A stretch of DNA of 64,000 nucleotides from Rhodococcoides kyotonense. GTDB lineage: Bacteria > Actinomycetota > Actinomycetes > Mycobacteriales > Mycobacteriaceae. The notes under the pieces were generated by a model that did not search any database, had not been told where the DNA came from, and was given only the letters and a program-made list of their open reading frames with translations. Location of the stretch: the NCBI RefSeq assembly GCF_900188125.1, contig NZ_FZOW01000002.1:372001-436000 (forward strand), read 5' to 3'. Below, one piece after another: positions 1 to 64,000 of this stretch (position 1 is its first letter; every line of letters starts with the position of its first letter). The position numbers and the translations under genes were made by a program.

Positions 1-1788
1 GATCACGACGCGACGCATCTGCCCGCCGCTCAGCGAGTCGATGTCGCGTCCCGCCAGTATGCGGTCGAGGCCAACGGCGTCCATCGCGTAGGCCACGTGT
101 GCGGAACCGACTTCGGGGCCACCGGCGGCTTCGATGTCCTCGGACACGGTCCGGCGTTGGAGTTGCAGACGCGAATGCTGGAATGCGAGACCTACGGCGC
201 CGACGTCGCGGGAGATCGGCGACCCGTCGAACATCGCGGTTCCGGTCGAGGGGGTTGTCAATCCGGCGAGAATCCAAGCAAGCGTGGACTTTCCGGATCC
301 GTTGCCGCCCAGAACGAGAATGCCGTCACCTTGTCGCACGGTGAGGTCGAGGCCGTTGAGGGCTTTCTGCGACCACGGTGTGCGGCGGTTGTAGGTGTGT
401 TCGACGTCGCTGAGATTCAGCAGCGGTGCGCCGGCGCGGAAGGTGGTCGTGTCGTCGAGGTAGCGGGCACGCATCCATCCGGGGGTGTGCTCGACCTGTC
501 TGCCGCCGTCGAGATGTACGACGCGGTCCGCAGCGGTCGTCTCCGATTCCTGGTGCGTGACAAGGACAACCGACATTCGATGACGCTTCGGTAGACCGGC
601 CAGCAACGCGACGAGGCTGGCTCGGCCGTCGGCGTCGACCATCGACGTCGCTTCGTCGGCTATGAGCAACGCGGGGCGTCTGGCCAGCGCCGCGGCCACT
701 GCGAGTCGTTGCATCTCTCCGCCCGACAGCGACGCGGTTTCACGTGGACCCATTCCGGCGAGACCGACCTCCGTGAGAATGGCCTCGACGTCGGTGTCGG
801 CATCGGGCGCGAGACCCCAGACGACGTCGTCGGCGACTCGGCTTCCGAGGATCTGGCTTTCCGGGCGTTGAAGCACGACGGCTGTGCCACCCACCTGCCC
901 GAGACCGGCGATGCCTGGGCGTTCGACGGTGCCCGACGTGGGCGTTCGGCCGGCCAGGATTCTGGCGAGCGTGGACTTTCCGGACCCGTTGTGCCCGACG
1001 ACGGCCACGAACTCCCCGTAGTCGATGGTCAGATCGATAGCGTGCAACGCATCGACGTGCGCACCGTCGTATCGAAAACGGATGTCGTGCAAACGAATCG
1101 GAAGCGGGCCGATCTCACCGTCACCGCCTGAAGGCAGATGGTCGACGACGGGAATGGTCGCGAGCCGGTCGAGAACGGCCCCGAGAATGAGCCACGTGAA
1201 CAGGGCAGCGCCGATGATGCTGATGCTCATCGTGCCGAGGATCCACCACCACCAGTTGTCGATCACGGCGCCGACGCTCGACCGTACGACGTCGGCCGTC
1301 GACACGAGAACATCGGTTCGCGACATCAGCCGCGCGACGCCTTCGATGGTGTTCTCGATCGTCCGAAGAAACAGCGTTCGGAGCGGTGTCAGAATCCAGA
1401 GCACGAGAACGGTGAGCAATCCGAGGGCAGGACCGACGATCGACGCGGTACCCAGGACCGACAACAGGCCGTGCCCTCGACGCTTCGCCCGCCCGACCAT
1501 GCCGCCGAGCAGTGCCGACGTCGCCACCGTGATGGCCGTCGTCGTGCCTGCCGCGACGAACGCGACGAGCGTGCCCGCGACCGCTGCCGATACGAGCGCT
1601 CGCGTGCGGTGACGCTGCGCCACGACCGCCATCGGCACCGCGGCCACGATCTGCAATGCGGTCGCCAGGGGCACGACCATCGCGACGACGGACAACGCAA
1701 CGGAGAAGCTGCTCATGACCGCTGCCGTGGCCAACTCGGCAGGCGTCAGTACCGACGGCCTGTCTCGGACACGGGGGTTCTCGCTCAC
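1..1788 (-). CDS. ECF-type ABC transporter protein: membrane domain fused to two ATPase domains (3' end outside window)
   Basis: Read on the minus strand from a GTG at 1788, the first ~200 residues are hydrophobic (S-component or membrane-like), followed by two ABC ATPase domains. Domain 1 has Walker A GHNGSGKSTLA (about 963-1000), signature LSGGEMQR (about 708-735) and Walker B IADEATSM (about 640-665). Domain 2 has Walker A GGNGSGKSTLA (about 280-315) and signature LSGGQMRR (about 1-40). Its Walker B and C-terminus lie beyond base 1. About 596 codons are visible. The membrane-ABC-ABC order resembles mycobacterial Rv2326c, thought to energise an energy-coupling-factor vitamin or metal importer with an EcfT partner, which would lie outside the window. 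Substrate unknown. No clear Shine-Dalgarno precedes the GTG; an ATG at 1716 is the alternative start. Confidence 0.8.
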   Translation of the reverse strand, partial: MSENPRVRDRPSVLTPAELATAAVMSSFSVALSVVAMVVPLATALQIVAAVPMAVVAQRHRTRALVSAAVAGTLVAFVAAGTTTAITVATSALLGGMVGRAKRRGHGLLSVLGTASIVGPALGLLTVLVLWILTPLRTLFLRTIENTIEGVARLMSRTDVLVSTADVVRSSVGAVIDNWWWWILGTMSISIIGAALFTWLILGAVLDRLATIPVVDHLPSGGDGEIGPLPIRLHDIRFRYDGAHVDALHAIDLTIDYGEFVAVVGHNGSGKSTLARILAGRTPTSGTVERPGIAGLGQVGGTAVVLQRPESQILGSRVADDVVWGLAPDADTDVEAILTEVGLAGMGPRETASLSGGEMQRLAVAAALARRPALLIADEATSMVDADGRASLVALLAGLPKRHRMSVVLVTHQESETTAADRVVHLDGGRQVEHTPGWMRARYLDDTTTFRAGAPLLNLSDVEHTYNRRTPWSQKALNGLDLTVRQGDGILVLGGNGSGKSTLAWILAGLTTPSTGTAMFDGSPISRDVGAVGLAFQHSRLQLQRRTVSEDIEAAGGPEVGSAHVAYAMDAVGLDRILAGRDIDSLSGGQMRRVVI

Positions 1789-1844
1789 TTGTTCAGTGTG
1801 CCAGCAAGCGGCATAGACTCTGCACAACGAGAGAGGCGTCAGCA

Positions 1845-2297
1845 GTGATCACCGTGGACGAAGAAAACTGGGACACGCCCGTCGGCGCCCAATTGCGTGC
1901 GGCTCAACGAGCCGAACTGGATGCGCGGTACGGCAACAGCAGTCACGAACCGGGCGTCGCGCCGAGCGCCGACGACATCGCGGTCTTCGTCGTCGCGCGC
2001 GACGACGATACGGTCGGAATCGGGTGTGGCGCACTTCGCTTGCTCGGCGACGGCGAAGCAGAGATCAAGCGCATGTACGTCATCCCCGCCGAGCGCGGAG
2101 GAGGCGCTGCTGTCGCCATCCTCCGCGAGCTCGAGACGTGGGCGCGCATCCGGGGGATCCGCGTCCTCAAGCTGGAAACGGGATCGGGTCAACCCGATGC
2201 CGTCAGGTTCTACGAACGCGAAGGCTATTCACAGATCGACGCGTTCGGGCCGTACGCAGCGGAGCCGACGTCGCTCTGCTACGCACGAACCCTGTGA
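1845..2297 (+). CDS. GNAT-family N-acetyltransferase
   Basis: 150 residues with the GNAT fold. After a variable N-terminal half comes the strand IKRMYVIPAERGGG (about residues 77-90), which matches motif A with the acetyl-CoA pyrophosphate loop (RGGGAA). A C-terminal part ending in ...AVRFYEREGY follows, the typical motif B. It should move an acetyl group from acetyl-CoA to an amine; the substrate cannot be inferred. The GTG start at 1845 follows GAGAGG at 1831-1836 at suitable spacing. The gene is divergent from the ABC gene upstream and convergent, 8 bp apart, with the helicase downstream. It lies alone, so no pathway is indicated. Confidence 0.85.
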   Translation: MITVDEENWDTPVGAQLRAAQRAELDARYGNSSHEPGVAPSADDIAVFVVARDDDTVGIGCGALRLLGDGEAEIKRMYVIPAERGGGAAVAILRELETWARIRGIRVLKLETGSGQPDAVRFYEREGYSQIDAFGPYAAEPTSLCYARTL

Positions 2298-2305
2298 CCG
2301 ACGAG

Positions 2306-3697
2306 TCAGCGTGAGCGCTGGCTCGTTGCAGGTCCGGCCGGGCGACGGCGACGGCCTCCGCCGGCTGCGTGCTGACGTCCGTCGCCACCGGCAGTGGCTG
2401 CCGTACCGGACCCGCGGCTGGAGCGTCCGCGCGGGTTACCGCCACGAGCATTTCCGCCACGTCCGGAACCGTTGTGCGGCTTGGCTTGTCGCTGCGGCTG
2501 CGGTGCAGCCTTGGGGGCTGGCTCGACATACGCCGCGCGCTCGCCGACCAGCCGAGCGACCTCGGGTGAGTCGGAGGTGACGCGAATCGGCGTCACTTTG
2601 ATGTCGGCCTTGCGCAACAGAACTGCGGTGTCCTTACGCTGTTCCGGCAGCACGACGGTGACGACGTCACCTGCACTTCCGGCACGCGCGGTACGACCGG
2701 ACCGGTGCAGGTACGCCTTGTGCTCGGCAGGCGGATCGACGTGCACGACGAGTGCGACATCGTCGACGTGCACTCCACGGGCGGCGACGTCGGTGGCGAC
2801 GAGAACCCGTGCATCACCGGACGAGAACGCCAGCAGGTTACGGTCACGTGCCGACTGAGACAGGTTGCCGTGCAGATCGACCGACGGAATTCCGGCGTCC
2901 GTCAACTGCTTCGCAAGCTTGCGTGCCTGATGCTTGGTGCGCATGAACAGGATTCGACGACCCGTCCCCGACGCCAGGGTGTGGACGAGCTTCTTCTTCG
3001 CCTCGACGCCGTCGACCTCGAACACGTTGTGCGTCATGGCCGCAACCGGTGAGGTGGCTTCGTCCACCGAGTGGGTGACCTGATCGGTGAGGAATCGCTT
3101 GACGAGCTTGTCGACACCGTTGTCCAGCGTTGCGGAGAACAGCAGACGCTGGCCCTTCGCCGGTGTGGCAGAGAGGATTCGCGTCACACCCGGGAGGAAC
3201 CCGAGGTCGGCCATGTGGTCGGCCTCGTCGAGGACCGTGATCTCGACGCTCTCGAGGCTGACGTAGCGCTGCTTCATCAGATCTTCGAGTCGACCGGGGC
3301 ACGCGACGACGATGTCGACGCCTGCACTGAGTGCGGTCACCTGACGGTTCTGCGAGACACCACCGAAGATGGTGGTGACCTTCATCGAATAGGCAGCGGC
3401 GAGCGGTTCGATCGCGGCGGCGATCTGGGTGGCCAGCTCACGCGTCGGCGACAGGATCAGTCCGCGGGGACGACCTGCGCGGCGGCGTCCGTTCGCGCTG
3501 TCGGCGAGGCGGGCGACCATCGGGATGGAGAACGCCAAGGTCTTGCCGCTTCCGGTCTTACCGCGCCCGAGGACGTCGCGTCCTGCAAGCGTGTCGGGCA
3601 GGGTGTCTGCCTGGATGGGGAAGGGCTCGGTCTTGCCTTGAGCGGAAAGAACTTCGGCGAGTGCGGTCGGCACGCCGAACGAAGCAAACGTAGTCAT
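2306..3697 (-). CDS. DEAD-box ATP-dependent RNA helicase
   Basis: 463 residues with the helicase motifs in order: Q-motif region FPIQ (26-29), Walker A KTGSGKT (47-53), PTREL (84-88), DEAD (157-160), SAT (188-190), and HRSGRTARAG (331-340) in the RecA-like C-domain. From about residue 410 the tail is rich in Arg, Gly and Gln (RGG-like), as in RhlE/CsdA-type actinobacterial helicases that remodel rRNA or mRNA in the cold. I chose the ATG at 3697 because family homology begins there. The same frame stays open upstream to 4183, but that part is not helicase-like. The 253-bp leader up to the HNH gene stop may be an untranslated regulatory leader, as is common for cold-responsive helicases (inference). 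Confidence 0.92.
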   Translation of the reverse strand: MTTFASFGVPTALAEVLSAQGKTEPFPIQADTLPDTLAGRDVLGRGKTGSGKTLAFSIPMVARLADSANGRRRAGRPRGLILSPTRELATQIAAAIEPLAAAYSMKVTTIFGGVSQNRQVTALSAGVDIVVACPGRLEDLMKQRYVSLESVEITVLDEADHMADLGFLPGVTRILSATPAKGQRLLFSATLDNGVDKLVKRFLTDQVTHSVDEATSPVAAMTHNVFEVDGVEAKKKLVHTLASGTGRRILFMRTKHQARKLAKQLTDAGIPSVDLHGNLSQSARDRNLLAFSSGDARVLVATDVAARGVHVDDVALVVHVDPPAEHKAYLHRSGRTARAGSAGDVVTVVLPEQRKDTAVLLRKADIKVTPIRVTSDSPEVARLVGERAAYVEPAPKAAPQPQRQAKPHNGSGRGGNARGGNPRGRSSRGSGTAATAGGDGRQHAAGGGRRRRPAGPATSQRSR

Positions 3698-3950
3698 GAA
3701 GGGTGATGCGCCTTTCGGGCAGGGTAATGCACCCATGGGCGGCAGCCCGAGAATGCATAGGGTGGCGAGACTGCCGGTGGGCAGTATCGATCGCCGTAAG
3801 AAAAGCCTGTGCAGGGTGCACATGGACAACGCGGCCGGAGCCGGGCGGAAGTAGAAGCATTCCACGACGTCTGACGAGCAGCTACGCGCGCCATCGTTCA
3901 GTGTAACGGGTGCGGTGGGGCTTTCCATTCCCGAGTGACGCATCAGGCAC

Positions 3951-5300
3951 TCACGCGGCCCGAAGGTCGATGTGGATGTCGTGTTCGATGAACGACACGT
4001 AATGCTTGACCACCGGCATCGGCGGTGCCTCCGAGCTGTACTGGTGCCCGGTCGGGGTCTCGAAATCGTAGACGTGCACCACGCCGTACTTCGTGGGACG
4101 GGGTGCCGACGACCAGCCTTCGGCCTCCTTGGCGTGATTGCACGCCGCACACAGCCCTGCACCGTTGTCGGCGCTGGTCTCACCCCCGCGGGCGTGCGCT
4201 CTGATGTGGTCGTGATGTCGTATCGGCGCGTCGCACCACGGTGTTCGGCATGTTCGATCGCGGATGTCGATCAGCCTGGCCAACGCGGTGGGGAAGCGCC
4301 GCGACTTGGATTCCATCGCGGTGAGCGCTCCGGTCCCAGGAGCGGCGTACACCCTGCGTAACTCCACTGTGCTGTCGGCCTCGGACGCCTCGCGGACGAG
4401 ATGTCGTGCGATAGGCGCCGGAATGTCGCCGTATCCGGCGAGGTGGGCGGGGTTGCCTCCGTTCGACAGCAGCGAGTCGTCGGAGATCACGAGGTTGACC
4501 GTCACCTGCGCGCCGGCCTTCGCCGACGCGGCGCCGGTGATGCGTTGGTAGGCGAGGTCGGCCATGATCTGGTCTCGCGTCCGAGTCTCTTCGCCGACGC
4601 CCACCATCGAATCGGCGTCGCGTTTCAGGGTCGCCCACATAGCCACTGCACGATCCATGGAAGTCAGCGTCGTGAACTGGCACATGAAATCGGGCTGTGG
4701 ACGAGTACTGGTGCGCCGCTGCGAGAAGGCTTTCGCGCGCTTCTTCACGACCGATGCAGGATCGAGTTCCGCAGCCAGGGCACGAGCTTTGGCCTCGATT
4801 GCTTTGTCGCCGAGGCCTTTCAACGTGCCGACATCCTGACACAGTCGCTTGTCGATCTCCCGCCGATCCTCCACCGTCAGGCATGCGGTTTCGCGTGCGA
4901 GGAGAGTTACCCGCCACTCGTTGAGCTCGCCGGCCAGTAGACGCTGGTGAGTATGTGGCATCTCGTGAACCAATGACTGGGCGAGTCCTAGGAATCTGCC
5001 GCCCTTGTTCGGAGACTCACGGCGCGCCAGTCCGATCTGTGAAGCAATTCCTTTGTGCCACTGTGCCTTCGGGAGACCGGCTTCACGGCGTGTGGTCGCG
5101 ATAGCTGTCGCCACAGCGTCGGTTGCGGTTGCTTGCACTGCTGCGCAGGCGCTCTTGACAGTCTCGAGCGCGGAGATCAGGTCGATACCTGCTGCCGCAT
5201 CGGCCAGGTCGATCGCTTGCTGTATTCGGGATGCGAATGCCAGCACCTCTGCTGCTGTGAGTCGTGTATCGACAACCGCAACGGCATCGACTGTCCCCAC
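3951..5300 (-). CDS. DUF222/13E12-family HNH endonuclease-like protein, SOS-controlled
   Basis: About 449 residues. The N-terminal two thirds is the helical DUF222 region of the REP13E12 family. The C-terminal HNH nuclease module spans about residues 350-396, with paired cysteines (CRTPWC, then LCAACNHAK) around the DHIRAHARGG core. These proteins are common in actinobacteria and often associated with mobile or repeated DNA; the biological role is not settled. The frame is open up to 5639, but GTG at 5300 is the best start. It sits 16 bp downstream of a perfect LexA operator (5317-5332) and is preceded by GGGGG at 5304-5309. TTG at 5312 is an alternative. Regulation by LexA is therefore strongly suggested. 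Confidence 0.85.
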   Translation of the reverse strand: MGTVDAVAVVDTRLTAAEVLAFASRIQQAIDLADAAAGIDLISALETVKSACAAVQATATDAVATAIATTRREAGLPKAQWHKGIASQIGLARRESPNKGGRFLGLAQSLVHEMPHTHQRLLAGELNEWRVTLLARETACLTVEDRREIDKRLCQDVGTLKGLGDKAIEAKARALAAELDPASVVKKRAKAFSQRRTSTRPQPDFMCQFTTLTSMDRAVAMWATLKRDADSMVGVGEETRTRDQIMADLAYQRITGAASAKAGAQVTVNLVISDDSLLSNGGNPAHLAGYGDIPAPIARHLVREASEADSTVELRRVYAAPGTGALTAMESKSRRFPTALARLIDIRDRTCRTPWCDAPIRHHDHIRAHARGGETSADNGAGLCAACNHAKEAEGWSSAPRPTKYGVVHVYDFETPTGHQYSSEAPPMPVVKHYVSFIEHDIHIDLRAA

Positions 5301-5316
5301 GAGATCCCCCAATCTC

Positions 5317-5332
5317 TCGAACTCATGTTCGA
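5317..5332 (-). promoter_or_regulatory. LexA (SOS) box
   Basis: TCGAAC-TCAT-GTTCGA is a perfect match to the mycobacterial/actinobacterial LexA consensus TCGAAC-N4-GTTCGA. It lies just upstream of the chosen start of the HNH gene, where bound LexA would block transcription until DNA damage. Several M. tuberculosis 13E12-family genes are recalled as LexA targets. Confidence 0.85.
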
Positions 5333-5716
5333 ATTTAGCAAAAGAGTGCCGTGTTGGCAATCGTTGTTGAAGTTGGGAAGACTTCACGACCACCCTGGCC
5401 AATTGGTGTGACGGGACGGTTCGATTAGCGTCAGATGGCAACCAGGTCTCATGTTGCGGTGAGTTTGTGGGTTGAAGGTGGCCTCGGTAGCGCAGCACTA
5501 TCGCCGGAGGCAACCGCATCAGGGGTGGCAAGCCCGTCTCGTCGTATCGGGCGCGGTGGACCGAGAAGGCAAGCGACGAGAACGGGCGACCAATCCCCTT
5601 CGGTGCGGCTCGGCCCGGTGGTCGAGTCAGAGAAGTCAACCGACAACACCCGTTCTGCTCGAAGGAAGTAGCCCGGGAGTACTGCGACGATCTAAACGCT
5701 CACCGGCACAAAGTAG
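5333..5716. other. Stretch with no recognisable gene
   Basis: This region between the SOS box and the integrase remnant has open frames on both strands, including an upstream extension of the HNH frame, but none resembles a known protein. It may hold the promoter of the HNH gene and scarred DNA from a past insertion. Confidence 0.5.
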
Positions 5717-5992
5717 TTGCTGCGTCGCCCTCGGAACTGCGACTGGGAGATCAGGCAATTCGCCCAGCAGTACTTCGAGGAGTTGGCTGGGTCGTTGAAG
5801 CCGAGGTATGCCCGGGAGACCGAAGCCGTCTACAGGCGCTACATCGCAGACGCCTTCGCCACGCGGGCCGTCGCGTCGATTACTGCCGCCGACACTCGCC
5901 GATTCCGGGCCGACCTGGTAGGTCCGCGACCGAAGCGTAGCTACCGACCCCGGCGAGCCGGTGGAGATGGTTACGTTGGCGAGGACGGATAA
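5717..5992 (+). pseudogene. Remnant of a tyrosine recombinase (integrase) core-binding domain
   Basis: This 91-residue frame reads like the SAM-like core-binding domain of phage-type integrases. Key segments are FAQQYFEELAGSLKPRYARE, then a Y-R-R-Y stretch, then SITAADTRRFRADLVG; compare the usual pattern 'slkprTl..yr..l...f..r.v.sIt..d.r.fra.l'. The catalytic domain with its R-H-R-Y residues is absent, and a stop follows soon after. It lies 100 bp from the 3' end of tRNA-Arg(CCT), a classic integration site. The simplest reading is debris of an excised or decayed integrative element. Confidence 0.55.
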
Positions 5993-6091
5993 CTTCCCAG
6001 CTCACGCGTCAATCACGCGCCTTTCAGGCCTGGTGGGGTCGATTCGGTCCCGTGAACCGGGACTCACAGGAGCTCCAACTGCGGCTAGATG

Positions 6092-6167
6092 TGGTGCCCT
6101 CGGCAGGATTCGAACCTGCGACCTACCCTTTAGGAGAGGGTTGCTCTATCCCCTGAGCTACGAAGGC
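6092..6167 (-). tRNA. tRNA-Arg (anticodon CCT)
   Basis: The minus strand folds into a full cloverleaf. The acceptor stem GCCTTCG pairs with CGAGGGC (one G-U pair). The D arm is GCTC-AGGGGATA-GAGC. The anticodon stem ACCCT/AGGGT encloses the loop CTCCTAA, giving anticodon CCT, which reads AGG. The T arm is GCAGG-TTCGAAT-CCTGC. Discriminator A and encoded CCA (6092-6094) complete it. The 3' end faces the integrase remnant. Confidence 0.97.
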
Positions 6168-6237
6168 GCACGGTCAGGGTACCCGATGGAAACGACGTTC
6201 CCGGCGCCGAGGTCTCGCGACCCACCTGAACCGAAAA

Positions 6238-6265
6238 GAACCGCCCACACGAGTGTGGGCGGTTC
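6238..6265 (-). terminator. Rho-independent terminator of the PucR-type gene
   Basis: A perfect 13-bp stem, GAACCGCCCACAC / GTGTGGGCGGTTC, with a 2-base loop. On the minus strand it is followed by TTTT. It lies 136 bp past the stop of the PucR-type gene, upstream of tRNA-Arg on the same strand, and should separate the two units. Confidence 0.8.
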
Positions 6266-6400
6266 CTCGGTGACAGTGTCCGCCAGTGCGCCTCTCGGCA
6301 GGAGGCCGCTCGAAGCGGCAATGTGTTGGTACCCGGGGCATGGATCGAACACCGTCAGCGTGTGTAACTGTATGCCGTCCGGGACTATTCCCGCGACTGT

Positions 6401-7633
6401 CTACGCGGCTCCCTGCGATGCCTCGAGACGTCGGGCGACCAGGGCTGCCTGCAGGTGCCTGATGCCCGACGGGCGTGTGGGGTCGAACCCCGTGAGCTGC
6501 GCGATTCTCTTGAGCCGGTAATCGACGGTGTTGGTGTGCAGGTGCAGTTGGCGCGCCGAACGCTGCCGGTTGAGGTCGTGTGAGATGTGGATCTCCAGCG
6601 TCTCGAGCAGCTCGGGTGATGCGTCGAGCGGTTCGAGAATCTGGCGCAGGTGCCGACGACCCGGCCCGGGTCGCGTGAGTTGGTACTCGAGCACCAGATC
6701 GTCCATGCGGTACAGGGCAGGCGGGCGATGCAACTGGTGCGCGAGTACGAGTAGTTCGTGGACCTGGTCGGCGGCGGTGGGGATGTCGGCGATTGCCGAT
6801 TGTTCCGCGGTCGCGGTGACCGGCACCTCGGCTGCCGTGCTGATCCGGTGCACGAGCGCTTCGACCCATTCCTCGTCGTGCACACCGGGAATGAGGACGG
6901 TGCCACCTTCGGTGCTGAGCATGGACAGTGGCGTTCGGCCGCAGACGGTGGCCAGCTCCGCCTGCACGCGGCGCAACTTTCGACGGGCAGCGACGGTCTT
7001 CTGGATGGCCGGGTCGTTCTCGTCGGGATGCGGTGGCACGGACAACGCGAGGACGAGGTAACTGTCGGCCAGTTCGATTCCGCTCTGGCGTGCGAACGAC
7101 ACCGCGTTGTGGCCGCTGAGCAACGAGGACACCAGTGTGTGTGCCGCGGTGTGGTGCTCGCTCGCAACTGCCTGAAGCTCTTCCACGTAGCTCTTCGACG
7201 CCGCGATCGACACCTTCTCCGACAGCAGGACGAACACGCGTGCTGCTTCGATGAGGCTCTTCGCATCCCCGTCGCCAGCTCGTTTGGACACCAGGTTCCA
7301 GCCGATCTGAATGCCTTCGTGGTACACCGTCAGCACCGATTCGAGGGGGACACCCTCGCGTGCCCACTGGCTCGCCTTTGCTCGAAGTTCCGCCAGGTCG
7401 GCGTCGTTCGGAGCGCGGCGCTCGTCGAGCATCTGTACTGCGATACTGATGCACTTGACGGTGAATTCGGTGACGTCACCGTGCAGTTGCTCGCCCGGGA
7501 GAGACCCGCACGGAGTGTTGGCAGCGAAGTGGCCGACGAGCAGCCTCGCCACGGCACGGAAGTCGCGAAGCGGAGCAGATGCAGGCTCGCCCGCAACCAT
7601 GATTCCGAGGCTCGTCGTGTTGTGAACGGTCAC
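6401..7633 (-). CDS. PucR/CdaR-type transcriptional regulator
   Basis: 410 residues. The C-terminal ~60 residues carry the PucR helix-turn-helix (HTH_30), with the hallmark LHLHTNTVDYRLKRIAQLTG (about residues 360-380). The central part has a GGDEF-like fold with the sequence DSYLVLALSVPPHP. The N-terminal ~180 residues are helical and resemble the RsbRD N-terminal-like sensor often found in these actinobacterial regulators. The GTG start at 7633 is followed by TVHNTTS. Neighbours give no clear target; autoregulation, or control of the divergent desaturase-like gene 363 bp away, are possible. It is distinct from the CdaR gene at 39589, which has a sugar-diacid domain. Confidence 0.85.
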   Translation of the reverse strand: MTVHNTTSLGIMVAGEPASAPLRDFRAVARLLVGHFAANTPCGSLPGEQLHGDVTEFTVKCISIAVQMLDERRAPNDADLAELRAKASQWAREGVPLESVLTVYHEGIQIGWNLVSKRAGDGDAKSLIEAARVFVLLSEKVSIAASKSYVEELQAVASEHHTAAHTLVSSLLSGHNAVSFARQSGIELADSYLVLALSVPPHPDENDPAIQKTVAARRKLRRVQAELATVCGRTPLSMLSTEGGTVLIPGVHDEEWVEALVHRISTAAEVPVTATAEQSAIADIPTAADQVHELLVLAHQLHRPPALYRMDDLVLEYQLTRPGPGRRHLRQILEPLDASPELLETLEIHISHDLNRQRSARQLHLHTNTVDYRLKRIAQLTGFDPTRPSGIRHLQAALVARRLEASQGAA

Positions 7634-7996
7634 AGATCAGCCCTTCGTGTAGGAACTTCAGGTCTGGCGGAAACAAAGTTACCGGTGCGTATTATTGCTC
7701 ACTCACGTGATTTCGTATTCAAACTTCGACGAAATTTCCCCTGTTTCGTACCTCGAGTTTGTTTCCGACCCCCTTAACGGACTCGATCATAGGTTGTTAT
7801 CAACGCGTTATCCAGAGGTACGCCGAAACAACTTGTGAAGCCTCTCAACTGACGGTGAGGGGCCTTGCGACATTGCCTAAACAATCGAAATCCGGTTCCC
7901 AGCGTGGTGTTCCGGCGCCTACGTTCTGACGGTGCGGATCCGACGACGCCGAAGCACGGACCAGGGGGCGACGACCATCGATTCAGGGGGTAGAAC
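7634..7996. other. Divergent intergenic region with a hairpin
   Basis: This 363-bp, relatively A+T-rich spacer must hold the promoters of the PucR-type gene (minus) and the desaturase-like gene (plus). A hairpin GCCTCTCA / TGAGGGGC (7840-7847 with 7856-7863, one G-U pair) is the only clear structure. No coding frame or known riboswitch was recognised. Confidence 0.5.
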
Positions 7997-8866
7997 GTGC
8001 GCGGACAGGTGAGTCAACTGACGCTGCTCCGAGAGTTGGAGCCGACGATCGAGATGAAGCTGAGCGAGTACATCGACACATCGACGATCTGGGTCTCGTC
8101 CGACTATGTCGAACCTGAATTGTTCTGGAGCGCACCACGTTCCAGGCTGACCGAGACCGCGAAAGCTGCGCTGGTGACGACGCTGCTCACGCACAACAAT
8201 CATCAGTCGGTCTCCTCGCCCGCGGTCCACAGCGCATGGGTGTCGTGGACGTCGGCATGGTCCGACGAGAAATCGCGCCACGCGACGGCGATCGAGGACT
8301 ATCTGGTCGCCACTCGCAGCGTCGATCCCATTGCGCTCGACCGCGCTCGATTCCAATGCATGACCGTGGGGATCGCGTCGGCGATGGAAGGCGATCACCT
8401 TCTCCGTTCGATAGCGCACGCAACCATCGACGTCATGGCGACGATGGTCAGTCACCGAAACGCGGCGATCGAGTGCGCCGACCCCGTCGCCAGTGCTCTG
8501 CTCGGCCGCATCGTGTCCGATCAGGAACGTCAGGTCGAGTTCCTGCGTAGCGTCGCCGCGGCCGCTTTCGAAATCGTGCCCGCACAGACGGCGGCAGTCG
8601 TCACCGAAGTCATCATGAACTTCCAGATGCCCGGGAGCGGTCTGCCCGGCTTCGAACGCAGTTCGATGCTGATCGAGCGACACGGAATCTACGACCTGAG
8701 GCGCCACATCGACGAAGTGGTACGGCCGGCGTTGGCGTACTGGCGTTTCTTCGAGCGCAGTGACCTCGAACTGGGCGCTCGAAGTGCGGAGATCCTGTCC
8801 GATTTCCTGGCCGACCTCGAGACGCAGGCAACGTCGTTCGAGGCCAGAAGACTTCGCGCATCCTAG
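7997..8866 (+). CDS. Acyl-ACP desaturase (DesA)-like protein with a degenerate di-iron site
   Basis: 289 residues matching the mycobacterial DesA1/DesA2 family over its length (e.g. AIEDYLVATRSVDP at residues 98-111 against the usual 'ALREYLVVTREVDP'). The family uses two E-x-x-H motifs to hold a di-iron centre that desaturates acyl chains on acyl carrier protein. Here the first motif reads KSRH (92-95) and the second QERQ (176-179). Both glutamates and one histidine are therefore replaced, and helix 1 also lacks an obvious ligand. The protein may be a non-catalytic paralogue or bind acyl-ACP for another purpose. The GTG start follows a GGGGGT run. The next gene is a universal stress protein on the same strand, behind a hairpin. 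Confidence 0.8.
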   Translation: MRGQVSQLTLLRELEPTIEMKLSEYIDTSTIWVSSDYVEPELFWSAPRSRLTETAKAALVTTLLTHNNHQSVSSPAVHSAWVSWTSAWSDEKSRHATAIEDYLVATRSVDPIALDRARFQCMTVGIASAMEGDHLLRSIAHATIDVMATMVSHRNAAIECADPVASALLGRIVSDQERQVEFLRSVAAAAFEIVPAQTAAVVTEVIMNFQMPGSGLPGFERSSMLIERHGIYDLRRHIDEVVRPALAYWRFFERSDLELGARSAEILSDFLADLETQATSFEARRLRAS

Positions 8867-8905
8867 CTGCGCGAACAACAGAACCCCGGGGGGTCCGTGG
8901 GTGAA

Positions 8906-8939
8906 GTGCCTCTCTCCGGCCGAAACTGGAGAGAGGCAC
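8906..8939 (+). terminator. Terminator-like hairpin after the desaturase-like gene
   Basis: A perfect 12-bp stem GTGCCTCTCTCC / GGAGAGAGGCAC with a 10-base loop, followed by CTTTCG. The T run is short, so termination may be partial. Confidence 0.65.
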
Positions 8940-8999
8940 CTTTCGCGTGTGTCGTCTATCCTGAGGCCGGACATCCGATCTCGACGGGGAGGCGGGCTC

Positions 9000-9869
9000 G
9001 TGACAGGCAAGAACACGATCGTGGTCGGAATCGACGGGTCCGAATCCGCCGACCGAGCCGTTGTCTGGGCCGCTCGGACTGCCGCGTCACGCGGGTGGAC
9101 TCTGCGAATCGTCATCGCCGTCGACCCGCCGGCGCATCTCGTCGCGGACGAGGTCGCCGAATTCCGCGCAGTGGCGGGTTCTCGTTTGGTGGCCGCCGAG
9201 GTTCTGGCGCGTGAAAGCGTCGAGCGGCCCGAGTTCGACGTCGTCGTCGAGGCGATCGACGGCAAGGTCGTCGAGGTACTGATGGCCGAATCCAAGGCCC
9301 GCGAGGCGATCGTGCTCGGTGCCAGCGGGCTCGGCGAGTCGGACTCCGGCGTCCTCGGGTCGTCGGCCGTGGCGCTGTGCGCTCACGGGTATGCGCCCGT
9401 CGTCGTGGTTCGCGGCCGCAGTATCGACGGTAGGCCGCCCGCGTACGGTCCGGTCGTCGTCGGTGTCGACGGGTCCGCGCAGAATCAGAGCGCTGTCGGT
9501 GTCGCGTTCGACGAAGCAGCGCAACGTAATTCACCACTCGTCGCGGTGCACGTCTGGTCGGATGTGAATCTTGCGCAGATCTCGGGAGTCCCACGCGAGT
9601 GGGCGTCCATCGAGGCGTCGGAAGAGGCGTTGCTCGCGGAGAGCCTGGCCGGATGGCAGGACAAGTATCCCGACGTCGAGGTGCGACGCGTCGTCGCGCA
9701 GGATCGTCCGGTGCGTGTGTTGAGTCAGCTGTCCGAAGAAGCGTCGTTGATCGTCGTCGGTCACCGCGGTCGGGGCGGTTTCACCGGAATGCTGCTGGGG
9801 TCCACCAGTTACGCCTTGATCCACACTGCGGACTGCCCGGTCATGGTGGTCCGCGGACCGGGGAGCTAG
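9000..9869 (+). CDS. Tandem-domain universal stress protein (UspA family)
   Basis: 289 residues in two Usp domains (about 5-143 and 152-287). Each starts with the strand IVVGIDGS or VVVGVDGS and ends with the ATP-binding G-x2-G-x9-G-S/T pattern (GASGLGESDSGVLGSS at 107-122; GHRGRGGFTGMLLGST near 262). Tandem Usp proteins of this type belong to dormancy or hypoxia responses in mycobacteria. The GTG start at 9000 is set by GGGGAGG at 8986-8992. The frame is open further upstream (to 8760) but that part overlaps the desaturase-like gene and its terminator. The stop overlaps the convergent cupin gene by 4 bp. Confidence 0.93.
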   Translation: MTGKNTIVVGIDGSESADRAVVWAARTAASRGWTLRIVIAVDPPAHLVADEVAEFRAVAGSRLVAAEVLARESVERPEFDVVVEAIDGKVVEVLMAESKAREAIVLGASGLGESDSGVLGSSAVALCAHGYAPVVVVRGRSIDGRPPAYGPVVVGVDGSAQNQSAVGVAFDEAAQRNSPLVAVHVWSDVNLAQISGVPREWASIEASEEALLAESLAGWQDKYPDVEVRRVVAQDRPVRVLSQLSEEASLIVVGHRGRGGFTGMLLGSTSYALIHTADCPVMVVRGPGS

Positions 9870-10192
9870 ACGGCGACGGTCAGCAGAAACGCGACGTCCT
9901 CGATCGCTTCGACGCTGTGCCGGGCGTCGGGAATCACGAGAAGATCGCCCGTCGAACCCTTCCAGGACTTCTCGCCGCTCACGAGCTCGAGTTTGCCGCT
10001 CAGCACGAACACGGTCGACTCACCGCTCAGGTCGTGCTCGGCCAACTTGTTGCCTGCGGCCAGTGCGACGACGGTCTGACGCAGGTGCCGCTGATGGCCG
10101 CCGTAGACGGTCTGCGAACTGCGGCCACTCGACGCGCCCACGGCGAGTTTGAGCTGTTGTCGGGCAAGGGCGGTGAGTGACTTCTTGTCCAT
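9866..10192 (-). CDS. Small cupin-domain protein
   Basis: 108 residues forming a single cupin barrel. Strand segments EHDLSGESTVFVLSGKLEL (motif 1 region) and GDLLVIPDARHSVEAIED (motif 2 region, His in PDARH) are visible. The motif 1 histidine pair is incomplete, so metal binding is uncertain. Proteins of this kind are often annotated as LuxR-associated or stress cupins of unknown role. The ATG at 10192 was preferred to the TTG at 10210. It lies upstream of usp in convergent orientation and downstream of folA on the same strand, with a 61-bp gap. Confidence 0.75.
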   Translation of the reverse strand: MDKKSLTALARQQLKLAVGASSGRSSQTVYGGHQRHLRQTVVALAAGNKLAEHDLSGESTVFVLSGKLELVSGEKSWKGSTGDLLVIPDARHSVEAIEDVAFLLTVAV

Positions 10193-10253
10193 GAGCCCAG
10201 TATGACCCAATCGGGCTTTCGTGCAGAGCGGAGTCGACGAAAGTCCGTGCAGA

Positions 10254-10754
10254 TCAACTGGTTCGGTAAGCCTTGCCGTACTCCACGAACCTGTACCGAG
10301 TCGACTCGTGACGCGAGAACTGCCACTCGCCCGGCGATGCGACCCACTCGCTCGAGATATCCGGCGCGACTGTGTCTCCGGATATCGGAAGGTCGATCTC
10401 GGTCACCTGAAGTTCTGTCGCGAACGGCATTGCGGCTCGGTAGATCTCGCCACCGCCCATGATCCACACGGTGTCGCCGTCGACCGAGTCCAAGGCCTCT
10501 CGGACGCTGGACACCGCGTCGGCGCCATCGGCCTGCCAGTCCGGATTTCGCGTCACGACGATGTTCCGCCGGCCCGGCAGCGGCCTGAACCTGGGTGGCA
10601 GCGAGTCCCACGTCCTGCGGCCCATGACGACCGGGTGATCGAGCGTCGTCGATTTGAAATGAGCGGTGTCCTCGGGAACGCGCCACGGGATGGTGTTGCC
10701 GTCGCCGATGACACCGTCGACCGTCTGTGCCCAGATCAGTCCGATCTTCGTCAC
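10254..10754 (-). CDS. folA: Dihydrofolate reductase
   Basis: 166 residues. It reduces dihydrofolate to tetrahydrofolate with NADPH. Family features are the N-terminal [14 protein letters not shown], the substrate-binding [11 protein letters not shown] (Asp at the usual acidic position), [12 protein letters not shown], the NADPH-loop GRRNIVVTR and [13 protein letters not shown]. Length fits the family. The GTG start overlaps the thyA stop by 4 bp (GTGA), so the two genes are translationally coupled. The pair makes sense because thymidylate synthase turns methylene-tetrahydrofolate into dihydrofolate, which this enzyme recycles. It is the trimethoprim target. Confidence 0.97.
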
Positions 10755-11548
10755 ACTGCCACCGGCGCCTTGATGGTGGGGTGGTGCTGGTAGTCGACGA
10801 TCTCGATGTCCTCGAACGTGTAATCGAAGATGGAATCTCGTTGTGCCAGTTTCAAAGTCGGATACTGGAACGGCTCGCGGGCCAGCTGTTCGGCGACCTG
10901 CTCGCGGTGATTGTCGTAGATGTGGCAGTCACCGCCCGTCCAGACGAAGTCACCGACGCCGAGGCCTGCTTGAGCCGCGACCATGTGAGTCAGCAAGGCG
11001 TAGCTGGCGATGTTGAACGGGACTCCGAGGAACAGGTCCGCGCTGCGCTGGTAGAGCTGGCAGGACAGCTTGCCGTCGGCGACGTAGAACTGGAAGAAGG
11101 CATGGCACGGCGGCAGGGCCATCTGCGGAATGTCGCCGACGTTCCACGACGAGACGATCATGCGTCGGGAGTCGGGGTTGGTTTTCAACGTCTCGAGAAC
11201 CTGGGTGATCTGATCGATGTGCTCACCCGACGGGGTGGGCCACGACCGCCACTGCACTCCGTAGATCGGCCCAAGCTCTCCATCTTCGGCTGCCCACTCG
11301 TCCCAGATCCGGACGCCGTGTTCCTTGAGCCAACCGACGTTGGAATCGCCGCGCAGGAACCACAGGAGCTCGTACACGACAGATTTGAGGTGCACTCGCT
11401 TGGTCGTGATCAGAGGGAAACCCTCGGACAGATCGAAGCGCATCTGATGCCCGAAAATACTGGTGGTTCCCGTGCCGGTGCGATCCGACTTCGCGGTGCC
11501 GGTCTCGGACACGAGCCGCAGCAAATCCTCGTACGGGGTTGAAACCAT
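10751..11548 (-). CDS. thyA: Thymidylate synthase
   Basis: 265 residues. It methylates dUMP to dTMP using methylene-tetrahydrofolate. The active-site cysteine lies in [14 protein letters not shown], the phosphate-binding arginines in [10 protein letters not shown], and the dUMP-binding segment in [18 protein letters not shown]. Length equals that of the E. coli enzyme. The ATG at 11548 begins [10 protein letters not shown]; a longer frame starting at 11575 has no family similarity. It is the first gene of the thyA-folA pair and divergent from the glycosylase gene, with a 53-bp spacer that must hold both promoters. Confidence 0.97.
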
Positions 11549-11601
11549 GGTCGCCAGTCTATATCCCGTGCACAAGCGGTTCGGGACCGCATAATGGGGC
11601 C

Positions 11602-12468
11602 ATGCCTGAGCTACCCGAGGTCGAAGCGCTCGCCGGGTTTCTACGCGAGCATGCTGTGCGATCCGTCGTCGGCCGCATCGACATCGCGGCGCTGAGTGTG
11701 TTGAAGACGTTCGACCCTCCGATCACCGTCCTGCAGGGGCGCGATGTGACCGATGCCGCGCGCTTCGGCAAACATTTGGCGTTGCAGGCGGGCGACCTGT
11801 GGCTCATCACGCATCTGTCCCGCGGCGGCTGGTTGCGGTGGACGGACAACCCCAGTGCCGCACCCCCGAAGCCCGGCAAGGGGCCTCTTGCGCTGCGGGT
11901 GCACTTCTTCACGCCGGAGGGGTCGACACCCGCCTTCGACCTCACCGAGGCGGGGACGAAGAAGAGGCTCGCCGTGTGGCTCGTGCACGATCCCCAGGAA
12001 GTCCCTGGTATCGCTCGACTCGGTCCCGACGCGCTGGCCGTCACCGAACCCGAGTTCGCGGAGATCCTCGGCAGCACGACGGCCAGGCTGAAGACCTCAC
12101 TCGTCGACCAGTCGCTTCTCGCCGGCATCGGTAACGCCTACTCCGACGAGATACTGCACGTGGCGAAACTGTCGCCGTTCGCGTCGTCCAGCAAGCTGGA
12201 CGCCGAATCCGTCTCGGTTCTGTATCGGGCCATGCGTGACGTGCTGGCCGACGCGGTGGCCCGGTCGGAGGGACAGGACGCCGCGAGGCTCAAGGGGGAG
12301 AAGCGGTCCGGGATGCGGGTACATGCCAGAACAGGCCTGCCGTGTCCCGTCTGCGGCGACCCGGTCCGCGAGGTCTCCTACGCGGAGCGTTCCTTTCAGT
12401 ACTGTGCGACGTGCCAGACGGGCGGCAAGATTCTCGCCGACCGCCGCATGTCGCGTCTGCTCAAGTAG
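11602..12468 (+). CDS. Fpg/Nei-family DNA glycosylase
   Basis: 288 residues for base-excision repair of oxidised bases. The start [10 protein letters not shown] supplies the catalytic N-terminal Pro2 and Glu3. Lys57 (RFGKHLAL) matches the Fpg phosphate/lesion lysine. A zinc finger with Cys248, Cys251, Cys268 and Cys271 closes the protein, and the helix-two-turn-helix ([21 protein letters not shown]) lies before it. It is not the classic MutM and looks closer to the second actinobacterial Fpg/Nei paralogue. In M. tuberculosis a shortened relative lies close to pgi, as this gene does. The end overlaps the convergent carboxylesterase by 8 bp. Confidence 0.93.
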
Positions 12469-14002
12469 GGGACGGTTCCGTCTTCTGACTCGCGTACCCG
12501 CGGTAGCCCTCCCAGGCGCGACGACGGTCGCGTCGGGGATCTCGTTGCACGCGGGTGCGGCTGTCGAATATGACCGTCTCGCGGCTCTGCTCGTCGTACT
12601 TCGGCCATGACGGCAACGGCGCGCCTGTGCGTGCGAACTCGAGCCAGTGCGATTGCACCTGCTCGGTGACCTCGGCGAACGCCTTCCGTCCGCCAGGCAG
12701 CGTCATCGCCTTTCCGAAAGCGGTTGCACCGATGCCGAACACGGCGAACAGTTCGAAGCCGTGCGTCGCGTCGAGCCCGAGCAGTCGCATGATGCGCGGC
12801 GCGAAATCGAAGCGATAGCTGTACGTGGGTGCCCGACGCGAATGCGCTTCCGCGACTTCCAGCGACGGCTTCCAGAACGTGAAGTCGCCGCCGAGGTCGA
12901 TTGCTGCATTCTCGCCCGGGTATCCTGGATACGCTTCGGTGACAACGGCTTTGGCGTCGGGGTCGGTCAGTGCGAACAGCTTGTCGATGCGTTCCGGGTT
13001 GGTGGGCAACGCGTCGAGCACCTTGGGGAACAACGTGCCTTCGCGGCCGTTGGTACCGATGATCAACGGAACGTCGTGTGCAGTGCCGTCGACGTATGCG
13101 TCGAGCGGATTCTGCGGTAGATAGTCCCCGTCGACGACGGGTCCGAACGGGTGCAGACCCGGGGTTCGTGTCGCGACAGTCAGGGCGAGTTTGGTTCCTG
13201 CACGGCCCAATTGGGTGACGTCTGCGGTGTCGAGTGCGTGTGCCGGGTCGTCGCCGCCGAGGAATTCAAGATACTCGGTTGCCCAGAGTGTCGCGTTCTC
13301 GTGCGTGCCGACGAGGCCCGGCGCCGAGCTCTCGGCGATCGCCTGTGCGAACAGGCCTTTCGCGGCGGGGGTGGCCAACAGCGTTGTGACGGCGTTTCCT
13401 CCCGCGGATTCGCCGAAGACCGTCACGTTGGCGGGGTCGCCGCCGAACTGGGAGATGTTGCGCTGGACCCATTCCAGGGCGGCCACTTGGTCGCGCAGCC
13501 CGAGGTTGGAGTCGAACTGCCTTGTCTCGGTGGAGAACTGGGTCAGGTCGAGATAACCGAGCGCACCGAGCCGGTAGTTGATCGACACGTAGACGATGCC
13601 GTCGCCGTCCTTCGTCGACCGACGAACCAGAGAGCCGCCGCCGTACAACGGTGTCGCCGACGTGCCGAGCGTGTAGGCGCCGCCGTGGATGAATACCATG
13701 ACCGGCCGCGGCGTCGCGCTGGGTCGTCCTGGTGCCAGCACGTTGAGCGTCAGGCAGTCTTCGCTCGACGGCTGGTACTTGCCGATCGACAGCATCGTGC
13801 CGCGCTTGTGCTGGACCGAGGCATTGCCCCACTCGGTCGCGTCGCGCACGCCGTTCCACGACAGAGCAGGCTGCGGCGCGCGCAGGCGAAGGGGACCGAC
13901 GGGAGGCGCTGCGTAGGGGATCCCTCGCCAGGTGACGAGATCGCCCACCGTCTTGCCCTCGACGACGCCGTCCGACGTGGCGATTCTGGTGTTGAAAGCC
14001 AT
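12461..14002 (-). CDS. Type B carboxylesterase (alpha/beta hydrolase)
   Basis: 513 residues of the carboxylesterase/para-nitrobenzyl esterase family. It shows the oxyanion-hole HGG (106-108), the nucleophile elbow GESAGG with Ser199, an acidic residue likely in GREGTLF (about 320), and a histidine in THGFELFAVFG (about 425) in the place of the triad His. An SEDCLTLNVLAP segment is the family signature. No signal peptide is visible, so it is probably cytoplasmic. The ATG at 14002 was chosen because the frame upstream (to 14665) is antisense to the MOSC gene. It is divergent from that gene, with a 33-bp gap. Substrate unknown. Confidence 0.92.
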   Translation of the reverse strand: MAFNTRIATSDGVVEGKTVGDLVTWRGIPYAAPPVGPLRLRAPQPALSWNGVRDATEWGNASVQHKRGTMLSIGKYQPSSEDCLTLNVLAPGRPSATPRPVMVFIHGGAYTLGTSATPLYGGGSLVRRSTKDGDGIVYVSINYRLGALGYLDLTQFSTETRQFDSNLGLRDQVAALEWVQRNISQFGGDPANVTVFGESAGGNAVTTLLATPAAKGLFAQAIAESSAPGLVGTHENATLWATEYLEFLGGDDPAHALDTADVTQLGRAGTKLALTVATRTPGLHPFGPVVDGDYLPQNPLDAYVDGTAHDVPLIIGTNGREGTLFPKVLDALPTNPERIDKLFALTDPDAKAVVTEAYPGYPGENAAIDLGGDFTFWKPSLEVAEAHSRRAPTYSYRFDFAPRIMRLLGLDATHGFELFAVFGIGATAFGKAMTLPGGRKAFAEVTEQVQSHWLEFARTGAPLPSWPKYDEQSRETVIFDSRTRVQRDPRRDRRRAWEGYRGYASQKTEPSPT

Positions 14003-14035
14003 GGCGACGAGTGTACGTAGTGGAGACTCGACGGC

Positions 14036-14623
14036 ATGGTGTTCGAGTATCGCGCGGAAATTCTGCAGCTTCTGGTGTCGCCGGCGCACGCGTATTTCGG
14101 TCGGTCGAAAGATGGCCCGGCCGACGACGTGCGGACCGATCTCGTCGATCGAGTGGACGTCGTCGCGGGCAAGGGCATTCGCGGGGACCGCTTCTTCGGC
14201 GTGAAAGCGCACACCGAGGCGGCGGTGACGTTCCTGGCCGTCGAGGCATGGGAAGCCGTTGGCGACGTGCTGGCGACGGACATGCCGGACACGGCAGTGG
14301 CCAGGCGCAACGTCGTCGTACGAGGTCTGGAGCTCGACCCGTTGCGCGGTCTGGAATTCGAACTGGATTCCGGTGACGGTCCGGTCCGGTTCCGCGGAGG
14401 TCGCCCTGCTCACCCGTGTGCCTGGATGGACACGATGGTCGTGGACGGGGCGCGCAAGGCGCTGATCGGTCGAGGTGGCCTGCGAACGGAACCCCTGAAC
14501 GACGGGATTCTGCGGGTCGGGAACGTGATCGTGCGCTCGCCGGTCGAGTTGGATGCGTCGAAAGCTGCCGATCAGGTCAAGCGAGCCCAGCCGGGTGCGG
14601 CTACGCCACCCGTGCGTGCGTAG
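14036..14623 (+). CDS. MOSC-domain protein
   Basis: 195 residues containing a MOSC domain, the fold that binds the molybdenum cofactor or handles sulfur in Moco sulfurases, YiiM and mARC. Visible are GIRGDRFFG (48-56), ARRNVVVRGLEL (89-100) and the conserved cysteine Cys128 in HPCAWMD. No PLP-dependent desulfurase domain is attached, so the partner or substrate is unknown. The last four codons and the stop (Pro-Val-Arg-Ala-TAG) lie inside a 50-bp palindromic repeat (14607-14656), which suggests that the repeat replaced the original C-terminus. Confidence 0.88.
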   Translation: MVFEYRAEILQLLVSPAHAYFGRSKDGPADDVRTDLVDRVDVVAGKGIRGDRFFGVKAHTEAAVTFLAVEAWEAVGDVLATDMPDTAVARRNVVVRGLELDPLRGLEFELDSGDGPVRFRGGRPAHPCAWMDTMVVDGARKALIGRGGLRTEPLNDGILRVGNVIVRSPVELDASKAADQVKRAQPGAATPPVRA

Positions 14624-14656
14624 TTGGGGCGGGGACCAACTTTGCACGCACGGGCG
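14607..14656. repeat. 50-bp palindromic intergenic repeat, copy A
   Basis: A near-perfect inverted repeat: the left arm starts CACCCGTGCGTGCGTAGTTG and the right arm ends CCAACTTTGCACGCACGGGC. Pairing extends outward as GCGGCT / AGCCGC. It is the same element, base for base in most positions, as copy B at 51764-51813. It overlaps the end of the MOSC gene. Confidence 0.9.
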
Positions 14657-14668
14657 GAGCCGCACTGT

Positions 14669-14723
14669 TGCCCATGAAGTGAATCTATGCCCATAATGTG
14701 AGCGAAGGTGTGGCTCGTCACAC
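14669..14723 (+). promoter_or_regulatory. Candidate operator/promoter of the GntP operon
   Basis: Two direct repeats TGCCCAT(G/A)A(A/T)GTGA at 14669-14682 and 14688-14701 are 19 bp apart, close to two helical turns. An inverted repeat GTGTG-N6-CACAC follows at 14708-14723. All lie 45-100 bp before gntP. They are plausible sites for the IclR-type regulator encoded at the far end of the operon (inference). Confidence 0.4.
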
Positions 14724-14768
14724 TCGGGCGCGCGGGATGGCGCCTCTCACTACGTGGAAAGAACCCTG

Positions 14769-16178
14769 ATGTCCGATATGTGGATCGTGATCCATACGGC
14801 GATAGCCGTCCTGGCGGTGGTCGTCTTCATCGTCCGGTTCCATTTCAACCCCGTCGTCTCACTGGTCCTCGGCGCCGGCTACCTCGGGTTGGCGACGAAA
14901 CTCGGTGTGTCGACCACCGTCGACACCATCACCGGAGGTTTCGGCGAGATCATGGCCGAGGTAGGGCTCCTCATTGCATTCGGCGTGCTCATGGGCGCCG
15001 TACTGCAGGAGATGAAGGCTATTCAACGCCTCGTCGGAACCCTGCTGAAGACGTTCGGCCCCAAGCGGCTTCCGTACGCGCTGTCGCTGACCATTGCGAC
15101 GGTGCTCCAGTCGATCTTCCTCGACGTTCTGCTGGTCATCTCGGCACCGCTCGCACGCAACCTGGCGCCGAAAATCGGCAAACTCGGTACCGCCCGCATG
15201 GCGACGGCGCTGGCAATCGGCCTCGAATGCGGCATCGTGTTCATGGTTCCCGGCGTCGCTGCCCTCGCACTTGCGGGCCTCCTCGGTGTGCCACTGGGCA
15301 AGATGATGATCTACGGGCTGATCCTGATCGTTCCCGTCGTCGTCATCTCCATTGCCATCATGACGTTCGCATTCCGGCGCGGCTGGTGGAACGAGGAGAA
15401 GGACGAGCAGGAATTCATCTCACTGGGTCATTCCGCAGGCTCCACTCCCGACGGCGCGGAACTGGAGGAAGACAAGGTCGAGGACGAGCCCACCGGATCC
15501 GGCGGGGTCGCGCAGGCAGTACGCGTCGAAAAAGAGACCCGCCTCGTCGTACTGCTGTCCCCGCTGCTCTTGTCCCTTCTTCTCATCGCGACCGGCGCAG
15601 TGCTCGAAGTAGCCGAAATCTCCATTCCGATAGTCGAATTCATCTCGAGCCCGGTCATCGCACTACTCATCGGTCTTGTCGGAACCTGCCTGATCGCGCG
15701 CTACACCGTCGGCCAGAAACGCGTCGAGAAGGCGTTGGGTCGCGGCTTCGCCGAGAGCGGTCAGATTCTCATCCTGACGGGCGTCGGCGGTTCGCTCGCC
15801 GCGATGATCAAGGCAGCGGGACTCGGCGAGATCCTGGGACAGTACTTCACCGCCAGCACTGCAGCGCCGTTGCTGATGGTGTGGGTCATCGCGGCTGCCC
15901 TGCACATCGCCGTCGGCTCGGTGACGATCTCGGCGATCACGTCGGCGGGCATCCTCGCGCCCGTCGCGCCGCTGATCGGCCTAGACCCGGTGTTCATCGC
16001 GCTGGCCGCAGGTGCAGGTTCGCTGTTCGCGGTACACGTCACCAGCAATACGTTCTGGCTGCTGCAGTCGTTGATGGGGCAGAGCACAAGGGGCACACTG
16101 AAGACATGCTCGGTCGGCGTCTCCGTCGCGTCCGTCGTCGCGATTCTGCTGATCCTGCCCATGAGTTGGGTTCTCTGA
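14769..16178 (+). CDS. GntP-family (gluconate/hydroxyacid:H+) permease
   Basis: 469 residues with about 12 hydrophobic segments, of the GntP family that imports gluconate and related sugar acids or hydroxyacids with protons. Characteristic parts are the N-terminal GGFGEIMAEVGLLIAFGVLMG, a long hydrophilic acidic loop (about 205-260, rich in Glu/Asp), and the C-terminal AAGAGSLFAVHVTSNTFWLL. GGAAAG (14757-14762) precedes the ATG at 14769. It heads an operon with the next three genes, so its substrate is probably the acid they degrade. That substrate is not evident from sequence. Confidence 0.9.
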   Translation: MSDMWIVIHTAIAVLAVVVFIVRFHFNPVVSLVLGAGYLGLATKLGVSTTVDTITGGFGEIMAEVGLLIAFGVLMGAVLQEMKAIQRLVGTLLKTFGPKRLPYALSLTIATVLQSIFLDVLLVISAPLARNLAPKIGKLGTARMATALAIGLECGIVFMVPGVAALALAGLLGVPLGKMMIYGLILIVPVVVISIAIMTFAFRRGWWNEEKDEQEFISLGHSAGSTPDGAELEEDKVEDEPTGSGGVAQAVRVEKETRLVVLLSPLLLSLLLIATGAVLEVAEISIPIVEFISSPVIALLIGLVGTCLIARYTVGQKRVEKALGRGFAESGQILILTGVGGSLAAMIKAAGLGEILGQYFTASTAAPLLMVWVIAAALHIAVGSVTISAITSAGILAPVAPLIGLDPVFIALAAGAGSLFAVHVTSNTFWLLQSLMGQSTRGTLKTCSVGVSVASVVAILLILPMSWVL

Positions 16179-16192
16179 GAGGGTAATTGGAC

Positions 16193-17380
16193 ATGAATGC
16201 ACTCCCACTGAGCGGGGTCCGAGTTCTGGAACTCGGAAACTACATCGCCGCACCGACCGCGGCCAGGATGCTGGCGGATTTCGGTGCCGAAGTCATCAAG
16301 GTCGAACGCCCCGGCACCGGCGACGAGCTGCGCAACTGGCGTCTGTACTCCGGAACGACCTCGATGCTGTATCGCACGATCAACCGGAACAAGAAGTCCA
16401 TCGTGCTGGACCTGCGTACCGAGCAAGGCCGCCAGGACGTCATCGATCTCGCCGCGAAATGCGACATCGTGCTCGAGAACTTTCGACCCGGAACACTCGA
16501 GAAGTGGGGTCTGTCGCCCGAAACTCTCAGCGAGAAGAACCCCGATCTCATCATCACCCGCATCTCGGCATTCGGGCAGACCGGGCCGATGTCGGAGCGG
16601 CCGGGCTTCGCCGCCGTCGCCGAATCGTACGGTGGCTTCCGCAATCTGGTCGGTGATCCCGACCGTCCGCCTGTCCGTGTGGGTGTATCGATCGGCGATT
16701 CGATCGCCGGTCTGTACGCCGCATTCGGTTGTGTCATGGCACTTTTCCAACGCCAAGTAGCGAAAGGTGGACTGTCGCTGGAACAGCGGTCGATCGACGT
16801 CGCACTCAACGAATCGATTCTGTCGATGATGGAATCGTTGATCCCGGACTACCTTGCCTACGGCGTCGAACGTGAACGCACCGGCGGCCGGATGGAAGGG
16901 ATCGCACCGTCCAACGCCTACATGTGCAACGACGGCCACTCGATCGTCGTCGCAGGCAACGGCGACGCCATCTTCCAGCGCTACATGGACACGATCGAGC
17001 GTCCGGACCTCGGTGCAGATCCCGAGCTGGCCACCAACGCCGGACGCTGGAAGCGCCGTGACGAACTCGACGCCGCGATCAGCGCGTGGACCGGAATGCG
17101 TTCTCGCGACGAGGCATTGAAGCAACTCGACGCCGCCGGGGTGCCGTCCGGCCCGATCTACACTGCAGCCGATGTCGTCGCCGACGAACAGTACAACGCG
17201 CGCAACATGATCCAGCACTTCGCCGTCGACACGGGAGGCGAACAGCCTGCCGACGTCGGATTCGTCGGGGTGGTTCCCGTCATCGGCGACCGTTCGATTC
17301 CGATTCGTTCCGTCGGGCCGGATCTGGGAGAACATACGACAGAAGTACTGCGAGACCTACTGGGCAGGGAGGACGCCTGA
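16193..17380 (+). CDS. Class III CoA-transferase (CaiB/BaiF family)
   Basis: 395 residues. Family III enzymes move CoA between carboxylic acids through an aspartyl-CoA intermediate. The catalytic aspartate is Asp169 in IGDSIAGLYAAFG, the same number as in formyl-CoA transferase. The N-terminal VLELGNYIAAPTAARMLADF and RNKKSIVLDLR are typical. GAGAGGG at 16177-16183 supports the ATG at 16193. It lies 14 bp after the permease gene and shares a TGATG junction with the lyase gene. It probably activates the imported acid to its CoA thioester for cleavage by the next enzyme (inference). Confidence 0.93.
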   Translation: MNALPLSGVRVLELGNYIAAPTAARMLADFGAEVIKVERPGTGDELRNWRLYSGTTSMLYRTINRNKKSIVLDLRTEQGRQDVIDLAAKCDIVLENFRPGTLEKWGLSPETLSEKNPDLIITRISAFGQTGPMSERPGFAAVAESYGGFRNLVGDPDRPPVRVGVSIGDSIAGLYAAFGCVMALFQRQVAKGGLSLEQRSIDVALNESILSMMESLIPDYLAYGVERERTGGRMEGIAPSNAYMCNDGHSIVVAGNGDAIFQRYMDTIERPDLGADPELATNAGRWKRRDELDAAISAWTGMRSRDEALKQLDAAGVPSGPIYTAADVVADEQYNARNMIQHFAVDTGGEQPADVGFVGVVPVIGDRSIPIRSVGPDLGEHTTEVLRDLLGREDA

Positions 17381-18303
17381 TGTACGAGTTCGAACCTAAA
17401 GCGCAGTTGCGTGATGTGACGCTGCGCGACGGCTTGCAGCTCACCGGAAAACTGCTGTCCACCGAAAGAAAGCTCGAGGTGGCCAGAGGCCTTCTGGCGG
17501 CTGGTGTTCCGTCGCTCGAGATCGGTTCGATGGCGCGCGGAGATCTGGTACCGCCGATGGCGAACACCCTGGAGGTCATTGGCGAGTTGACCGCCGAGGA
17601 GCTCGAGAAGTGTTGGGTCTGGGTGGCCACACCCCGGCATATCGAGAAGGCTGCCGCCGCCGGCGCACGCAACTTCCAATATTGCTTCTCGGCGTCGGAT
17701 TCGCACAACAAGGCGAACATCGGCCGGGAGACGGAAGTGAGTCTGGCCGCGATGCCGGAGGCCGTCGAGATCACGCGCAGTGTCGACGGGCAGATTCAGT
17801 TGTGCATCGCCACGTCGTTCACCTGCCCGTTCGAGGGGCAGGTACCGCAGGACCGTGTGCTGGACATCGCGCGCGACGAGCGTGCCCATGGGGCAACGGA
17901 CATCGTCATCTGCGACACCCTCGGGCAAGCCGTCCCTGTGCAGGTGTCGTCGTTGATCACCCGCGTCGCACAGGAAACCCCGCAGCGCCGCATCGTCTTC
18001 CACGGCCACGACACCTGGGGTCTCGGCGTCGCGAACACGCTCGCAGCCATCACCGCAGGAGCCACGCTGGTCGACGGTTCACTCGGCGGCCTCGGAGGCT
18101 GCCCCTTCGCTCCCGGCGCCAGCGGCAACACATCGAGCGAAGATATCTTGTTCGCGACGCGGCCGGACTGGTTCCAGCCCGATACGCTTGCCACCATGGT
18201 CGACATATCCGAGAAACTCCTCGCCGAGCTGGGTGAGCCCATGCGCTCCAAAACCGTTCAGGGTGCGCGGTCGAACGCCGCGGCATTCGAGTGGGTCATA
18301 TGA
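17380..18303 (+). CDS. HMG-CoA lyase-like enzyme (DRE-TIM metallolyase)
   Basis: 307 residues. The TIM-barrel features of 3-hydroxy-3-methylglutaryl-CoA lyase are present: R-D-G-L-Q with Arg16 and Asp17, Glu47 (LEIGSM), metal ligands His208 and His210 in HGHDT, and the G-loop GGLGGCPFAPGASGN with Cys241 at the catalytic-cysteine position. It should split a 3-hydroxyacyl-CoA into acetyl-CoA (or propionyl-CoA) plus an oxoacid. Because it follows a CoA-transferase and precedes a 2-hydroxyacid dehydrogenase, the substrate may not be HMG-CoA itself. Malyl- or citramalyl-type CoA esters are possible. Its start overlaps the previous stop by 1 bp. Confidence 0.9.
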   Translation: MYEFEPKAQLRDVTLRDGLQLTGKLLSTERKLEVARGLLAAGVPSLEIGSMARGDLVPPMANTLEVIGELTAEELEKCWVWVATPRHIEKAAAAGARNFQYCFSASDSHNKANIGRETEVSLAAMPEAVEITRSVDGQIQLCIATSFTCPFEGQVPQDRVLDIARDERAHGATDIVICDTLGQAVPVQVSSLITRVAQETPQRRIVFHGHDTWGLGVANTLAAITAGATLVDGSLGGLGGCPFAPGASGNTSSEDILFATRPDWFQPDTLATMVDISEKLLAELGEPMRSKTVQGARSNAAAFEWVI

Positions 18304-19289
18304 GCAAGATCCTCGTCACGACGCGTATCCCCGATCCCGGCATGGATATCCTCGCCGCGGCAGGGGAGGTGGAGCTGCTCGAACTCGATCACGACGGGCT
18401 CGCCGAACGATGTGCGTCCGGTGAGTACTCCGTCGTCGTCTCGCAACTGCGGGACAAGTTCGACGCCGAACTGCTCGCGTCGGCCAAGCTCGTCGGAATT
18501 TCCAATTACGCAGTGGGGTTCGACAATATCGACGTCGCCGCGGCTACGGCGAGCGGGATCACCGTCGGCAATACTCCTGGGGTGCTGACGGATTCGACGG
18601 CCGACATCGCTCTGCTGCTGATGCTGGCGACGGCGCGGCGGGCCATCGAGTCCGACAATCTCGTCCGCTCCGGTGGATTCACCGGATGGAAGCCGGAATT
18701 CATGCTCGGCACGGACGTGTCGGGCCGAGTGCTCGGGCTCGCGGGGTTCGGTCGGATCGCACGAGCGACGGCGCGTCGCGCATTGGGGTTCGGCATGACC
18801 GTCAAGTTCTGCCCGCGCCCTCCGTCGGACCGTGAGGTGAGCGACGAAGAGTTGGGTGAGTTCGCGGGACGCGTCGAACACGTGGCATGGGAAGAGCTTG
18901 TCGCGACGAGTGATTTTCTGTCGCTTCATGTTCCGCTGAGTGAAGCGACGCACCACCTCGTCGACGATCGCGTGTTGCACGCAATGAAGAATACGGCGAT
19001 TCTGATCAACACCGCCCGTGGTCCCGTCGTCGACGAGGCAGCACTCGTGACGGCGTTGCGCGAAAGAGTCATCGCGGGAGCAGGATTGGACGTCTACGAA
19101 GCCGAGCCGGAATTGGCTCCTGGCTTGGCCGGTCTGCCGAACACCGTTCTGTTGCCGCATGTCGGCAGCGCAACGGTGGCCGTAAGGTCCGAGATGGCGA
19201 GGTTGTGTGCGGAGAACGCGGCGGCGATGGCCACCGGATCGCTGCCGCCGCATCCCGTCAATCCAGAGGCGTGGGGTCAGGCCGGGTAG
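18300..19289 (+). CDS. D-2-hydroxyacid dehydrogenase (NAD(P)-dependent)
   Basis: 329 residues. It interconverts a 2-oxoacid and a D-2-hydroxyacid. The Rossmann loop is GLAGFGRIA (146-154). The catalytic set is Arg240 (NTARGPVVDE), Glu269 (YEAEPE) and His287 (LLPHVGSAT). Resemblance is to glyoxylate/hydroxypyruvate reductases and phosphoglycerate-dehydrogenase-like enzymes. The ATG at 18300 overlaps the lyase stop (ATGA), so it is coupled to the operon. The obvious idea is that it handles the oxoacid released by the lyase or oxidises the imported D-hydroxyacid. Its 3' end overlaps the convergent IclR gene by 13 bp. Confidence 0.92.
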   Translation: MSKILVTTRIPDPGMDILAAAGEVELLELDHDGLAERCASGEYSVVVSQLRDKFDAELLASAKLVGISNYAVGFDNIDVAAATASGITVGNTPGVLTDSTADIALLLMLATARRAIESDNLVRSGGFTGWKPEFMLGTDVSGRVLGLAGFGRIARATARRALGFGMTVKFCPRPPSDREVSDEELGEFAGRVEHVAWEELVATSDFLSLHVPLSEATHHLVDDRVLHAMKNTAILINTARGPVVDEAALVTALRERVIAGAGLDVYEAEPELAPGLAGLPNTVLLPHVGSATVAVRSEMARLCAENAAAMATGSLPPHPVNPEAWGQAG

Positions 19290-20053
19290 CGGCCGCCCAG
19301 GGTACGGGTGATCTGCTCGGCATGCGATACGAGCAGATCCACCCATTCCTCGCACTGCGACAGAGGCATTCGTAGCGTGGGGCCGCTGATGGTCACGGCG
19401 CCGATGACATCCGTCGCCGAATCGAACACCGGCGCAGACAGTCCCGACGCACCGGTTTCACGCTCCCCGGTGGTGATCGCGTACCCGTCGGCGCGTGCCT
19501 TGTCGACGGCCGCGCGCAGTGTGTCGGCCTCGGTGATCGAGTCGGCAGTCACTTGCTCGAGCGTGCCGGACAGAATGCGTTCCGCCAGCGTGGCGTCGTA
19601 CGCCAGCAGTACCCGGCTCGCGGACCCGACGTTCAACGGAATCACTTTGCCCACGTACATGTCTCGGCGCAGTGCGTGCGTCGTCTCGGCGACTGCGACG
19701 CACACCCGGTAATTCTGTTCCGGACGGAAGAAGCATGCGGTCTCTCCGGTGATGTCGCGCATCTCCTTGAGCACCGGGTTGACGATGGACAGAACATCGA
19801 GATCCTTCGTTGCCGTGGCTGCCCAATAGGCCATGCGGACACCGATACGAATCTGGTCGCCTGCTCGGTCGAGGAATCCCTGGGACACGAGGTTCGTGAC
19901 GAGCCGCTGCACCGTCGACGTCGGAATACCTGTGCTCTGCTGGATCTCACCGAGCGTCATCGACGGACGGTCGAACGAGAACGCGTCGAGAATCTCGGTG
20001 ATCTTGCCCAGCACCAACAATGGCTGCTGCTTCGATCCGGTTTCGGTGCTCAC
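19277..20053 (-). CDS. IclR-family transcriptional regulator
   Basis: 258 residues. An N-terminal winged helix (about 15-75, with the recognition region TGIPTSTVQRLVTNLVSQGFLD) is followed by the IclR effector domain (about 90-255). The domain shows GKVIPLNVGSASRVLLAYD and GYAITTGERETGASGLSAPVFD. The GTG at 20053 (VSTETGSK) was preferred; a TTG at 20062 is three codons upstream. It is convergent with the operon it probably controls. Family members bind a small carboxylic acid and switch acid-catabolic operons. Confidence 0.9.
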   Translation of the reverse strand: MSTETGSKQQPLLVLGKITEILDAFSFDRPSMTLGEIQQSTGIPTSTVQRLVTNLVSQGFLDRAGDQIRIGVRMAYWAATATKDLDVLSIVNPVLKEMRDITGETACFFRPEQNYRVCVAVAETTHALRRDMYVGKVIPLNVGSASRVLLAYDATLAERILSGTLEQVTADSITEADTLRAAVDKARADGYAITTGERETGASGLSAPVFDSATDVIGAVTISGPTLRMPLSQCEEWVDLLVSHAEQITRTLGGRYPA

Positions 20054-20063
20054 CTCGTCCAAT

Positions 20064-20651
20064 CTAGCGTCTACGGCGGTCGATGAGGCGATGGACAGGA
20101 GATTCGAGCGCGAGGGCGAACATCGACCACAATCCGACGACGGTGAACGACAACGCGAACGCGATCAGCATCAGAACCGCTGTGATGGAACCGCCGAGAA
20201 GACTTCGCCCGGAATTGTAGGGGGCGATGTCGGGATTGAACTCGATGACCAGTTCCACGAGAAAGATCGCGACGACCGATACCGCAATGGTGCCGACGTA
20301 CAGAGACGTCGCGCTCGGGTCGAATCCGTTCTTCTCCGCTATGAGTTTCGTTGGGAAGGGCAGGAACACGATGCTGAGCAGCCACACGAAGTTGGCCCAC
20401 GCCAAGGGCATCGTATAGCCGGTCAGATCGCGGAAGATTCCGTGGTGCGTCAGCCAGAGTCGAAAGATCACGACGAAACTGAGCACGAACGCGAATATCT
20501 CGGCACTGTGCTCGCCGATGAGGTCCCATGTGGTGATGCCGTCGCTCGGGCCGGCGATGTCCACCAACGGCAGAATCAGCAATGTCGCGGCGATGGCCAC
20601 CACGGCATCGCTGAAATTGACGAGCCGCTCGAACCCCCGCTGCGTGTCCAT
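20064..20651 (-). CDS. TMEM175/DUF1211-family membrane channel
   Basis: 195 residues with six predicted transmembrane helices. The N-terminal RLVNFSDAVVAIAATLLILP holds the FSD signature of bacterial TMEM175 potassium-permeable channels (DUF1211), near the first helix. The conserved LWLTHHGIF stretch follows in helix 3. The ATG at 20651 was chosen because the 31 codons upstream (to 20744) are unlike the family and overlap the oxidoreductase gene. It ends in a basic tail (RLIDRRRR) 10 bp before the IclR gene start on the same strand. Confidence 0.9.
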   Translation of the reverse strand: MDTQRGFERLVNFSDAVVAIAATLLILPLVDIAGPSDGITTWDLIGEHSAEIFAFVLSFVVIFRLWLTHHGIFRDLTGYTMPLAWANFVWLLSIVFLPFPTKLIAEKNGFDPSATSLYVGTIAVSVVAIFLVELVIEFNPDIAPYNSGRSLLGGSITAVLMLIAFALSFTVVGLWSMFALALESPVHRLIDRRRR

Positions 20652-20676
20652 GCGGACAGTGTGAGCTATCGCCGTC

Positions 20677-22113
20677 CTAACCGCGACGTGATTCGAGTAG
20701 TCGCAGCCACACCTCGCTGACCGTCGGGTACGACGGGACAGCATGCCACAGGTCGTCGAGCGTCACCTTTCCGATCACGGCAACCGTTGCGGCATGGACC
20801 AACTCGGCGACACCGGGCCCGACGAACGTGGCTCCGACGATGATGTCCTTCGCGTGATCGACCACCAACTGGGCATGGCCCGAATAGTCGTCCTGCTGCA
20901 GCGACGAACCGGCAACGGCGATGTCGGCACTGAGGATCTCGACGTCGATTCCCGCGTCGCGGGCTTCCTTCTCGGTCTGCCCGACGGCCGCGACCTCGAG
21001 CGCGGTGAACACGACCTGCGGAATCTGCCCGTGATCGGCCGTCGCCGAGAATTTCTTGCCGTCGAGTGGCGTCCCGTCGGCGCGTGCTGCGATGACGTCG
21101 CCTGCAACGCGAGCCTGATATTTGCCCATGTGGGTGAGCAGCGCGCGGCCGTTGACGTCGCCCACCGCATACAGCCACGGCAGGCCGGGAACGCCGAGAT
21201 GATCGTCGGTCTCGACGGACGCGCCGTCTTCCAGCCCGATCGTCGACAATCCGAGGTCGCCACTGGTGGGCTTCCTGCCTGCAGCGACGACGATCTCGTC
21301 GACGGTGATGGTGTCTCCTCCGACCGTCAGCTGCGCCGGCCCGCCATGAATTTTCCCGACGCCGGTGTCCTGTGCGTCCGGCCGGGACACGCTCTGCAGA
21401 TCGGCGTCGAACAGGATTTTTGCGCCGCGCTCACGCAGTGCATCCGCGACGAGCTCGCTCGCGAACGGCTCGCCTTTCGCCAGCAACGACGACCCGCGCA
21501 CGATCATCGTCACCTCGGCGCCGAACGACAGCAACCACGTCGCACTCTCACAGGCGACGACGCCTCCACCGATGACGGCGACGCGGCCTGGTACCTCGTG
21601 CATGTTGGTGGCGTCGCGCGAGATCCACGGCAGTGCGTCGCGCAGGCCAGGTGTGTTCGGGACCGACGCGGTGGTTCCGGTCGCGAGGACGACCGCATGT
21701 CGCGCGGTCAGTGTTCGGCCGTCGACATCGACCGTCTTCTCGCCGGAGATGCGGCCATGACCACGCACGACCGAGATCCCGGCCGACTCGGCCCACTCGA
21801 CCTGCGATGAATCGTCGAGAGAATGAGTGAACGATTCCCGACGCGCAAGCACGGCCTCGACATCGAGCGAGGCGTCGCCGACCAGTTCTTTGACGCCCGG
21901 CATGTTGCGCGCAGTGTCGAGCACCTCGCCGGGCCGCAGCAATGCCTTGCTGGGCATGCATGCCCAGTACGAGCACTCGCCGCCGACGAGCTGGTGTTCG
22001 ACGATGACGGCTGTGCGGTCGCTTCCCGCGATCGCATAACTTGCGGCGTTCTCACCGACCGGTCCACCGCCGATGACGATGACATCGAATTCGTCCGTGC
22101 TGTTCAAGGTCAT
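20677..22113 (-). CDS. FAD-dependent pyridine nucleotide-disulfide oxidoreductase (LpdA/mercuric-reductase-like)
   Basis: 478 residues. FAD-binding IGGGPVGENAA, the redox disulfide GGECSYWACMPSK (CX4C, both Cys present), the NAD(P)-binding VAVIGGGVVACESA and a C-terminal dimerisation domain define the family. The proton-shuttle histidine of HPT-x-x-E is a tyrosine here (SYPTVSEVW). This is unlike true lipoamide or mercuric reductases and recalls mycobacterial LpdA, which reduces quinones. Role unknown, perhaps quinone or electrophile reduction. It lies 25 bp before the TMEM175 gene on the same strand and is divergent from the SDR gene. Confidence 0.9.
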   Translation of the reverse strand: MTLNSTDEFDVIVIGGGPVGENAASYAIAGSDRTAVIVEHQLVGGECSYWACMPSKALLRPGEVLDTARNMPGVKELVGDASLDVEAVLARRESFTHSLDDSSQVEWAESAGISVVRGHGRISGEKTVDVDGRTLTARHAVVLATGTTASVPNTPGLRDALPWISRDATNMHEVPGRVAVIGGGVVACESATWLLSFGAEVTMIVRGSSLLAKGEPFASELVADALRERGAKILFDADLQSVSRPDAQDTGVGKIHGGPAQLTVGGDTITVDEIVVAAGRKPTSGDLGLSTIGLEDGASVETDDHLGVPGLPWLYAVGDVNGRALLTHMGKYQARVAGDVIAARADGTPLDGKKFSATADHGQIPQVVFTALEVAAVGQTEKEARDAGIDVEILSADIAVAGSSLQQDDYSGHAQLVVDHAKDIIVGATFVGPGVAELVHAATVAVIGKVTLDDLWHAVPSYPTVSEVWLRLLESRRG

Positions 22114-22142
22114 TTCTCCAGAGTGGCATAGGCTCGTCGGCC

Positions 22143-22901
22143 ATGGGGCAGAGGAGACAGAAGATTCTGATCACCGGGGCGAGTTCGGGCCTGGGGGAGG
22201 AGATGGCACGACGCTTCGCCGCGATGGGACGCGACGTGGCGCTGTGTGCCCGTCGGGTGGATCGTCTCGAGACCGTGCGCGATGAGTTGCTCGCGCAGAA
22301 CCCGGGCATCCGCGTCGCCGTGCGTGCGTTGGACGTCACCGATCACGATGCCGTCGTGACCGTCTTCGGCGAGCTGCGCGACGAGTTGGGTGGTCTCGAT
22401 CGCGTCGTCGTCAACGCAGGACTCGGCAAAGGCGCCAAGATCGGCAGCGGGCGGGCCGACGCCAATCTTGCTACTGCCCGAACCAATTTCGTCGGAGCGC
22501 TGTCGCAGACCGAAGCTGCGCTCGAGATATTCCGGGCGCAGAAGCACGGCCACCTGGTGCTGGTGTCGTCCATCAGCGCCGACCGCGGACTCCCCGGCCC
22601 CAAAGCCGTCTACTCCGCGAGCAAGGCCGGCGTCGCAGCACTCGGTGAGGCGCTGGCTACCGAACTGGCTCGCACCGACATCGCCGTCACGACGCTCTTG
22701 CCCGGTTTCATCGCCACCGACATGTCCGCGAAAGCGGGCGACGCGTCGTCGATGACCGCCACGCTCGACGAGGGCGTCACCGCCATGGTCGACGCCATCG
22801 AGAAGGAAACGCGTCGGGCGGCGCTTCCGGGTCTGAAGTGGCGGAGCATCGACGTGGCCCTGCGCTTCCTGCCCAACGCGCTGACCGACCGACTCGTGTG
22901 A
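22143..22901 (+). CDS. Short-chain dehydrogenase/reductase
   Basis: 252 residues of the classical SDR type. The cofactor loop is TGASSGLGEEMAR (about 11-23), with NAG in VVNAGLGKG, catalytic Ser in LVSSISADRG and Y-x3-K in YSASKAGVAAL. The C-terminal PGLKWRSIDVALRFLPNALTDRLV is extended and basic, as in DltE/YqjQ-like SDRs that may touch membranes. Substrate not predictable. It ends 1 bp before the convergent DUF2630 gene. In M. tuberculosis an SDR (Rv0945) also lies close to pgi, so this may be part of the conserved neighbourhood. Confidence 0.93.
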   Translation: MGQRRQKILITGASSGLGEEMARRFAAMGRDVALCARRVDRLETVRDELLAQNPGIRVAVRALDVTDHDAVVTVFGELRDELGGLDRVVVNAGLGKGAKIGSGRADANLATARTNFVGALSQTEAALEIFRAQKHGHLVLVSSISADRGLPGPKAVYSASKAGVAALGEALATELARTDIAVTTLLPGFIATDMSAKAGDASSMTATLDEGVTAMVDAIEKETRRAALPGLKWRSIDVALRFLPNALTDRLV

Positions 22902-22902
22902 C

Positions 22903-23148
22903 TTACTGCAGGTAGTGCTCGACCTGTTCGACGCTGCTCGCGTGCGCGTCGTCGGGATTCTGCCCCGCGTCCAGGCGTGCGCGTCGCTGGCGCAGCAGGT
23001 CCCAGCACTGGTCGAGCGCACGCTCGAGGGATGCCAGTTCGGCTTTTTCGTCACCGGGGTCGACGTCGCCGGCCTCGATCTGCGACCGCAGCTTGTGCTC
23101 GGTGGCGACCAGTTGCTCGATTTTGCTGTGGATGTCGTGCTCGCTCAT
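22903..23148 (-). CDS. DUF2630 family small helical protein
   Basis: 81 residues, almost all helical and highly charged. It begins MSEHDIHSKIEQLVATEHKL and includes the family-typical LDQCWDLLRQRRARLDAGQNPDD. DUF2630 proteins are short actinobacterial proteins of unknown function that may form a coiled-coil bundle. No catalytic residues are seen. It is 15 bp downstream of the acyltransferase-like gene on the same strand and may share its mRNA. Confidence 0.88.
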   Translation of the reverse strand: MSEHDIHSKIEQLVATEHKLRSQIEAGDVDPGDEKAELASLERALDQCWDLLRQRRARLDAGQNPDDAHASSVEQVEHYLQ

Positions 23149-23163
23149 GCGTTCACGGTAGTC

Positions 23164-24384
23164 CTATCTCCACGATCGGGCATCGAGTTGTCTGCGCGTC
23201 AGTACTGCGCCGGCAGCACGGCTCAGTCGGTCGGACGTGGCGGAGAGCGCTGCGTCGGTGCCGACGAGGGACAGCGTGCACCCCTGGCCAATCGTCGCGA
23301 GGTAAGCCGACAACGGCGTGGCAGTGGTTGCCGGATGTGCACCGGGATGGATCGCTCTCGTCGCGATCGACACGACTCGGTGTGGCCCGATGGACGTCAC
23401 CGCGTCGGGAAGACGACCGATGTTCGAGCACAGGACATCTGCGCGTGCTGCCGACGCCGTCAACGATGCGGCGAGGTGGTCGGGCAACAGCTGGACAGTC
23501 TCCGCCGGAAATCCGGCTGGTGCTCCAGCCGGGTCCGCAAAGGCTCGCTTGCAGGCTGCCTTGATGTCGGTGACGGTGTCTCCTGGCGCGACGTCGATGG
23601 TGGCCATGCCGATCCTGTTGGCGCCCGGAGTATTCGAACGGAACGGTACGTTGACCGAAGCAGGGGGCGTCAGTCCGAGCTCGACTGCGATGTCACCGAC
23701 GACCGTGATGAATTCGGCGTTGCTCACCGTCCGACCGATGTCGAATACCGCTGTGGTGATGGCGGTATCGCGTCCAGCGGCTGGTTTCGAGGCTTTCAGA
23801 TGCGATGCCAGCTGTCGTCGTGATTCGGCGTCGGCGATCAGGTTTGTGATGGCGCGCACGGAGCCGACTGTGACCGTTGTTCCGAGTTTCACGGCGTCGG
23901 CCAGATCCGACGTTCGACGTGGATGTTGTTGTGGCGCTGTGCCCGAGAAGGCATGTGCTGCAGCGTCGATCAGGCCTGCGGCGTCGGCGAGTGCGTGGGA
24001 GCACACGAGCGACACGACGGTTCCACCGCCTCGCGTCGTCGTCGCGGACAGTCGCCACCCGGGTCCGAACTCGGGATCGAGGTCGATATCGCCCTGCATA
24101 TCCGCCCAGTCGAGGACGCCGGATTCCGGGATCCGGCCGTCGTCGACAGTCAGGGGGAGTGTGTCGGTCGAGGGAATCCATCGTTTTCGCGCACCGGGAA
24201 TCGACGGCGTTTTCACCCGACGGCCGAGCCGCCCCATGGCCAGATTGGCATGCACGGCAGCAAGTTCCACGCGTGGTACGGAGTCGTCGCTCCGAAGAAT
24301 GCCCTGCAGGACGATCGGAATACCGTAGCCGCGATGCGTGCGCAGGAAGATCTCGTCGATGACGGACAGGCGATCCGAGCTCAC
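23164..24384 (-). CDS. HxxxD-type acyltransferase (condensation/wax-ester-synthase-like)
   Basis: 406 residues with a two-domain CoA-dependent acyltransferase look. The key motif is SHALADAAGLID (His and Asp of HxxxD; the usual Gly after Asp is Ala), and a C-terminal domain follows (NVPFRSNTPGANRIGMATIDV; DVLCSNIGRLPDAV). Condensation domains, PapA proteins and wax-ester/TAG synthases share this pattern. The exact reaction is uncertain. The GTG start overlaps the crotonase stop by 4 bp, so both are in one unit. That unit is divergent from a TetR gene and probably under its control. Confidence 0.7.
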   Translation of the reverse strand: MSSDRLSVIDEIFLRTHRGYGIPIVLQGILRSDDSVPRVELAAVHANLAMGRLGRRVKTPSIPGARKRWIPSTDTLPLTVDDGRIPESGVLDWADMQGDIDLDPEFGPGWRLSATTTRGGGTVVSLVCSHALADAAGLIDAAAHAFSGTAPQQHPRRTSDLADAVKLGTTVTVGSVRAITNLIADAESRRQLASHLKASKPAAGRDTAITTAVFDIGRTVSNAEFITVVGDIAVELGLTPPASVNVPFRSNTPGANRIGMATIDVAPGDTVTDIKAACKRAFADPAGAPAGFPAETVQLLPDHLAASLTASAARADVLCSNIGRLPDAVTSIGPHRVVSIATRAIHPGAHPATTATPLSAYLATIGQGCTLSLVGTDAALSATSDRLSRAAGAVLTRRQLDARSWR

Positions 24385-25145
24385 GGTGTCGGTGCACCGT
24401 GCCTACCGGCGCCCGCGGCGAAGGCCTGTGCACCGTCCAATGCGTCGGCCGCCATCGAGAGTGCGCCGTGCCGAAATTCGCCCACGATGGCCGCGTCTTC
24501 GTCCAGTCCGTTCTGCTCGAGCACCGAAAGTCTGTCCTGGCGCATGCATGTCTGCGGGAAGGCCGCCAGGGTGCTCGCGAGAGATTCGGCCTCCCGACGC
24601 GCGTGCCCGACGGGGACCACGCGGTTGGCCAACCCGATCGCCAGTGCTTCGTCGGCGTCGACGGCTCGGCCTGTGAGAATCAGGTCCATTGCTCGGGATT
24701 GGCCGATCAAGCGAGGGAGTCGGACGGTGCCGCCGTCGATCAGGGGTACGCCCCATCGGCGGCAGAAGACTCCCAGCGTGGCGTCGGCCTCGACGACCCG
24801 CAGATCGCACCACAGTGCCAGTTCGAGTCCACCCGCCACCGCGTATCCGGACACCGCAGCGATGACCGGTTTGGACAGGTGCATGCGCGTCGGGCCCATC
24901 GGGCCGTCGCCGTGTTCGGTTGCGTGATTGGACCGTTCGGTGCCGAGTGCCTTCAAGTCGGCCCCGGAACAGAATGTTCCGCCCTCTCCCCAGAGGACCG
25001 CGACGGCCGCGTCGTCGTCGGCGTCGAATTCCTCGAAGGCGGCGACGAGTTCCGCGGCAGTCGGGCCGTCGACAGCGTTCCTGGATTCGGGACGCGAGAG
25101 CACGACGGTGGTGACGGGGCCCGAACGTTCGATCCTCACTGCCAT
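24381..25145 (-). CDS. Crotonase/enoyl-CoA hydratase-family protein, one catalytic Glu missing
   Basis: 254 residues. The crotonase fold is clear from GGTFCSGADLKALG (oxyanion hole) and AVSGYAVAGGLELALWCDLRV. The first catalytic Glu is kept (GGLEL). At the second site (usually GQPEILLG) the sequence is GVFCRRWGVPLIDGG, so the second Glu is lost. It is therefore unlikely to be a classical hydratase and may act as an isomerase, hydrolase or other crotonase. The ATG at 25145 lies 31 bp from the TetR operator palindrome (25176-25196), so TetR control is likely. Confidence 0.85.
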   Translation of the reverse strand: MAVRIERSGPVTTVVLSRPESRNAVDGPTAAELVAAFEEFDADDDAAVAVLWGEGGTFCSGADLKALGTERSNHATEHGDGPMGPTRMHLSKPVIAAVSGYAVAGGLELALWCDLRVVEADATLGVFCRRWGVPLIDGGTVRLPRLIGQSRAMDLILTGRAVDADEALAIGLANRVVPVGHARREAESLASTLAAFPQTCMRQDRLSVLEQNGLDEDAAIVGEFRHGALSMAADALDGAQAFAAGAGRHGAPTP

Positions 25146-25175
25146 GGTGTCGACGGTACTCACGAGGCCTTGCTC

Positions 25176-25196
25176 GAAGCAATGAATCAATGCTTC
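25176..25196. promoter_or_regulatory. Palindromic operator, probably for the adjacent TetR protein
   Basis: GAAGCAATGAATCAATGCTTC: nine of ten base pairs are symmetric about the central A. It lies in the 61-bp gap between the divergent crotonase and TetR genes, the usual place for a TetR site controlling both directions. Confidence 0.7.
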
Positions 25197-25206
25197 AATC
25201 CTTGAT

Positions 25207-25809
25207 ATGCCGTATCGCCGCACGGACGCCGTGCAAGCTCGACTCGACGCCGGGCGCGAGAAGTTGTTCGCCTCTGCCGTCGAGGTGCTGTCCACACAGG
25301 GTTACAAAGGCCTGTCGATCGCCTCGGTCGCCGCGGCAGCCGGCGTGTCGGCGGGCAGTGTCTATTCGCATTTCGAGAGCAAGTCCGACCTTGTCGTCGC
25401 CCTCTTTCGTGAGGTGTGTGGGCGGGAAGTCCGAGCTGTCGCCGACGCCGGGTCGCAGGGCAACGTTGTCGAACGCGTCACTGCTATCGTCGAGACCTTC
25501 GCAGGCAGAGCGATGAAGAACCGAACCATGGCGTACGCGCTTCTCGCCGAACCCGTCGATGCTGCCGTCGACGCCGAGCGGCTGGTCTTCCGACGAAGCT
25601 TCACCGACGCCATCGCGGGTGCGATCACCGCCGGTATCGCTGCCGGTGACGTTCCGGAACAGGATGCCGATCTGGCGGCGGCCGGGCTCGTCGGCGCTGT
25701 CGGTGAAGTTCTGGTCGGCCCGCTCAGCCCCGATCGTTCCGGCGATGCTCCGGACGTCGTCCCCGGCCTTGTCGCCTTCGCTCTCCGCTCGTTAGGAGTT
25801 CGCTCATGA
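25207..25809 (+). CDS. TetR-family transcriptional regulator
   Basis: 200 residues. An N-terminal helix-turn-helix (about 15-62) includes LSIASVAAAAGVSAGSVYSH and FESKSDLVVALF, as in FadR/FabR-type TetR proteins. The C-terminal part is helical and would bind the ligand, probably an acyl-CoA given the neighbours. The ATG overlaps no other gene upstream. The stop overlaps the acyl-CoA dehydrogenase start (ATGA), so regulator and enzyme are co-translated. The operator palindrome is 10 bp before the start, which suggests autoregulation and a leader almost without a 5' UTR. Confidence 0.92.
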   Translation: MPYRRTDAVQARLDAGREKLFASAVEVLSTQGYKGLSIASVAAAAGVSAGSVYSHFESKSDLVVALFREVCGREVRAVADAGSQGNVVERVTAIVETFAGRAMKNRTMAYALLAEPVDAAVDAERLVFRRSFTDAIAGAITAGIAAGDVPEQDADLAAAGLVGAVGEVLVGPLSPDRSGDAPDVVPGLVAFALRSLGVRS

Positions 25810-27419
25810 GTACGACTCACGAGGTGTTCAACCAGGTCCCGGACCTGCTTCCGTACGACACGTCCGAAGATGCCTCCTTGCTGGAGGGACTCGAACGTGA
25901 AGGCGCCGGGTGGGCGTCGGCGGACCTGCGGGAACTGGGCGAACTGGCCGGAAGCGTCGAGGCGCAGGAATGGGGACGTCTCGCCAACGAGAATCCCCCT
26001 GTGCTACACACGCACGACCGCTACGGCAACCGCATCGACGAGGTCGAGTTCCATCCCCACTGGCACGACTTGATGTCCGTCGCCGTCGCGAACGGGCTAC
26101 ACGCGACGCCGTGGCAGTGTGATCGCCCCGGTGCCCACGTCGCGCGAGCGGCCAAGTTCTACGCGTGGGGCCAAGCGGACGCGGGACACATGTGTCCGAT
26201 CTCGATGACGTACGCCGCCGTGCCTGCGCTGCGGCACAATTCGTCGTTGGCGTCCGTCTACGAGCCGTTGTTGGCGTCGACTCACTACGACTTCGGGCTT
26301 CGGGTGCCGACAAAGAAACGCGGGCTGACCGCAGGCATGTCGATGACCGAGAAGCAGGGCGGTTCCGACGTTCGTGCCAACACCACGACGGCTGTACCGT
26401 CCTCGGACGGAACGTATTCCATCGTCGGGCACAAATGGTTCACCTCGGCGCCGATGTCGGACATGTTCCTGACGCTGGCTCAGGCACCCGGTGGGCTGTC
26501 GTGCTTCCTGCTCCCGCGAGTGCTGCCCGACGGAACTCGCAATCGCATTGTCCTGCAACGACTCAAGGACAAGCTGGGGAACAAGTCCAACGCGTCGAGC
26601 GAAATCGAATACGACGGTGCGACGGGGTGGCTCGTCGGCGAGGAAGGCCGCGGGGTCCCGACGATCATCGAGATGGTGAACATGACGCGTCTCGACTGCG
26701 TCATCGGCTCGGCCGCGGGAATCCGGAACGCGACTGTCCGAGCAGTGCACCATGCGCGGCATCGATCGGCGTTCGGTGCTCGGTTGGTCGACCAGCCCTT
26801 GATGCGGAACGTGTTGTCGGACTTGGTCATCGAGTCGGAGGCCGCGACGACGGTCATGATGCGGCTCGCTGGGGCCACTGATCGATCCAGCGATGCTCAG
26901 GAGCGCGAACTGCGTCGAATTGCACTGGCGGTCAGCAAGTACTGGGTCTGCAAGCGTGCGCCATCGCATGCAGCAGAAGCTCTCGAATGTCTCGGCGGCA
27001 ATGGGTACGTCGAGGAGTCGGGCATGCCCCGGCTGTACCGGGAGTCGCCCCTGATGTCCATCTGGGAAGGGTCAGGGAACGTAGCCGCGCTCGATTCCCT
27101 TCGCGCACTTGCCAAACAACCGGACTGCGTCGAGGCGTATTTCACCGAGGTCGGGCACGCGCAGGGTGCAGATTCCCGCCTCGACGACGCCATCTCCCTC
27201 CTCGGCAAGGAGTTGTCGGACCGTTCCGACATGGAATACCGCGCGCGACGCGTCGTCGAACTGATGGCCCTGGTGTTCCAGGGTGCGTTGCTCGTGCGGC
27301 ACGGTGACCCTGCCGTCGCGGACGCCTTCTGCGCCAGCCGGTTGGCCCGCGACTGGGGTGGTGCCTTCGGCACTCTGCCGACCGGTGTGGATACGGCGGC
27401 CATTCTCGCCCGAGTCTGA
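25806..27419 (+). CDS. AidB-like acyl-CoA dehydrogenase
   Basis: 537 residues, the length of AidB-type acyl-CoA dehydrogenases. Flavin-binding and dehydrogenase motifs include GMSMTEKQGGSDVRANTT, YSIVGHKWFTSAPMSD and GFRxx-like ECLGGNGYVEES. The RLYRESPLMSIWEGSGNV segment is diagnostic of the AidB group. AidB in E. coli belongs to the alkylation response; in actinobacteria many members are plain acyl-CoA dehydrogenases. Here the company (TetR, crotonase, acyltransferase) points to fatty acyl metabolism. It is convergent with pgi with a 17-bp gap. Confidence 0.92.
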   Translation: MSTTHEVFNQVPDLLPYDTSEDASLLEGLEREGAGWASADLRELGELAGSVEAQEWGRLANENPPVLHTHDRYGNRIDEVEFHPHWHDLMSVAVANGLHATPWQCDRPGAHVARAAKFYAWGQADAGHMCPISMTYAAVPALRHNSSLASVYEPLLASTHYDFGLRVPTKKRGLTAGMSMTEKQGGSDVRANTTTAVPSSDGTYSIVGHKWFTSAPMSDMFLTLAQAPGGLSCFLLPRVLPDGTRNRIVLQRLKDKLGNKSNASSEIEYDGATGWLVGEEGRGVPTIIEMVNMTRLDCVIGSAAGIRNATVRAVHHARHRSAFGARLVDQPLMRNVLSDLVIESEAATTVMMRLAGATDRSSDAQERELRRIALAVSKYWVCKRAPSHAAEALECLGGNGYVEESGMPRLYRESPLMSIWEGSGNVAALDSLRALAKQPDCVEAYFTEVGHAQGADSRLDDAISLLGKELSDRSDMEYRARRVVELMALVFQGALLVRHGDPAVADAFCASRLARDWGGAFGTLPTGVDTAAILARV

Positions 27420-27436
27420 ACGGCCGCCGCGCCCCG

Positions 27437-29086
27437 CTACTTCGCGCGTCCCCGCTGGTCCCGGTACCACCGGACCAGAGCGTCGGTCGACGAATCGGAC
27501 TGCGGTGCAGGAGGTTCGGTGTCGGTCAGGACGGGCGTGAGCTCGAGTGCCTGGGTCTTGCCGAGTTCGACGCCCCACTGATCGAACGGGTCGACGCCCC
27601 ACACCATGCCCTCGACGAACACCTGATGCTCGTACAGTGCGATGAGCTGCCCGACGACCGACGGCGTCAGCTTCGGAGCGAGGATGGACGTCGACGGCCG
27701 ATTGCCCGGCATCACCTTGTGCTGCACCACATCCGACGCTGCTCCCTCCGCTGCGATCTCGTCGGCGGTCTTGCCGAATGCGAGGACCTGCGTCTGCGCG
27801 AAGTAGTTGCTCATCAGCAGGTCGTGCATGCTGCCGGTGCCGTCGCGCGTCGGGAGATCGTCGGTGGGTTCGGCGAATCCGATGAAGTCGGCCGGGACCA
27901 GTCGTGTTCCCTGGTGCAGCAGTTGGTAGAAGGCGTGCTGTCCGTTGGTTCCCGGCTCGCCCCAGAAGATTTCGCCCGTCGACGTGGTGACGGGGGACCC
28001 GTCGGCCTTGACGGATTTGCCGTTGGACTCCATCGTCAACTGCTGCAGGTACGCGGGAAAGCGTGCGAGGTCATTGGAATACGGCAGCACTGCACGGGTT
28101 TCCGCGCCGAAGAAGTTGTTGTACCAGAGGCCGATGAGGCCGAGCAGTACCGGCGCGTTCTCGGCCAGCGGTGTGGAACGGAAGTGCTCGTCGACGCGGT
28201 GGAAACCGTCGAGAAACTCTGCGAACGCGTCCTTTCCGATGACGGTCATGACCGACAGCCCGATTGCCGAGTCCACCGAATACCGGCCGCCGACCCAGTC
28301 CCAGAAGCCGAACATGTTGGCGGTGTCGATACCGAAGTCGGCGACGCGTTCCGCGTTGGTGGACACGGCGACGAAGTGCTTGGCGACGGCATCCTCACCG
28401 AGTGTGTCGACGAGCCAGCGTCGGGCAGCAGTTGCGTTGGTGAGCGTTTCGAGAGTGGAGAACGTCTTCGATGCGATGATGAACAGCGTCGTGGCCGGAT
28501 CGAGCCCGTCCAAGGCCCCGACGAGATCCGCGGGGTCGACGTTGGAGACGAACTTCGCCGAGATGCCTGCGTCGGCGTAGTGGCGCAGGGCCTGGTAGAC
28601 CATGACCGGTCCGAGGTCGCTGCCACCGATACCGATGTTGACGACGGTCTCGATCTTCGCGCCGGTTGCACCGACCCACTCACCGGACCGCACGCGATCG
28701 GTGAATTCCCCCATGCGCGTGAGGACTTCGTGAACATCGGCCACGACGTTCTGGCCGTCGACCTCGAGCTCTGCATCGGCGGGCAGACGCAGAGCGGTGT
28801 GCAGCACCGCGCGGTCCTCGGAGGTGTTGATGTGCTCACCCGAGAACATCGCGTCGCGTCGTCCCTCGATGTCCGCTGCCCGCGCGAGTTCCACGAGCAG
28901 CGACACGGTCTCACGATCGATCCGGTGCTTGCTGTAGTCGATGTGCAGATCCGCAGCGGTGAGTGTGAACTCGCGACCGCGCTCCGGGTCGTCGTCGAAC
29001 AGAGTTCGCAGGTGCGTCTCGCCGATGGACGCGTGGTGTGCCTTCAGATTCTTCCAGGCCTCGCTGCCCGTGATGTCACTGCTCAT
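27437..29086 (-). CDS. pgi: Glucose-6-phosphate isomerase
   Basis: 549 residues. It interconverts glucose-6-phosphate and fructose-6-phosphate in glycolysis and gluconeogenesis. The two family signatures are visible: [18 protein letters not shown] in the middle and the C-terminal DQWGVELGK. The sugar-phosphate loop GIGGSDLGP and the catalytic segment [16 protein letters not shown] (His) are present. Length is that of bacterial PGI. ATG at 29086 or GTG at 29092 (two codons earlier) are both possible starts. It belongs to the conserved order pgi, chorismate mutase, uvrD/pcrA. Confidence 0.97.
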
Positions 29087-29166
29087 ATCCACAAACCCTA
29101 GTGGGCGGGCCGCTCGTGTGCGCGTCTTCTCGTTTGCTGGGCGCGCGGCACGGGCAGACTGGAGGT

Positions 29167-30618
29167 ATGGACACTGCCAAGCTCATCGAATCCATTCCGC
29201 CGAAACTGTGGATCGGCGGCCACGCGGTCGACGCAGAGAACGGTGCGACGTTCGAGGTCAGGGATCCGTCGACGGGAAAGGCGTTGTCTCGCGTCGCCGA
29301 CGCCAGTGCAGGCGACGCGATCAAAGCGCTCGACGCGGCGGCCGGGGCCCAGAAGTCCTGGGGCAAGACACCTGCGCGTGAGCGTGGCGAGATCCTCCGC
29401 ACGGTCTTCGAGAAGATCACCGACCGCGCCGACGACATCGCCGCCGTCATGACTCTGGAAATGGGCAAGGCTCTGGCCGAATCCAAGGCCGAGGTCAAGT
29501 ACGGTGCAGAATTCTTTCGCTGGTTCGCCGAGGAAGCCGTCCGCATCGGTGGCCGCTACACCCCTGCTCCCGCTGGCAACGGCCGGATCCTGGTCACGAA
29601 GGTGCCCGTCGGGCCCGTGTTGGCGATCACGCCCTGGAACTTTCCGTTGGCGATGGGAACCCGCAAGATCGGTCCGGCATTGGCTGCCGGTTCGACGATC
29701 ATCGTCAAGCCTGCGAGTGAAACTCCGCTGACCATGCTGTTCCTCGCTCAGCTCTTCGCCGAAGCAGGTCTGCCCGACGGTGTTCTGTCGGTCCTGACGA
29801 CGTCGAAGTCGAGCGCGGTCAGCGCGCCCCTGCTGGAAGATGCGCGGCTGCGAAAGCTGACGTTCACCGGCTCGACCGAGGTCGGGCGCACGCTCGTCGA
29901 ACAATCGGCGGGCGGCCTGCTGCGGACGTCGATGGAACTCGGCGGCAACGCACCGTTCGTGGTGTTCGACGACGCGGACATCGACGCGGCAGTCGATGGT
30001 GCCATCCTGGCCAAGCTCCGCAACGGCGGTGAAGCGTGTACCGCCGCGAACCGTTTCCACGTGGCGAACAGTGTTCGCGAGGAGTTCACCGCGAAGCTCG
30101 TCGAGAAGATGAAGACCTTCACACTAGGACCCGGAATCGACCCTGATACGAAACTCGGGCCTCTGATCAACGCCGACCAGTTGAGCAAGGTACAAGAACT
30201 GGTCGACGACGCGGTGAGTGCGGGCGCGACAGTCGCCCTCGGCGGCGAGGCACCGGGCGGAGACGGCTACTTCTACCCGGCGACGGTGCTGACGAACGTG
30301 CCGGCGAATGCCCGGATCCTGAAGGAAGAGGTGTTCGGCCCGGTGGCACCGATCATCGGGTTCGACACCGAGGAAGAAGGAATCGACGCAGCCAACGACA
30401 CCGAGTTCGGACTGGCGTCGTACATCTACACACAAGGGTTGGATCGCGCGCTACGCGTCGCCGACGCTATCGACAGCGGCATGGTGGGCGTCAACCGCGG
30501 AGTCATCTCGGACGCGGCCGCGCCGTTCGGTGGTGTGAAGGCTTCCGGCTTCGGTCGTGAAGGCGGAAGCGAGGGGATCGAGGAGTACTTGGAGACCAAG
30601 TACATCGCGCTGACCTAG
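29167..30618 (+). CDS. gabD: NAD(P)-dependent succinate-semialdehyde dehydrogenase
   Basis: 483 residues of the aldehyde dehydrogenase superfamily, closest in look to GabD. Catalytic Glu257 ([12 protein letters not shown]) and Cys291 ([12 protein letters not shown]), the oxyanion Asn in TPWNFPLAM, and FTGSTEVGR are present. It would oxidise succinate semialdehyde to succinate, feeding the TCA cycle; the sucCD genes are 8 kb away. A strong GGAGG at 29161-29165 ends only one base before the ATG, too close for normal use. Either the mRNA is near-leaderless or a GTG at 29101 is used; the ATG fits family length better. Confidence 0.88.
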
Positions 30619-30620
30619 CA

Positions 30621-30661
30621 GGGAACTCGTTGTGCATGGAGCCGCCATGCACAACGAGCCC
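30621..30661. terminator. Bidirectional terminator hairpin between gabD and chorismate mutase
   Basis: A perfect 14-bp stem, CTCGTTGTGCATGG (30626-30639) with CCATGCACAACGAG (30645-30658), has a 5-base loop and flanking GGG/CCC. It lies between convergent genes and would stop transcription from both sides. Confidence 0.75.
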
Positions 30662-30670
30662 TCGAAGGGT

Positions 30671-30961
30671 CTAGCGGCCTAGGCGTCCGCGGCCGAGGCG
30701 GAGCAGAAGCATGGCGAGCGTGTGGCCTTCCTGACCGAGGCTGCTGAAGCGGTCGAGGACCTTCATCTCGCGGCTGTGGACCATGCGAGGACCACCGGAT
30801 GCCATGCGAGTGCGGCCGATCAACTGAGAGACCTCGGTACGGCGCTGGATGGCTGCCAGAATCTCGGCGTCCAGGCGATCGATCTCGTGGCGAAGATCAT
30901 CGATCTCGGCCTCGGTCGTCGGCAACGTGGATTCGGAGTCACTCTGCTTGGTGGATGCCAT
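30671..30961 (-). CDS. Chorismate mutase (AroQ type)
   Basis: 96 residues. It rearranges chorismate to prephenate for Phe and Tyr synthesis. The protein closely follows M. tuberculosis Rv0948c: EIDDLRHEIDRLDAEILAAI, then RRTEVSQLIGRTRMASGG, MVHSREMKVLDRF and the C-terminal LLLRLGRGRLGR. The AroQ-delta type mutase of this size has low activity alone and is boosted by the DAHP synthase AroG; that partner is not in this window. The position next to uvrD/pcrA is conserved. Confidence 0.95.
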   Translation of the reverse strand: MASTKQSDSESTLPTTEAEIDDLRHEIDRLDAEILAAIQRRTEVSQLIGRTRMASGGPRMVHSREMKVLDRFSSLGQEGHTLAMLLLRLGRGRLGR

Positions 30962-31277
30962 TTTCTTCTCCTAGTGTCACATCGTGGATCGTTGCCTTGT
31001 TCGACACCGTTACGCGGGTGCGTGGACGGGAGTCGCAGCGGTCACATGAAAGAACCCCGGATCCTCGTCGAAAAGAGGACCTCGGGGCGGGCACTGTTAT
31101 CGACAATCCCCTTGTCGCGTCGCTGGTAGCTCGACCGAGATCAGGAGGCGGCGACGAACGGCTGTTTCGATCACCGATCCAGTTTGCCACTTGTGTGCCG
31201 CCTATGAAAGTCGACTGTTCGCCGGACATTCTCACCGGTAACTTCGTGTCGGTCCCCACCGGTAATCTGGGTGCGCG
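30962..31277. other. Intergenic region between chorismate mutase and uvrD/pcrA
   Basis: This 316-bp divergent spacer carries a weak hairpin (CCCCG...CGGGG with CCTC/GAGG, 31055-31087) and, at the far end, a RecA-NDp-type promoter for the helicase gene. No coding frame was recognised. Confidence 0.5.
31246..31268 (+). promoter_or_regulatory. RecA-NDp-like (PafBC-type) DNA-damage promoter of uvrD/pcrA
   Basis: The sequence gTGTCGGTc, 8 bases, then TAATCT fits the actinobacterial RecA-NDp consensus tTGTCRgtg-N8-TAnnnT in every conserved position except the two least conserved edge bases. The -10 element ends 9 bp before the ATG, so the mRNA would be leaderless or nearly so. Confidence 0.6.
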
Positions 31278-33731
31278 ATGAACACGAATCTTCAGGTTGT
31301 CCCCGTGCCAGGTAGAAGCAAGTCGGAAGCGCTGTTGGAGGGGTTGAATCCCCAGCAGCGCGAGGCTGTGGTGCATTCGGGGTCGCCGTTGCTCATCGTC
31401 GCAGGTGCGGGGTCCGGAAAGACGGCGGTGCTGACGCGTCGTATCGCCTATTTGTTGGCGGAGCGCGGAGTGTCGCCCGGCCAGGTTCTGGCCATCACTT
31501 TCACCAACAAGGCCGCAGCCGAGATGCGTGAACGTGTTGCAGGTCTCGTCGGTCCACGGGCCAACAGCATGTGGGTCTCCACGTTCCACTCCAGTTGCGT
31601 GCGCATCCTCCGCAGCCAGGCGTCGCTGCTTCCTGGGCTCAACTCCAACTTCTCGATCTACGACGCCGACGACTCGCGTCGTCTATTGACGATGATCTCC
31701 AAGGATCTACAGATCGACACCAAGAAGTTCTCGGCACGGTTGCTCGCCACACACATCTCGAACCTGAAGAACGAACTGATCGGCCCCGAGGACGCAGCAG
31801 CGGACGCGGAGAAGGAGACGGTCGAGCTTCCCAAGCTCATCGCGCGCGTCTACGGCCACTATCAGCAGCGCCTCCGTGCCGCCAACGCGATGGACTTCGA
31901 CGACTTGATCGGCGAGACCGTCGGGCTGCTGCAGGCGTTCCCTCAGGTCGCCGAGTACTACCGTCGACGCTTCCGTCACGTCTTGGTCGACGAGTACCAG
32001 GACACCAACCACGCCCAGTACATGCTCGTCCGAGAGCTCGTGGGTCGTGAGGACTCCGACGGGGCGCTCGAAGGCACGATCGACCCGGGTGAGCTCTGCG
32101 TCGTCGGTGACGCCGATCAGTCCATCTACGCGTTTCGTGGCGCCACCATTCGCAACATCGAAGAGTTCGAGCGTGACTACCCCGACGCGCGGACTATCCT
32201 GCTCGAGCAGAACTACCGCTCCACCCAGAACATCCTGTCGGCAGCCAACTCCGTCATCTCCCGCAACACGGGACGGCGCGACAAGCGCCTCTGGACCGAC
32301 TCCGGCGAGGGTGAGCTCATCGTCGGTTACGTCGCCGACAACGAGCACGACGAGGCGTCGTTCGTCGCGTCCGAAATCGATCGACTCGTCGACGGTGAGG
32401 GAGTGCGCTACGACGAGGTTGCGGTCTTCTACCGCACCAACAACTCCTCACGCGCGCTCGAAGAGATCTTCATCCGTCTCGGGCTGCCGTACAAAGTCGT
32501 CGGCGGCGTGCGCTTCTACGAGCGCAAGGAAATTCGCGACGTCGTCGCATACCTGCGCGTGCTCTCCAACGAGGACGACACCGTGAGCATGCGGCGCATT
32601 CTCAACGTCCCGAAACGCGGAATCGGTGATCGCGCCGAGGCATGCGTCGCCGTCCATGCGGAGCAGCGGGACATCAGTTTCTCCAAAGCGCTGCACGACG
32701 CGGCGGACGGCAAAGTCGCCCTTCTCAACTCGCGTGCGCAGAAGCTGATCGGGCAGTTCCTCGAATTGCTCGACGAACTGCGGGTCGTCCTCGGCAGGAC
32801 AGACGGCGACGGCAACGACATCGCCGACATCGGTGACGTCGTCGAAGCCGTGCTCGACCAGACGGGGTATCGCTCCGAACTCGAAGGCAGCAGCGATCCG
32901 CAGGACGGCGCACGCCTCGACAACCTCAACGAATTGGTCAGCGTCGCACGCGAATTCACGTCCGAAGCCCGTAATCTGGCAGCCGTCGAGGCGGAGTCCG
33001 ATATCGAGGTGGAAGTCGAGGAAGGAACTCCCGAGCCCGGTTCGCTCGCAGCCTTCCTCGAACGAGTGTCGTTGGTAGCCGACACCGATCAGATCCCGGA
33101 CTCGGGCACAGGCGTCGTCACGCTGATGACGCTGCACACAGCCAAGGGGCTCGAATTTCCGGTCGTATTCGTGACGGGCTGGGAGGACGGTCAGTTCCCG
33201 CACATGCGTGCGCTCGGCGACCCGCATGAGCTGTCCGAGGAGCGCAGACTCGCGTATGTCGGCATCACCCGTGCACGTCACCGGTTGTACGTCACGCGGG
33301 CCATCATGCGCTCGGCGTGGGGCCAGCCGATCAACAATCCCGAATCACGCTTCTTACAAGAGATCCCACAGTCGCTCATCGAGTGGAAGCGTGAGGATCC
33401 AGGTGTGTCCGGCCGAGCAATCGGTGGAGGGCGGCCGGGTTACGGCGGCGGTGGCTTCGGCGGCGGAGGATTCGGTGCCGGTCGCGGCTTCGGTGGCGGT
33501 TACGACGACCGTCGTGCAGCCCAGTCCACTCCCAGCTTCGGTGCCGCCCGGGCGAAGAACAACACCCTGGTCCTGGCGGTCGGCGACCGCGTGAACCACG
33601 ACAAGTACGGTCTCGGAACGGTCCTGGAGTCCACGGGCAGCGGTACGTCCGCGATGGTGCTCGTCGACTTCGGAACGTCCGGACGAGTCAAGATGATGCT
33701 GATCGGCGGCGTGCCGATGACCAAGCTGTAG
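31278..33731 (+). CDS. ATP-dependent DNA helicase UvrD/PcrA
   Basis: 817 residues, superfamily 1 3'-5' helicase for nucleotide excision repair and for removing RecA or stalled complexes. Walker A GAGSGKTAVLTRRIAYL (about 43-59), Walker B VLVDEYQDTNHAQY (about 235), VGDADQSIYAFRGA and LMTLHTAKGLEFPVVFVTG are in place. The C-terminus has a Gly-rich linker (GGGFGGGGFGAG) followed by a Tudor-like domain (VGDRVNHDKYGLGTVLE), the module that binds RNA polymerase in PcrA/UvrD1. It corresponds to M. tuberculosis uvrD1 (Rv0949), with the same neighbours. A damage-type promoter sits just upstream. Confidence 0.96.
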   Translation: MNTNLQVVPVPGRSKSEALLEGLNPQQREAVVHSGSPLLIVAGAGSGKTAVLTRRIAYLLAERGVSPGQVLAITFTNKAAAEMRERVAGLVGPRANSMWVSTFHSSCVRILRSQASLLPGLNSNFSIYDADDSRRLLTMISKDLQIDTKKFSARLLATHISNLKNELIGPEDAAADAEKETVELPKLIARVYGHYQQRLRAANAMDFDDLIGETVGLLQAFPQVAEYYRRRFRHVLVDEYQDTNHAQYMLVRELVGREDSDGALEGTIDPGELCVVGDADQSIYAFRGATIRNIEEFERDYPDARTILLEQNYRSTQNILSAANSVISRNTGRRDKRLWTDSGEGELIVGYVADNEHDEASFVASEIDRLVDGEGVRYDEVAVFYRTNNSSRALEEIFIRLGLPYKVVGGVRFYERKEIRDVVAYLRVLSNEDDTVSMRRILNVPKRGIGDRAEACVAVHAEQRDISFSKALHDAADGKVALLNSRAQKLIGQFLELLDELRVVLGRTDGDGNDIADIGDVVEAVLDQTGYRSELEGSSDPQDGARLDNLNELVSVAREFTSEARNLAAVEAESDIEVEVEEGTPEPGSLAAFLERVSLVADTDQIPDSGTGVVTLMTLHTAKGLEFPVVFVTGWEDGQFPHMRALGDPHELSEERRLAYVGITRARHRLYVTRAIMRSAWGQPINNPESRFLQEIPQSLIEWKREDPGVSGRAIGGGRPGYGGGGFGGGGFGAGRGFGGGYDDRRAAQSTPSFGAARAKNNTLVLAVGDRVNHDKYGLGTVLESTGSGTSAMVLVDFGTSGRVKMMLIGGVPMTKL

Positions 33732-33760
33732 TTCCGCGCGCTCGGACCGGGGGTGGCTCG

Positions 33761-34001
33761 GGTGAGCGAATGGCGCCCTCGCTCACTGTGGGTGACTGAA
33801 TGGCGCCTTCGCTCACTGTGAGTGACTGAATGTCACATTCGCTCACTCTGAGTGACTGAATGGCGCCTTCGCTCACTGTGGGTGACTAAATGACGCCCTC
33901 GCTCACCGTGAGTGAGCGAATGACGCCTTCGCTCCGGAAAGGAGGTGGGCGAACGAATGGCGCCTTCGCTCACTCTGAGTGACTGAATGTCACATTCGCT
34001 C
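33761..34001. repeat. Tandem 30-bp hairpin repeats between convergent genes
   Basis: Five exact-period 30-bp units run from 33761 to 33910, followed by three partial units to 34001. The core is GTGA(GC/CT)GAATGGCGCCTTCGCTCAC, in which GTGAGCGA pairs with TCGCTCAC around the loop. Variants carry GAATGTCACATTC (a palindrome) or TGACGCC in the centre. Two copies of CCGGAAAGG interrupt the array (33935 and 34002). The array lies between uvrD/pcrA and the M23 gene, whose transcripts converge. Confidence 0.9.
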
Positions 34002-34072
34002 CGGAAAGGGGGGCGAAAGGAGGGGCGAACGGAGGTGGGCGAAAAAAGGTTGGGCGAAGCGAACGGGAGTGA

Positions 34073-35128
34073 CTAGTCCTGTTCGGGGCCGAGGCTGATG
34101 CCGCGGGACGCGAGCCAAGGCAGCGGGTCGATCTTGGCTTCGCCGGGGAGGTGGACCTCGAAGTGCAGGTGCGGGCCGGTGGAGAAACCACGGTTACCCA
34201 TGCGCGCGATCTGGTCGCCTGCCATGACTTCCTGGCCGACGGTGACGTTTGCGCTGTCGATGTGTCCGTACACGGTGATGGTGCCGTCGGCGTGCTGCAG
34301 GCGAACCCACATGCCGAACCCGGACGCAGGTCCCGCGTCGATGACCTTGCCGTCGGCGACTGCGAGGATCGGCGTACCGATGGAGTTGGCGATGTCGACA
34401 CCGGCGTGCAGAACGCCCCAGCGAGTGCCGAAGTTGGAGGTGTACGTGCCGACTGCGGGGAGTACGAACAGCGGGCGACGTGCCGCTGCTTCGCGTGCAG
34501 CGCGTTCCTCGCTGAAGCGCTGGCCCTTGGCGAGCAAGTCGTTGAACTGGCTGAGATCGACCGGGTTCGCGACGTTGAGGATCTGCGGCGCCGACGACGG
34601 TGATGTCTCGGTGGTGTCCGTTGCGTATTCCGCGGCCTCGGGGGCTGCGGTGGCGACGATTCCGGGGGCTGCAGGTGCTGCGCCTGCCGCGAGTGCGACT
34701 TCCTCGGAGGTGTTCGGTGTGGTGGATTCGTGATCCACGACGGCCTGACCCGCTGCGACGACTGCACCGGCGGCGACTGCGAGGACCGCGGCACGGCCCT
34801 TGAGTGCGGTGGGTGGCGTCGGGATGCGGTGCGCTCCACCCTTGCGGGGAACGGCGGCGATGGTCTCGGTGACGGTATCGATCTGCACGTCGGCGACGGT
34901 GTGGAGCTCGGAGTCGTGGTAGCTCTCGGCCGAGCCGTAGCTGCTGGCGAAGTAGTCGTACCCGGTGGACTCGAGGTCTTCGGTCTCGGAACCCCAGCTG
35001 GTCTCTCGCGAGTACACGGTCTCCTGGGAGTACACGGTCTCGGGCGAGTAGACAGCAGGTGCGCTGTCGGTGACCGCTGCCGGTTTGACGAATCGGCTGG
35101 CGGTGAAGGACGCGCGGTGTTGCGACAA
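34073..35128 (-). CDS. Membrane-anchored M23 (LytM-type) peptidase
   Basis: 351 residues, homologue of M. tuberculosis Rv0950c. The N-terminal ~110 residues are hydrophilic and contain a short repeat (VYSPET-VYSQET-VYSRET). One transmembrane helix (about 112-130) is followed by a low-complexity Ala-rich linker, then the M23 domain from about residue 222. The zinc and catalytic residues are present: H-x3-D in HAGVDIANS, YGHIDS and GPHLHFEVH. It should cut peptidoglycan peptides or activate another hydrolase outside the membrane. The 246-bp spacer upstream holds a perfect CRP-type site. Confidence 0.93.
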   Translation of the reverse strand: MSQHRASFTASRFVKPAAVTDSAPAVYSPETVYSQETVYSRETSWGSETEDLESTGYDYFASSYGSAESYHDSELHTVADVQIDTVTETIAAVPRKGGAHRIPTPPTALKGRAAVLAVAAGAVVAAGQAVVDHESTTPNTSEEVALAAGAAPAAPGIVATAAPEAAEYATDTTETSPSSAPQILNVANPVDLSQFNDLLAKGQRFSEERAAREAAARRPLFVLPAVGTYTSNFGTRWGVLHAGVDIANSIGTPILAVADGKVIDAGPASGFGMWVRLQHADGTITVYGHIDSANVTVGQEVMAGDQIARMGNRGFSTGPHLHFEVHLPGEAKIDPLPWLASRGISLGPEQD

Positions 35129-35232
35129 GACCTGCGGCCTCCGTTTCGTGATCTGCTCGTGACTTAAGACTCGGCAGACGGTAACGAAACGATTGCGACC
35201 GGCGCAAGTTTTACGGGGCCTATGGTCCTATA

Positions 35233-35248
35233 TGTGAGATGGCTCACA
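35233..35248. promoter_or_regulatory. CRP/GlxR-type binding site
   Basis: TGTGAGATGGCTCACA is a perfect TGTGA-N6-TCACA palindrome, the site bound by actinobacterial cAMP receptor proteins (mycobacterial Rv3676, corynebacterial GlxR). It lies in the divergent spacer between the M23 peptidase gene (105 bp away) and the large membrane protein gene (127 bp away). Confidence 0.7.
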
Positions 35249-35374
35249 ATGCGAACAGGCGAAATGCGGAGACACGCTTGGGGTCTCCGACAACCCGCGA
35301 GTACCCACGATCCCGTTGTCGAAACGCGGCACACGTGATCGGAGTTCCCGAGAACGAACGATAGCGTCTCCTGT

Positions 35375-37192
35375 GTGGCGTCCCCATCTCAGATCCACGG
35401 ATCAGGCAAAGTTCCTCCTCGAGTCATCGAGGGCTCCGCAGTAGGGGACAAGAGTGCCCGTCCTCCCGCTCTTGCCGCGGCAGCGTTCGTCTCGGCAGCG
35501 GCCCTGATCGCACTGGCAGCGAATGCGGCCGACACCGTCACCTCGCAGTCCGGTCGCGCCCCCGAGGGAGGCGTCGTCGCCGCGGCGATCGTGTCGGTGG
35601 TTCCGCTCGTCGTCGTCGCGGTGGGTGCGGTGGTGTCGTTGCTTCGTAGTCCGGCGTTCGCCGGGGCGCTGACGGCCGGGTACGGATCCGTTGCTCTCGG
35701 ACTGACTGTTCTCGACGTGGGCCTGATGCTCGATCCGATCGACGCCAACCGTCTCGAGCTGTTCCGTCCCGTCACGGCGGCCGCTCTCGAGCCGGGCGTC
35801 GGCGCGTATCTGGTTCTCGCAGCGCACGCGTTGGCCGTCGTCGGTGGGGTGTCGGGCTGGATTGCCGTCGGACGTGCCTCTCTCGACGACGGCTACGGGG
35901 AGTCGGCCAGCCCGGATCTGACCGGCCGCGCCTCCGCAGCCCGCATCGGCGCGCTTCTGTCGGTGTCGGTCGTTGCTGCTGCCGTCGTCGGCGCCGGGGC
36001 TTTGTTCGTTCCGCCGTTCGCGTCCACGGATTCGATCGTGCTCGTGCCTGCGGTCATCGCGTCGCCGTGGACGACGGCAGTCGGTTCGGCCCTCGTCGCG
36101 CTGGCCGTTCTGGTCGTCGCGGCGGCGGCTCTGGCGTCGATCTCACCCGTCGTGGCCTCGGGCGCACTGCTCGGCGCAGGGGCGGCGTTGTTCGGAATCC
36201 TCGGATCCAGGGTCGTCGCGGGACTGTCGTCGGGACCGGGGATCGAGGTTTCGCCGGGGTCGGTCGTCGGCGCCGTCGCTGCCGTCGTACTTCTCGTTGC
36301 CGGAGGTGCAGCACTGCCCGCCGCAGCCGCGCGTGATCGGCGCGCCACCGCGGATCGAATCAGGCGGCCCGGGCTCGGTGACGGACAAGCGTCGACGACG
36401 CGGTGGCACGTCGTCGCGGGGGCCGCGGGTGTCGTCTCGGGCGTGGCGTCGATCGCAGGCGGGTTGCTGCCGGTTCTCGTCGTGCCCGACGGATTACCGT
36501 CGCCGACGATTCTCGCGACACGCACGGCCGTCATCGCAGGGTTCGTACTCGTCGTGGCATCGGTTCCGTTGTTCTTCTCTTTGTTCGCAGCCACGGCCAG
36601 GCCGGCGCTCGGCGTGCTGAGCGTGGCCGTCGTGATGACGTCGGCCGGTGTTCTGCAGTCGGTCGTGCTCGCGACCGACATCACCGGGATCGAGGTCGGA
36701 ACCGGCGGGATCGCGATCCTCGTTGCCGTCGTCGCGGCCGTCGTGTGCGGCGCTGCGACTCTGTCGGCGGGAAGTGCAGAGCGTGACGATGTCGACACGT
36801 CCGAAGTGACAGCCGATCGCGTCGTCGGATCGGTTGCACTGTCGGGGGCCGTCGTCGCGGCTATCGGTCTGGCTTTGCCGCTGTATCGAGGCGCCGACGT
36901 GACCGCGGCCTCCGTGACCGAGCTCCCGTGGGGATGGGACGTGTGGGGGCAACTCGCGCTTGCGGTCACCGTGGTGATCGCAGCCGTCGTCGCGTCTCGA
37001 GCGAGGCCGACGCGTGGTGCCGCGCTGCTCGCGGGCGGATCCGTCGCGATGATCGTCTACGTGACGGGATGGCCCCTCACTTCCGCGCGTGCGACAGACC
37101 CGTCGGTCGGTCCCGGTGTGGTGGCCGGAAGTCTCGCCGTCGTGATTCTCGGTGTGGCAGCGGTACTTTCGGCTCGACGACGCACCCAGTGA
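35375..37192 (+). CDS. Large polytopic membrane protein of unknown function
   Basis: 605 residues, very rich in Ala and Val, with roughly 14-16 hydrophobic segments and short loops. No catalytic motif or known family was recognised. The N-terminal ~28 residues are hydrophilic (IHGSGKVPPRVIEGS) and cytoplasmic in look. A longer hydrophilic loop lies near residue 320-345 (RDRRATADRIRRPG). The GTG start at 35375 lacks an obvious Shine-Dalgarno; another GTG two bases earlier is out of frame. It sits between the M23 gene and sucC, where M. tuberculosis has no such gene as I recall. Confidence 0.75.
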   Translation: MASPSQIHGSGKVPPRVIEGSAVGDKSARPPALAAAAFVSAAALIALAANAADTVTSQSGRAPEGGVVAAAIVSVVPLVVVAVGAVVSLLRSPAFAGALTAGYGSVALGLTVLDVGLMLDPIDANRLELFRPVTAAALEPGVGAYLVLAAHALAVVGGVSGWIAVGRASLDDGYGESASPDLTGRASAARIGALLSVSVVAAAVVGAGALFVPPFASTDSIVLVPAVIASPWTTAVGSALVALAVLVVAAAALASISPVVASGALLGAGAALFGILGSRVVAGLSSGPGIEVSPGSVVGAVAAVVLLVAGGAALPAAAARDRRATADRIRRPGLGDGQASTTRWHVVAGAAGVVSGVASIAGGLLPVLVVPDGLPSPTILATRTAVIAGFVLVVASVPLFFSLFAATARPALGVLSVAVVMTSAGVLQSVVLATDITGIEVGTGGIAILVAVVAAVVCGAATLSAGSAERDDVDTSEVTADRVVGSVALSGAVVAAIGLALPLYRGADVTAASVTELPWGWDVWGQLALAVTVVIAAVVASRARPTRGAALLAGGSVAMIVYVTGWPLTSARATDPSVGPGVVAGSLAVVILGVAAVLSARRRTQ

Positions 37193-37338
37193 GACGTGGG
37201 ACACATGCCGCGTCCCGGTGAGATAGACCACATACCATCCGGGCGGGCGATGGAGCCGTCGGGCACGTGGATAAAGTCGATGACCGGACCCGCTCACACC
37301 CCTTGAGCGGGCGTCAACGTAGACGAGACGGTGAGCTG

Positions 37339-38502
37339 ATGGATCTCTTCGAATACCAGGCGAAGGAATTGTTCGCCAAGCATGGCGTACCCACGTCCGC
37401 AGGCCGTGTCACCGACACGGTTGCGGGTGCAACACAGATTGCCGAGGAAATCGGCAAGCCAGTGATGGTCAAGGCGCAGGTCAAGGTTGGAGGCCGCGGC
37501 AAGGCCGGTGGCGTCAAGTACTCCAAGGACGTCGCTGCAGCCACCGAGAACGCAGAAGCCATTCTCGGGCTCGACATCAAGGGCCACGTCGTCAAGAAGC
37601 TTCTCGTCGCAGAAGCTTCCGACATCGCCGAGGAGTACTACATCTCCTTCCTGCTCGACCGCACCAACCGCACCTACCTCGCGATGTGTTCGGTCGAGGG
37701 TGGCGTGGAGATCGAGGTGACGGCCGAGGAGAACCCGGACGCACTCGCGAAGATTCCGGTCGATGCCGTCAAGGGCGTCGACCTTGCTTTTGCTCGTGAT
37801 ATCGCCGAAAAGGGCAAGCTTCCCGCCGAGGTGCTCGACGCCGCTGCGGTGACCATCCAGAAGCTGTGGGAAGTCTTCATCAAGGAAGACGCGCTTCTCG
37901 TCGAGGTCAACCCGCTGGTTCGCACCCCGGACGACCAGATCCTCGCGCTCGACGGCAAGGTCACGCTCGATGCGAACGCAGACTTCCGCCACGAGGCCCA
38001 CGCTGACTTCGAGGACAAGGACGCGGCCGATCCTCTCGAGGCCAAGGCCAAGGAGAACGACCTCAACTACGTCAAGCTCGACGGACAGGTCGGCATCATC
38101 GGCAACGGCGCTGGACTGGTCATGTCCACGCTGGACGTCGTCGCATACGCCGGTGAGGCACACGGCGGCGTCAAGCCCGCCAACTTCCTCGACATCGGTG
38201 GCGGCGCCTCGGCCGAGGTCATGGCTGCAGGCCTCGACGTCATCCTCGGTGACGAGCAGGTCAAGAGCGTGTTCGTCAACGTCTTCGGTGGTATCACCGC
38301 ATGTGACGCAGTTGCGAACGGCATCGTCGGCGCGCTGAAGAAGCTGGGCGACGACGCCAACAAGCCGCTGGTCGTCCGCCTCGACGGCAACAAGGTCGAA
38401 GAGGGACGAAAGATTCTCGCCGACGCCGCGCACCCGCTGGTGACGCTCGCCGGAACCATGGATGAAGGCGCCGACAAGGCCGCCGAGCTGGCAGCGAAGT
38501 AG
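37339..38502 (+). CDS. sucC: Succinyl-CoA synthetase (ADP-forming), beta subunit
   Basis: 387 residues. With SucD it converts succinyl-CoA, ADP and Pi to succinate, ATP and CoA in the TCA cycle. The ATP-grasp start [33 protein letters not shown], metal-binding LVEVNPLV, and the C-terminal [10 protein letters not shown] and [13 protein letters not shown] are typical. The ATG at 37339 follows GGTGAG. The annotated frame could extend to 37267, but family homology starts at the ATG. sucD follows after 8 bp. Confidence 0.97.
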
Positions 38503-38510
38503 AGGAAACC

Positions 38511-39422
38511 ATGTCTATCTTTCTGAACAAGGACAACAAGGTCATCGTCCAGGGCATCACCGGTGGCGAGGGAACCAAGCACACCGCGCTGATGCTCAAG
38601 GCAGGCACCAATGTCGTCGGTGGCGTCAACGCACGTAAGGCCGGAACCACGGTCAAGCATGTCGACGCGCAGGGCAACGACATCGAGCTTCCCGTGTTCG
38701 CTTCTGTCGCAGAGGCAATCGAGAAGACCGGCGCCGACGTCTCCATCGCGTTCGTCCCGCCGGCATTCTCCAAGGACGCCATCGTCGAGGCGATCGACGC
38801 GGAGATCCCGCTGCTCGTCGTCATCACCGAGGGCATCCCGGTGCAGGACTCCGCGTTCGCGTGGGCCTACAACGTGGAGAAGGGCAAGAAGACTCGCATC
38901 ATCGGCCCGAACTGCCCCGGCATCATCACCCCGGGTGAAGCTCTCGTCGGCATCACGCCTGCCAACATCTCCGGAACCGGCCCCATCGGCCTGGTCTCGA
39001 AGTCGGGCACGCTGACCTACCAGATGATGTTCGAGCTCCGTGACTTCGGATTCTCGACCGCCATCGGCATCGGTGGAGACCCGGTCATCGGCACGACGCA
39101 CATCGACGCCATCGAGGCGTTCGAGGCTGACCCCGAGACCAAGCTCATCGTCATGATCGGTGAGATCGGTGGCGACGCGGAAGAGCGCGCAGCCGATTAC
39201 ATCAAGGCCAACGTGACCAAGCCGGTCGTCGGCTACGTCGCAGGCTTCACCGCTCCCGAGGGCAAGACCATGGGCCACGCAGGCGCCATCGTCTCCGGCT
39301 CGCTCGGAACGGCTCAGGCGAAGAAGGACGCTCTCGAGGCCGCAGGCGTCAAGGTCGGCAAGACGCCGTCCGAGACCGCCGCACTGGCTCGCGAGATCCT
39401 GGAATCGCTGTCCGTGAAGTAA
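38511..39422 (+). CDS. sucD: Succinyl-CoA synthetase, alpha subunit
   Basis: 303 residues. The alpha subunit binds CoA (N-terminal [22 protein letters not shown]) and carries the phosphorylated histidine in [11 protein letters not shown] (about residue 254). [12 protein letters not shown] and [10 protein letters not shown]-type segments are in place. An AGAGGA run (38501-38506) precedes the ATG. It is coupled to sucC and ends at a strong terminator (39435-39473), after which the conserved gene order is interrupted by about 13.5 kb of accessory DNA before the DUF5336 gene. Confidence 0.97.
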
Positions 39423-39434
39423 GCAGTTCTTCCC

Positions 39435-39473
39435 GAAGGGGCCCGCCGGCACGCAGTGTCGGCGGGCCCCTTC
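39435..39473 (+). terminator. Rho-independent terminator of sucCD
   Basis: A stem of 14 perfect base pairs (GAAGGGGCCCGCCG with CGGCGGGCCCCTTC), extended inward by GCAC/GTGT, with a 3-base loop and then TTCGTTT. Short direct repeats of about 17 bp (CCTGGCCCGC...) follow to 39522. Confidence 0.85.
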
Positions 39474-39522
39474 TTCGTTTCCTGGCCCGCTTGCGATTCC
39501 TGGCCCGCGTACGTTCCCGGGC

Positions 39523-39577
39523 CCGCTTGAATGGACCCTGGTAGCCATCTGATCGTATGAATGCGACATTCAAGCGG
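39523..39577. repeat. 55-bp palindromic repeat, copy 1
   Basis: The ends are perfect 11-bp inverted repeats, CCGCTTGAATG and CATTCAAGCGG, around a conserved core (GACCCTGGTAGCCATCTGATC...). Two other copies lie at 47667 and 50362. Its right end runs directly into the GGAGG Shine-Dalgarno of the CdaR gene (39576-39580). Confidence 0.92.
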
Positions 39578-39588
39578 AGGTGATCGCC

Positions 39589-40659
39589 ATGCTGAGCGCG
39601 GAACTGGCACAACGAGTCGTGGATCAGGTGCGTCCCGTCGTCGCGCACAACGTCAACATCATGGATCACCGCGGCATCATCATCGCGTCGGCGGACCCGA
39701 CGCGGCTGGGTACCAGTCACGACGGTGCCATCGCCGCGCTCGAGTCTCGCGACATCGTCCGTATCGAGAGGGATCGTGAGCAGGCGAAGGCCGGAGTGAA
39801 CGTACCGCTGGTCGTCGACGGCGACGCCGTGGGTGTCGTCGGAGTCACCGGCAAGCCGTCGAGCGTCGAACCTCTTGCGCGAGTGGTGGTTCTGACCGTG
39901 ACATTGCTTCTGCGGCAGGAGCAGCAGCTCAACGATTCGCACTGGCGTGAATCCACGCTGAAGGACTTACTCAACGCGCTCATCAGTGAGCCGAGGATCG
40001 GCGAGGCGCGTGTGGGTTCCGTCCTGAGCGACGTCGGTCGTCCCAGTCAGCCCCCGTGGAGTTTGCTTGCGGCGTTCGACACCGCCGGGTCCGATGCGCC
40101 GTCGGGTCGGTTGCGTGCGAGCATCGCGGGTCTCGATCACGTGGTCGGAATAGAGCGCTCGGGTGTCACCTGGTTTCTGATCGGCCGCGCCGGAGCAGGT
40201 GTACGTGACGTCGTTCTGGATCGGCTGCAGTCCCGCCGTGCGACGGTGGTCGCTGGAAGGCGTTCTGCGACAACGCAAGAACTCGCAATCGATGCGCGAC
40301 GGCTCGACATCGTCACGCGGGCAGTGCATTTCGGTGACGGCGAGGTGCACGACATCGCCCGCTTCGATCTCGAGATCCTGCTGGGGCAGCAGGCCGACGA
40401 GCTGTCGATCGACAGTGCCTACCGTTCGCTCGAACCGCTGTCGGGCACCCTGCGACACACGGCGGCCGTCGTCCTCGATCACGATCTGTCGGTCGTCGCG
40501 TCCGCAACGGCGTTGCATGCCCACCGTAATACCGTCGTGCAGCGGTTGAATCGCATTCAATCGCTGACAGGACTCGATCTCCGAAGGTTCGACGACGCTG
40601 TCACCATGCGGATCGCGCTGACTGCGGAGTCCGTGGCGGCGCATCACGACAGTGCGTGA
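39589..40659 (+). CDS. CdaR-type (sugar-diacid regulator family) transcription factor
   Basis: 356 residues. The N-terminal ~135 residues form the putative sugar-diacid-recognition domain (MLSAELAQRVVDQVRPVVAH, NIMDHRGIIIASADPTRLGT, GVVGVTGKPSSVEPLARVV). The C-terminus is the PucR-type HTH (ALHAHRNTVVQRLNRIQSLTG). E. coli CdaR activates glucarate, galactarate and glycerate use. Here the next gene is a glycerate kinase, so it most likely controls the kinase-permease-lar genes in response to glycerate or a related acid. The ATG at 39589 is 8 bp after GGAGG, part of which comes from the 55-bp repeat. Confidence 0.88.
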   Translation: MLSAELAQRVVDQVRPVVAHNVNIMDHRGIIIASADPTRLGTSHDGAIAALESRDIVRIERDREQAKAGVNVPLVVDGDAVGVVGVTGKPSSVEPLARVVVLTVTLLLRQEQQLNDSHWRESTLKDLLNALISEPRIGEARVGSVLSDVGRPSQPPWSLLAAFDTAGSDAPSGRLRASIAGLDHVVGIERSGVTWFLIGRAGAGVRDVVLDRLQSRRATVVAGRRSATTQELAIDARRLDIVTRAVHFGDGEVHDIARFDLEILLGQQADELSIDSAYRSLEPLSGTLRHTAAVVLDHDLSVVASATALHAHRNTVVQRLNRIQSLTGLDLRRFDDAVTMRIALTAESVAAHHDSA

Positions 40660-40743
40660 CGCCCAGAAACTGGGTCAAGATTCAGTAAAACTGTGTGCGG
40701 CAGGCCTATATCTGACGGACGACCTGTGACCTAGCCTACAGAG

Positions 40744-41901
40744 ATGACGAAAAGTTACGTGGTCGTCACGGCTCCGGACTCGTTCAAGGGCACATGCACT
40801 GCCGCCGAGGCGGCTGCAGCAATGGCGGCCGGAGTTCGAGACGTCCTGGGTTCGGCGGCAACTGTGATCGAATGCCCGCTCGCGGACGGTGGCGAGGGGA
40901 CGCTCGATGCGCTGGCGGCGGGGTTGAACGCGGAGATTCGTGAAGTGGACACCGTCGACGCCATCGGACGGCCCCGCACGGCCCGCGTCGCCGTCTCCGG
41001 CGACGGCACGACCGGGGTGATCGAGGCCGCGGAAGCGAACGGACTGCCACATGTGTCCGACGTCGAATTGCAACCGATGCGCGCCGACAGCTTCGGCGTC
41101 GGGATTCTCGCGCGGAAATTGATGGACGAGGGTGTGACGGACATCCTGCTGTGCATCGGCGGGTCGGCGAGCAACGACGGTGGCACCGGTTTCGTTCGTG
41201 CGCTGGGAGTGAAGTTCCTGGACGCCGACTGTTCCGAAGTCGCTTACGGGGCACAAGGATTGAGCGATATTCGCTCGGTCGACCTGACCGGCTTGCATGA
41301 GCATGCAACCGACGTTCGGTTTCGCGTCGCCCTCGACGTCGACAATCCTTTGCTCGGAAGTCGCGGTGCTGCAGCGGTATTCGGGCCGCAGAAGGGCGCG
41401 AGCCCGGATCATGTGCAGCGCATCGACTCCGGTCTCTCGAACCTTGCGTCCGTCCTCGCCGACGCGACCGGCATCGACGCGACCGCTCTTCCCGGCGCCG
41501 GTGCGGCAGGCGGTATGCCTGCATCGCTGTCGACGGTTCTCACCACCGAATTCCTTCCAGGATCCCAACTCGTACTCGGAGCAGTCGGATTCCACGAATT
41601 GGTCGAGAATGCGGATCTCGTTCTCACAGGCGAAGGTTCGTTCGATTCACAGTCGTTGAACGGAAAGGTAGTTGCGGGAGTCGCGAGTGCGGTACCGTCC
41701 GGATGTCCGGTCGTCGTACTGGCGGGGCGCGTGCTCCTCGACCCGAAGCAGGGTCTGGACGCCGGTGTGACGGCAGCGTTCTCCATAGCATCCGGCCCGT
41801 CGACCTTGGATGAGATGAGCGGGCACACGACCGAACTGATTCGCGCCTCCGCGTCTCACATTGCATCCCTGTACGGAACCTTCTCCCGCACAGTCCGATA
41901 A
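40744..41901 (+). CDS. Glycerate kinase (GlxK/GarK family)
   Basis: 385 residues. It phosphorylates D-glycerate with ATP, giving 2- or 3-phosphoglycerate for lower glycolysis. Family motifs are the start VVVTAPDSFKGTCTAAEAAAAM, CPLADGGEGTLDAL, LLCIGGSASNDGGTGFVRALG, ALDVDNPLLGSRGAAAVFGPQKGA and TGEGSFDSQSLNGKVV. The product fits the CdaR regulator upstream (84-bp gap) and suggests that the operon delivers D-glycerate. The permease gene starts 19 bp downstream. Confidence 0.93.
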   Translation: MTKSYVVVTAPDSFKGTCTAAEAAAAMAAGVRDVLGSAATVIECPLADGGEGTLDALAAGLNAEIREVDTVDAIGRPRTARVAVSGDGTTGVIEAAEANGLPHVSDVELQPMRADSFGVGILARKLMDEGVTDILLCIGGSASNDGGTGFVRALGVKFLDADCSEVAYGAQGLSDIRSVDLTGLHEHATDVRFRVALDVDNPLLGSRGAAAVFGPQKGASPDHVQRIDSGLSNLASVLADATGIDATALPGAGAAGGMPASLSTVLTTEFLPGSQLVLGAVGFHELVENADLVLTGEGSFDSQSLNGKVVAGVASAVPSGCPVVVLAGRVLLDPKQGLDAGVTAAFSIASGPSTLDEMSGHTTELIRASASHIASLYGTFSRTVR

Positions 41902-41920
41902 AGACATCGAAAGAGATCTG

Positions 41921-43606
41921 ATGTTTCAGCAGATAACCGATCCCGTCGGTGGATCCCTGGCCTTGTCGGCCTTGATCGCCGCCGTCCCCCTTGTCACGAT
42001 GTTCGTGCTGCTCGGCGTCTTTCGCGTCAAAGCACAATATTCGGCTCTGAGCGGGCTAGCCGTGGCGCTGGTCCTGGCTGTTGCCGTGTGGGGGATGCCG
42101 ATCGGGCAGACCTTCGCCGCTGCGACGGCCGGGGTCACCTACGGGCTGACTCCCATCCTGTGGATTCTGATCACCGCCCTGTGGATCTATCGACTCAGCG
42201 CTGATACTCCGTGGTTCGAGACGTTGGGTACGACCATCCGGTCCATCTCCAACGACCTCCGAATCCTGGCCGTACTCATCGCTTTCTGCTTCGGCGCGCT
42301 GCTCGAGTCGCTCGCCGGCTTCGGTGCTCCGGTAGCCATCACAGCGGCGATGTTGATCGCGACGGGCATGAACCCGATCAAGGCAGCGGTCATCTGTCTG
42401 CTCGCCAACACCGCGCCGGTGGCGTTCGGGTCCATGGGTACTCCGATCATCGCCCTCAACGGCGTCACGGGAATCGACCTGATGGAACTGTCCAGCATGG
42501 CCGGCCGTCAGACGCCGCTCGTGGCGATCATCGTGCCGATGCTGCTCGTTCTCCTCGTCGACGGAAAGCGCGGAGTCAAGCAGACCTGGCCCGTAGCGCT
42601 CGTCGCTGGCTTCGTGTTCGGTCTCGCTCAGTTCCTGGTGTCCAACTTCATTGCAGTGGAACTGACGGACGTGCTCGCCGCCGTCGCGACGATCGTGGCA
42701 GTTCTTGCATTCCTGCGCATCTGGCAGCCGCGGGAAGTCATCTCCACGACGGAACCGACGGACGACGACCACACCCCGACCGAAGGAATCTCCGACGGCG
42801 GTGGCGTCGGATCGTCCCGTACGGCAACGGCGGTCACCGGCGCGGCAGTGGTCAAGCGTCCGCCGCTCCCACACGTTCTGATGGCGGCTGCACCGTATCT
42901 CGTTGTCATCGCGGTCTTCTCGATCGCGCAGATTCCTGCCGTCAAGTCCGCCCTCGTGGGCATCGGAAGCACGACGTTCCAGTGGCCCGGCCTCGACGTG
43001 GTCGACGCCGACGGAAATGCAGTTGCTGCGCAGAAATTCAAGTTCGATCACCTCGCAGCAACCGGGACTTTGCTGTTGCTCTCGGGCATCATCACGATGG
43101 GTATCTACAAGATCAAGCCGCTTCAGGGACTTCGTACCTTCGGCGCCACTCTCGTTCAGCTCAAGTGGACCATCGTGACCGTCACGTCGGTGCTGGCACT
43201 GTCGTTCGTGATGAACCTCTCGGGCCTGACGACGTCGCTCGGACTCGCGCTGGCCTCCACCGGTGTCTTCTTCGCCGTCCTGTCGCCGATCATCGGCTGG
43301 CTCGGTGTCGCACTGACCGGTTCCGATACGTCGTCGAACTCGTTGTTCGGTGCCATGCAGGTGACTGCAGCCGAACAGACCGGCCTGTCGGCGACGCTGA
43401 TGGCCGCGTCGAACTCCTCGGCGGGTGTCATGGGCAAGATGCTCTCGCTGCAGAACCTCGCCGTCGCGTCGGCCGCGGTGGGAGTCGCAGGGTCGGAAAG
43501 TACGCTGTTCCGCAAGCTGCTTCCGTGGAGCCTAGGATTGCTGGCAGTCATCACGGTGTTGATCGTGCTGCAGTCCACGCCGGTCCTCGGCTGGATGGTT
43601 CCTTAG
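41921..43606 (+). CDS. L-lactate permease (LctP family) hydroxyacid transporter
   Basis: 561 residues with about 13 transmembrane segments. LctP family members import L-lactate, D-lactate and glycolate with protons. Hallmarks are GALLESLAGFGAPVAITAAM, GSMGTPIIALNGVTG, TGSDTSSNSLFGAMQVTAAEQTGL and AASNSSAGVMGKMLSLQNL. A hydrophilic loop lies near residues 280-330. GAAAGAG (41909-41915) precedes the ATG at 41921; the frame is open to 41861 but overlaps the kinase gene. It likely imports the hydroxyacid that the lar-dependent racemase and the kinase act on (inference). Confidence 0.92.
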   Translation: MFQQITDPVGGSLALSALIAAVPLVTMFVLLGVFRVKAQYSALSGLAVALVLAVAVWGMPIGQTFAAATAGVTYGLTPILWILITALWIYRLSADTPWFETLGTTIRSISNDLRILAVLIAFCFGALLESLAGFGAPVAITAAMLIATGMNPIKAAVICLLANTAPVAFGSMGTPIIALNGVTGIDLMELSSMAGRQTPLVAIIVPMLLVLLVDGKRGVKQTWPVALVAGFVFGLAQFLVSNFIAVELTDVLAAVATIVAVLAFLRIWQPREVISTTEPTDDDHTPTEGISDGGGVGSSRTATAVTGAAVVKRPPLPHVLMAAAPYLVVIAVFSIAQIPAVKSALVGIGSTTFQWPGLDVVDADGNAVAAQKFKFDHLAATGTLLLLSGIITMGIYKIKPLQGLRTFGATLVQLKWTIVTVTSVLALSFVMNLSGLTTSLGLALASTGVFFAVLSPIIGWLGVALTGSDTSSNSLFGAMQVTAAEQTGLSATLMAASNSSAGVMGKMLSLQNLAVASAAVGVAGSESTLFRKLLPWSLGLLAVITVLIVLQSTPVLGWMVP

Positions 43607-43648
43607 CGATCCAGGTAGCGTCGTAGACACAGCCATCGAAAGCCCGCG

Positions 43649-43676
43649 TGGGGCAGCCTATTCCTGGGCTGCCCCA
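43649..43676 (+). terminator. Hairpin between the permease gene and larA
   Basis: A perfect 10-bp stem TGGGGCAGCC / GGCTGCCCCA with an 8-base loop and no T run. It may weaken read-through from the permease gene into larA, or mark an mRNA processing boundary. Confidence 0.55.
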
Positions 43677-43741
43677 TTCGGCCGCGGTAGGGGCGAGTTC
43701 GCCCGCCGCGTGCACCATGAACACGAGAACGAGGAGATGTG

Positions 43742-45037
43742 ATGGCCGAGTCCAGAATCCCGGTGGAACTCGCCTACGGCAGAACAGGTCTGACGGTAGA
43801 GCTGCCGGAAGACCGCACCACTGTCGTCGCGCCGACCTATCAAGCCGCTGCCGAGGATGTTCCGGCCGTTCTGCGCGAGGCGCTTGCGAAGCCCGTTGCA
43901 GGACCGCCGCTGCGTGAGGTCGTAAAACCTGGTCAGAAGATTGCGATCTCACTCTGTGACCTGACGCGACCGCAGCCGCGTGAGCTGATGGTGCGAGCGT
44001 TGCTCGCCGAGCTCGAGGGAATCTCGACGAAGGACGATTTCACGATCCTGGTGGCCACCGGTACCCATCGTGGCAACACGGATGAAGAACTTCGAATCAT
44101 GCTCGGCGACGAACTCGTCGACACCATGCGCATCATCAATCACGATGCACGCGACGACGATTCGCTGAAGTGGATGGGTACCTACGGTGACGGTGTGCCG
44201 GTGTGGCTCAACCGCCACTGGGTCGATTCCGACATCAAGATCACCACCGGTTTCGTCGAGCCGCACTTCTTCGCAGGATTCAGTGGTGGACCGAAGCTGG
44301 TAGCTCCCGGTCTCGCTGGACTCGACACCGTCCTGACGCTGCACAACGCGGCGCGGATCGGGAGCGAGAACGCGACGTGGGCTGTGTGCGAGGGCAACCC
44401 GGTGCACGACGACGTTCGAGCCATCGCGTCGGGTACCGGCGTCGACTTCGCGTTCGACGTGGTGCTCAACCGTGAGCAGAAGGTCGTCGCCGCGTTCGGT
44501 GGCGAACTGTTGACGATGCACGAGACCACTCGCGAGGTGGTTCGAGAACTGTCCATGGTGCCGGTGCCCCAGCTCTACGACGTCGTCGTGACGACGAACT
44601 CGGGATTTCCTCTCGACCAGAGCGTCTACCAGGCCGTCAAGGGAATGACCGCGGCCGCAACGGTGGTCAAACCCGGTGGACTCATCATCTGCGCTGCCGA
44701 ATGCAGCGACGGGTTCCCCGACCACGGCTCCTTCCGCGAGGTACTCGCCTCCGAGCCGACGCCGGCGGAGTTGTTGACTGCCATCTCGGCGCGCGAGAAG
44801 ACGGTGCCCGACCAGTGGCAGGTTCAGGTGCTCGCACGAGTTCTCGCGAAGGCACGTGTCGGAATGCACACCACCTACCTGTCCGACGCCGAGCTGCAGA
44901 CGGCTCATCTGTTCCTGGTCGAGGACATCGCTGCAGCGGTGGAGGAAGAACTGCTCCGCGTCGGCCCGGATGCACGTGTATGTGTCCTTCCCGAAGGCCC
45001 GCAGACGATTCCGTACCTGTCGGACGTGGCGGAGTGA
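43742..45037 (+). CDS. larA: LarA-type nickel-pincer-dependent 2-hydroxyacid racemase
   Basis: 431 residues. LarA racemises lactate with a nickel-pincer nucleotide cofactor. The signature residues all fit, shifted by one from the L. plantarum numbering: His109 (TGTHRGN), His175 and Lys185 (PHFFAGFSGGPKLVAPG, ten apart) and His201 (DTVLTLHNA). Lys185 carries the covalent cofactor. It is therefore likely active, but substrate cannot be read from these residues. LarA homologues for several other 2-hydroxyacids are known. Glycerate kinase and CdaR nearby make glycerate a candidate, and lactate remains possible. GAGGAG at 43731-43736 selects the ATG at 43742 over the GTG at 43739. Confidence 0.93.
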   Translation: MAESRIPVELAYGRTGLTVELPEDRTTVVAPTYQAAAEDVPAVLREALAKPVAGPPLREVVKPGQKIAISLCDLTRPQPRELMVRALLAELEGISTKDDFTILVATGTHRGNTDEELRIMLGDELVDTMRIINHDARDDDSLKWMGTYGDGVPVWLNRHWVDSDIKITTGFVEPHFFAGFSGGPKLVAPGLAGLDTVLTLHNAARIGSENATWAVCEGNPVHDDVRAIASGTGVDFAFDVVLNREQKVVAAFGGELLTMHETTREVVRELSMVPVPQLYDVVVTTNSGFPLDQSVYQAVKGMTAAATVVKPGGLIICAAECSDGFPDHGSFREVLASEPTPAELLTAISAREKTVPDQWQVQVLARVLAKARVGMHTTYLSDAELQTAHLFLVEDIAAAVEEELLRVGPDARVCVLPEGPQTIPYLSDVAE

Positions 45038-45849
45038 GCGCGCCCGCCGATCGGCTGCTGACCCGGTTGTCCCAGGAAACGAAGCTGTTGGTGGCATTCT
45101 CGGGAGGCGCGGACTCCGCGCTGCTCGCCATGGCAGCGCATCGTGCGCTCGGCTCCGGTGCGATCGCGGTGACTGCCGTCTCGGCCAGTTTGCCTGCGTC
45201 GGAACGCGCCTCGGCCCGCCGATTCGCACGTGAGCACGGCATCGCGCACGTCGAGGTCTGCACCGACGAACTGGACGACCCGGAGTACGTGGCCAACACC
45301 GGAAATCGGTGCTTCCACTGCAAGACTGCGCTGTTCGACGCGTTGACGCCGTTGGCGACGATGATGGGTGCGTCCATGGCGCTCGGAACCAACCTGGACG
45401 ATCTGGGTGACCACCGCCCCGGGCAGACTGCCGCGGCGCAGCGTGGTGCGATCGCCCCGATGGTCGACGCGCAACTGACCAAGGCCGACGTGCGTGCCAT
45501 CAGTGCATCGTGGGGTCTGGTGACCGCCGACAAGCCCGCGGCGGCGTGCCTGTCGTCGCGCATCGCCTACGGGGACCGGGTGACGGCCGAGGTGCTCGGG
45601 AAGATCGAGCAGGCCGAACAGGCGCTGCACGATCTGGGGTTTCGCGAGCTCCGCGTGCGTACCCATGCCGACGGCACCCTCGCCCGAGTGGAGGTCGCCG
45701 AGCGAGACATGGCTGCGGCCTTCGACTCTCGCGACGATATTCTCCGTATTCTGGATCGGGCCGGGTTCGTGTTCGGATCTCTGGACCTCCGAGGGCTTCG
45801 TAGTGGCAGCATGAACGCGCTGCTCAGTTTGACGCCGGTCGTTCGATGA
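45034..45849 (+). CDS. larE: LarE, sulfur-inserting enzyme of the nickel-pincer cofactor
   Basis: 271 residues. LarE is a PP-loop (SGGADS, 23-28) enzyme that AMPylates the cofactor precursor and inserts sulfur. Cys172 in KPAAACLSSRIAYG matches the sulfur-donating Cys176 of L. plantarum LarE. Cys93 and Cys96 (NRCFHCK) add two more conserved cysteines, the arrangement of LarE proteins that hold a [4Fe-4S] cluster and can act catalytically rather than sacrificing their own cysteine. The GTG start overlaps the larA stop by 4 bp (GTGA), so translation is coupled. Confidence 0.93.
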   Translation: MSAPADRLLTRLSQETKLLVAFSGGADSALLAMAAHRALGSGAIAVTAVSASLPASERASARRFAREHGIAHVEVCTDELDDPEYVANTGNRCFHCKTALFDALTPLATMMGASMALGTNLDDLGDHRPGQTAAAQRGAIAPMVDAQLTKADVRAISASWGLVTADKPAAACLSSRIAYGDRVTAEVLGKIEQAEQALHDLGFRELRVRTHADGTLARVEVAERDMAAAFDSRDDILRILDRAGFVFGSLDLRGLRSGSMNALLSLTPVVR

Positions 45850-46520
45850 CGCGCGAGGCCAACTACACGGTCGATCTGGATCGCGAACGCCGCCAAGGAC
45901 TTCCCGAGGTGGTGTACGGACCGGGTAAGACCGATGCCGAGATCGCGGCGATCGTGGAATCGTTGTTGGAGAACAACTCCGGGCCGGTCCTGGTGACTCG
46001 GGTATCCGCGGACACTGCTGCCGTCGTCGGCGATGCGGTGCCGGGTTCGGCGTACGACGCGCTCGGCCGCGTGCTGTTCTGGCGAAGTGCATCACCGGGC
46101 GCGTTCACGCTCGGCGTCGTCACTGCCGGCACTGCGGACGGCCCCGTGGCGGCGGAAGCCGCTGCTGTCGCATCTGCAATCGGCATGTCGGTCAAGGAAA
46201 TTCGCGACATCGGCGTAGCCGGTATCCACCGCGTGATGGCGCGTGTCGACGCGATTCGCAGTTTCGATGCCGTTGTCGTCGTCGCCGGCATGGAAGGTGC
46301 GCTGGCCAGCGTCGTCGGAGGCCTCGTTGCAGGGCCGGTGATCGCAGTACCGACATCCACCGGGTACGGCGCGGCACTCGACGGCGTCACCGCGCTGCTG
46401 GCCATGATGACATCGTGCGCAGCGGGCGTCACGGTCGTCAACATCGATTCGGGGTTCGGTGCCGCCATGGCTGCTTTCCGACTCTCCAAGTCCTTCACGA
46501 GAACCGGTTCGAACGAATGA
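45846..46520 (+). CDS. larB: LarB, carboxylase/hydrolase of the nickel-pincer cofactor pathway
   Basis: 224 residues. LarB carboxylates nicotinic acid adenine dinucleotide and hydrolyses its phosphoanhydride to begin cofactor synthesis. The PurE-like fold is seen in VVTAGTADGPVAAEAAAVAS, RDIGVAGIHRV, VVAGMEGALASVVGGLV, VIAVPTSTGYGA and GVTVVNIDSGFGAAMAAFR. The length fits the family. The start overlaps the larE stop (ATGA) and its stop overlaps the larC start (ATGA), giving a tightly coupled larA-E-B-C unit. Confidence 0.95.
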   Translation: MTREANYTVDLDRERRQGLPEVVYGPGKTDAEIAAIVESLLENNSGPVLVTRVSADTAAVVGDAVPGSAYDALGRVLFWRSASPGAFTLGVVTAGTADGPVAAEAAAVASAIGMSVKEIRDIGVAGIHRVMARVDAIRSFDAVVVVAGMEGALASVVGGLVAGPVIAVPTSTGYGAALDGVTALLAMMTSCAAGVTVVNIDSGFGAAMAAFRLSKSFTRTGSNE

Positions 46521-47674
46521 TTCTGTGGCTCAACCCGATCGCGGGTGTCTCCGGTGACATGATGCTCGGTGCGCTGCTCGATCTGGGTGCGCCGATCGAC
46601 AAGGTCAGGGCAGCGATCGAATCGACCGGTATCACGGGATGGAGTGTGACCACAGAGTCGGTCGAGAGGCAAGGTGTTCGCGCAACACACGCCGTCGTGA
46701 CTGTCGACGAGCACGTGCCCGCGCGGCACGCGTCGGAATTGCTCGAGATGGCGGCACGAGCTGTGCCCGAGGAGGTTTCGGACTTCGCTGTGCGCGCGAT
46801 CCGATCCTTGGCCGAGACCGAGGCGAAGATTCACGACTCCACGGTCGAAGAAGTGCACCTGCACGAGTTGGGTGGCGTCGACACGATCGTCGACACCGTC
46901 GGAGTGGCAGCAGCTTTGGAAGCTTTGGGCGTCACCGCCGTGTACTCGGGGCCAGTAGGGCTGGGGATCGGTCAGACGCACGCGGCGCACGGTCTGTTGC
47001 CGGTGCCCGCGCCCGCGACGCTCGGGTTGTTGCGTGGTGCACGGGTGGTCGGCGTCGACACCGATACCGAGACGGTGACCCCGACGGGCGCTGCATTGCT
47101 GGCGACGTCCGGGGCTCGGTACGACCCGGTGCCGGCGATGACGATGCACTCGGTGGGATACGGCGCAGGTGGTCGAGACACCCCGGGACGGCCCAATGAT
47201 CTGACGGCAGTGCTGGGAACCCCTGTGTCGCAAACGGATCCGGTCGAGGCGATGGTCGTGCTCGAGACCAACCTCGACGACGTCACCGGAGAGGTCCTGG
47301 GTGAACTGATCCCTAGGCTTCTCGAGGCAGGCGCTGCCGACGCGTGGATCTCGCCGGCGATCGGTAAGAAGGGTCGGCCGATGCATACGGTGTCCGCCCT
47401 GTGCGCCCGGCACGTAGCGGGCAGCGTCGAGGAGCGACTGGTGGCCGAGACCGGAACCCTCGGCGTCCGGCGCACCATCGTCGACCGCCGAACCCTGCCG
47501 CGCCGATGGACCGACGTGGAGATCGAGGGCATGACCGTCCGCGTCAAGATCGGTCCTCACCGGGCGAAGCCTGAGCACGACGATCTCCACCGGGTATCCG
47601 AGGCGACAGGAATCCCCGTCCGCGAACTGGCCGAGCGGGTGGCGGGGGTTGTTGCGTCCCGGCCGTCCGCTTGA
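46517..47674 (+). CDS. larC: LarC, nickel insertase of the nickel-pincer cofactor pathway
   Basis: 385 residues. LarC inserts Ni using CTP. The domains are uninterrupted here, whereas in L. plantarum the protein is split by a programmed frameshift. The N-terminal AGVSGDMMLGALLDLG, HLHELGGVDTIVDTVG and THAAHGLLPVPAPAT, and the C-terminal ETNLDDVTGEVLGEL and GKKGRPMHTVSALC, are family hallmarks. It completes the cofactor pathway after LarB and LarE. The last codon and the stop are supplied by the 55-bp repeat (47667-47721), and a diverged copy of its last ~20 codons lies at 50304-50369. Confidence 0.95.
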   Translation: MILWLNPIAGVSGDMMLGALLDLGAPIDKVRAAIESTGITGWSVTTESVERQGVRATHAVVTVDEHVPARHASELLEMAARAVPEEVSDFAVRAIRSLAETEAKIHDSTVEEVHLHELGGVDTIVDTVGVAAALEALGVTAVYSGPVGLGIGQTHAAHGLLPVPAPATLGLLRGARVVGVDTDTETVTPTGAALLATSGARYDPVPAMTMHSVGYGAGGRDTPGRPNDLTAVLGTPVSQTDPVEAMVVLETNLDDVTGEVLGELIPRLLEAGAADAWISPAIGKKGRPMHTVSALCARHVAGSVEERLVAETGTLGVRRTIVDRRTLPRRWTDVEIEGMTVRVKIGPHRAKPEHDDLHRVSEATGIPVRELAERVAGVVASRPSA

Positions 47675-47721
47675 ATGGACCCTGGTAGCTATCTGGTCGT
47701 ATGAATGTGACATTCAAGCGG
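47667..47721. repeat. 55-bp palindromic repeat, copy 2
   Basis: Same element as at 39523, with intact 11-bp inverted ends. The larC stop TGA lies at bases 6-8 of the element. It is in direct orientation with copy 3 at 50362; the two copies flank the exported trio. Confidence 0.92.
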
Positions 47722-47728
47722 TCGGAGG

Positions 47729-48553
47729 TCAGTAGACCGAGTGCGTCAGGGTCGCACGGTAGGTGTCGGCGATGACGTTGGTGGACGGAATGCCGATGGA
47801 CACCGTCGAGGTCCAGCTCGTGAGGCACAGCGCACCACCACTTTTCGCCAAGACTGGTGTGCTCGTCAACGCGACGCTGGCGGCAGGGGAGGTCCCGGCG
47901 ACACCGAGAGTGCAGACGGAACTCGGCGCGGAATAGGTCGCCGAGGTCGGTGTGATGACTCGTCCGGTCGTGTTGCCGCGGATGGCGGACAAGCTGACGT
48001 TCGACTTCCAGCCTCCTGTGCCTACGCCCAGGACGTTCATGCTCATCGTCCCGGTCCACGTCGTGCCGGGAGTGATCGTCGCCGGACCCGTCATCGCCGA
48101 TGGGACGACGATATCCAGCAGATCCGCTGCTGCCGCAACAGGAGCCGCGGCTCGAACTGCAGGCGTCGGACTTGGCACGGTCGGAACAGGGGTCGTCGGA
48201 GCCGGCAGTGTCGAAACTGGGACTGTCGGGACCTGAGAGGTCGTCGTGGCGGCGGGAACCGCTGTCGTCGGCACTGCGGTCGTCGGTGCTGCTGTGGTCG
48301 GCGGTGTTGTCGACGGTACGGCGGTTGTCGGCACCGCGGTCGTCGGAACTGCTGCTGTAGAGGGGCTTTCGGTGGCGACAGGCTCGCACGGTATCGGTGG
48401 GTCCGTCGTCTCGATGACGGGCGTCGGAACCGGTGTGGTCGTCGTGACCACGTCGACACAGCCCACTCCCGCCGCCGGCTGGGCGGCGGCGAGAGGGGAC
48501 AGTGCCGTGGTGAGCATGACCGTCAGGACCACGGCGGTGGCGAAAGACTTCAC
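47729..48553 (-). CDS. Exported Pro/Thr-rich protein with a WxL-like C-terminal domain
   Basis: 274 residues. A signal peptide (1-24, cut near AAA-QPAAG) is followed by a long Thr/Pro/Val linker (about 36-135) and a beta-rich domain (about 140-274). The domain has GGWKSNVS (Trp182) and ends YRATLTHSVY. Its last 28 residues align with those of the protein encoded at 49564 (shared WT-x2-V...P...A-x2-Y-x2-T-x-THSV). In Firmicute WxL proteins the corresponding end is a W-x-L repeat; here THSV stands in that place. Four cysteines may form two disulfides. The GTG start is 1 bp after the stop of the DUF916-like gene. Probably a cell-surface protein; function unknown. Confidence 0.7.
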   Translation of the reverse strand: MKSFATAVVLTVMLTTALSPLAAAQPAAGVGCVDVVTTTTPVPTPVIETTDPPIPCEPVATESPSTAAVPTTAVPTTAVPSTTPPTTAAPTTAVPTTAVPAATTTSQVPTVPVSTLPAPTTPVPTVPSPTPAVRAAAPVAAAADLLDIVVPSAMTGPATITPGTTWTGTMSMNVLGVGTGGWKSNVSLSAIRGNTTGRVITPTSATYSAPSSVCTLGVAGTSPAASVALTSTPVLAKSGGALCLTSWTSTVSIGIPSTNVIADTYRATLTHSVY

Positions 48554-48554
48554 G

Positions 48555-49556
48555 TCAGTTTGCCTTTCGTCGCCGAACTGCCAGCACAGCCCCGGCTACG
48601 AGTGCGACGACGACCACTGCAACCACGATCCACAGCCAGGACGGGATGCCGTCGGAGGAGGTCGCAGCGGCCGAACCTTGTTCGGGGAACGTCAGATCCA
48701 CGGTCGTCGACTTGTTCACCAGACCGCTGGCGACCGACACGGCCGCCTGCCACGGGCCCGCGGGTAGTGCCGAGTCCAGTGCGAAGGTGATCTCGCCCGA
48801 TTGCCCGGGAGCAATGGATCCGCCGGATCCTTGCGTGGGGGCCGTCGAGATTCCGCCAGGCCCATCGGACAGGGTGATCGTGCCGCTGGGGTCGAGCGCT
48901 CTACCGCCGGTATTCGAGATGGACGCAACGACGGTCGGTGCACCATCGGCGTTGCGTGCGGCAGTGACTCCGTCGATCTCTAGGTCGGCCGGGGGTCCGT
49001 TTCCCGGTCCGACCGACAGGTAGGTCCTGATCCCGACGCGGCTGACGTTCTGAATACCCGTGGCATTCGGCGCGCCTGCTGTTTGGGCCCACACGACGGC
49101 GTACTGCTCACCTTCCGGTGCGTCGGCGGGCACGGCGATCGTCACGACGGCCTCGGCGGCGGCATTCGGCGCGAGGCTGACGTCGGTCGGCTCCACTGTC
49201 ATCCAGGTGGTCAGTTCGTTGGCGGTGCGGTCCTCGGCCACTTCGAAGCCGTCACCCCCGTCGGCGATCGAGGCGGCAGCAGGGTACAGGGAGATCGCCT
49301 GCTCCTGATCGCTGCTGTTGCTGACCTCGATACGACGGGTGATCGTCGTTCCTGGTGGCAGGTTGTCGATGATGTACGCCAGTGCCCGTGGGTCGTCCTG
49401 CAGCGACACAGGAGCTTCCAGAAGCCGGATCCCGACGCTTCCGACGGGCACTGGGGCAGTTGGTTCTTGTGCGGCTGCCGGAGCCTGGCCGACGATCGCC
49501 GAAGCGAACGTCAGCAGAGCCAGGACTCCGGCCGCCAATCCCCGATCGAGTGACAT
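48555..49556 (-). CDS. DUF916-like (WxL-interacting-type) membrane-anchored surface protein
   Basis: 333 residues. A signal peptide (1-29) leads to an Ig-like DUF916-type domain (about 40-190: PPGTTITRRIEVSNSSDQEQ, LAPNAAAEAVVTIAVPADAP, EGEQYAVVWAQ), then a second beta domain (about 195-295), one transmembrane helix and a basic tail (about 304-333, ends RRRKAN). In Firmicutes, DUF916 proteins bind WxL proteins and peptidoglycan. Here a membrane helix replaces the cell-wall sorting signal. It lies between two WxL-like genes on the same strand, with gaps of 1 and 7 bp. The likely role is to hold the two exported partners at the surface (inference). Confidence 0.75.
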   Translation of the reverse strand: MSLDRGLAAGVLALLTFASAIVGQAPAAAQEPTAPVPVGSVGIRLLEAPVSLQDDPRALAYIIDNLPPGTTITRRIEVSNSSDQEQAISLYPAAASIADGGDGFEVAEDRTANELTTWMTVEPTDVSLAPNAAAEAVVTIAVPADAPEGEQYAVVWAQTAGAPNATGIQNVSRVGIRTYLSVGPGNGPPADLEIDGVTAARNADGAPTVVASISNTGGRALDPSGTITLSDGPGGISTAPTQGSGGSIAPGQSGEITFALDSALPAGPWQAAVSVASGLVNKSTTVDLTFPEQGSAAATSSDGIPSWLWIVVAVVVVALVAGAVLAVRRRKAN

Positions 49557-49563
49557 GTGCGGA

Positions 49564-50079
49564 TCAAGCCACCGAATGCGTGATGGTTCCGGTGTACACA
49601 CCTGCGACGACGTCGTTCGGAAGCGTGACGGTGACGTTGCCCGTCCAAGTTGCGGTGTTCGCGCCGACGACTGCGGTGGCGACCTGAACACTCTTGGTGG
49701 TGTCGAGCACGACCGGCAACAACGACGGCGTGACGATCGCGACGCCCGTGACTGCTGGGAGCGAACCTTGGTAGGTCACTGCGGTTGCCGGAATCGAGGC
49801 CGGATCGGGCGCGGGCTTGGTGAATGCCGTGCTGACAGCGGATGCCGTCCAGCCGTTGATTCCTCGGCGCTGGTCCGAGACGACGACGGGTGTGATGCCG
49901 CCTGTCGCCTGGTTCCCGGTCACGGTGAGGGTCTGGTTTGCGGGCGCGGTGATGTTGAGGGCGCCGCCGGCAACGGTGAAGGTCACGACAGTGTCGGCCG
50001 CGTTGGACACTGCCGGTGCAACGACTGCTGCAGCGAGTGCGCCGGCAACTGCGAATGTTGCGAGGAGGGATGTGCGCAT
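49564..50079 (-). CDS. Small exported WxL-like protein
   Basis: 171 residues. It has a signal peptide (1-28, SNAAD cleavage) followed by a beta-rich domain with NGWTASAVSTAF (Trp77) and the C-terminal end VYTGTITHSVA. The overall pattern 'Thr-rich strand, GW-x-(S/A)-x-V-S, final T-x-THSV' is that of WxL surface domains with the second W-x-L replaced. AAGGA lies 9 bp before the ATG. It is the first gene of the trio; the promoter must be in the 50080-50300 spacer. Similarity to the larger WxL-like protein suggests paralogues binding the same DUF916 partner. Confidence 0.72.
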   Translation of the reverse strand: MRTSLLATFAVAGALAAAVVAPAVSNAADTVVTFTVAGGALNITAPANQTLTVTGNQATGGITPVVVSDQRRGINGWTASAVSTAFTKPAPDPASIPATAVTYQGSLPAVTGVAIVTPSLLPVVLDTTKSVQVATAVVGANTATWTGNVTVTLPNDVVAGVYTGTITHSVA

Positions 50080-50303
50080 TGGACGTCCTTGGTGAAAGGC
50101 GGGAGACCCACCGGTATGTGGTTTGCGTCACTTAAATCGGCGCATGTTGTGCAACGTTACGGTGCAAAACGAAGTTTCTCGAGATAAGTCACAAAAATGG
50201 TTTGGAGCTCGAAAACACGCACGCGGTAGGTCTGCTGATGCCCGTATTCGCAGGTGAACGGTCTGTATTCGGCTCTTGTTCGTAGTCGACAACCCGGTGG
50301 GTG
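50080..50303. other. Promoter region of the exported trio; no gene seen
   Basis: The spacer upstream of the trio contains a small palindrome GTTGTGCAAC (near 50147) and an imperfect CRP-type half-match at 50116-50131. No coding frame was recognised. From 50304 onward it becomes the larC-tail remnant. Confidence 0.5.
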
Positions 50304-50369
50304 ACCGGAACACCCGTCCGCGACCTGGCCGAGCGGGTGGCGGCGTTGGTCGGCAACCCGGGCGCTTGA
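50304..50369 (+). pseudogene. Duplicated 3' end of larC
   Basis: Reading from 50304 gives TGTPVRDLAERVAALVGNPG, then Ala and stop, against TGIPVRELAERV plus 12 further residues at the real larC end. About 21 codons are kept, and the following 55-bp repeat is also kept. No start or upstream part of larC is present. It is a remnant, marking the right border of the DNA that holds the exported trio. Confidence 0.85.
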
Positions 50370-50416
50370 ATGGACCCGGGTAGCTATCTGACCGTATGAA
50401 TGTGACATTCAAGCGG
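50362..50416. repeat. 55-bp palindromic repeat, copy 3
   Basis: Same element as copies 1 and 2; the first base of the left inverted end is changed (GCGCTTGAATG). It follows the larC-tail remnant exactly as copy 2 follows the real larC. Confidence 0.92.
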
Positions 50417-50428
50417 TCGGGGAACCGT

Positions 50429-50455
50429 GGACCGTGAAGCCCAACTTCACGGTCC
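50429..50455. terminator. Terminator-like hairpin
   Basis: A perfect 10-bp stem GGACCGTGAA / TTCACGGTCC with a 7-base loop, without a T run, 74 bp before the next gene. It could originally have ended the lar transcript before the trio was inserted. Confidence 0.5.
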
Positions 50456-50528
50456 CTGAAGAATCGTCTCAAAATCACGCTGAACGCAACTGTGTTCATT
50501 ACTCCGCGTAACAGTTTCACTGGCTCGC

Positions 50529-51752
50529 ATGACAACAACCGAGAATCGAGCGTTGACCAAGGATTGGCCGGACACACCGACGTCCCCCGACGGCTGGATA
50601 TCGCGGGCGGGGGAGGTGGCGCAGCTGCTCGCGGTCGATGCCGTCGCTCGTGACAAGGGCGATGCCCCGCCGGTCGACGAGGTTCAGCTTCTGAAGGATT
50701 CGGGCCTCGTGACACTGTTGGGACCCGTCGAACACGGCGGTGGCGGACAGGACTGGCCGACGGCGTACCAGGTGATCCGCCGCGTCGCCGCTGCCGATGG
50801 GTCGATCGGCCAGCTGCTCGGCTACCACCTGCTGTGGTTCTGGGCTGCGCGTCTCGTCGGGACCCCCGAGCAGATCGAGGCCGTGGAAGCCGACGCCACG
50901 TCGAACAAGTGGTTCTTCGGCGGTGCGGTCAATCCGCGGGACAGTGACGTCGTCGTCACCGACGAGGGTGACACGATCGTCTTCGAGGGTGCCAAGACCT
51001 TCTCGACAGGCAGCCGGGTTTCCGACGTCACCGTGCTCGAAGGGGCACTGAGTGGGAGTGACGCGCACGTGTTCGCGATCGTCCCGTCGAACATCGAGGG
51101 CCTGACGTTCCACGACGACTGGGACAATATCGGCCAGCGTCGAACGGAAAGTGGCAGTGTCACGATCGACAAGGTTCGCGTCGACTGGTCGAGCGCAGCG
51201 GGCTTCGTGGACAAGCAGTTTCAGCCGCGGGTCTACAACACACTCAACGTGCCGACCATCCAATTGGTGTTCGTCAACTTCTACCTCGGTATCGCGAGGG
51301 GTGCGCTCGAAGAGGCCGCCGCGTACACCAAGGACAAGACGCGGGCATGGTTGCACAGCACTGTGGACAAGGCCGTCGACGAGCCGTACATCATCGACAT
51401 CTACGGTGACCTGACATCCAAGCTCTGGGCCGTCGAAGCGCTTGCGGACGCAGTTGCGTTGGAAGCGAACGAGATCCACGAGGACGCCTGGAATGTGACG
51501 CCGGAGCAGCGAGGTGACCACGAGGTCCGCGTCGCCGCTGTGAAGGCGCGTGCGTCGGAAGTGGCGCTCGAGATCACGTCGACGGTGTTCGAAGCTCTCG
51601 GGGCGCGGGCGACGGCGAGCAAGTTCGGCTTCGATCGCTTCTGGCGCAACGTTCGTACGCACACGTTGCACGATCCCGTCGCCTACAAGCGGCGCGAGGT
51701 GGGTCGCTGGGTCCTGACCGGCGAGTTGCCCGAGCCGACCTGGTATTCGTAA
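50529..51752 (+). CDS. Acyl-CoA-dehydrogenase-fold flavin monooxygenase (DszC/SfnC-like)
   Basis: 407 residues with the acyl-CoA dehydrogenase fold of the DszC/SfnC group, which uses reduced FMN to oxidise sulfur compounds. Segments are GPVEHGGGGQDWPTAYQVIRR, WFFGGAVNPRD, FEGAKTFSTGSRVSD, DDWDNIGQRRTESGSVTIDKV and the C-terminal FWRNVRTHTLHDPVAYKRREVG (typical of DszC-like enzymes). The start ATG has no Shine-Dalgarno. With sfnG next, it most likely takes part in use of dimethyl sulfide, sulfone or sulfonates as sulfur source. The flavin reductase partner is not in this window. Confidence 0.85.
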   Translation: MTTTENRALTKDWPDTPTSPDGWISRAGEVAQLLAVDAVARDKGDAPPVDEVQLLKDSGLVTLLGPVEHGGGGQDWPTAYQVIRRVAAADGSIGQLLGYHLLWFWAARLVGTPEQIEAVEADATSNKWFFGGAVNPRDSDVVVTDEGDTIVFEGAKTFSTGSRVSDVTVLEGALSGSDAHVFAIVPSNIEGLTFHDDWDNIGQRRTESGSVTIDKVRVDWSSAAGFVDKQFQPRVYNTLNVPTIQLVFVNFYLGIARGALEEAAAYTKDKTRAWLHSTVDKAVDEPYIIDIYGDLTSKLWAVEALADAVALEANEIHEDAWNVTPEQRGDHEVRVAAVKARASEVALEITSTVFEALGARATASKFGFDRFWRNVRTHTLHDPVAYKRREVGRWVLTGELPEPTWYS

Positions 51753-51763
51753 TTGCGCTGACG

Positions 51764-51813
51764 CACCCGTGCGTGCGTAGTTGGTGCCGGCACCAACTAT
51801 GCACGCACGGGTG
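51764..51813. repeat. 50-bp palindromic intergenic repeat, copy B
   Basis: Two 25-bp arms with a single mismatch, centred on GGTGCCGGCACC. The left arm starts CACCCGTGCGTGCGTAGTTG. It matches copy A at 14607-14656 in order and length. Here it sits between the DszC-like gene and sfnG. Confidence 0.92.
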
Positions 51814-51836
51814 GCGCAGCCACATCTAGGAGAGAC

Positions 51837-52952
51837 ATGAGTACCGAAAAAATCTCAGACGCAATCAAATTCGCATACTGGGTGCCCAACGTCAGTGGCG
51901 GTTTGGTGACGAGTGACATCGAGCAGCGCACCAGTTGGGACTACGAGTACAACAAGAAGCTCGCGCAAACGGCCGAGAACAACGGGTTCGAGTACGCGCT
52001 CAGTCAGGTGCGTTACGAAGCGAGTTACGGCGCGGAGTACCAACACGAGTCGACGAGTTTCAGTCTCGCCCTTCTGCTCGCAACCGAGCGACTCAAGGTG
52101 ATTGCCGCCGTTCATCCGGGATTGTGGCAGCCCGGCGTCCTCGCCAAACTCGGTGCGACGGCCGATCACCTGTCGAACGGGAGGTTCGCCGTCAACGTCG
52201 TCAGTGGTTGGTTCAAGGACGAATTCACGCATCTCGGCGAACCATGGCTCGAGCACGACGAGCGATACCGGCGTAGCGCCGAATTCCTGCAGGTACTACG
52301 GAAGATATGGACCGAGGACGACGTCGACTTCCGTGGTGACTTCTACCGTATCCACGATTTCACGTTGAAGCCGAAGCCGCTGAATTCACCGGGCCGCCCC
52401 AATCCCGAACTGTTCCAGGGCGGTAACTCGTCGGCGGCGCAGGAGAATGCGGGGAGATACTCGGACTGGTACTTCAGCAATGGAAAGGATTTCGACGGCG
52501 TCACCGAGCAGCTCGACAACATCAGGCGGATCGCTCGTGAAAACGACCGCGAAGTCAAGTTCGGCCTCAACGGATTCATCATCGCCCGTGACACGGAGAA
52601 AGAAGCGAAGGACACGCTCCGCGAGATCGTGGACAAGGCGAACAAGCCTGCCGTCGAAGGATTCAGAAGCGCTGTGCAGCAAGCAGGTTCGTCGACGAAG
52701 GACGGGAAGGGGATGTGGTCCGACTCGTCGTTCGACGACCTCGTCCAGTACAACGACGGATTCCGAAGTCAACTGATCGGCACACCCGAGCAGATCGCGG
52801 AACGCATTGTGGAGTACCGCAAACGCGGCGTCGACCTGATTCTCGGCGGCTTCCTGCACTTCCAGGAGGAGATCGAGTACTTCGGCGCGAACGTTCTCCC
52901 GCTCGTACGAGAGTTGGAAGCGTCGACGCCGTCGTTGGTGGATGCAGGCTGA
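51837..52952 (+). CDS. sfnG: FMNH2-dependent dimethyl sulfone monooxygenase
   Basis: 371 residues of the bacterial-luciferase-like (LLM) flavin family, very close to SfnG. The start reads IKFAYWVPNVSGGLVTSDIE, followed by QRTSWDYEYN, YGAEYQHES, VAVSGW-like VNVVSGWFKDEFTHLGEPW, and FQGGNSSAAQENAGRYSDWY. SfnG converts dimethyl sulfone with reduced FMN and O2 to methanesulfinate and formaldehyde for sulfur supply. AGGAGAG just before the ATG is a good ribosome site. It forms a two-gene unit with the DszC-like gene, ending at a strong terminator. Confidence 0.93.
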   Translation: MSTEKISDAIKFAYWVPNVSGGLVTSDIEQRTSWDYEYNKKLAQTAENNGFEYALSQVRYEASYGAEYQHESTSFSLALLLATERLKVIAAVHPGLWQPGVLAKLGATADHLSNGRFAVNVVSGWFKDEFTHLGEPWLEHDERYRRSAEFLQVLRKIWTEDDVDFRGDFYRIHDFTLKPKPLNSPGRPNPELFQGGNSSAAQENAGRYSDWYFSNGKDFDGVTEQLDNIRRIARENDREVKFGLNGFIIARDTEKEAKDTLREIVDKANKPAVEGFRSAVQQAGSSTKDGKGMWSDSSFDDLVQYNDGFRSQLIGTPEQIAERIVEYRKRGVDLILGGFLHFQEEIEYFGANVLPLVRELEASTPSLVDAG

Positions 52953-52975
52953 TTTCTGCGGCCGTCCACCCTGTC

Positions 52976-53014
52976 GGGTCCGTAGACTAGTTTGGTCTAC
53001 GGACCCGATTTTTT
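52976..53014 (+). terminator. Rho-independent terminator of sfnG
   Basis: A perfect 12-bp stem GGGTCCGTAGAC / GTCTACGGACCC, a 7-base loop, and a run of six T (53009-53014). It ends only 18 bp before the ATG of the next gene, so that gene's promoter must overlap or precede the hairpin. Confidence 0.92.
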
Positions 53015-53032
53015 CGTTTCGAGGAGTGTGTC

Positions 53033-54208
53033 ATGACTTATTCACCCGAGGGCCCAGGCTCTGGTGGCGCCGGTTCACCCGGATACGGATCGGGTGGATA
53101 CGGCGGATACGGATCGTCCCCAGGCTCGTCGCCTCAGCAGCACAACCCCGAGTCCCAGTACGGTCAGCCCTACTCGCAGCCTTCCTACGGGCAGGGGCAC
53201 AGCCCGTACTCGCAGAACCCGTACTCACAACCCGGGCAGCCCGGTCAGCCGAGCCAGCCTGGCCAGCAGAATCAGCCCAGCCACACGCCGCAATCCGGTT
53301 CGTACAACCCGGTGCTGGCGTCCGCCAAGCCGTCGCCGCTTCCGCGGATCTTGACGCTCGTGGTCGTGGCCTTCGGCATCGTCAACTTGTTCGCCGGTCT
53401 TGCTGGCCAGTACTCGGCGTTCGACATCGCCAACAACTTCTTCCTGCCCGGCAACGGTGATCCGACGTCCATTGCGCTGTTGTTCGCGTCGGGCCTCGTC
53501 GCTGCTGTCGGATTGTTGCCGAAGCAGCCGAACACCCTCGGTATCTCGGCGGCGCTGGCGTTCTCCGGGTGGATCGTTCTCGTGTTCCAGGCGTTCAACA
53601 TCGGTAACAACGGCGGCATCGGAAGTTCGATCGGTCTCGGAGCAGGCGCCCTCACCGTGCTGGTGTTCGGATTCCTGCAGACCGCTGCGGCCGTCGCAGC
53701 AACGTTGTTCGCCTCCGAGATTTTGAAAGCGCCTGCACCGAAGCCTGTTTCGTACGGCCAGCAGAATCCGTTCCAGGGATACGGTCAGCAGAACCCCCAG
53801 GCACAGAACCCCCAGGCACAGAACCCGCAGGGCCAGAATCCACAGGGGCAGGGCTACGGCTACGGCCAGCCCCAGCAGTCCTACGGTTCGCCGAGCCAGG
53901 GTGGTTACGCCCCTCCCACGTATTCCGGTCCGTCCGGCACCCAGAACACCACCGGCAGCCTCGGGTACCCCGTGGGTGAGTCGTCGCAGCCGGGTTCGAG
54001 CGGTCTGACCGGTCCGGCTTCGCAGAATTCCCCGTACAGCCAGTACCAGTACGGCCAGCCTCCGGTGGGAGCATCCGGGCAGGGTGCTGCCCAGCATGCG
54101 GTTCCTCCCGAGTCGGATCGCGACGACGAGTCGGGCTCCGATCAGCCCCCGTACAGTGCGCCGACTCAGGCCTTCGGGACGACTCCGGACAAGGACGAAC
54201 AGAAGTAA
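53033..54208 (+). CDS. DUF5336-type membrane protein with Gln/Pro/Gly-rich ends (Rv0954-like)
   Basis: 391 residues. The first ~95 are Gly/Ser/Gln/Pro-rich (SPEGPGSGGAGSPGYGSGGY). Four transmembrane helices follow (about 103-235: LTLVVVAFGIVNLFAGLAG, IALLFASGLVAAVGLL, LAFSGWIVLVFQAFN, VLVFGFLQTAAAVAATLF). The tail has QNPQAQNPQ repeats and ends in charged residues. It corresponds to mycobacterial Rv0954 and the 34-kDa antigen family, a membrane protein of unsettled role near the growth machinery. GAGGAG precedes the ATG. The position next to a PerM-like gene is conserved. Confidence 0.88.
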   Translation: MTYSPEGPGSGGAGSPGYGSGGYGGYGSSPGSSPQQHNPESQYGQPYSQPSYGQGHSPYSQNPYSQPGQPGQPSQPGQQNQPSHTPQSGSYNPVLASAKPSPLPRILTLVVVAFGIVNLFAGLAGQYSAFDIANNFFLPGNGDPTSIALLFASGLVAAVGLLPKQPNTLGISAALAFSGWIVLVFQAFNIGNNGGIGSSIGLGAGALTVLVFGFLQTAAAVAATLFASEILKAPAPKPVSYGQQNPFQGYGQQNPQAQNPQAQNPQGQNPQGQGYGYGQPQQSYGSPSQGGYAPPTYSGPSGTQNTTGSLGYPVGESSQPGSSGLTGPASQNSPYSQYQYGQPPVGASGQGAAQHAVPPESDRDDESGSDQPPYSAPTQAFGTTPDKDEQK

Positions 54209-54258
54209 CCGGCGCGCCTGACCGATCGGCTCACGGGTTAGTGCAACGCTCGTAGCCG

Positions 54259-55746
54259 ATGAGCGCTCTACTGAACCACGAGAAGCGGCGAACGACGCGT
54301 ACGCCCCGCGCGACCGGGCGCACCCCAATCCTGACGCCGGACCAGTCGCGCGTGCTGGCGCGTATCGGTTTCAGGAAGTCAGGTGTGCTGATCGCGGCGC
54401 TCGCCGCCCTGGTCCTCGTCACCCTTGTGTCGGTCAACAGCGAGTTGACCGGCACGTTCGGTGCCATCGCCGGCCTGTGGTTCGCGGTTCATCAAGTCCC
54501 GATGAGCATTTCGGGCACTGCGCTCGGCGTCCTGCCTCTCCTGCCGACCCTCGTCTTCATGCTGACCGTCGCGCGTGGAGTAGCTGCTGCCGTGGACGAG
54601 ACGTCGTCCCGTCGGACTGTGTCGATGATCGTCGGTGCTGCTGTTCTCGGGCCCGTGTCGGTGACAGCAGTCGCCCTCGCGGTGGCGGCCGACGCGTCGG
54701 GAACCATCGGCCTTTCGAGTCCCAACGCTCTAGTCGCGTTCGTCTGGGTCGCCGCGGTGCACGCGATTGCCGCAGGCGTCGGCGTCGCGATGGGAACGTG
54801 GAAGTCCGACGTCGTGCAGGCTCTTCCCGACTGGGTACGCGACACGGTACGTCCGACGATCCGGGCGTCCATGGTGTTGGTGGCGGGTGCCGCCGGGATC
54901 GTTCTCGCGTCGCTGCTCGCATCCTGGTCGACGACGGACATGCTGCTCACCGCGGGCAACGGTGTCGTCGGCGCGCTCGGTCTCACGATTCTGTCGATTC
55001 TGTATCTTCCGAACGTCGTGCTCGGATCGCTTGCCGTTGCGGTCGGATCCGAGGCGCATGTCGGTGACGTCGCGGTCAGCATCTTCAGCACCACCGGGGG
55101 ACCGGTTCCGCCGTTGCCGGTACTGGCCGTGCTTCCGGAAGGCAGCGCGCAGACCGTCTGGTTCCTGATGCTGGTGGTTCCGTTGACTGCCGGCGCACTG
55201 CTCGGGCGCGATTGTGCGCACCGCACGGTCGACGTCCACTACGCACTGTCGTCGGTGTGGCTCGGCTCGGCCGTCGTCGGCATCGTGACGCTTCTGTTGG
55301 GCTACGCAGCGGGCGGCGACCTGGGGACGTTCGGAACGGTCCAGGTCACCGTCTGGTCCCTCGGACTGCTCACGTTCGCGTGGCTCGCCGTTGTCGGCTC
55401 GGTCTCGGCAGCGATCACCGCCTGGCGAGGCGGTTCCAAGCAGCTCGACGACGGTACGCCGACCCACGAGCAGACACCTCCCGACGAGCCCGTGGCCGCC
55501 CTCGCCGCCCCCGTCGTGCACGAGGAAAGAGCGGTCGACGCCGAGGTGGTCCCGGAGCCCGACGCGCTGCCGTCCCACGACACAGAGACCGAGGAAGTCG
55601 TCGAAGCCGAGGTCGTGGACGAACCGGACGTCGTGGATCCGCCCGAGCAGGCACCCGAAGATCCAGCGCACGAAGAGGCCGAGGTCGTGGACGCAGAAAC
55701 CACCGAAGACATCGAAAAAACAGAGGACGACGGCAACAAGTCGTGA
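54259..55746 (+). CDS. PerM-like (DUF6350) cell-division-associated membrane protein
   Basis: 495 residues: about 10 transmembrane helices up to residue 400, then a long acidic tail (EEVVEAEVVDEPDVVDPPEQ and more) ending KTEDDGNKS. The neighbour order (Rv0954-like gene before, purN-purH after) matches M. tuberculosis perM (Rv0955), a protein needed for persistence and linked to FtsB stability. The ATG at 54259 follows CGTAGCCG without a clear Shine-Dalgarno. The tail is not conserved in detail and is probably flexible and cytoplasmic. Confidence 0.88.
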   Translation: MSALLNHEKRRTTRTPRATGRTPILTPDQSRVLARIGFRKSGVLIAALAALVLVTLVSVNSELTGTFGAIAGLWFAVHQVPMSISGTALGVLPLLPTLVFMLTVARGVAAAVDETSSRRTVSMIVGAAVLGPVSVTAVALAVAADASGTIGLSSPNALVAFVWVAAVHAIAAGVGVAMGTWKSDVVQALPDWVRDTVRPTIRASMVLVAGAAGIVLASLLASWSTTDMLLTAGNGVVGALGLTILSILYLPNVVLGSLAVAVGSEAHVGDVAVSIFSTTGGPVPPLPVLAVLPEGSAQTVWFLMLVVPLTAGALLGRDCAHRTVDVHYALSSVWLGSAVVGIVTLLLGYAAGGDLGTFGTVQVTVWSLGLLTFAWLAVVGSVSAAITAWRGGSKQLDDGTPTHEQTPPDEPVAALAAPVVHEERAVDAEVVPEPDALPSHDTETEEVVEAEVVDEPDVVDPPEQAPEDPAHEEAEVVDAETTEDIEKTEDDGNKS

Positions 55747-55759
55747 CGAGAGAACTGCG

Positions 55760-56407
55760 TCAGCCGGCGTCGAGGTAGGCCAGCACGGCCAACACACGAC
55801 GATTCGTGACACTGTCGGCTTCCAACGTCAGCTTGCCGAAGATGTTGCCGATATGTTTGGTGACGGCGCCCTCGCTGACGACGAGACGGCCGGCGATCGC
55901 GGTGTTCGAGCACCCCTCTGCCATCAATCCCAGCACCTCGCGTTCGCGTGAGGTCAGCATGTCGATGGGGCGGTCGCGCGAGCGTCGCGCCATCAACTGG
56001 GCGATCACGGCCGGGTCCATCGCAGTACCGCCCGCAGCGACGCGTCGAACCGCGTCGATGAACTGATCCGGTTCCAGCACACTGTCTTTCAAGAGATAGC
56101 CGACGCCACCGTTGCCGTCGGACAAAAGCTCTCTCGCGTAGAGCTGCTCCACGTGCTGCGACAGCACGAGGATCGGAAACGCAGGCACAGAACGGCGAAC
56201 AGTCAACCCTGCCTGTAGACCTTCGGTGGAAAATGTCGGTGGCAACCGGACGTCGAGGATCGCGAGATCGGGTCGAGTCTCGAGAATCGTCTCGGCCAGG
56301 TTCTCGCTGGTGTCGACTGCAGCGACGACATCGCAATCGTAGGACTGCAGCAGCGCGACCAGACCTTGCCTCAGGAGGAGGTGGTCTTCGGCGACGACGA
56401 TGCGCAC
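55760..56407 (-). CDS. NarL-type response regulator
   Basis: 215 residues. The receiver domain (1-120) has the phosphorylated Asp52 in LAILDVRLPP, acidic residues in VVAEDHLLL, and Lys in GYLLKDSVL. The LuxR-type HTH (about 148-207) reads LTSREREVLGLMAEGCSNTA. The GTG start at 56407 lies 36 bp inside the sensor kinase gene, so the two are coupled. The next genes on the same strand upstream are an ABC exporter, the likely regulatory target. Confidence 0.93.
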   Translation of the reverse strand: MRIVVAEDHLLLRQGLVALLQSYDCDVVAAVDTSENLAETILETRPDLAILDVRLPPTFSTEGLQAGLTVRRSVPAFPILVLSQHVEQLYARELLSDGNGGVGYLLKDSVLEPDQFIDAVRRVAAGGTAMDPAVIAQLMARRSRDRPIDMLTSREREVLGLMAEGCSNTAIAGRLVVSEGAVTKHIGNIFGKLTLEADSVTNRRVLAVLAYLDAG

Positions 56408-57636
56408 GGCACCTCCAGTTCGATGATCGTCGGTCCACCCGGCGGGCTGTCGAGTGTCATGGTGCCATCGAATGCCGACAGGCGCCGTCTGATGCCTGCG
56501 AGTCCGGATCCGGTGTCGAATGATGCTCCGCCGCAACCGTTGTCCTGCAGGCGGACGCGCAGTGTGTCGAACGCGAGTGTCATCGTGATGGTCGCATCGG
56601 TGGCGTCGCCGTGTTTCAGAGTGTTCGCGACGAGCTCCGACACGGCGAAATACACGGCGGATTCGAGTGGCCGAGGGAGCCTGCCCTCGATGGTCGCGAC
56701 GGTGGCGATCGGCAACGGACTGGATAGTGCGAGGGCGCGGACGGCGTCCACCAATCCGCGTTCTGCCAGCACCGGCGGATGGATCCCGCGCACCAGATCA
56801 CGGAGTTCGGTCAGTGCAGCAGCGGACGACGAGCGCGCGGCGGCCAGCAGCTCGCGTGCGACGTCGGGGTCGTCGTGGAGGGTTCGCTCCGCAGCCCCTA
56901 GTGTCATCCCGATGGCGACGAGCCGTGCCTGGGCGCCGTCGTGCAGGTCGCGTTCGATACGTCGCAATTCGGCAGCGCCGGAATCGATGACGTCGTCTCT
57001 GGTTCTGGACAGGTGACGCGCTCGAGCGGCGAGAGCTGCGGCCTTGGTGGGACCGAGCAACGAACGCGTGAACAGAGCGTGCGCACGAACCATGGCTGGG
57101 GCGAAGTACGTCCACACGACGAAGAACAGCACGGCAGTCATTGCAGCAAGCCCGGCATCGAGATGGCTTTCGATGTGGATCGGCCCGTACCAGCGACCGT
57201 ATCCTGCGTCGTGAATCGGTTGCCACAGACCAGCGGCAAGAACGATTCCCTCACCGACGTAATAGAGCAGGGCGGCGGGAAGGAACATGAGCAGACCGAC
57301 CGGAACGCCGAGCACCAACCACGCGAGGTCGCGCCATGTGGCAGGGTCCGTCAGAATCCAGCGCACCCGACCACGAGAGGTGTCCGGCGGTGGGCGATAC
57401 GGATCGTCGACGGGAACACCCGAGTGCGTCGCCAGCCGGCGCCCGATCGCACACACCCACCGCACCACGATCATCGACTCGGGGAGCAGGACGAGGCCGA
57501 CACCGGCCAGGCAGAGAATCAGAACGACGGCGGCCAACAGGGCTGCGAACAGACCGATCTGGGAGAGCACGGCGAGCGCGACACCCACCAGCATCGCGCG
57601 TCCGGCGCGCCGAATTCGGTGGCCCATTCCGGTCAT
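56371..57636 (-). CDS. DesK/NarX-type sensor histidine kinase
   Basis: 421 residues. Four or so transmembrane helices in the first 190 residues (with DUF1707/Sensor-type linker WRDLAWLVLGVPVGL) form the sensor. The HisKA_3 dimer region has the phospho-acceptor His in ERDLHDGAQARLVAIGM (about 230), and the ATPase domain ends with ELVANTLKHGDATDATI and DNGCGGASF. It phosphorylates the response regulator encoded by the overlapping gene. The absence of a large extracellular domain resembles membrane-stress sensors paired with ABC exporters. Confidence 0.93.
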   Translation of the reverse strand: MTGMGHRIRRAGRAMLVGVALAVLSQIGLFAALLAAVVLILCLAGVGLVLLPESMIVVRWVCAIGRRLATHSGVPVDDPYRPPPDTSRGRVRWILTDPATWRDLAWLVLGVPVGLLMFLPAALLYYVGEGIVLAAGLWQPIHDAGYGRWYGPIHIESHLDAGLAAMTAVLFFVVWTYFAPAMVRAHALFTRSLLGPTKAAALAARARHLSRTRDDVIDSGAAELRRIERDLHDGAQARLVAIGMTLGAAERTLHDDPDVARELLAAARSSSAAALTELRDLVRGIHPPVLAERGLVDAVRALALSSPLPIATVATIEGRLPRPLESAVYFAVSELVANTLKHGDATDATITMTLAFDTLRVRLQDNGCGGASFDTGSGLAGIRRRLSAFDGTMTLDSPPGGPTIIELEVPCASSSPKTTSS

Positions 57637-57652
57637 CGTGCCAGAGTGGGCG

Positions 57653-59866
57653 TCATTCGGGGCGCCTGACGGACTCGACCGCGGGTCGTGCCATACCTCG
57701 CCATGCAGGCACTGCAGTCGCGACGATCGTCAGGACGGCCGCCAGCGCCACGACACCGATGTAGATCATCGGCGATCCGGACGGCACCACGGACCCGCTC
57801 TTGACCAGGCTGTATGGAATCGTGGTCGCGGATGCCGCCACCGTCCCGAGAACCACCGCGGTAGTGACGACGAATCCGCTTTCGACAGTGAGCATTTCGA
57901 GTACCTGGCGACGAGTGGATCCGGTCAGTCGCTGAAGTCCGAACTCCCGGGACCGTTTTCGAGTCGCGGCGACGAGGGTGCCGACTACCGTGATCGCCGC
58001 GTAGCCGATGATCATCCCCACGATGGTGTAGTTGGCCGAGACCAGGATCTGCTGGACGCGGGTGTTGTCGCCGATCAGCGATGCCCGGTCGGACACAGTT
58101 GCCCCGGGCGCCAGCGCGGAGATGTCCGCACGCAGAGTCTGCTGGTCGACCCCTGGTTCTGCGCGGACGAGAATCTGCTGAGCCAGTCCTGGTGTCGTGT
58201 GCGCTGCGAGCACGTCGGCGGGCAGCAGAAGGCTCGGGTCGTTCGGATCGTCGGCGTGAATCGCGACGACGGTGGTGCTCAGCGGCGAACCGTCGCCCAG
58301 GTGGAGACCGAGGGTGTCGCCGACCTGGACTCCGAAGTCTTCCGACTGGCTCTCCGAGATCGCGACGCTGTCACCCGTGAGGTTCTCGACGGAACCGGCT
58401 GTCGAGTCGAATCGGATCGTGTCCTTCGCGCCCGCAGCCGTCACACCACGGAACCCGAAGTCCGAGCCACCGCCTGGGCCGTCGACGAAGCCGTCGGACG
58501 TCACCAATTCCGACGCCCCGGCAACTCCGGGGAGCGTCGCGATCTCGTCGACGACGCCTGGTGCGAACCCACCGCTCGTGACGACGAGATCGGCGAGGAG
58601 AGTGGAGGCGAAGGCCTCCGTCTTGACTGCGTTCTCGGTGCTCTGCATGTAGAGCGTGCCGACGGCGATACCCATGAGCAACACGATCGGTGCGACGGCT
58701 CCGGCCATTCGGATGCTGCGTATGCGAGCGTTGTGGACCGCGAGAAATCCGGCGGGCCCCGCGAGGATGCGCACGGGCCATCCGACGACCACCACGATGG
58801 CCTTCATGAATCCCGGTGCGAGCAAGGCGAGTCCGATGCCGACGAGAACCGACGCCGGGCCTGCGGTGCTCGCAAGGATGGGGCCGTTGTCCATGACGGC
58901 GACCGTGACGACGGACATCGAGATTCCCGACGCCAGGAACAGCACGGCGAGTACGAGCCGTGGACGAGTGAGCCACCGCGTCGGCTCGGTGGCTTCGGAC
59001 AAAGCGGCGAGCGGCTTCGTGTTGGCGGCGCGGCGTCCTGCGACGAGCGTCGCTGCGATCGCCGCAGCCATCGCGGTGACGATACCGACGATCACCGGGA
59101 TCAGTCCCTGGTGAAATATCAAGGCAGAGGACACGATTCCGCTGGCGGCGAGTTGGCCGAACAGGAAACGGCCGAGGAAGAAGCCAGGGGTCACCGCGAG
59201 TGCCGTCGCGACGATGCACAGCAGTACTGTCTCGCCGAGAATCATGCGGCGCACCTGACGCGGGGTGCTGCCGATGGCTCGCAGCAAAGCCATCTCACGT
59301 TGGCGTTGTCCCAGCGACAGGCTCAGCATCGAGGCGACGCCGAACACCACGATCATCACGGCCCAGCTGCCGAAGATGCCGGCGAGGATGGTCAACGTCC
59401 GCTGGCTCGCAAGTGCGTCGGGGAACTCGGCGAGCCCTCGGTTCTCACCGGTGAGAACTGTTGCGCTGCTTCCCAATGCCGTGCTTATCGCGGATGCTAC
59501 GGCGGCGGTGTCGGCGCCGGGCTCGGTGAGCACACCGACGGAGTCGATGCGCCGGTCGACGAGGACGGCGGGAGGCAAAGACCGGGACGGAATCGCGTCG
59601 GCAACACCGGGCACCGCGGAAACCTGGTCGACGATCGACGTGTCCATGCGGACCCGTTCGGTGAGGGCGACTCCGGCGTGAGTCTGTACGCCGGTGACGA
59701 CGATGGGCGCGTACGCGAATCGGTCCGACGCAACCGCGGCACGAACCCCGGTTTCCATCAACCCGCCGCAGGCCATGACGATTGCGGCGCCGAGGAACAA
59801 GGCGAGGAACGTCGCGACGAACGAGGTGATGCGGTATCTCAGCGAAGCGAGTACGAGCCGGATCAT
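57653..59866 (-). CDS. FtsX/MacB-type ABC transporter permease
   Basis: 737 residues in two FtsX-like halves: a start helix (LVLASLRYRITSFVATFLAL), a large extracytoplasmic domain, a bundle with LRAIGSTPRQVRRMILGE (coupling helix), a second extracytoplasmic domain, and three C-terminal helices with GLQRLTGSTRRQVLEMLTVE. The layout is that of 8-10 helix exporters for peptides, lipids or antibiotics. The ATG at 59866 overlaps the ATPase stop by 4 bp, so subunits are coupled. The open frame continues far upstream (to 60946) but that part is shadow of the ATPase gene. Confidence 0.93.
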   Translation of the reverse strand: MIRLVLASLRYRITSFVATFLALFLGAAIVMACGGLMETGVRAAVASDRFAYAPIVVTGVQTHAGVALTERVRMDTSIVDQVSAVPGVADAIPSRSLPPAVLVDRRIDSVGVLTEPGADTAAVASAISTALGSSATVLTGENRGLAEFPDALASQRTLTILAGIFGSWAVMIVVFGVASMLSLSLGQRQREMALLRAIGSTPRQVRRMILGETVLLCIVATALAVTPGFFLGRFLFGQLAASGIVSSALIFHQGLIPVIVGIVTAMAAAIAATLVAGRRAANTKPLAALSEATEPTRWLTRPRLVLAVLFLASGISMSVVTVAVMDNGPILASTAGPASVLVGIGLALLAPGFMKAIVVVVGWPVRILAGPAGFLAVHNARIRSIRMAGAVAPIVLLMGIAVGTLYMQSTENAVKTEAFASTLLADLVVTSGGFAPGVVDEIATLPGVAGASELVTSDGFVDGPGGGSDFGFRGVTAAGAKDTIRFDSTAGSVENLTGDSVAISESQSEDFGVQVGDTLGLHLGDGSPLSTTVVAIHADDPNDPSLLLPADVLAAHTTPGLAQQILVRAEPGVDQQTLRADISALAPGATVSDRASLIGDNTRVQQILVSANYTIVGMIIGYAAITVVGTLVAATRKRSREFGLQRLTGSTRRQVLEMLTVESGFVVTTAVVLGTVAASATTIPYSLVKSGSVVPSGSPMIYIGVVALAAVLTIVATAVPAWRGMARPAVESVRRPE

Positions 59867-60618
59867 CGGAGCCCTCCTGCTGCGACAGCCACGTCGGTGT
59901 CCAGGTGCGTCATCCTGTCGGCGACGGCACGGGCCGTCGGACGGTACATCTCGCCCACGAGCCGGCCGTCGGCGAGAAACACGACGCGATCGGCGTACGA
60001 GGCAGCGACCGGGTCGTGGGTGACCATGACGATGGTCTGTCCGTTCGAGTGGACCGATTCGCGCAGGAGTGCCAAGACGTCTGCAGCAGTGCGTGTGTCC
60101 AATGCGCCGGTCGGTTCGTCGGCGAACACGACGGACGGCTCGGTGGCGAGAGCGCGGGCGATGGCAACGCGTTGCTGTTGACCGCCCGACAGCTCGTCGG
60201 GCAAGTGATCGACGCGGGAATCGAGTCCGACTGCGTTGACTACCTTCATCATTCGCGTTCGGTCGATCGTGCGACGCGCGAGCCGCAGGGGCAGTTCGAT
60301 ATTCTGCGCGACGGTCAGCGTCGGCAGAAGGTTGAAGGATTGGAACACGAATCCGATGGTGTCTCGGCGGAGTTCGGTGAGTGCCACGTCGTCGAGACCG
60401 GCGAGGTCGTGTCCACCGACGGTGACATGGCCCGAGTCCGGTGTGTCCAACCCTGCGGCGCAGTGCATCAGCGTGCTCTTGCCGGATCCGGACGGACCCA
60501 TCACGGCCGTGAAGGTTCTGTGCGGAAATCCGACGGTGATACCTCGCAGCGCGGCAACCTCGTTGTCGCCGGAACCGTAGGACTTGGTCACTCCGTCCAC
60601 ATGTACTGCAAGATCCAT
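59863..60618 (-). CDS. ABC transporter ATPase (MacB/LolD-like)
   Basis: 251 residues. Walker A GPSGSGKSTLMH (about 41-52), Q-loop FVFQSFNLLPTL, signature LSGGQQQRVAIARAL, Walker B VVFADEPTGALD and H-loop MVTHDP are present. The layout and DEPTGALD place it with exporters of the MacB/LolD/BceA group. GAGGAG 7 bp before the ATG at 60618 is a strong ribosome site. It drives the permease encoded by the overlapping next gene. The following two-component genes are on the same strand. Confidence 0.95.
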   Translation of the reverse strand: MDLAVHVDGVTKSYGSGDNEVAALRGITVGFPHRTFTAVMGPSGSGKSTLMHCAAGLDTPDSGHVTVGGHDLAGLDDVALTELRRDTIGFVFQSFNLLPTLTVAQNIELPLRLARRTIDRTRMMKVVNAVGLDSRVDHLPDELSGGQQQRVAIARALATEPSVVFADEPTGALDTRTAADVLALLRESVHSNGQTIVMVTHDPVAASYADRVVFLADGRLVGEMYRPTARAVADRMTHLDTDVAVAAGGLR

Positions 60619-60869
60619 CGCATGCTCCTCGAAGTCGTGGCTGGGCCGATGAGTCGACGCTATGGGCGACGACGGCGTGGACACAGGGAGCCAGAGGGCG
60701 GATTCGGGGTGGAGTTTTCTCCACCCGACGCCGCGGCACGCGGACGTGTCGGCGGCCACTCGAGAGTGGACCTGCTTGCCGGGGGTCGGAGCAGTAGCGA
60801 CTACTCTCCTGGTTGACCCCGGCACACCAGACGAGCTGGGCGTCCCCCGACGATTTCAGGAGAACTGCG

Positions 60870-61490
60870 CTGACTGCCTCGCATGAGCACCCGGCACGAG
60901 TCGTCGTCCTCGCTTCGGGGACGGGCTCGCTGCTGCAGGCACTCATCGGTGCAGCGCACGACGACTACCCGGCTCGCATCGTCGCGGTCGGTGTCGATCG
61001 CGATTGTGACGCCGCCCGCCATGCGCACACTGCAGGCATCGACCATTTCCGCGTCGGCTTGCGCGATTACTCGGACCGGGTGGAGTGGGATGCCGCGCTG
61101 ACGGACACCGTCGCGAAGTACGAGCCGGATCTCGTCGTCACCGCCGGCTTCATGAAAATCCTCGGACCGACGTTTCTGGGCGCGTACGCGGGCCGCATCG
61201 TCAACACGCACCCCGCGTTGCTGCCGTCGTTCCCCGGTGCGCACGCGGTCCGGGATGCGCTCGAGCACGGCGTCAAACTGACCGGGTCGACGGTTCACCT
61301 GGTCGACGCCGGCGTCGATACCGGGCCGATTCTGGCTCAGGAAGCTGTACCCGTGCAGAGCGACGACGACGAGGCGTCGCTGCACGAGCGAATCAAAACT
61401 GTGGAACGCAGGCTGTTGGTCGACGTGATCGCAGCCGTAGCTGCCCGAGGTGTTGTCTCCGATGGACGAAAGGCTCAGATAAGGCGATGA
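60870..61490 (+). CDS. purN: Phosphoribosylglycinamide formyltransferase
   Basis: 206 residues. It transfers a formyl group from 10-formyl-THF to GAR in purine synthesis. The core [16 protein letters not shown] binds substrate; [16 protein letters not shown] holds the catalytic Asn/His, with Asp in [13 protein letters not shown]. No ATG or good GTG exists at the expected start. AGGAG at 60858-60862 is 7 bp before CTG at 60870, in frame with the conserved part, so CTG is the likely start. TTG at 60813 is the alternative. The stop overlaps the purH ATG by 4 bp. Confidence 0.92.
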
Positions 61491-63040
61491 GTGAACGTAA
61501 GGCAGTGCGGCGTGCATTGGTCAGTGTCTACGACAAGACTGGACTGATCGAGCTCGCCACCGGCTTGCACGAGGCAGGCGTCGCTCTCGTCTCCACGGGA
61601 TCGACGGCATCCAAGATCGCCGACGCGGGCATCCCCGTCACCAAGGTCGAGGATCTCACCGGATTCCCGGAGACCTTGGACGGACGCGTCAAGACGCTGC
61701 ACCCGCGCGTGCACGCCGGCGTGCTGGCGGACACCCGACGCCCCGAGCACCTGCAGCAGCTCGAGGAGCTGGGCGTCGAGGCGTTCGAGCTCGTCGTCGT
61801 CAACCTGTACCCGTTCACCGAGACCGTTGCCAGTGGCGCGACGCCGGACGAGTGCGTCGAGCAGATCGACATCGGCGGGCCGTCCATGGTGCGTGCCGCG
61901 GCGAAGAACCATCCGTCGGTCGCTGTCGTCGTGGATCCTTCGCGCTACTCCGATGTTCTGAGTGCTGTCGCCGGTGGCGGCTTCACCCTCGCCGAGCGCA
62001 CTTCGCTTGCAGCGCAGGCATTTCAGCACACTGCGGCATACGACGTCGCCGTTGCGTCGTGGATGAGCAGCGTTCTCGTGTCCGACGCCGATTCGCAGTT
62101 CCCAGAGTGGGTCGGCGGAACCTGGGACAGGTCGGCGGTTCTGCGTTACGGCGAGAACCCGCATCAGGCTGCAGCGTTGTACATCGCTCCGGGCGGTGCA
62201 GGCATCGCGCAGGCCGAGCAGCTGCACGGTAAAGAGATGTCGTACAACAACTTTACCGACGCCGACGCCGCATGGCGTGCAGCGTTCGACCACGACGCTC
62301 CGACCGTCGCAATCATCAAGCACGCCAACCCCTGTGGCATCGCCGTCGGGGCGGACATCGCCGAGGCGCACCGCAAGGCGCACGCGTGCGACCCGGTCAG
62401 CGCATACGGCGGTGTCATCGCGGCCAACCGTGAGATCACCGTCGAGATGGCCGAACAGGTCGCCGAGATCTTCACCGAGGTCGTCGTCGCACCGTCGTAC
62501 GCCGACGGCGCACTCGGAGTTCTGCAGCGCAAGAAGAACGTTCGCGTTCTGCTGGCGACGCCGCCGTCCGCCACGGGCATCGAGCTCAAGCCGATCTCCG
62601 GTGGCACGTTGCTGCAGCAGCGCGACGCGATCGACGCCGAGGGCGACAACCCGGCCAACTGGACTCTCGCAGCCGGTGAGCCCGCAGACGCCGAGACGCT
62701 GAAGGATCTCGAATTCGCTTGGCGTGCAGGACGAGCCGTCAAGTCGAACGCGATTCTGCTCGCCAAGGACGGCGCGTCCGTCGGCGTCGGCATGGGTCAG
62801 GTCAACCGTGTCGACGCAGCGCACCTCGCTGTTCAGCGCGCGGGTGACCGGGTCGAGGGATCGGTCGCGTCGTCCGATGCGTTCTTCCCGTTCCCCGACG
62901 GCCTTCAGGTCCTGCTCAACGCGGGCGTCAAGGCCGTCGTGCAGCCCGGCGGATCCGTCCGCGACAACGAGGTCATCGCCGCGGCCCAGGACGCAGGCGT
63001 GACTCTGTACCTCACGGGTTCGCGCCACTTCGCGCACTAG
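61487..63040 (+). CDS. purH: Bifunctional AICAR formyltransferase/IMP cyclohydrolase
   Basis: 517 residues, catalysing the last two steps of IMP synthesis. The N-terminal cyclohydrolase domain starts [20 protein letters not shown], with [20 protein letters not shown] and NLYPF. The C-terminal transformylase has [10 protein letters not shown], the catalytic KHANPCG (Lys-His) and the end YPDSF-like [27 protein letters not shown]. The start overlaps purN, giving the purN-purH pair seen in mycobacteria. Confidence 0.97.
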
Positions 63041-63048
63041 CCCCCCCC

Positions 63049-63112
63049 CCGCCGAGATCGAAGTTATGCACGTATTTCTCGGAATTTCGGAACGTAACTT
63101 CGATCTCGGCGG
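63049..63112. repeat. Large palindrome after purH
   Basis: Two perfect 18-bp arms, CCGCCGAGATCGAAGTTA (63049-63066) and its complement (63095-63112), enclose a 28-base loop. A run of ten C (63041-63050) stands at the left border. It lies between the convergent purH and DUF559 genes and could act as a bidirectional terminator. Confidence 0.85.
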
Positions 63113-63116
63113 CTAG

Positions 63117-63980
63117 TCAGATGCGCGCGCCAGCGGCTAGCAGTGCCCCGCGAATGCGGGACATGACCCCCATGGGGTCTCTCCGCAGTTGGAGGGCGCT
63201 GACGCGGATGACAATCCATCCGAGTTGCTCCAATCGATATGTGCGTTCGATATCCCAGGCACGTTGTGCCGGGTTCGACCAATGGTGCTCACCGTCGTAC
63301 TCGATTGCAATCTTCCATCTCTCCCAACCGAGGTCGATCCGCGCGAATACTCGACCATCCGAGCCGCGAACCTCGATTTGAGTCGTCGGCCTAGGTAGAC
63401 CACTGTCGAGTACCAGCAGCCTCAACCGCGATTCCTGCGGTGACTCGGCGCCGCCGTCCGCAATCTCGAGAACTTGCCGTAACTGGACGATGCCGCGGCT
63501 TCCTCGGTGGCTTTCCGCGAGTACGGACACAGCGGCCGGGCTCAATCCCGTTGCGTTGCACAGTGCGTCGACCATCTCGAGTGCGCGAGCAAACTTCCCC
63601 CGACGGCCGAGGTCGAACGCGGTACGTGCAGGCGTGGTGACCCGAATACCGTCGACCACTTGTAGTTCGTTGGCAGCCAGGATGTCCGCTCGGATGCGTA
63701 TGGCGCTGTACGGTTGACGATGCTCGTGCCAGATCAGTTCGGCGGTGTGGTCGGCATCGATCCAGCGAGAACCGTGAATTGCCGCGGCGCTCGGACCTGC
63801 GACGACAGCGTGCCCGCGCGAGAACATCCACGCCGCCCGAGCCCGTGTGAGGGCGTCGAGCGTGCACTCCCGCGGCAGATAGACATCCCGATAGATTCGT
63901 GTGTGGTCTCGACGTAGTTCGGACCGGGTCAAGATTCCGTCCTTCACCGCATCGGATCCGACGAATGGCGAATTGTCCAT
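63117..63980 (-). CDS. DUF559-domain protein (endonuclease-like fold)
   Basis: 287 residues. The N-terminal half (about 10-150) resembles the AbiEi-type winged-helix/antitoxin region often fused to DUF559: LTRSELRRDHTRIYRDVYLP and VVDGIRVTTPARTAFDLGRR. The C-terminal half is DUF559 (about 190-285), a restriction-endonuclease-like fold with RIDLGWERWKIAIEYDGEHHW (Asp/Glu and His at the expected acidic patch), then QRAWDIERTYRLEQLGWIVIRV. Common in actinobacteria with unknown function. The start ATG at 63980 is near the window end, so its promoter is outside. Confidence 0.88.
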   Translation of the reverse strand: MDNSPFVGSDAVKDGILTRSELRRDHTRIYRDVYLPRECTLDALTRARAAWMFSRGHAVVAGPSAAAIHGSRWIDADHTAELIWHEHRQPYSAIRIRADILAANELQVVDGIRVTTPARTAFDLGRRGKFARALEMVDALCNATGLSPAAVSVLAESHRGSRGIVQLRQVLEIADGGAESPQESRLRLLVLDSGLPRPTTQIEVRGSDGRVFARIDLGWERWKIAIEYDGEHHWSNPAQRAWDIERTYRLEQLGWIVIRVSALQLRRDPMGVMSRIRGALLAAGARI

Positions 63981-64000
63981 GCGGATACGATCACAAAGAA

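Follow-up and report, generated by a model that had tools for sequence, protein, structure and literature searches.

Enzymes of the LarA family act by a known hydride-transfer mechanism. The lar operon of Lactiplantibacillus plantarum with its LarA1 enzyme (PDB 5HUQ, 6C1W) shares with the locus of Rhodococcoides kyotonense studied here the LarA family, the catalytic and cofactor residues and the cofactor genes larB, larC and larE. Racemization of glycerate by LarA enzymes has already been shown in vitro, and the LAR-group enzymes that have been assayed are promiscuous, acting on both lactate and glycerate (PMC11770544). As reported in the same source, LARs usually have Phe, Phe, Trp and either Glu or Gln at the pocket positions; LarAH43 of Enterocloster asparagiformis, having Q359, is an assayed LAR with glycerate as its best substrate (kcat/KM 114e3 for glycerate versus 83e3 for lactate), and LarA1, with Thr, and LarAH51, with Glu, favour lactate by a factor of about ten or more. 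The choice of substrate is not settled by Gln alone, since LarAIp has Gln357 and yet prefers lactate over glycerate (PMC11851776). In the pocket of LarAIp, the two Phe positions are occupied by Leu and Met.

The second described system of relevance is the gar/gud regulon of enterobacteria, with CdaR and GarK, in which a CdaR-type regulator occurs together with a class I glycerate kinase, as in R. kyotonense. To our knowledge, this regulon contains no racemase. Its D-glycerate is made from sugar diacids, and the enterobacterial CdaR senses D-glycerate (PMC11077982).

Gene content and genomic setting of the cassette

The window, a stretch of 64 000 nucleotides from R. kyotonense, holds at 39589-47674 seven co-directional genes on the + strand, each with an intact frame, the families of which were assigned using Pfam and NCBIfam profiles. 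The genes encode a CdaR-type (sugar diacid or glycerate responsive) regulator of 356 aa (39589..40659), a class I glycerate kinase of 385 aa (40744..41901), an LctP-family 2-hydroxyacid permease of 561 aa (41921..43606), LarA, a predicted NPN-dependent 2-hydroxyacid racemase of 431 aa (43742..45037), the sacrificial sulfur transferase LarE, having a GTG start (45034..45849), the nickel pincer cofactor biosynthesis protein LarB (45846..46520) and the nickel insertion protein LarC with LarC1 and LarC2 in one frame (46517..47674). Overlaps of 4 bases join larA to larE, larE to larB and larB to larC. Frames and profile matches thereby confirmed the initial annotation, which had described a complete lar operon with a CdaR-type regulator, a glycerate kinase and a permease on one strand at this place. 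Compared with the L. plantarum operon, the cassette is without larD and instead has the kinase, the regulator and LctP.

The lar genes for the NPN cofactor were complete and intact, with all products above cut-off, LarE matching TIGR00268 (1.6e-87, 293 versus a cut-off of 150), LarB matching NF033503 (3.3e-77, 259 versus 175) and LarC matching TIGR00299 and NF052512 (LarC1, TIGR00299, 168 versus 90; LarC2, 121 versus 50; Ni_insertion 7.6e-116). The kinase was full-length, with PF02595 covering residues 7-376 (Gly_kinase, 8.8e-120) and TIGR00045 residues 7-377 (373 bits). The regulator combines a Diacid_rec domain (1.5e-38) with a PucR-type C-terminal HTH (HTH_30, 4e-16), and since it scored 123 bits against the CdaR equivalog NF008550, the cut-off of which is 612, we refer to it as CdaR-type rather than CdaR proper. 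The permease (Lactate_perm 4.9e-137; TIGR00795) fell short of the NCBIfam equivalog cut-off for L-lactate permease and also of that for glycolate permease; its family, LctP (lactate/glycolate), is named for lactate. Neither an FAD oxidase or Etf gene nor any lactate dehydrogenase gene was found within the cassette.

Between lctP and larA lies a strong hairpin (43650..43675, + strand; fold -32 kcal/mol, z -4.1), which is a possible attenuator or processing site and which has a similar counterpart, as judged by eye, in the sister genome (L138). A 47-bp intergenic repeat is found just upstream of the regulator gene (39527..39573, + strand), at the larC end of the cassette, where it includes the larC stop codon (47671..47717, + strand), and a third time at 50366..50412 (+ strand), where it is adjoined by a degraded copy of the 3' end of larC (50300..50350, + strand; 84% over 51 bp; family D2). 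Searches revealed no nickel riboswitch or other known RNA in 39300-50600 (Rfam, up to E = 1) and no sigma-70-type promoters in 39380-48000.

Eight genomes of the genus were compared, these being R. kyotonense (G000), its congener G160 and six that lack the cassette. All seven genes were present in G160, in the same order and at the same site, with sucD on one side and a DszC-like gene on the other, and none of the seven was found near sucD in the six others. The seven genes are thus present or absent together and behave as one unit, with one congener having all of them at the site and six having none. Among the cassette-less genomes, the DszC-like gene directly follows sucD in three, comes after two small genes in G626 and after about 5 kb (content not annotated) plus one small gene in G669, whereas in G681 the 16 kb taken near sucD did not reveal it. 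Exactly one PF02595 kinase is encoded by R. kyotonense and by G160, that of the cassette in both cases; five of the cassette-less genomes still gave a PF02595 match. No glyoxylate carboligase over cut-off was found in either cassette bearer; however, with seven of the eight genus genomes having none over cut-off, this absence is not special to the bearers and was weakened as an argument. In the cassette-less G626, the carboligase (1124 bits) directly adjoins a glycerate kinase.

Pocket and tree position of LarA

The signature residues H109, H175, K185 and H201 of LarA, as given in the initial annotation, proved exact in ATG-start numbering. They align with H108, H174, K184 and H200 of LarA1, and R76 aligns with the substrate Arg of LarA1 (R75), so that the two catalytic His, the cofactor Lys, the nickel His and the substrate Arg are all present. 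At the positions corresponding to F175, F176, W358 and T359 of LarA1, the pocket has F176, F177, W359 and Q360, which is the F, F, W, Q set that is also found in LarAH43. The enzyme hence carries Gln, the same residue as in LarAH43, in place of Thr359 of LarA1. In overall sequence it is about a third identical to LarA1 and only about 36% identical to the probable LarAH43 (locus L226, below).

With regards to family assignment, LarA (Lar_N and LarA_C domains) scored 544 bits against NF033504, with a cut-off of 460, and this profile names it a lactate racemase, which counts against a reading as a glycerate enzyme. It fell below all NCBIfam cut-offs for the malate, LarAH10, LarAH14/15/16 and hexonate LarA families. 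In a tree of 105 rows, the protein was placed in a 17-row actinobacterial clade (SH-aLRT 99) that holds no assayed enzyme and to which neither LarA1 nor the 2yjg protein belongs; the outgroup of this tree, LarAIp, is a long branch and is itself lactate-preferring.

Genes linked to Gln-type LarA in other bacteria

For a survey of neighbourhoods we pooled 158 scorable LarA loci, although the samples had been chosen differently: the 80 best from genome contigs, 20 actinobacterial loci, 45 from Bacillota and 13 Enterocloster regions, the latter picked after the pattern had been seen. Neighbours within 7 kb were sought by tblastn using few queries, and some loci were cut by contig ends, so that the counts of kinase linkage given here are lower bounds. 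For GC-rich actinobacterial loci, generic ORF calling gave shadow frames, a problem only partly relieved by a GC3-based caller, and most neighbours there are known by the tblastn queries only.

A class I glycerate kinase was found near 11 of 80 Gln-type larA genes versus 0 of 78 others (Fisher 7e-4, ignoring relatedness), the pairing thereby occurring only with Gln-type LarA among the scored loci, and any of three sugar-acid kinase families was found near 17/80 versus 1/78. Lactate-oxidation genes or LctP showed the opposite distribution (6/80 versus 34/78; Fisher 1e-7, likewise ignoring relatedness), with LctP otherwise accompanying Glu-type LarAs (16/53). The direction of these contrasts was kept after 90% dereplication. 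We then used phylogenetic contrasts, on the 105-row tree and subsequently on all rows with the residue column masked, which for kinase with Gln gave about two pairs in the same direction and none opposite (median sign-test p 0.5) and for lactate genes versus Gln about four opposite and none the same (median sign-test p 0.125), hence agreeing in direction but being too few for any phylogenetically corrected significance. DUF1537 kinases (PF07005/PF17042) lay beside 10/80 Gln-type larA genes and KdgT permeases beside 9/80, and at two clostridial loci (L109, L118) larA, a CdaR-like gene and a glycerate kinase stand in a row.

A rule stating that Gln means glycerate kinase was nonetheless too strong. 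Within 7 kb, 63 of the 80 Gln-type loci had none of the three kinase families; a random Bacillota draw with 21 Gln-type loci gave a class I glycerate kinase at none, any kinase sought at one and lactate-oxidation genes at three; and kinase linkage was 2/17 in actinobacterial sample B. Five rhizobial Gln-type plasmid LarAs had no kinase of the sought families nearby, with a GlcD-like FAD oxidase 6-7 kb away, and under the scoring rule of the survey these loci would count against the glycerate link. Nor is the residue rule absolute, since a Cys-type LarA, at L187, has a class II glycerate kinase in its neighbourhood.

Ten plasmid loci, the five rhizobial ones among them, were opened after the pattern had been seen. 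On two alphaproteobacterial plasmids, larA-larC-larE-larB is followed by a glycerate kinase, of class I in one and of class II in the other, two kinds that are unrelated (PMC2063504). Plasmid RHOApc of Rhodovastum atsumiense encodes a Gln-type LarA and a PF02595 kinase with KdgT adjoining, and the Gln-type lar set of plasmid pRlX3 of Rhizobium ruizarguesonis ends with a class II (MOFRL) kinase and has no permease of the kinds sought alongside. Like the cassette, both clusters have complete larA, larC, larE and larB with a glycerate kinase on one strand and a Gln-type LarA, but they differ in gene order, in having an F, M, W, Q pocket and in a LarA below the NF033504 cut-off. These two are precedents, in sequence records, for a lar cluster with a glycerate kinase; among open-licence papers, we found none that paired lactate racemase or LarA with glycerate kinase, or that named a 'glycerate racemase'. 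The LctP-Etf-linked LarA of a Tepidibacter plasmid is Glu-type.

Only one of 17 Enterocloster genomes, that containing L226, had both Gln and Cys types among the places over cut-off, with Gln at 359 in L226 and Cys at 357 in its other LAR over cut-off. L226 therefore probably encodes LarAH43, in a genome that we infer to be that of E. asparagiformis. At this locus, the idea that LarAH43 sits beside a kinase was not borne out, no glycerate kinase being found within about 9 kb of L226. In the congeners (L228, L229, L230), a DUF1537 kinase, larA, a glycerate kinase and KdgT stand in a row; the neighbourhood of L231 is cut by a contig end.

Candidate role of the cassette

Taken as a whole, the cassette is probably an uptake-and-use unit for glycerate, with a nickel-dependent LarA feeding the glycerate kinase. 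The LctP-family permease would import glycerate, LarB, LarE and LarC would make the nickel-pincer cofactor with which LarA is loaded, and LarA would interconvert L- and D-glycerate by transferring the alpha-carbon hydride to the cofactor and returning it to the opposite face, by analogy with its family. The putative direction of flow is then through the kinase, which would convert D-glycerate to 2- or 3-phosphoglycerate for glycolysis or gluconeogenesis, and the CdaR-type regulator may activate the cassette upon sensing glycerate. Some lactate activity is to be expected, because the assayed LAR-group enzymes act on both substrates (PMC11770544). The initial proposal of a nickel-dependent glycerate racemase feeding a glycerate kinase, which had been drawn from gene order, is thus supported, not proven, by features read from sequence, namely the seven-gene unit, its kinase as the sole PF02595 member, the LarAH43-like Gln and the recurrence of the pairing elsewhere.

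It seems unlikely that LarA is instead a generalist racemase of short-chain 2-hydroxyacids (lactate, glycerate, 2-hydroxybutyrate), the kinase draining the glycerate branch only. The promiscuity of LAR-group enzymes, the similar use of lactate and glycerate by LarAH43 (PMC11770544) and the pairing of LctP with a glycerate kinase would agree with such an enzyme, whereas CdaR-type regulation, and a cassette that lacks lactate dehydrogenase genes, speak for a single main substrate. We also find it improbable that LarA is an ordinary lactate racemase, with LctP importing lactate, LarA serving lactate dehydrogenases encoded elsewhere and the kinase and CdaR-type genes being passengers. The NF033504 match, the LctP neighbour otherwise typical of Glu-type LarAs and the lactate activity of assayed LARs (PMC11770544) speak for that explanation, but the residue at the T359 position is Gln and not Glu or Thr, no FAD oxidase or Etf gene is part of the cassette, the kinase and regulator genes are present or absent together with the lar genes, as a unit, and the kinase-lar pairing recurs elsewhere. 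Very little probability attaches to another polar short acid (tetronate, 2,4-dihydroxybutyrate) phosphorylated by a glycerate-kinase-family enzyme, as might be suggested by the DUF1537 and KdgT neighbours of Gln-type larA genes and by weak epimerization of 4-deoxytetronates by LARs, since the cassette kinase is a PF02595/TIGR00045 protein and LarAH43 uses glycerate hundreds of times better than 2,4-dihydroxybutyrate or 4-deoxytetronates (PMC11770544).

With LarA glycerate racemization known in vitro, the cassette adds to a known type of system, and the racemase-kinase pairings in unrelated bacteria suggest that an activity known until now from in vitro measurement has a natural role. Somewhat short of an even chance, in our judgement, is the broader possibility that nickel-dependent glycerate use is a widespread natural pathway, in which cassettes pairing a Gln-type LarA with a glycerate kinase or another sugar-acid kinase would have arisen on several occasions in Actinomycetota, Bacillota and Pseudomonadota, with the kinase swapped for an unrelated one in some lineages; Gln versus Glu or Thr at the T359 position would then largely separate kinase-linked from lactate-linked enzymes, and many named lactate racemases would physiologically be glycerate racemases. 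The cassette gives a testable role and a candidate pathway by which bacteria would use L-glycerate, and the residue at the T359 position is a marker that could help to correct 'lactate racemase' annotations.

A seven-gene cassette beside sucCD

The initial annotation described complete larA, larE, larB and larC genes co-directional with a regulator, a glycerate kinase and a permease, and this was confirmed at 39589–47674 on the forward strand, with all frames intact in the order CdaR-type regulator, class I glycerate kinase, LctP-family permease, larA, larE, larB and larC, the lar genes being connected by 4-base overlaps. LarE, LarB and LarC each exceeded their curated family cut-offs, and LarA carried all of the catalytic and cofactor positions checked (R76, H109, H175, K185 and H201, ATG numbering), including exactly the signature first named (His109, His175, Lys185 and His201). 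Upstream lies sucCD, with a terminator-like hairpin (39435–39473) after it; among plasmid-collection records the closest matches to sucCD were from Tsukamurella (86%) and Nocardia (84%), which makes a Mycobacteriales actinobacterium the likely source. Downstream lie three reverse-strand frames, secreted-protein-like by eye, one of which was scanned for families with none above cut-off, together with a DszC-like oxidoreductase scoring below the DszC cut-off. A further hairpin between lctP and larA (43650–43675; −32 kcal/mol, z −4.1), with a counterpart by eye in the sister genome, may be an operon splitter or attenuator.

LarA scored over cut-off in two of the 121 genomes of the family, namely our genome and the congener G160, where sucD is followed by the same seven genes in identical order and a DszC-like gene. 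Using tblastn, none of the seven genes was found near sucD in the other six congeners. At three of their sucD regions (L217, L218 and L219) the DszC-like gene directly follows sucD, at L214 two small genes separate them, at L216 about 5 kb (unannotated) and one small gene do so, and the stretch taken near sucD at L215 showed neither the small genes nor the DszC-like gene. As G160 has all seven genes and the six congeners none near sucD, the regulator and kinase go with the lar genes and are not long-standing neighbours of the site.

An intergenic 47-bp element with inverted ends (TTGAATG...CATTCAA) is found at both cassette ends (39527–39573 and 47671–47717) and at 50366–50412, where a degraded larC 3′-end copy (50300–50350; 84% over 51 bp) lies alongside, suggesting either duplication or loss of a second larC. 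Allowing up to three mismatches, there were 12 copies in our genome and none in seven congeners; the region of the element gave no Rfam match, and the seven copies inspected outside the window were at or near frame ends. The element may have been involved in rearranging the DNA around the cassette. In the cassette-less congener G626, a stretch after sucD (L214, 2590–2660) resembles, by eye, a diverged and inverted relative of the repeat.

Substrate pocket, phylogeny and regulator

Residues F175, F176, W358 and T359 of LarA1, the Lactiplantibacillus plantarum lactate racemase, have been tied to substrate choice, with F, F, W and E/Q reported as usual for lactate racemases; Q359 of the homologue LarAH43 was linked to glycerate preference (kcat/KM 114e3 for glycerate versus 83e3 for lactate), with lactate preferred instead by LarA1 (T) and LarAH51 (E) (PMC11770544). 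The window LarA has F, F, W and Q (Q360), thus resembling LarAH43 in having Gln at the LarA1 T359 position. This Gln should not be over-read, since LarAIp (L, M, W, Q) shares it and yet favours both lactate and 2-hydroxybutyrate over glycerate (PMC11851776).

In a first tree of 105 rows, made by a quick method with SH-aLRT support only, the window LarA belonged to a clade (SH-aLRT 99) of 17 rows, all Gln-type and none of them an assayed enzyme, which excluded both LarA1 and the 2yjg protein; class I kinase linkage required six changes. On the all-row tree with the residue masked, 15 changes were needed for the Gln state, nine for class I kinase, 12 for any kinase and 19 for lactate genes; the independent pairs were few; on average they went in the expected direction, never against it, with a non-significant sign test.

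CdaR of Salmonella and Escherichia coli is reported to respond to glycerate besides glucarate and galactarate (PMC11077982, PMC4551912). The cassette regulator shares the domains of CdaR but scored far below the CdaR equivalog cut-off, so that glycerate is its presumed inducer.

Kinase linkage of Gln-type LarA

The LarA set held 160 rows, two without a scorable pocket residue: the window; 81 rows from the best 80 genome-contig loci (paralogue L056_1 left out), a Bacillota-centred sample because the query profile began with clostridial LarA; 20 actinobacterial rows, whose genomes share the order and phylum of the window; 45 rows from 299 randomly drawn Bacillota genomes, comprising 42 of the 44 places listed over cut-off (the other two already in the set) and three below it, but not one further place that passed only in combination with its neighbours; and 13 of 14 over-cut-off places in Enterocloster genomes, the remaining one (L108) being already included. 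Neighbours were tblastn matches within 7 kb of larA, identified from Pfam scans of cluster representatives, and the counts are lower bounds since contig ends cut some loci.

A class I glycerate kinase was near larA in 11 of 80 Gln-type versus 0 of 78 other rows, and a kinase of any of three families (class I, DUF1537, MOFRL) in 17/80 versus 1/78, the exception being L187, a Cys-type LarA with a MOFRL kinase. FAD oxidase, EtfA, EtfB or LctP showed the opposite distribution (6/80 versus 34/78), two of the six being the window and G160, with LctP together with kinase. After 90% dereplication, the corresponding figures were 8/72 versus 0/73, 12/72 versus 1/73 and 5/72 versus 31/73. Among Gln-type rows, class I kinase was found in 5/30 of the best-80 sample, 2/17 of the actinobacterial, 0/21 of the random Bacillota draw and 3/11 of the Enterocloster sample, with the window adding one. 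Consecutive genes for LarA, a CdaR-like protein and the kinase occur at two loci of Oscillospiraceae (L109 and L118).

A DUF1537 kinase with a KdgT permease constitutes a second sugar-acid context for LarA, seen near Gln-type larA at L079, L084, L098, L101, L184 and the Enterocloster loci L228, L229 and L230; L101 and these Enterocloster loci also have a class I glycerate kinase.

A later search of plasmid records matched 17, of which ten were scored, one (Rubrobacter) coinciding with locus L153, already among the 160 rows. Two encoded kinase-linked, Gln-type LarAs: a Rhodovastum atsumiense plasmid (sigma-54 regulator, KdgT, larA, larC, larE, larB, class I glycerate kinase) and Rhizobium ruizarguesonis pRlX3 (larA, larC, larE, larB, class II (MOFRL) glycerate kinase). 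As the two kinase classes are unrelated (PMC2063504), finding either behind lar genes argues for function and not for descent of one gene pair. A Tepidibacter plasmid had GntR, LctP, larA and Etf with a Glu-type LarA, and a Lacticaseibacillus plasmid a classical lar operon with larD and a Thr-type LarA. Five Rhizobium/Phyllobacterium plasmid loci (L249, L250, L255, L256 and L257) had a complete lar set, an F, M, W, Q pocket, a 3-hydroxyisobutyrate/tartronate-semialdehyde-reductase-like gene adjoining larA and a GlcD-like oxidase 6–7 kb away, with none of the three kinase families in the stretch; being Gln-type with an oxidase within the 7-kb rule, they would count against the pattern.

Glycerate metabolism and the proposed role

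The cassette kinase is the sole PF02595 match in our genome, as is its counterpart in G160, and in both genomes the best glyoxylate carboligase score (386 and 381 bits, respectively) falls short of the 711-bit cut-off. In cassette-less G626 a carboligase (1124 bits) directly adjoins a glycerate kinase. Carboligase absence in cassette bearers lends only mild support to the glycerate reading, because seven of eight genus genomes have none above threshold, and five of the seven have a PF02595 match although they lack the cassette.

The proposal of a nickel-dependent glycerate racemase feeding the glycerate kinase was thus supported by the pocket Gln, the behaviour of the cassette as a unit and the kinase linkage, with glycerate as the putative substrate; judged from sequence, LarA is probably a glycerate racemase. 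Glycerate racemisation by LarA enzymes is already known in vitro. Searches of open-licence papers, supplements excluded, found none that mentions a glycerate racemase, none that combines lactate racemase with glycerate kinase and none that combines LarA, glycerate kinase, nickel and racemase. What is new is that the racemase-kinase pairing recurs in three phyla with exchangeable kinases, along with the pocket-residue contrast, and we propose the cassette as a natural setting for glycerate racemisation.
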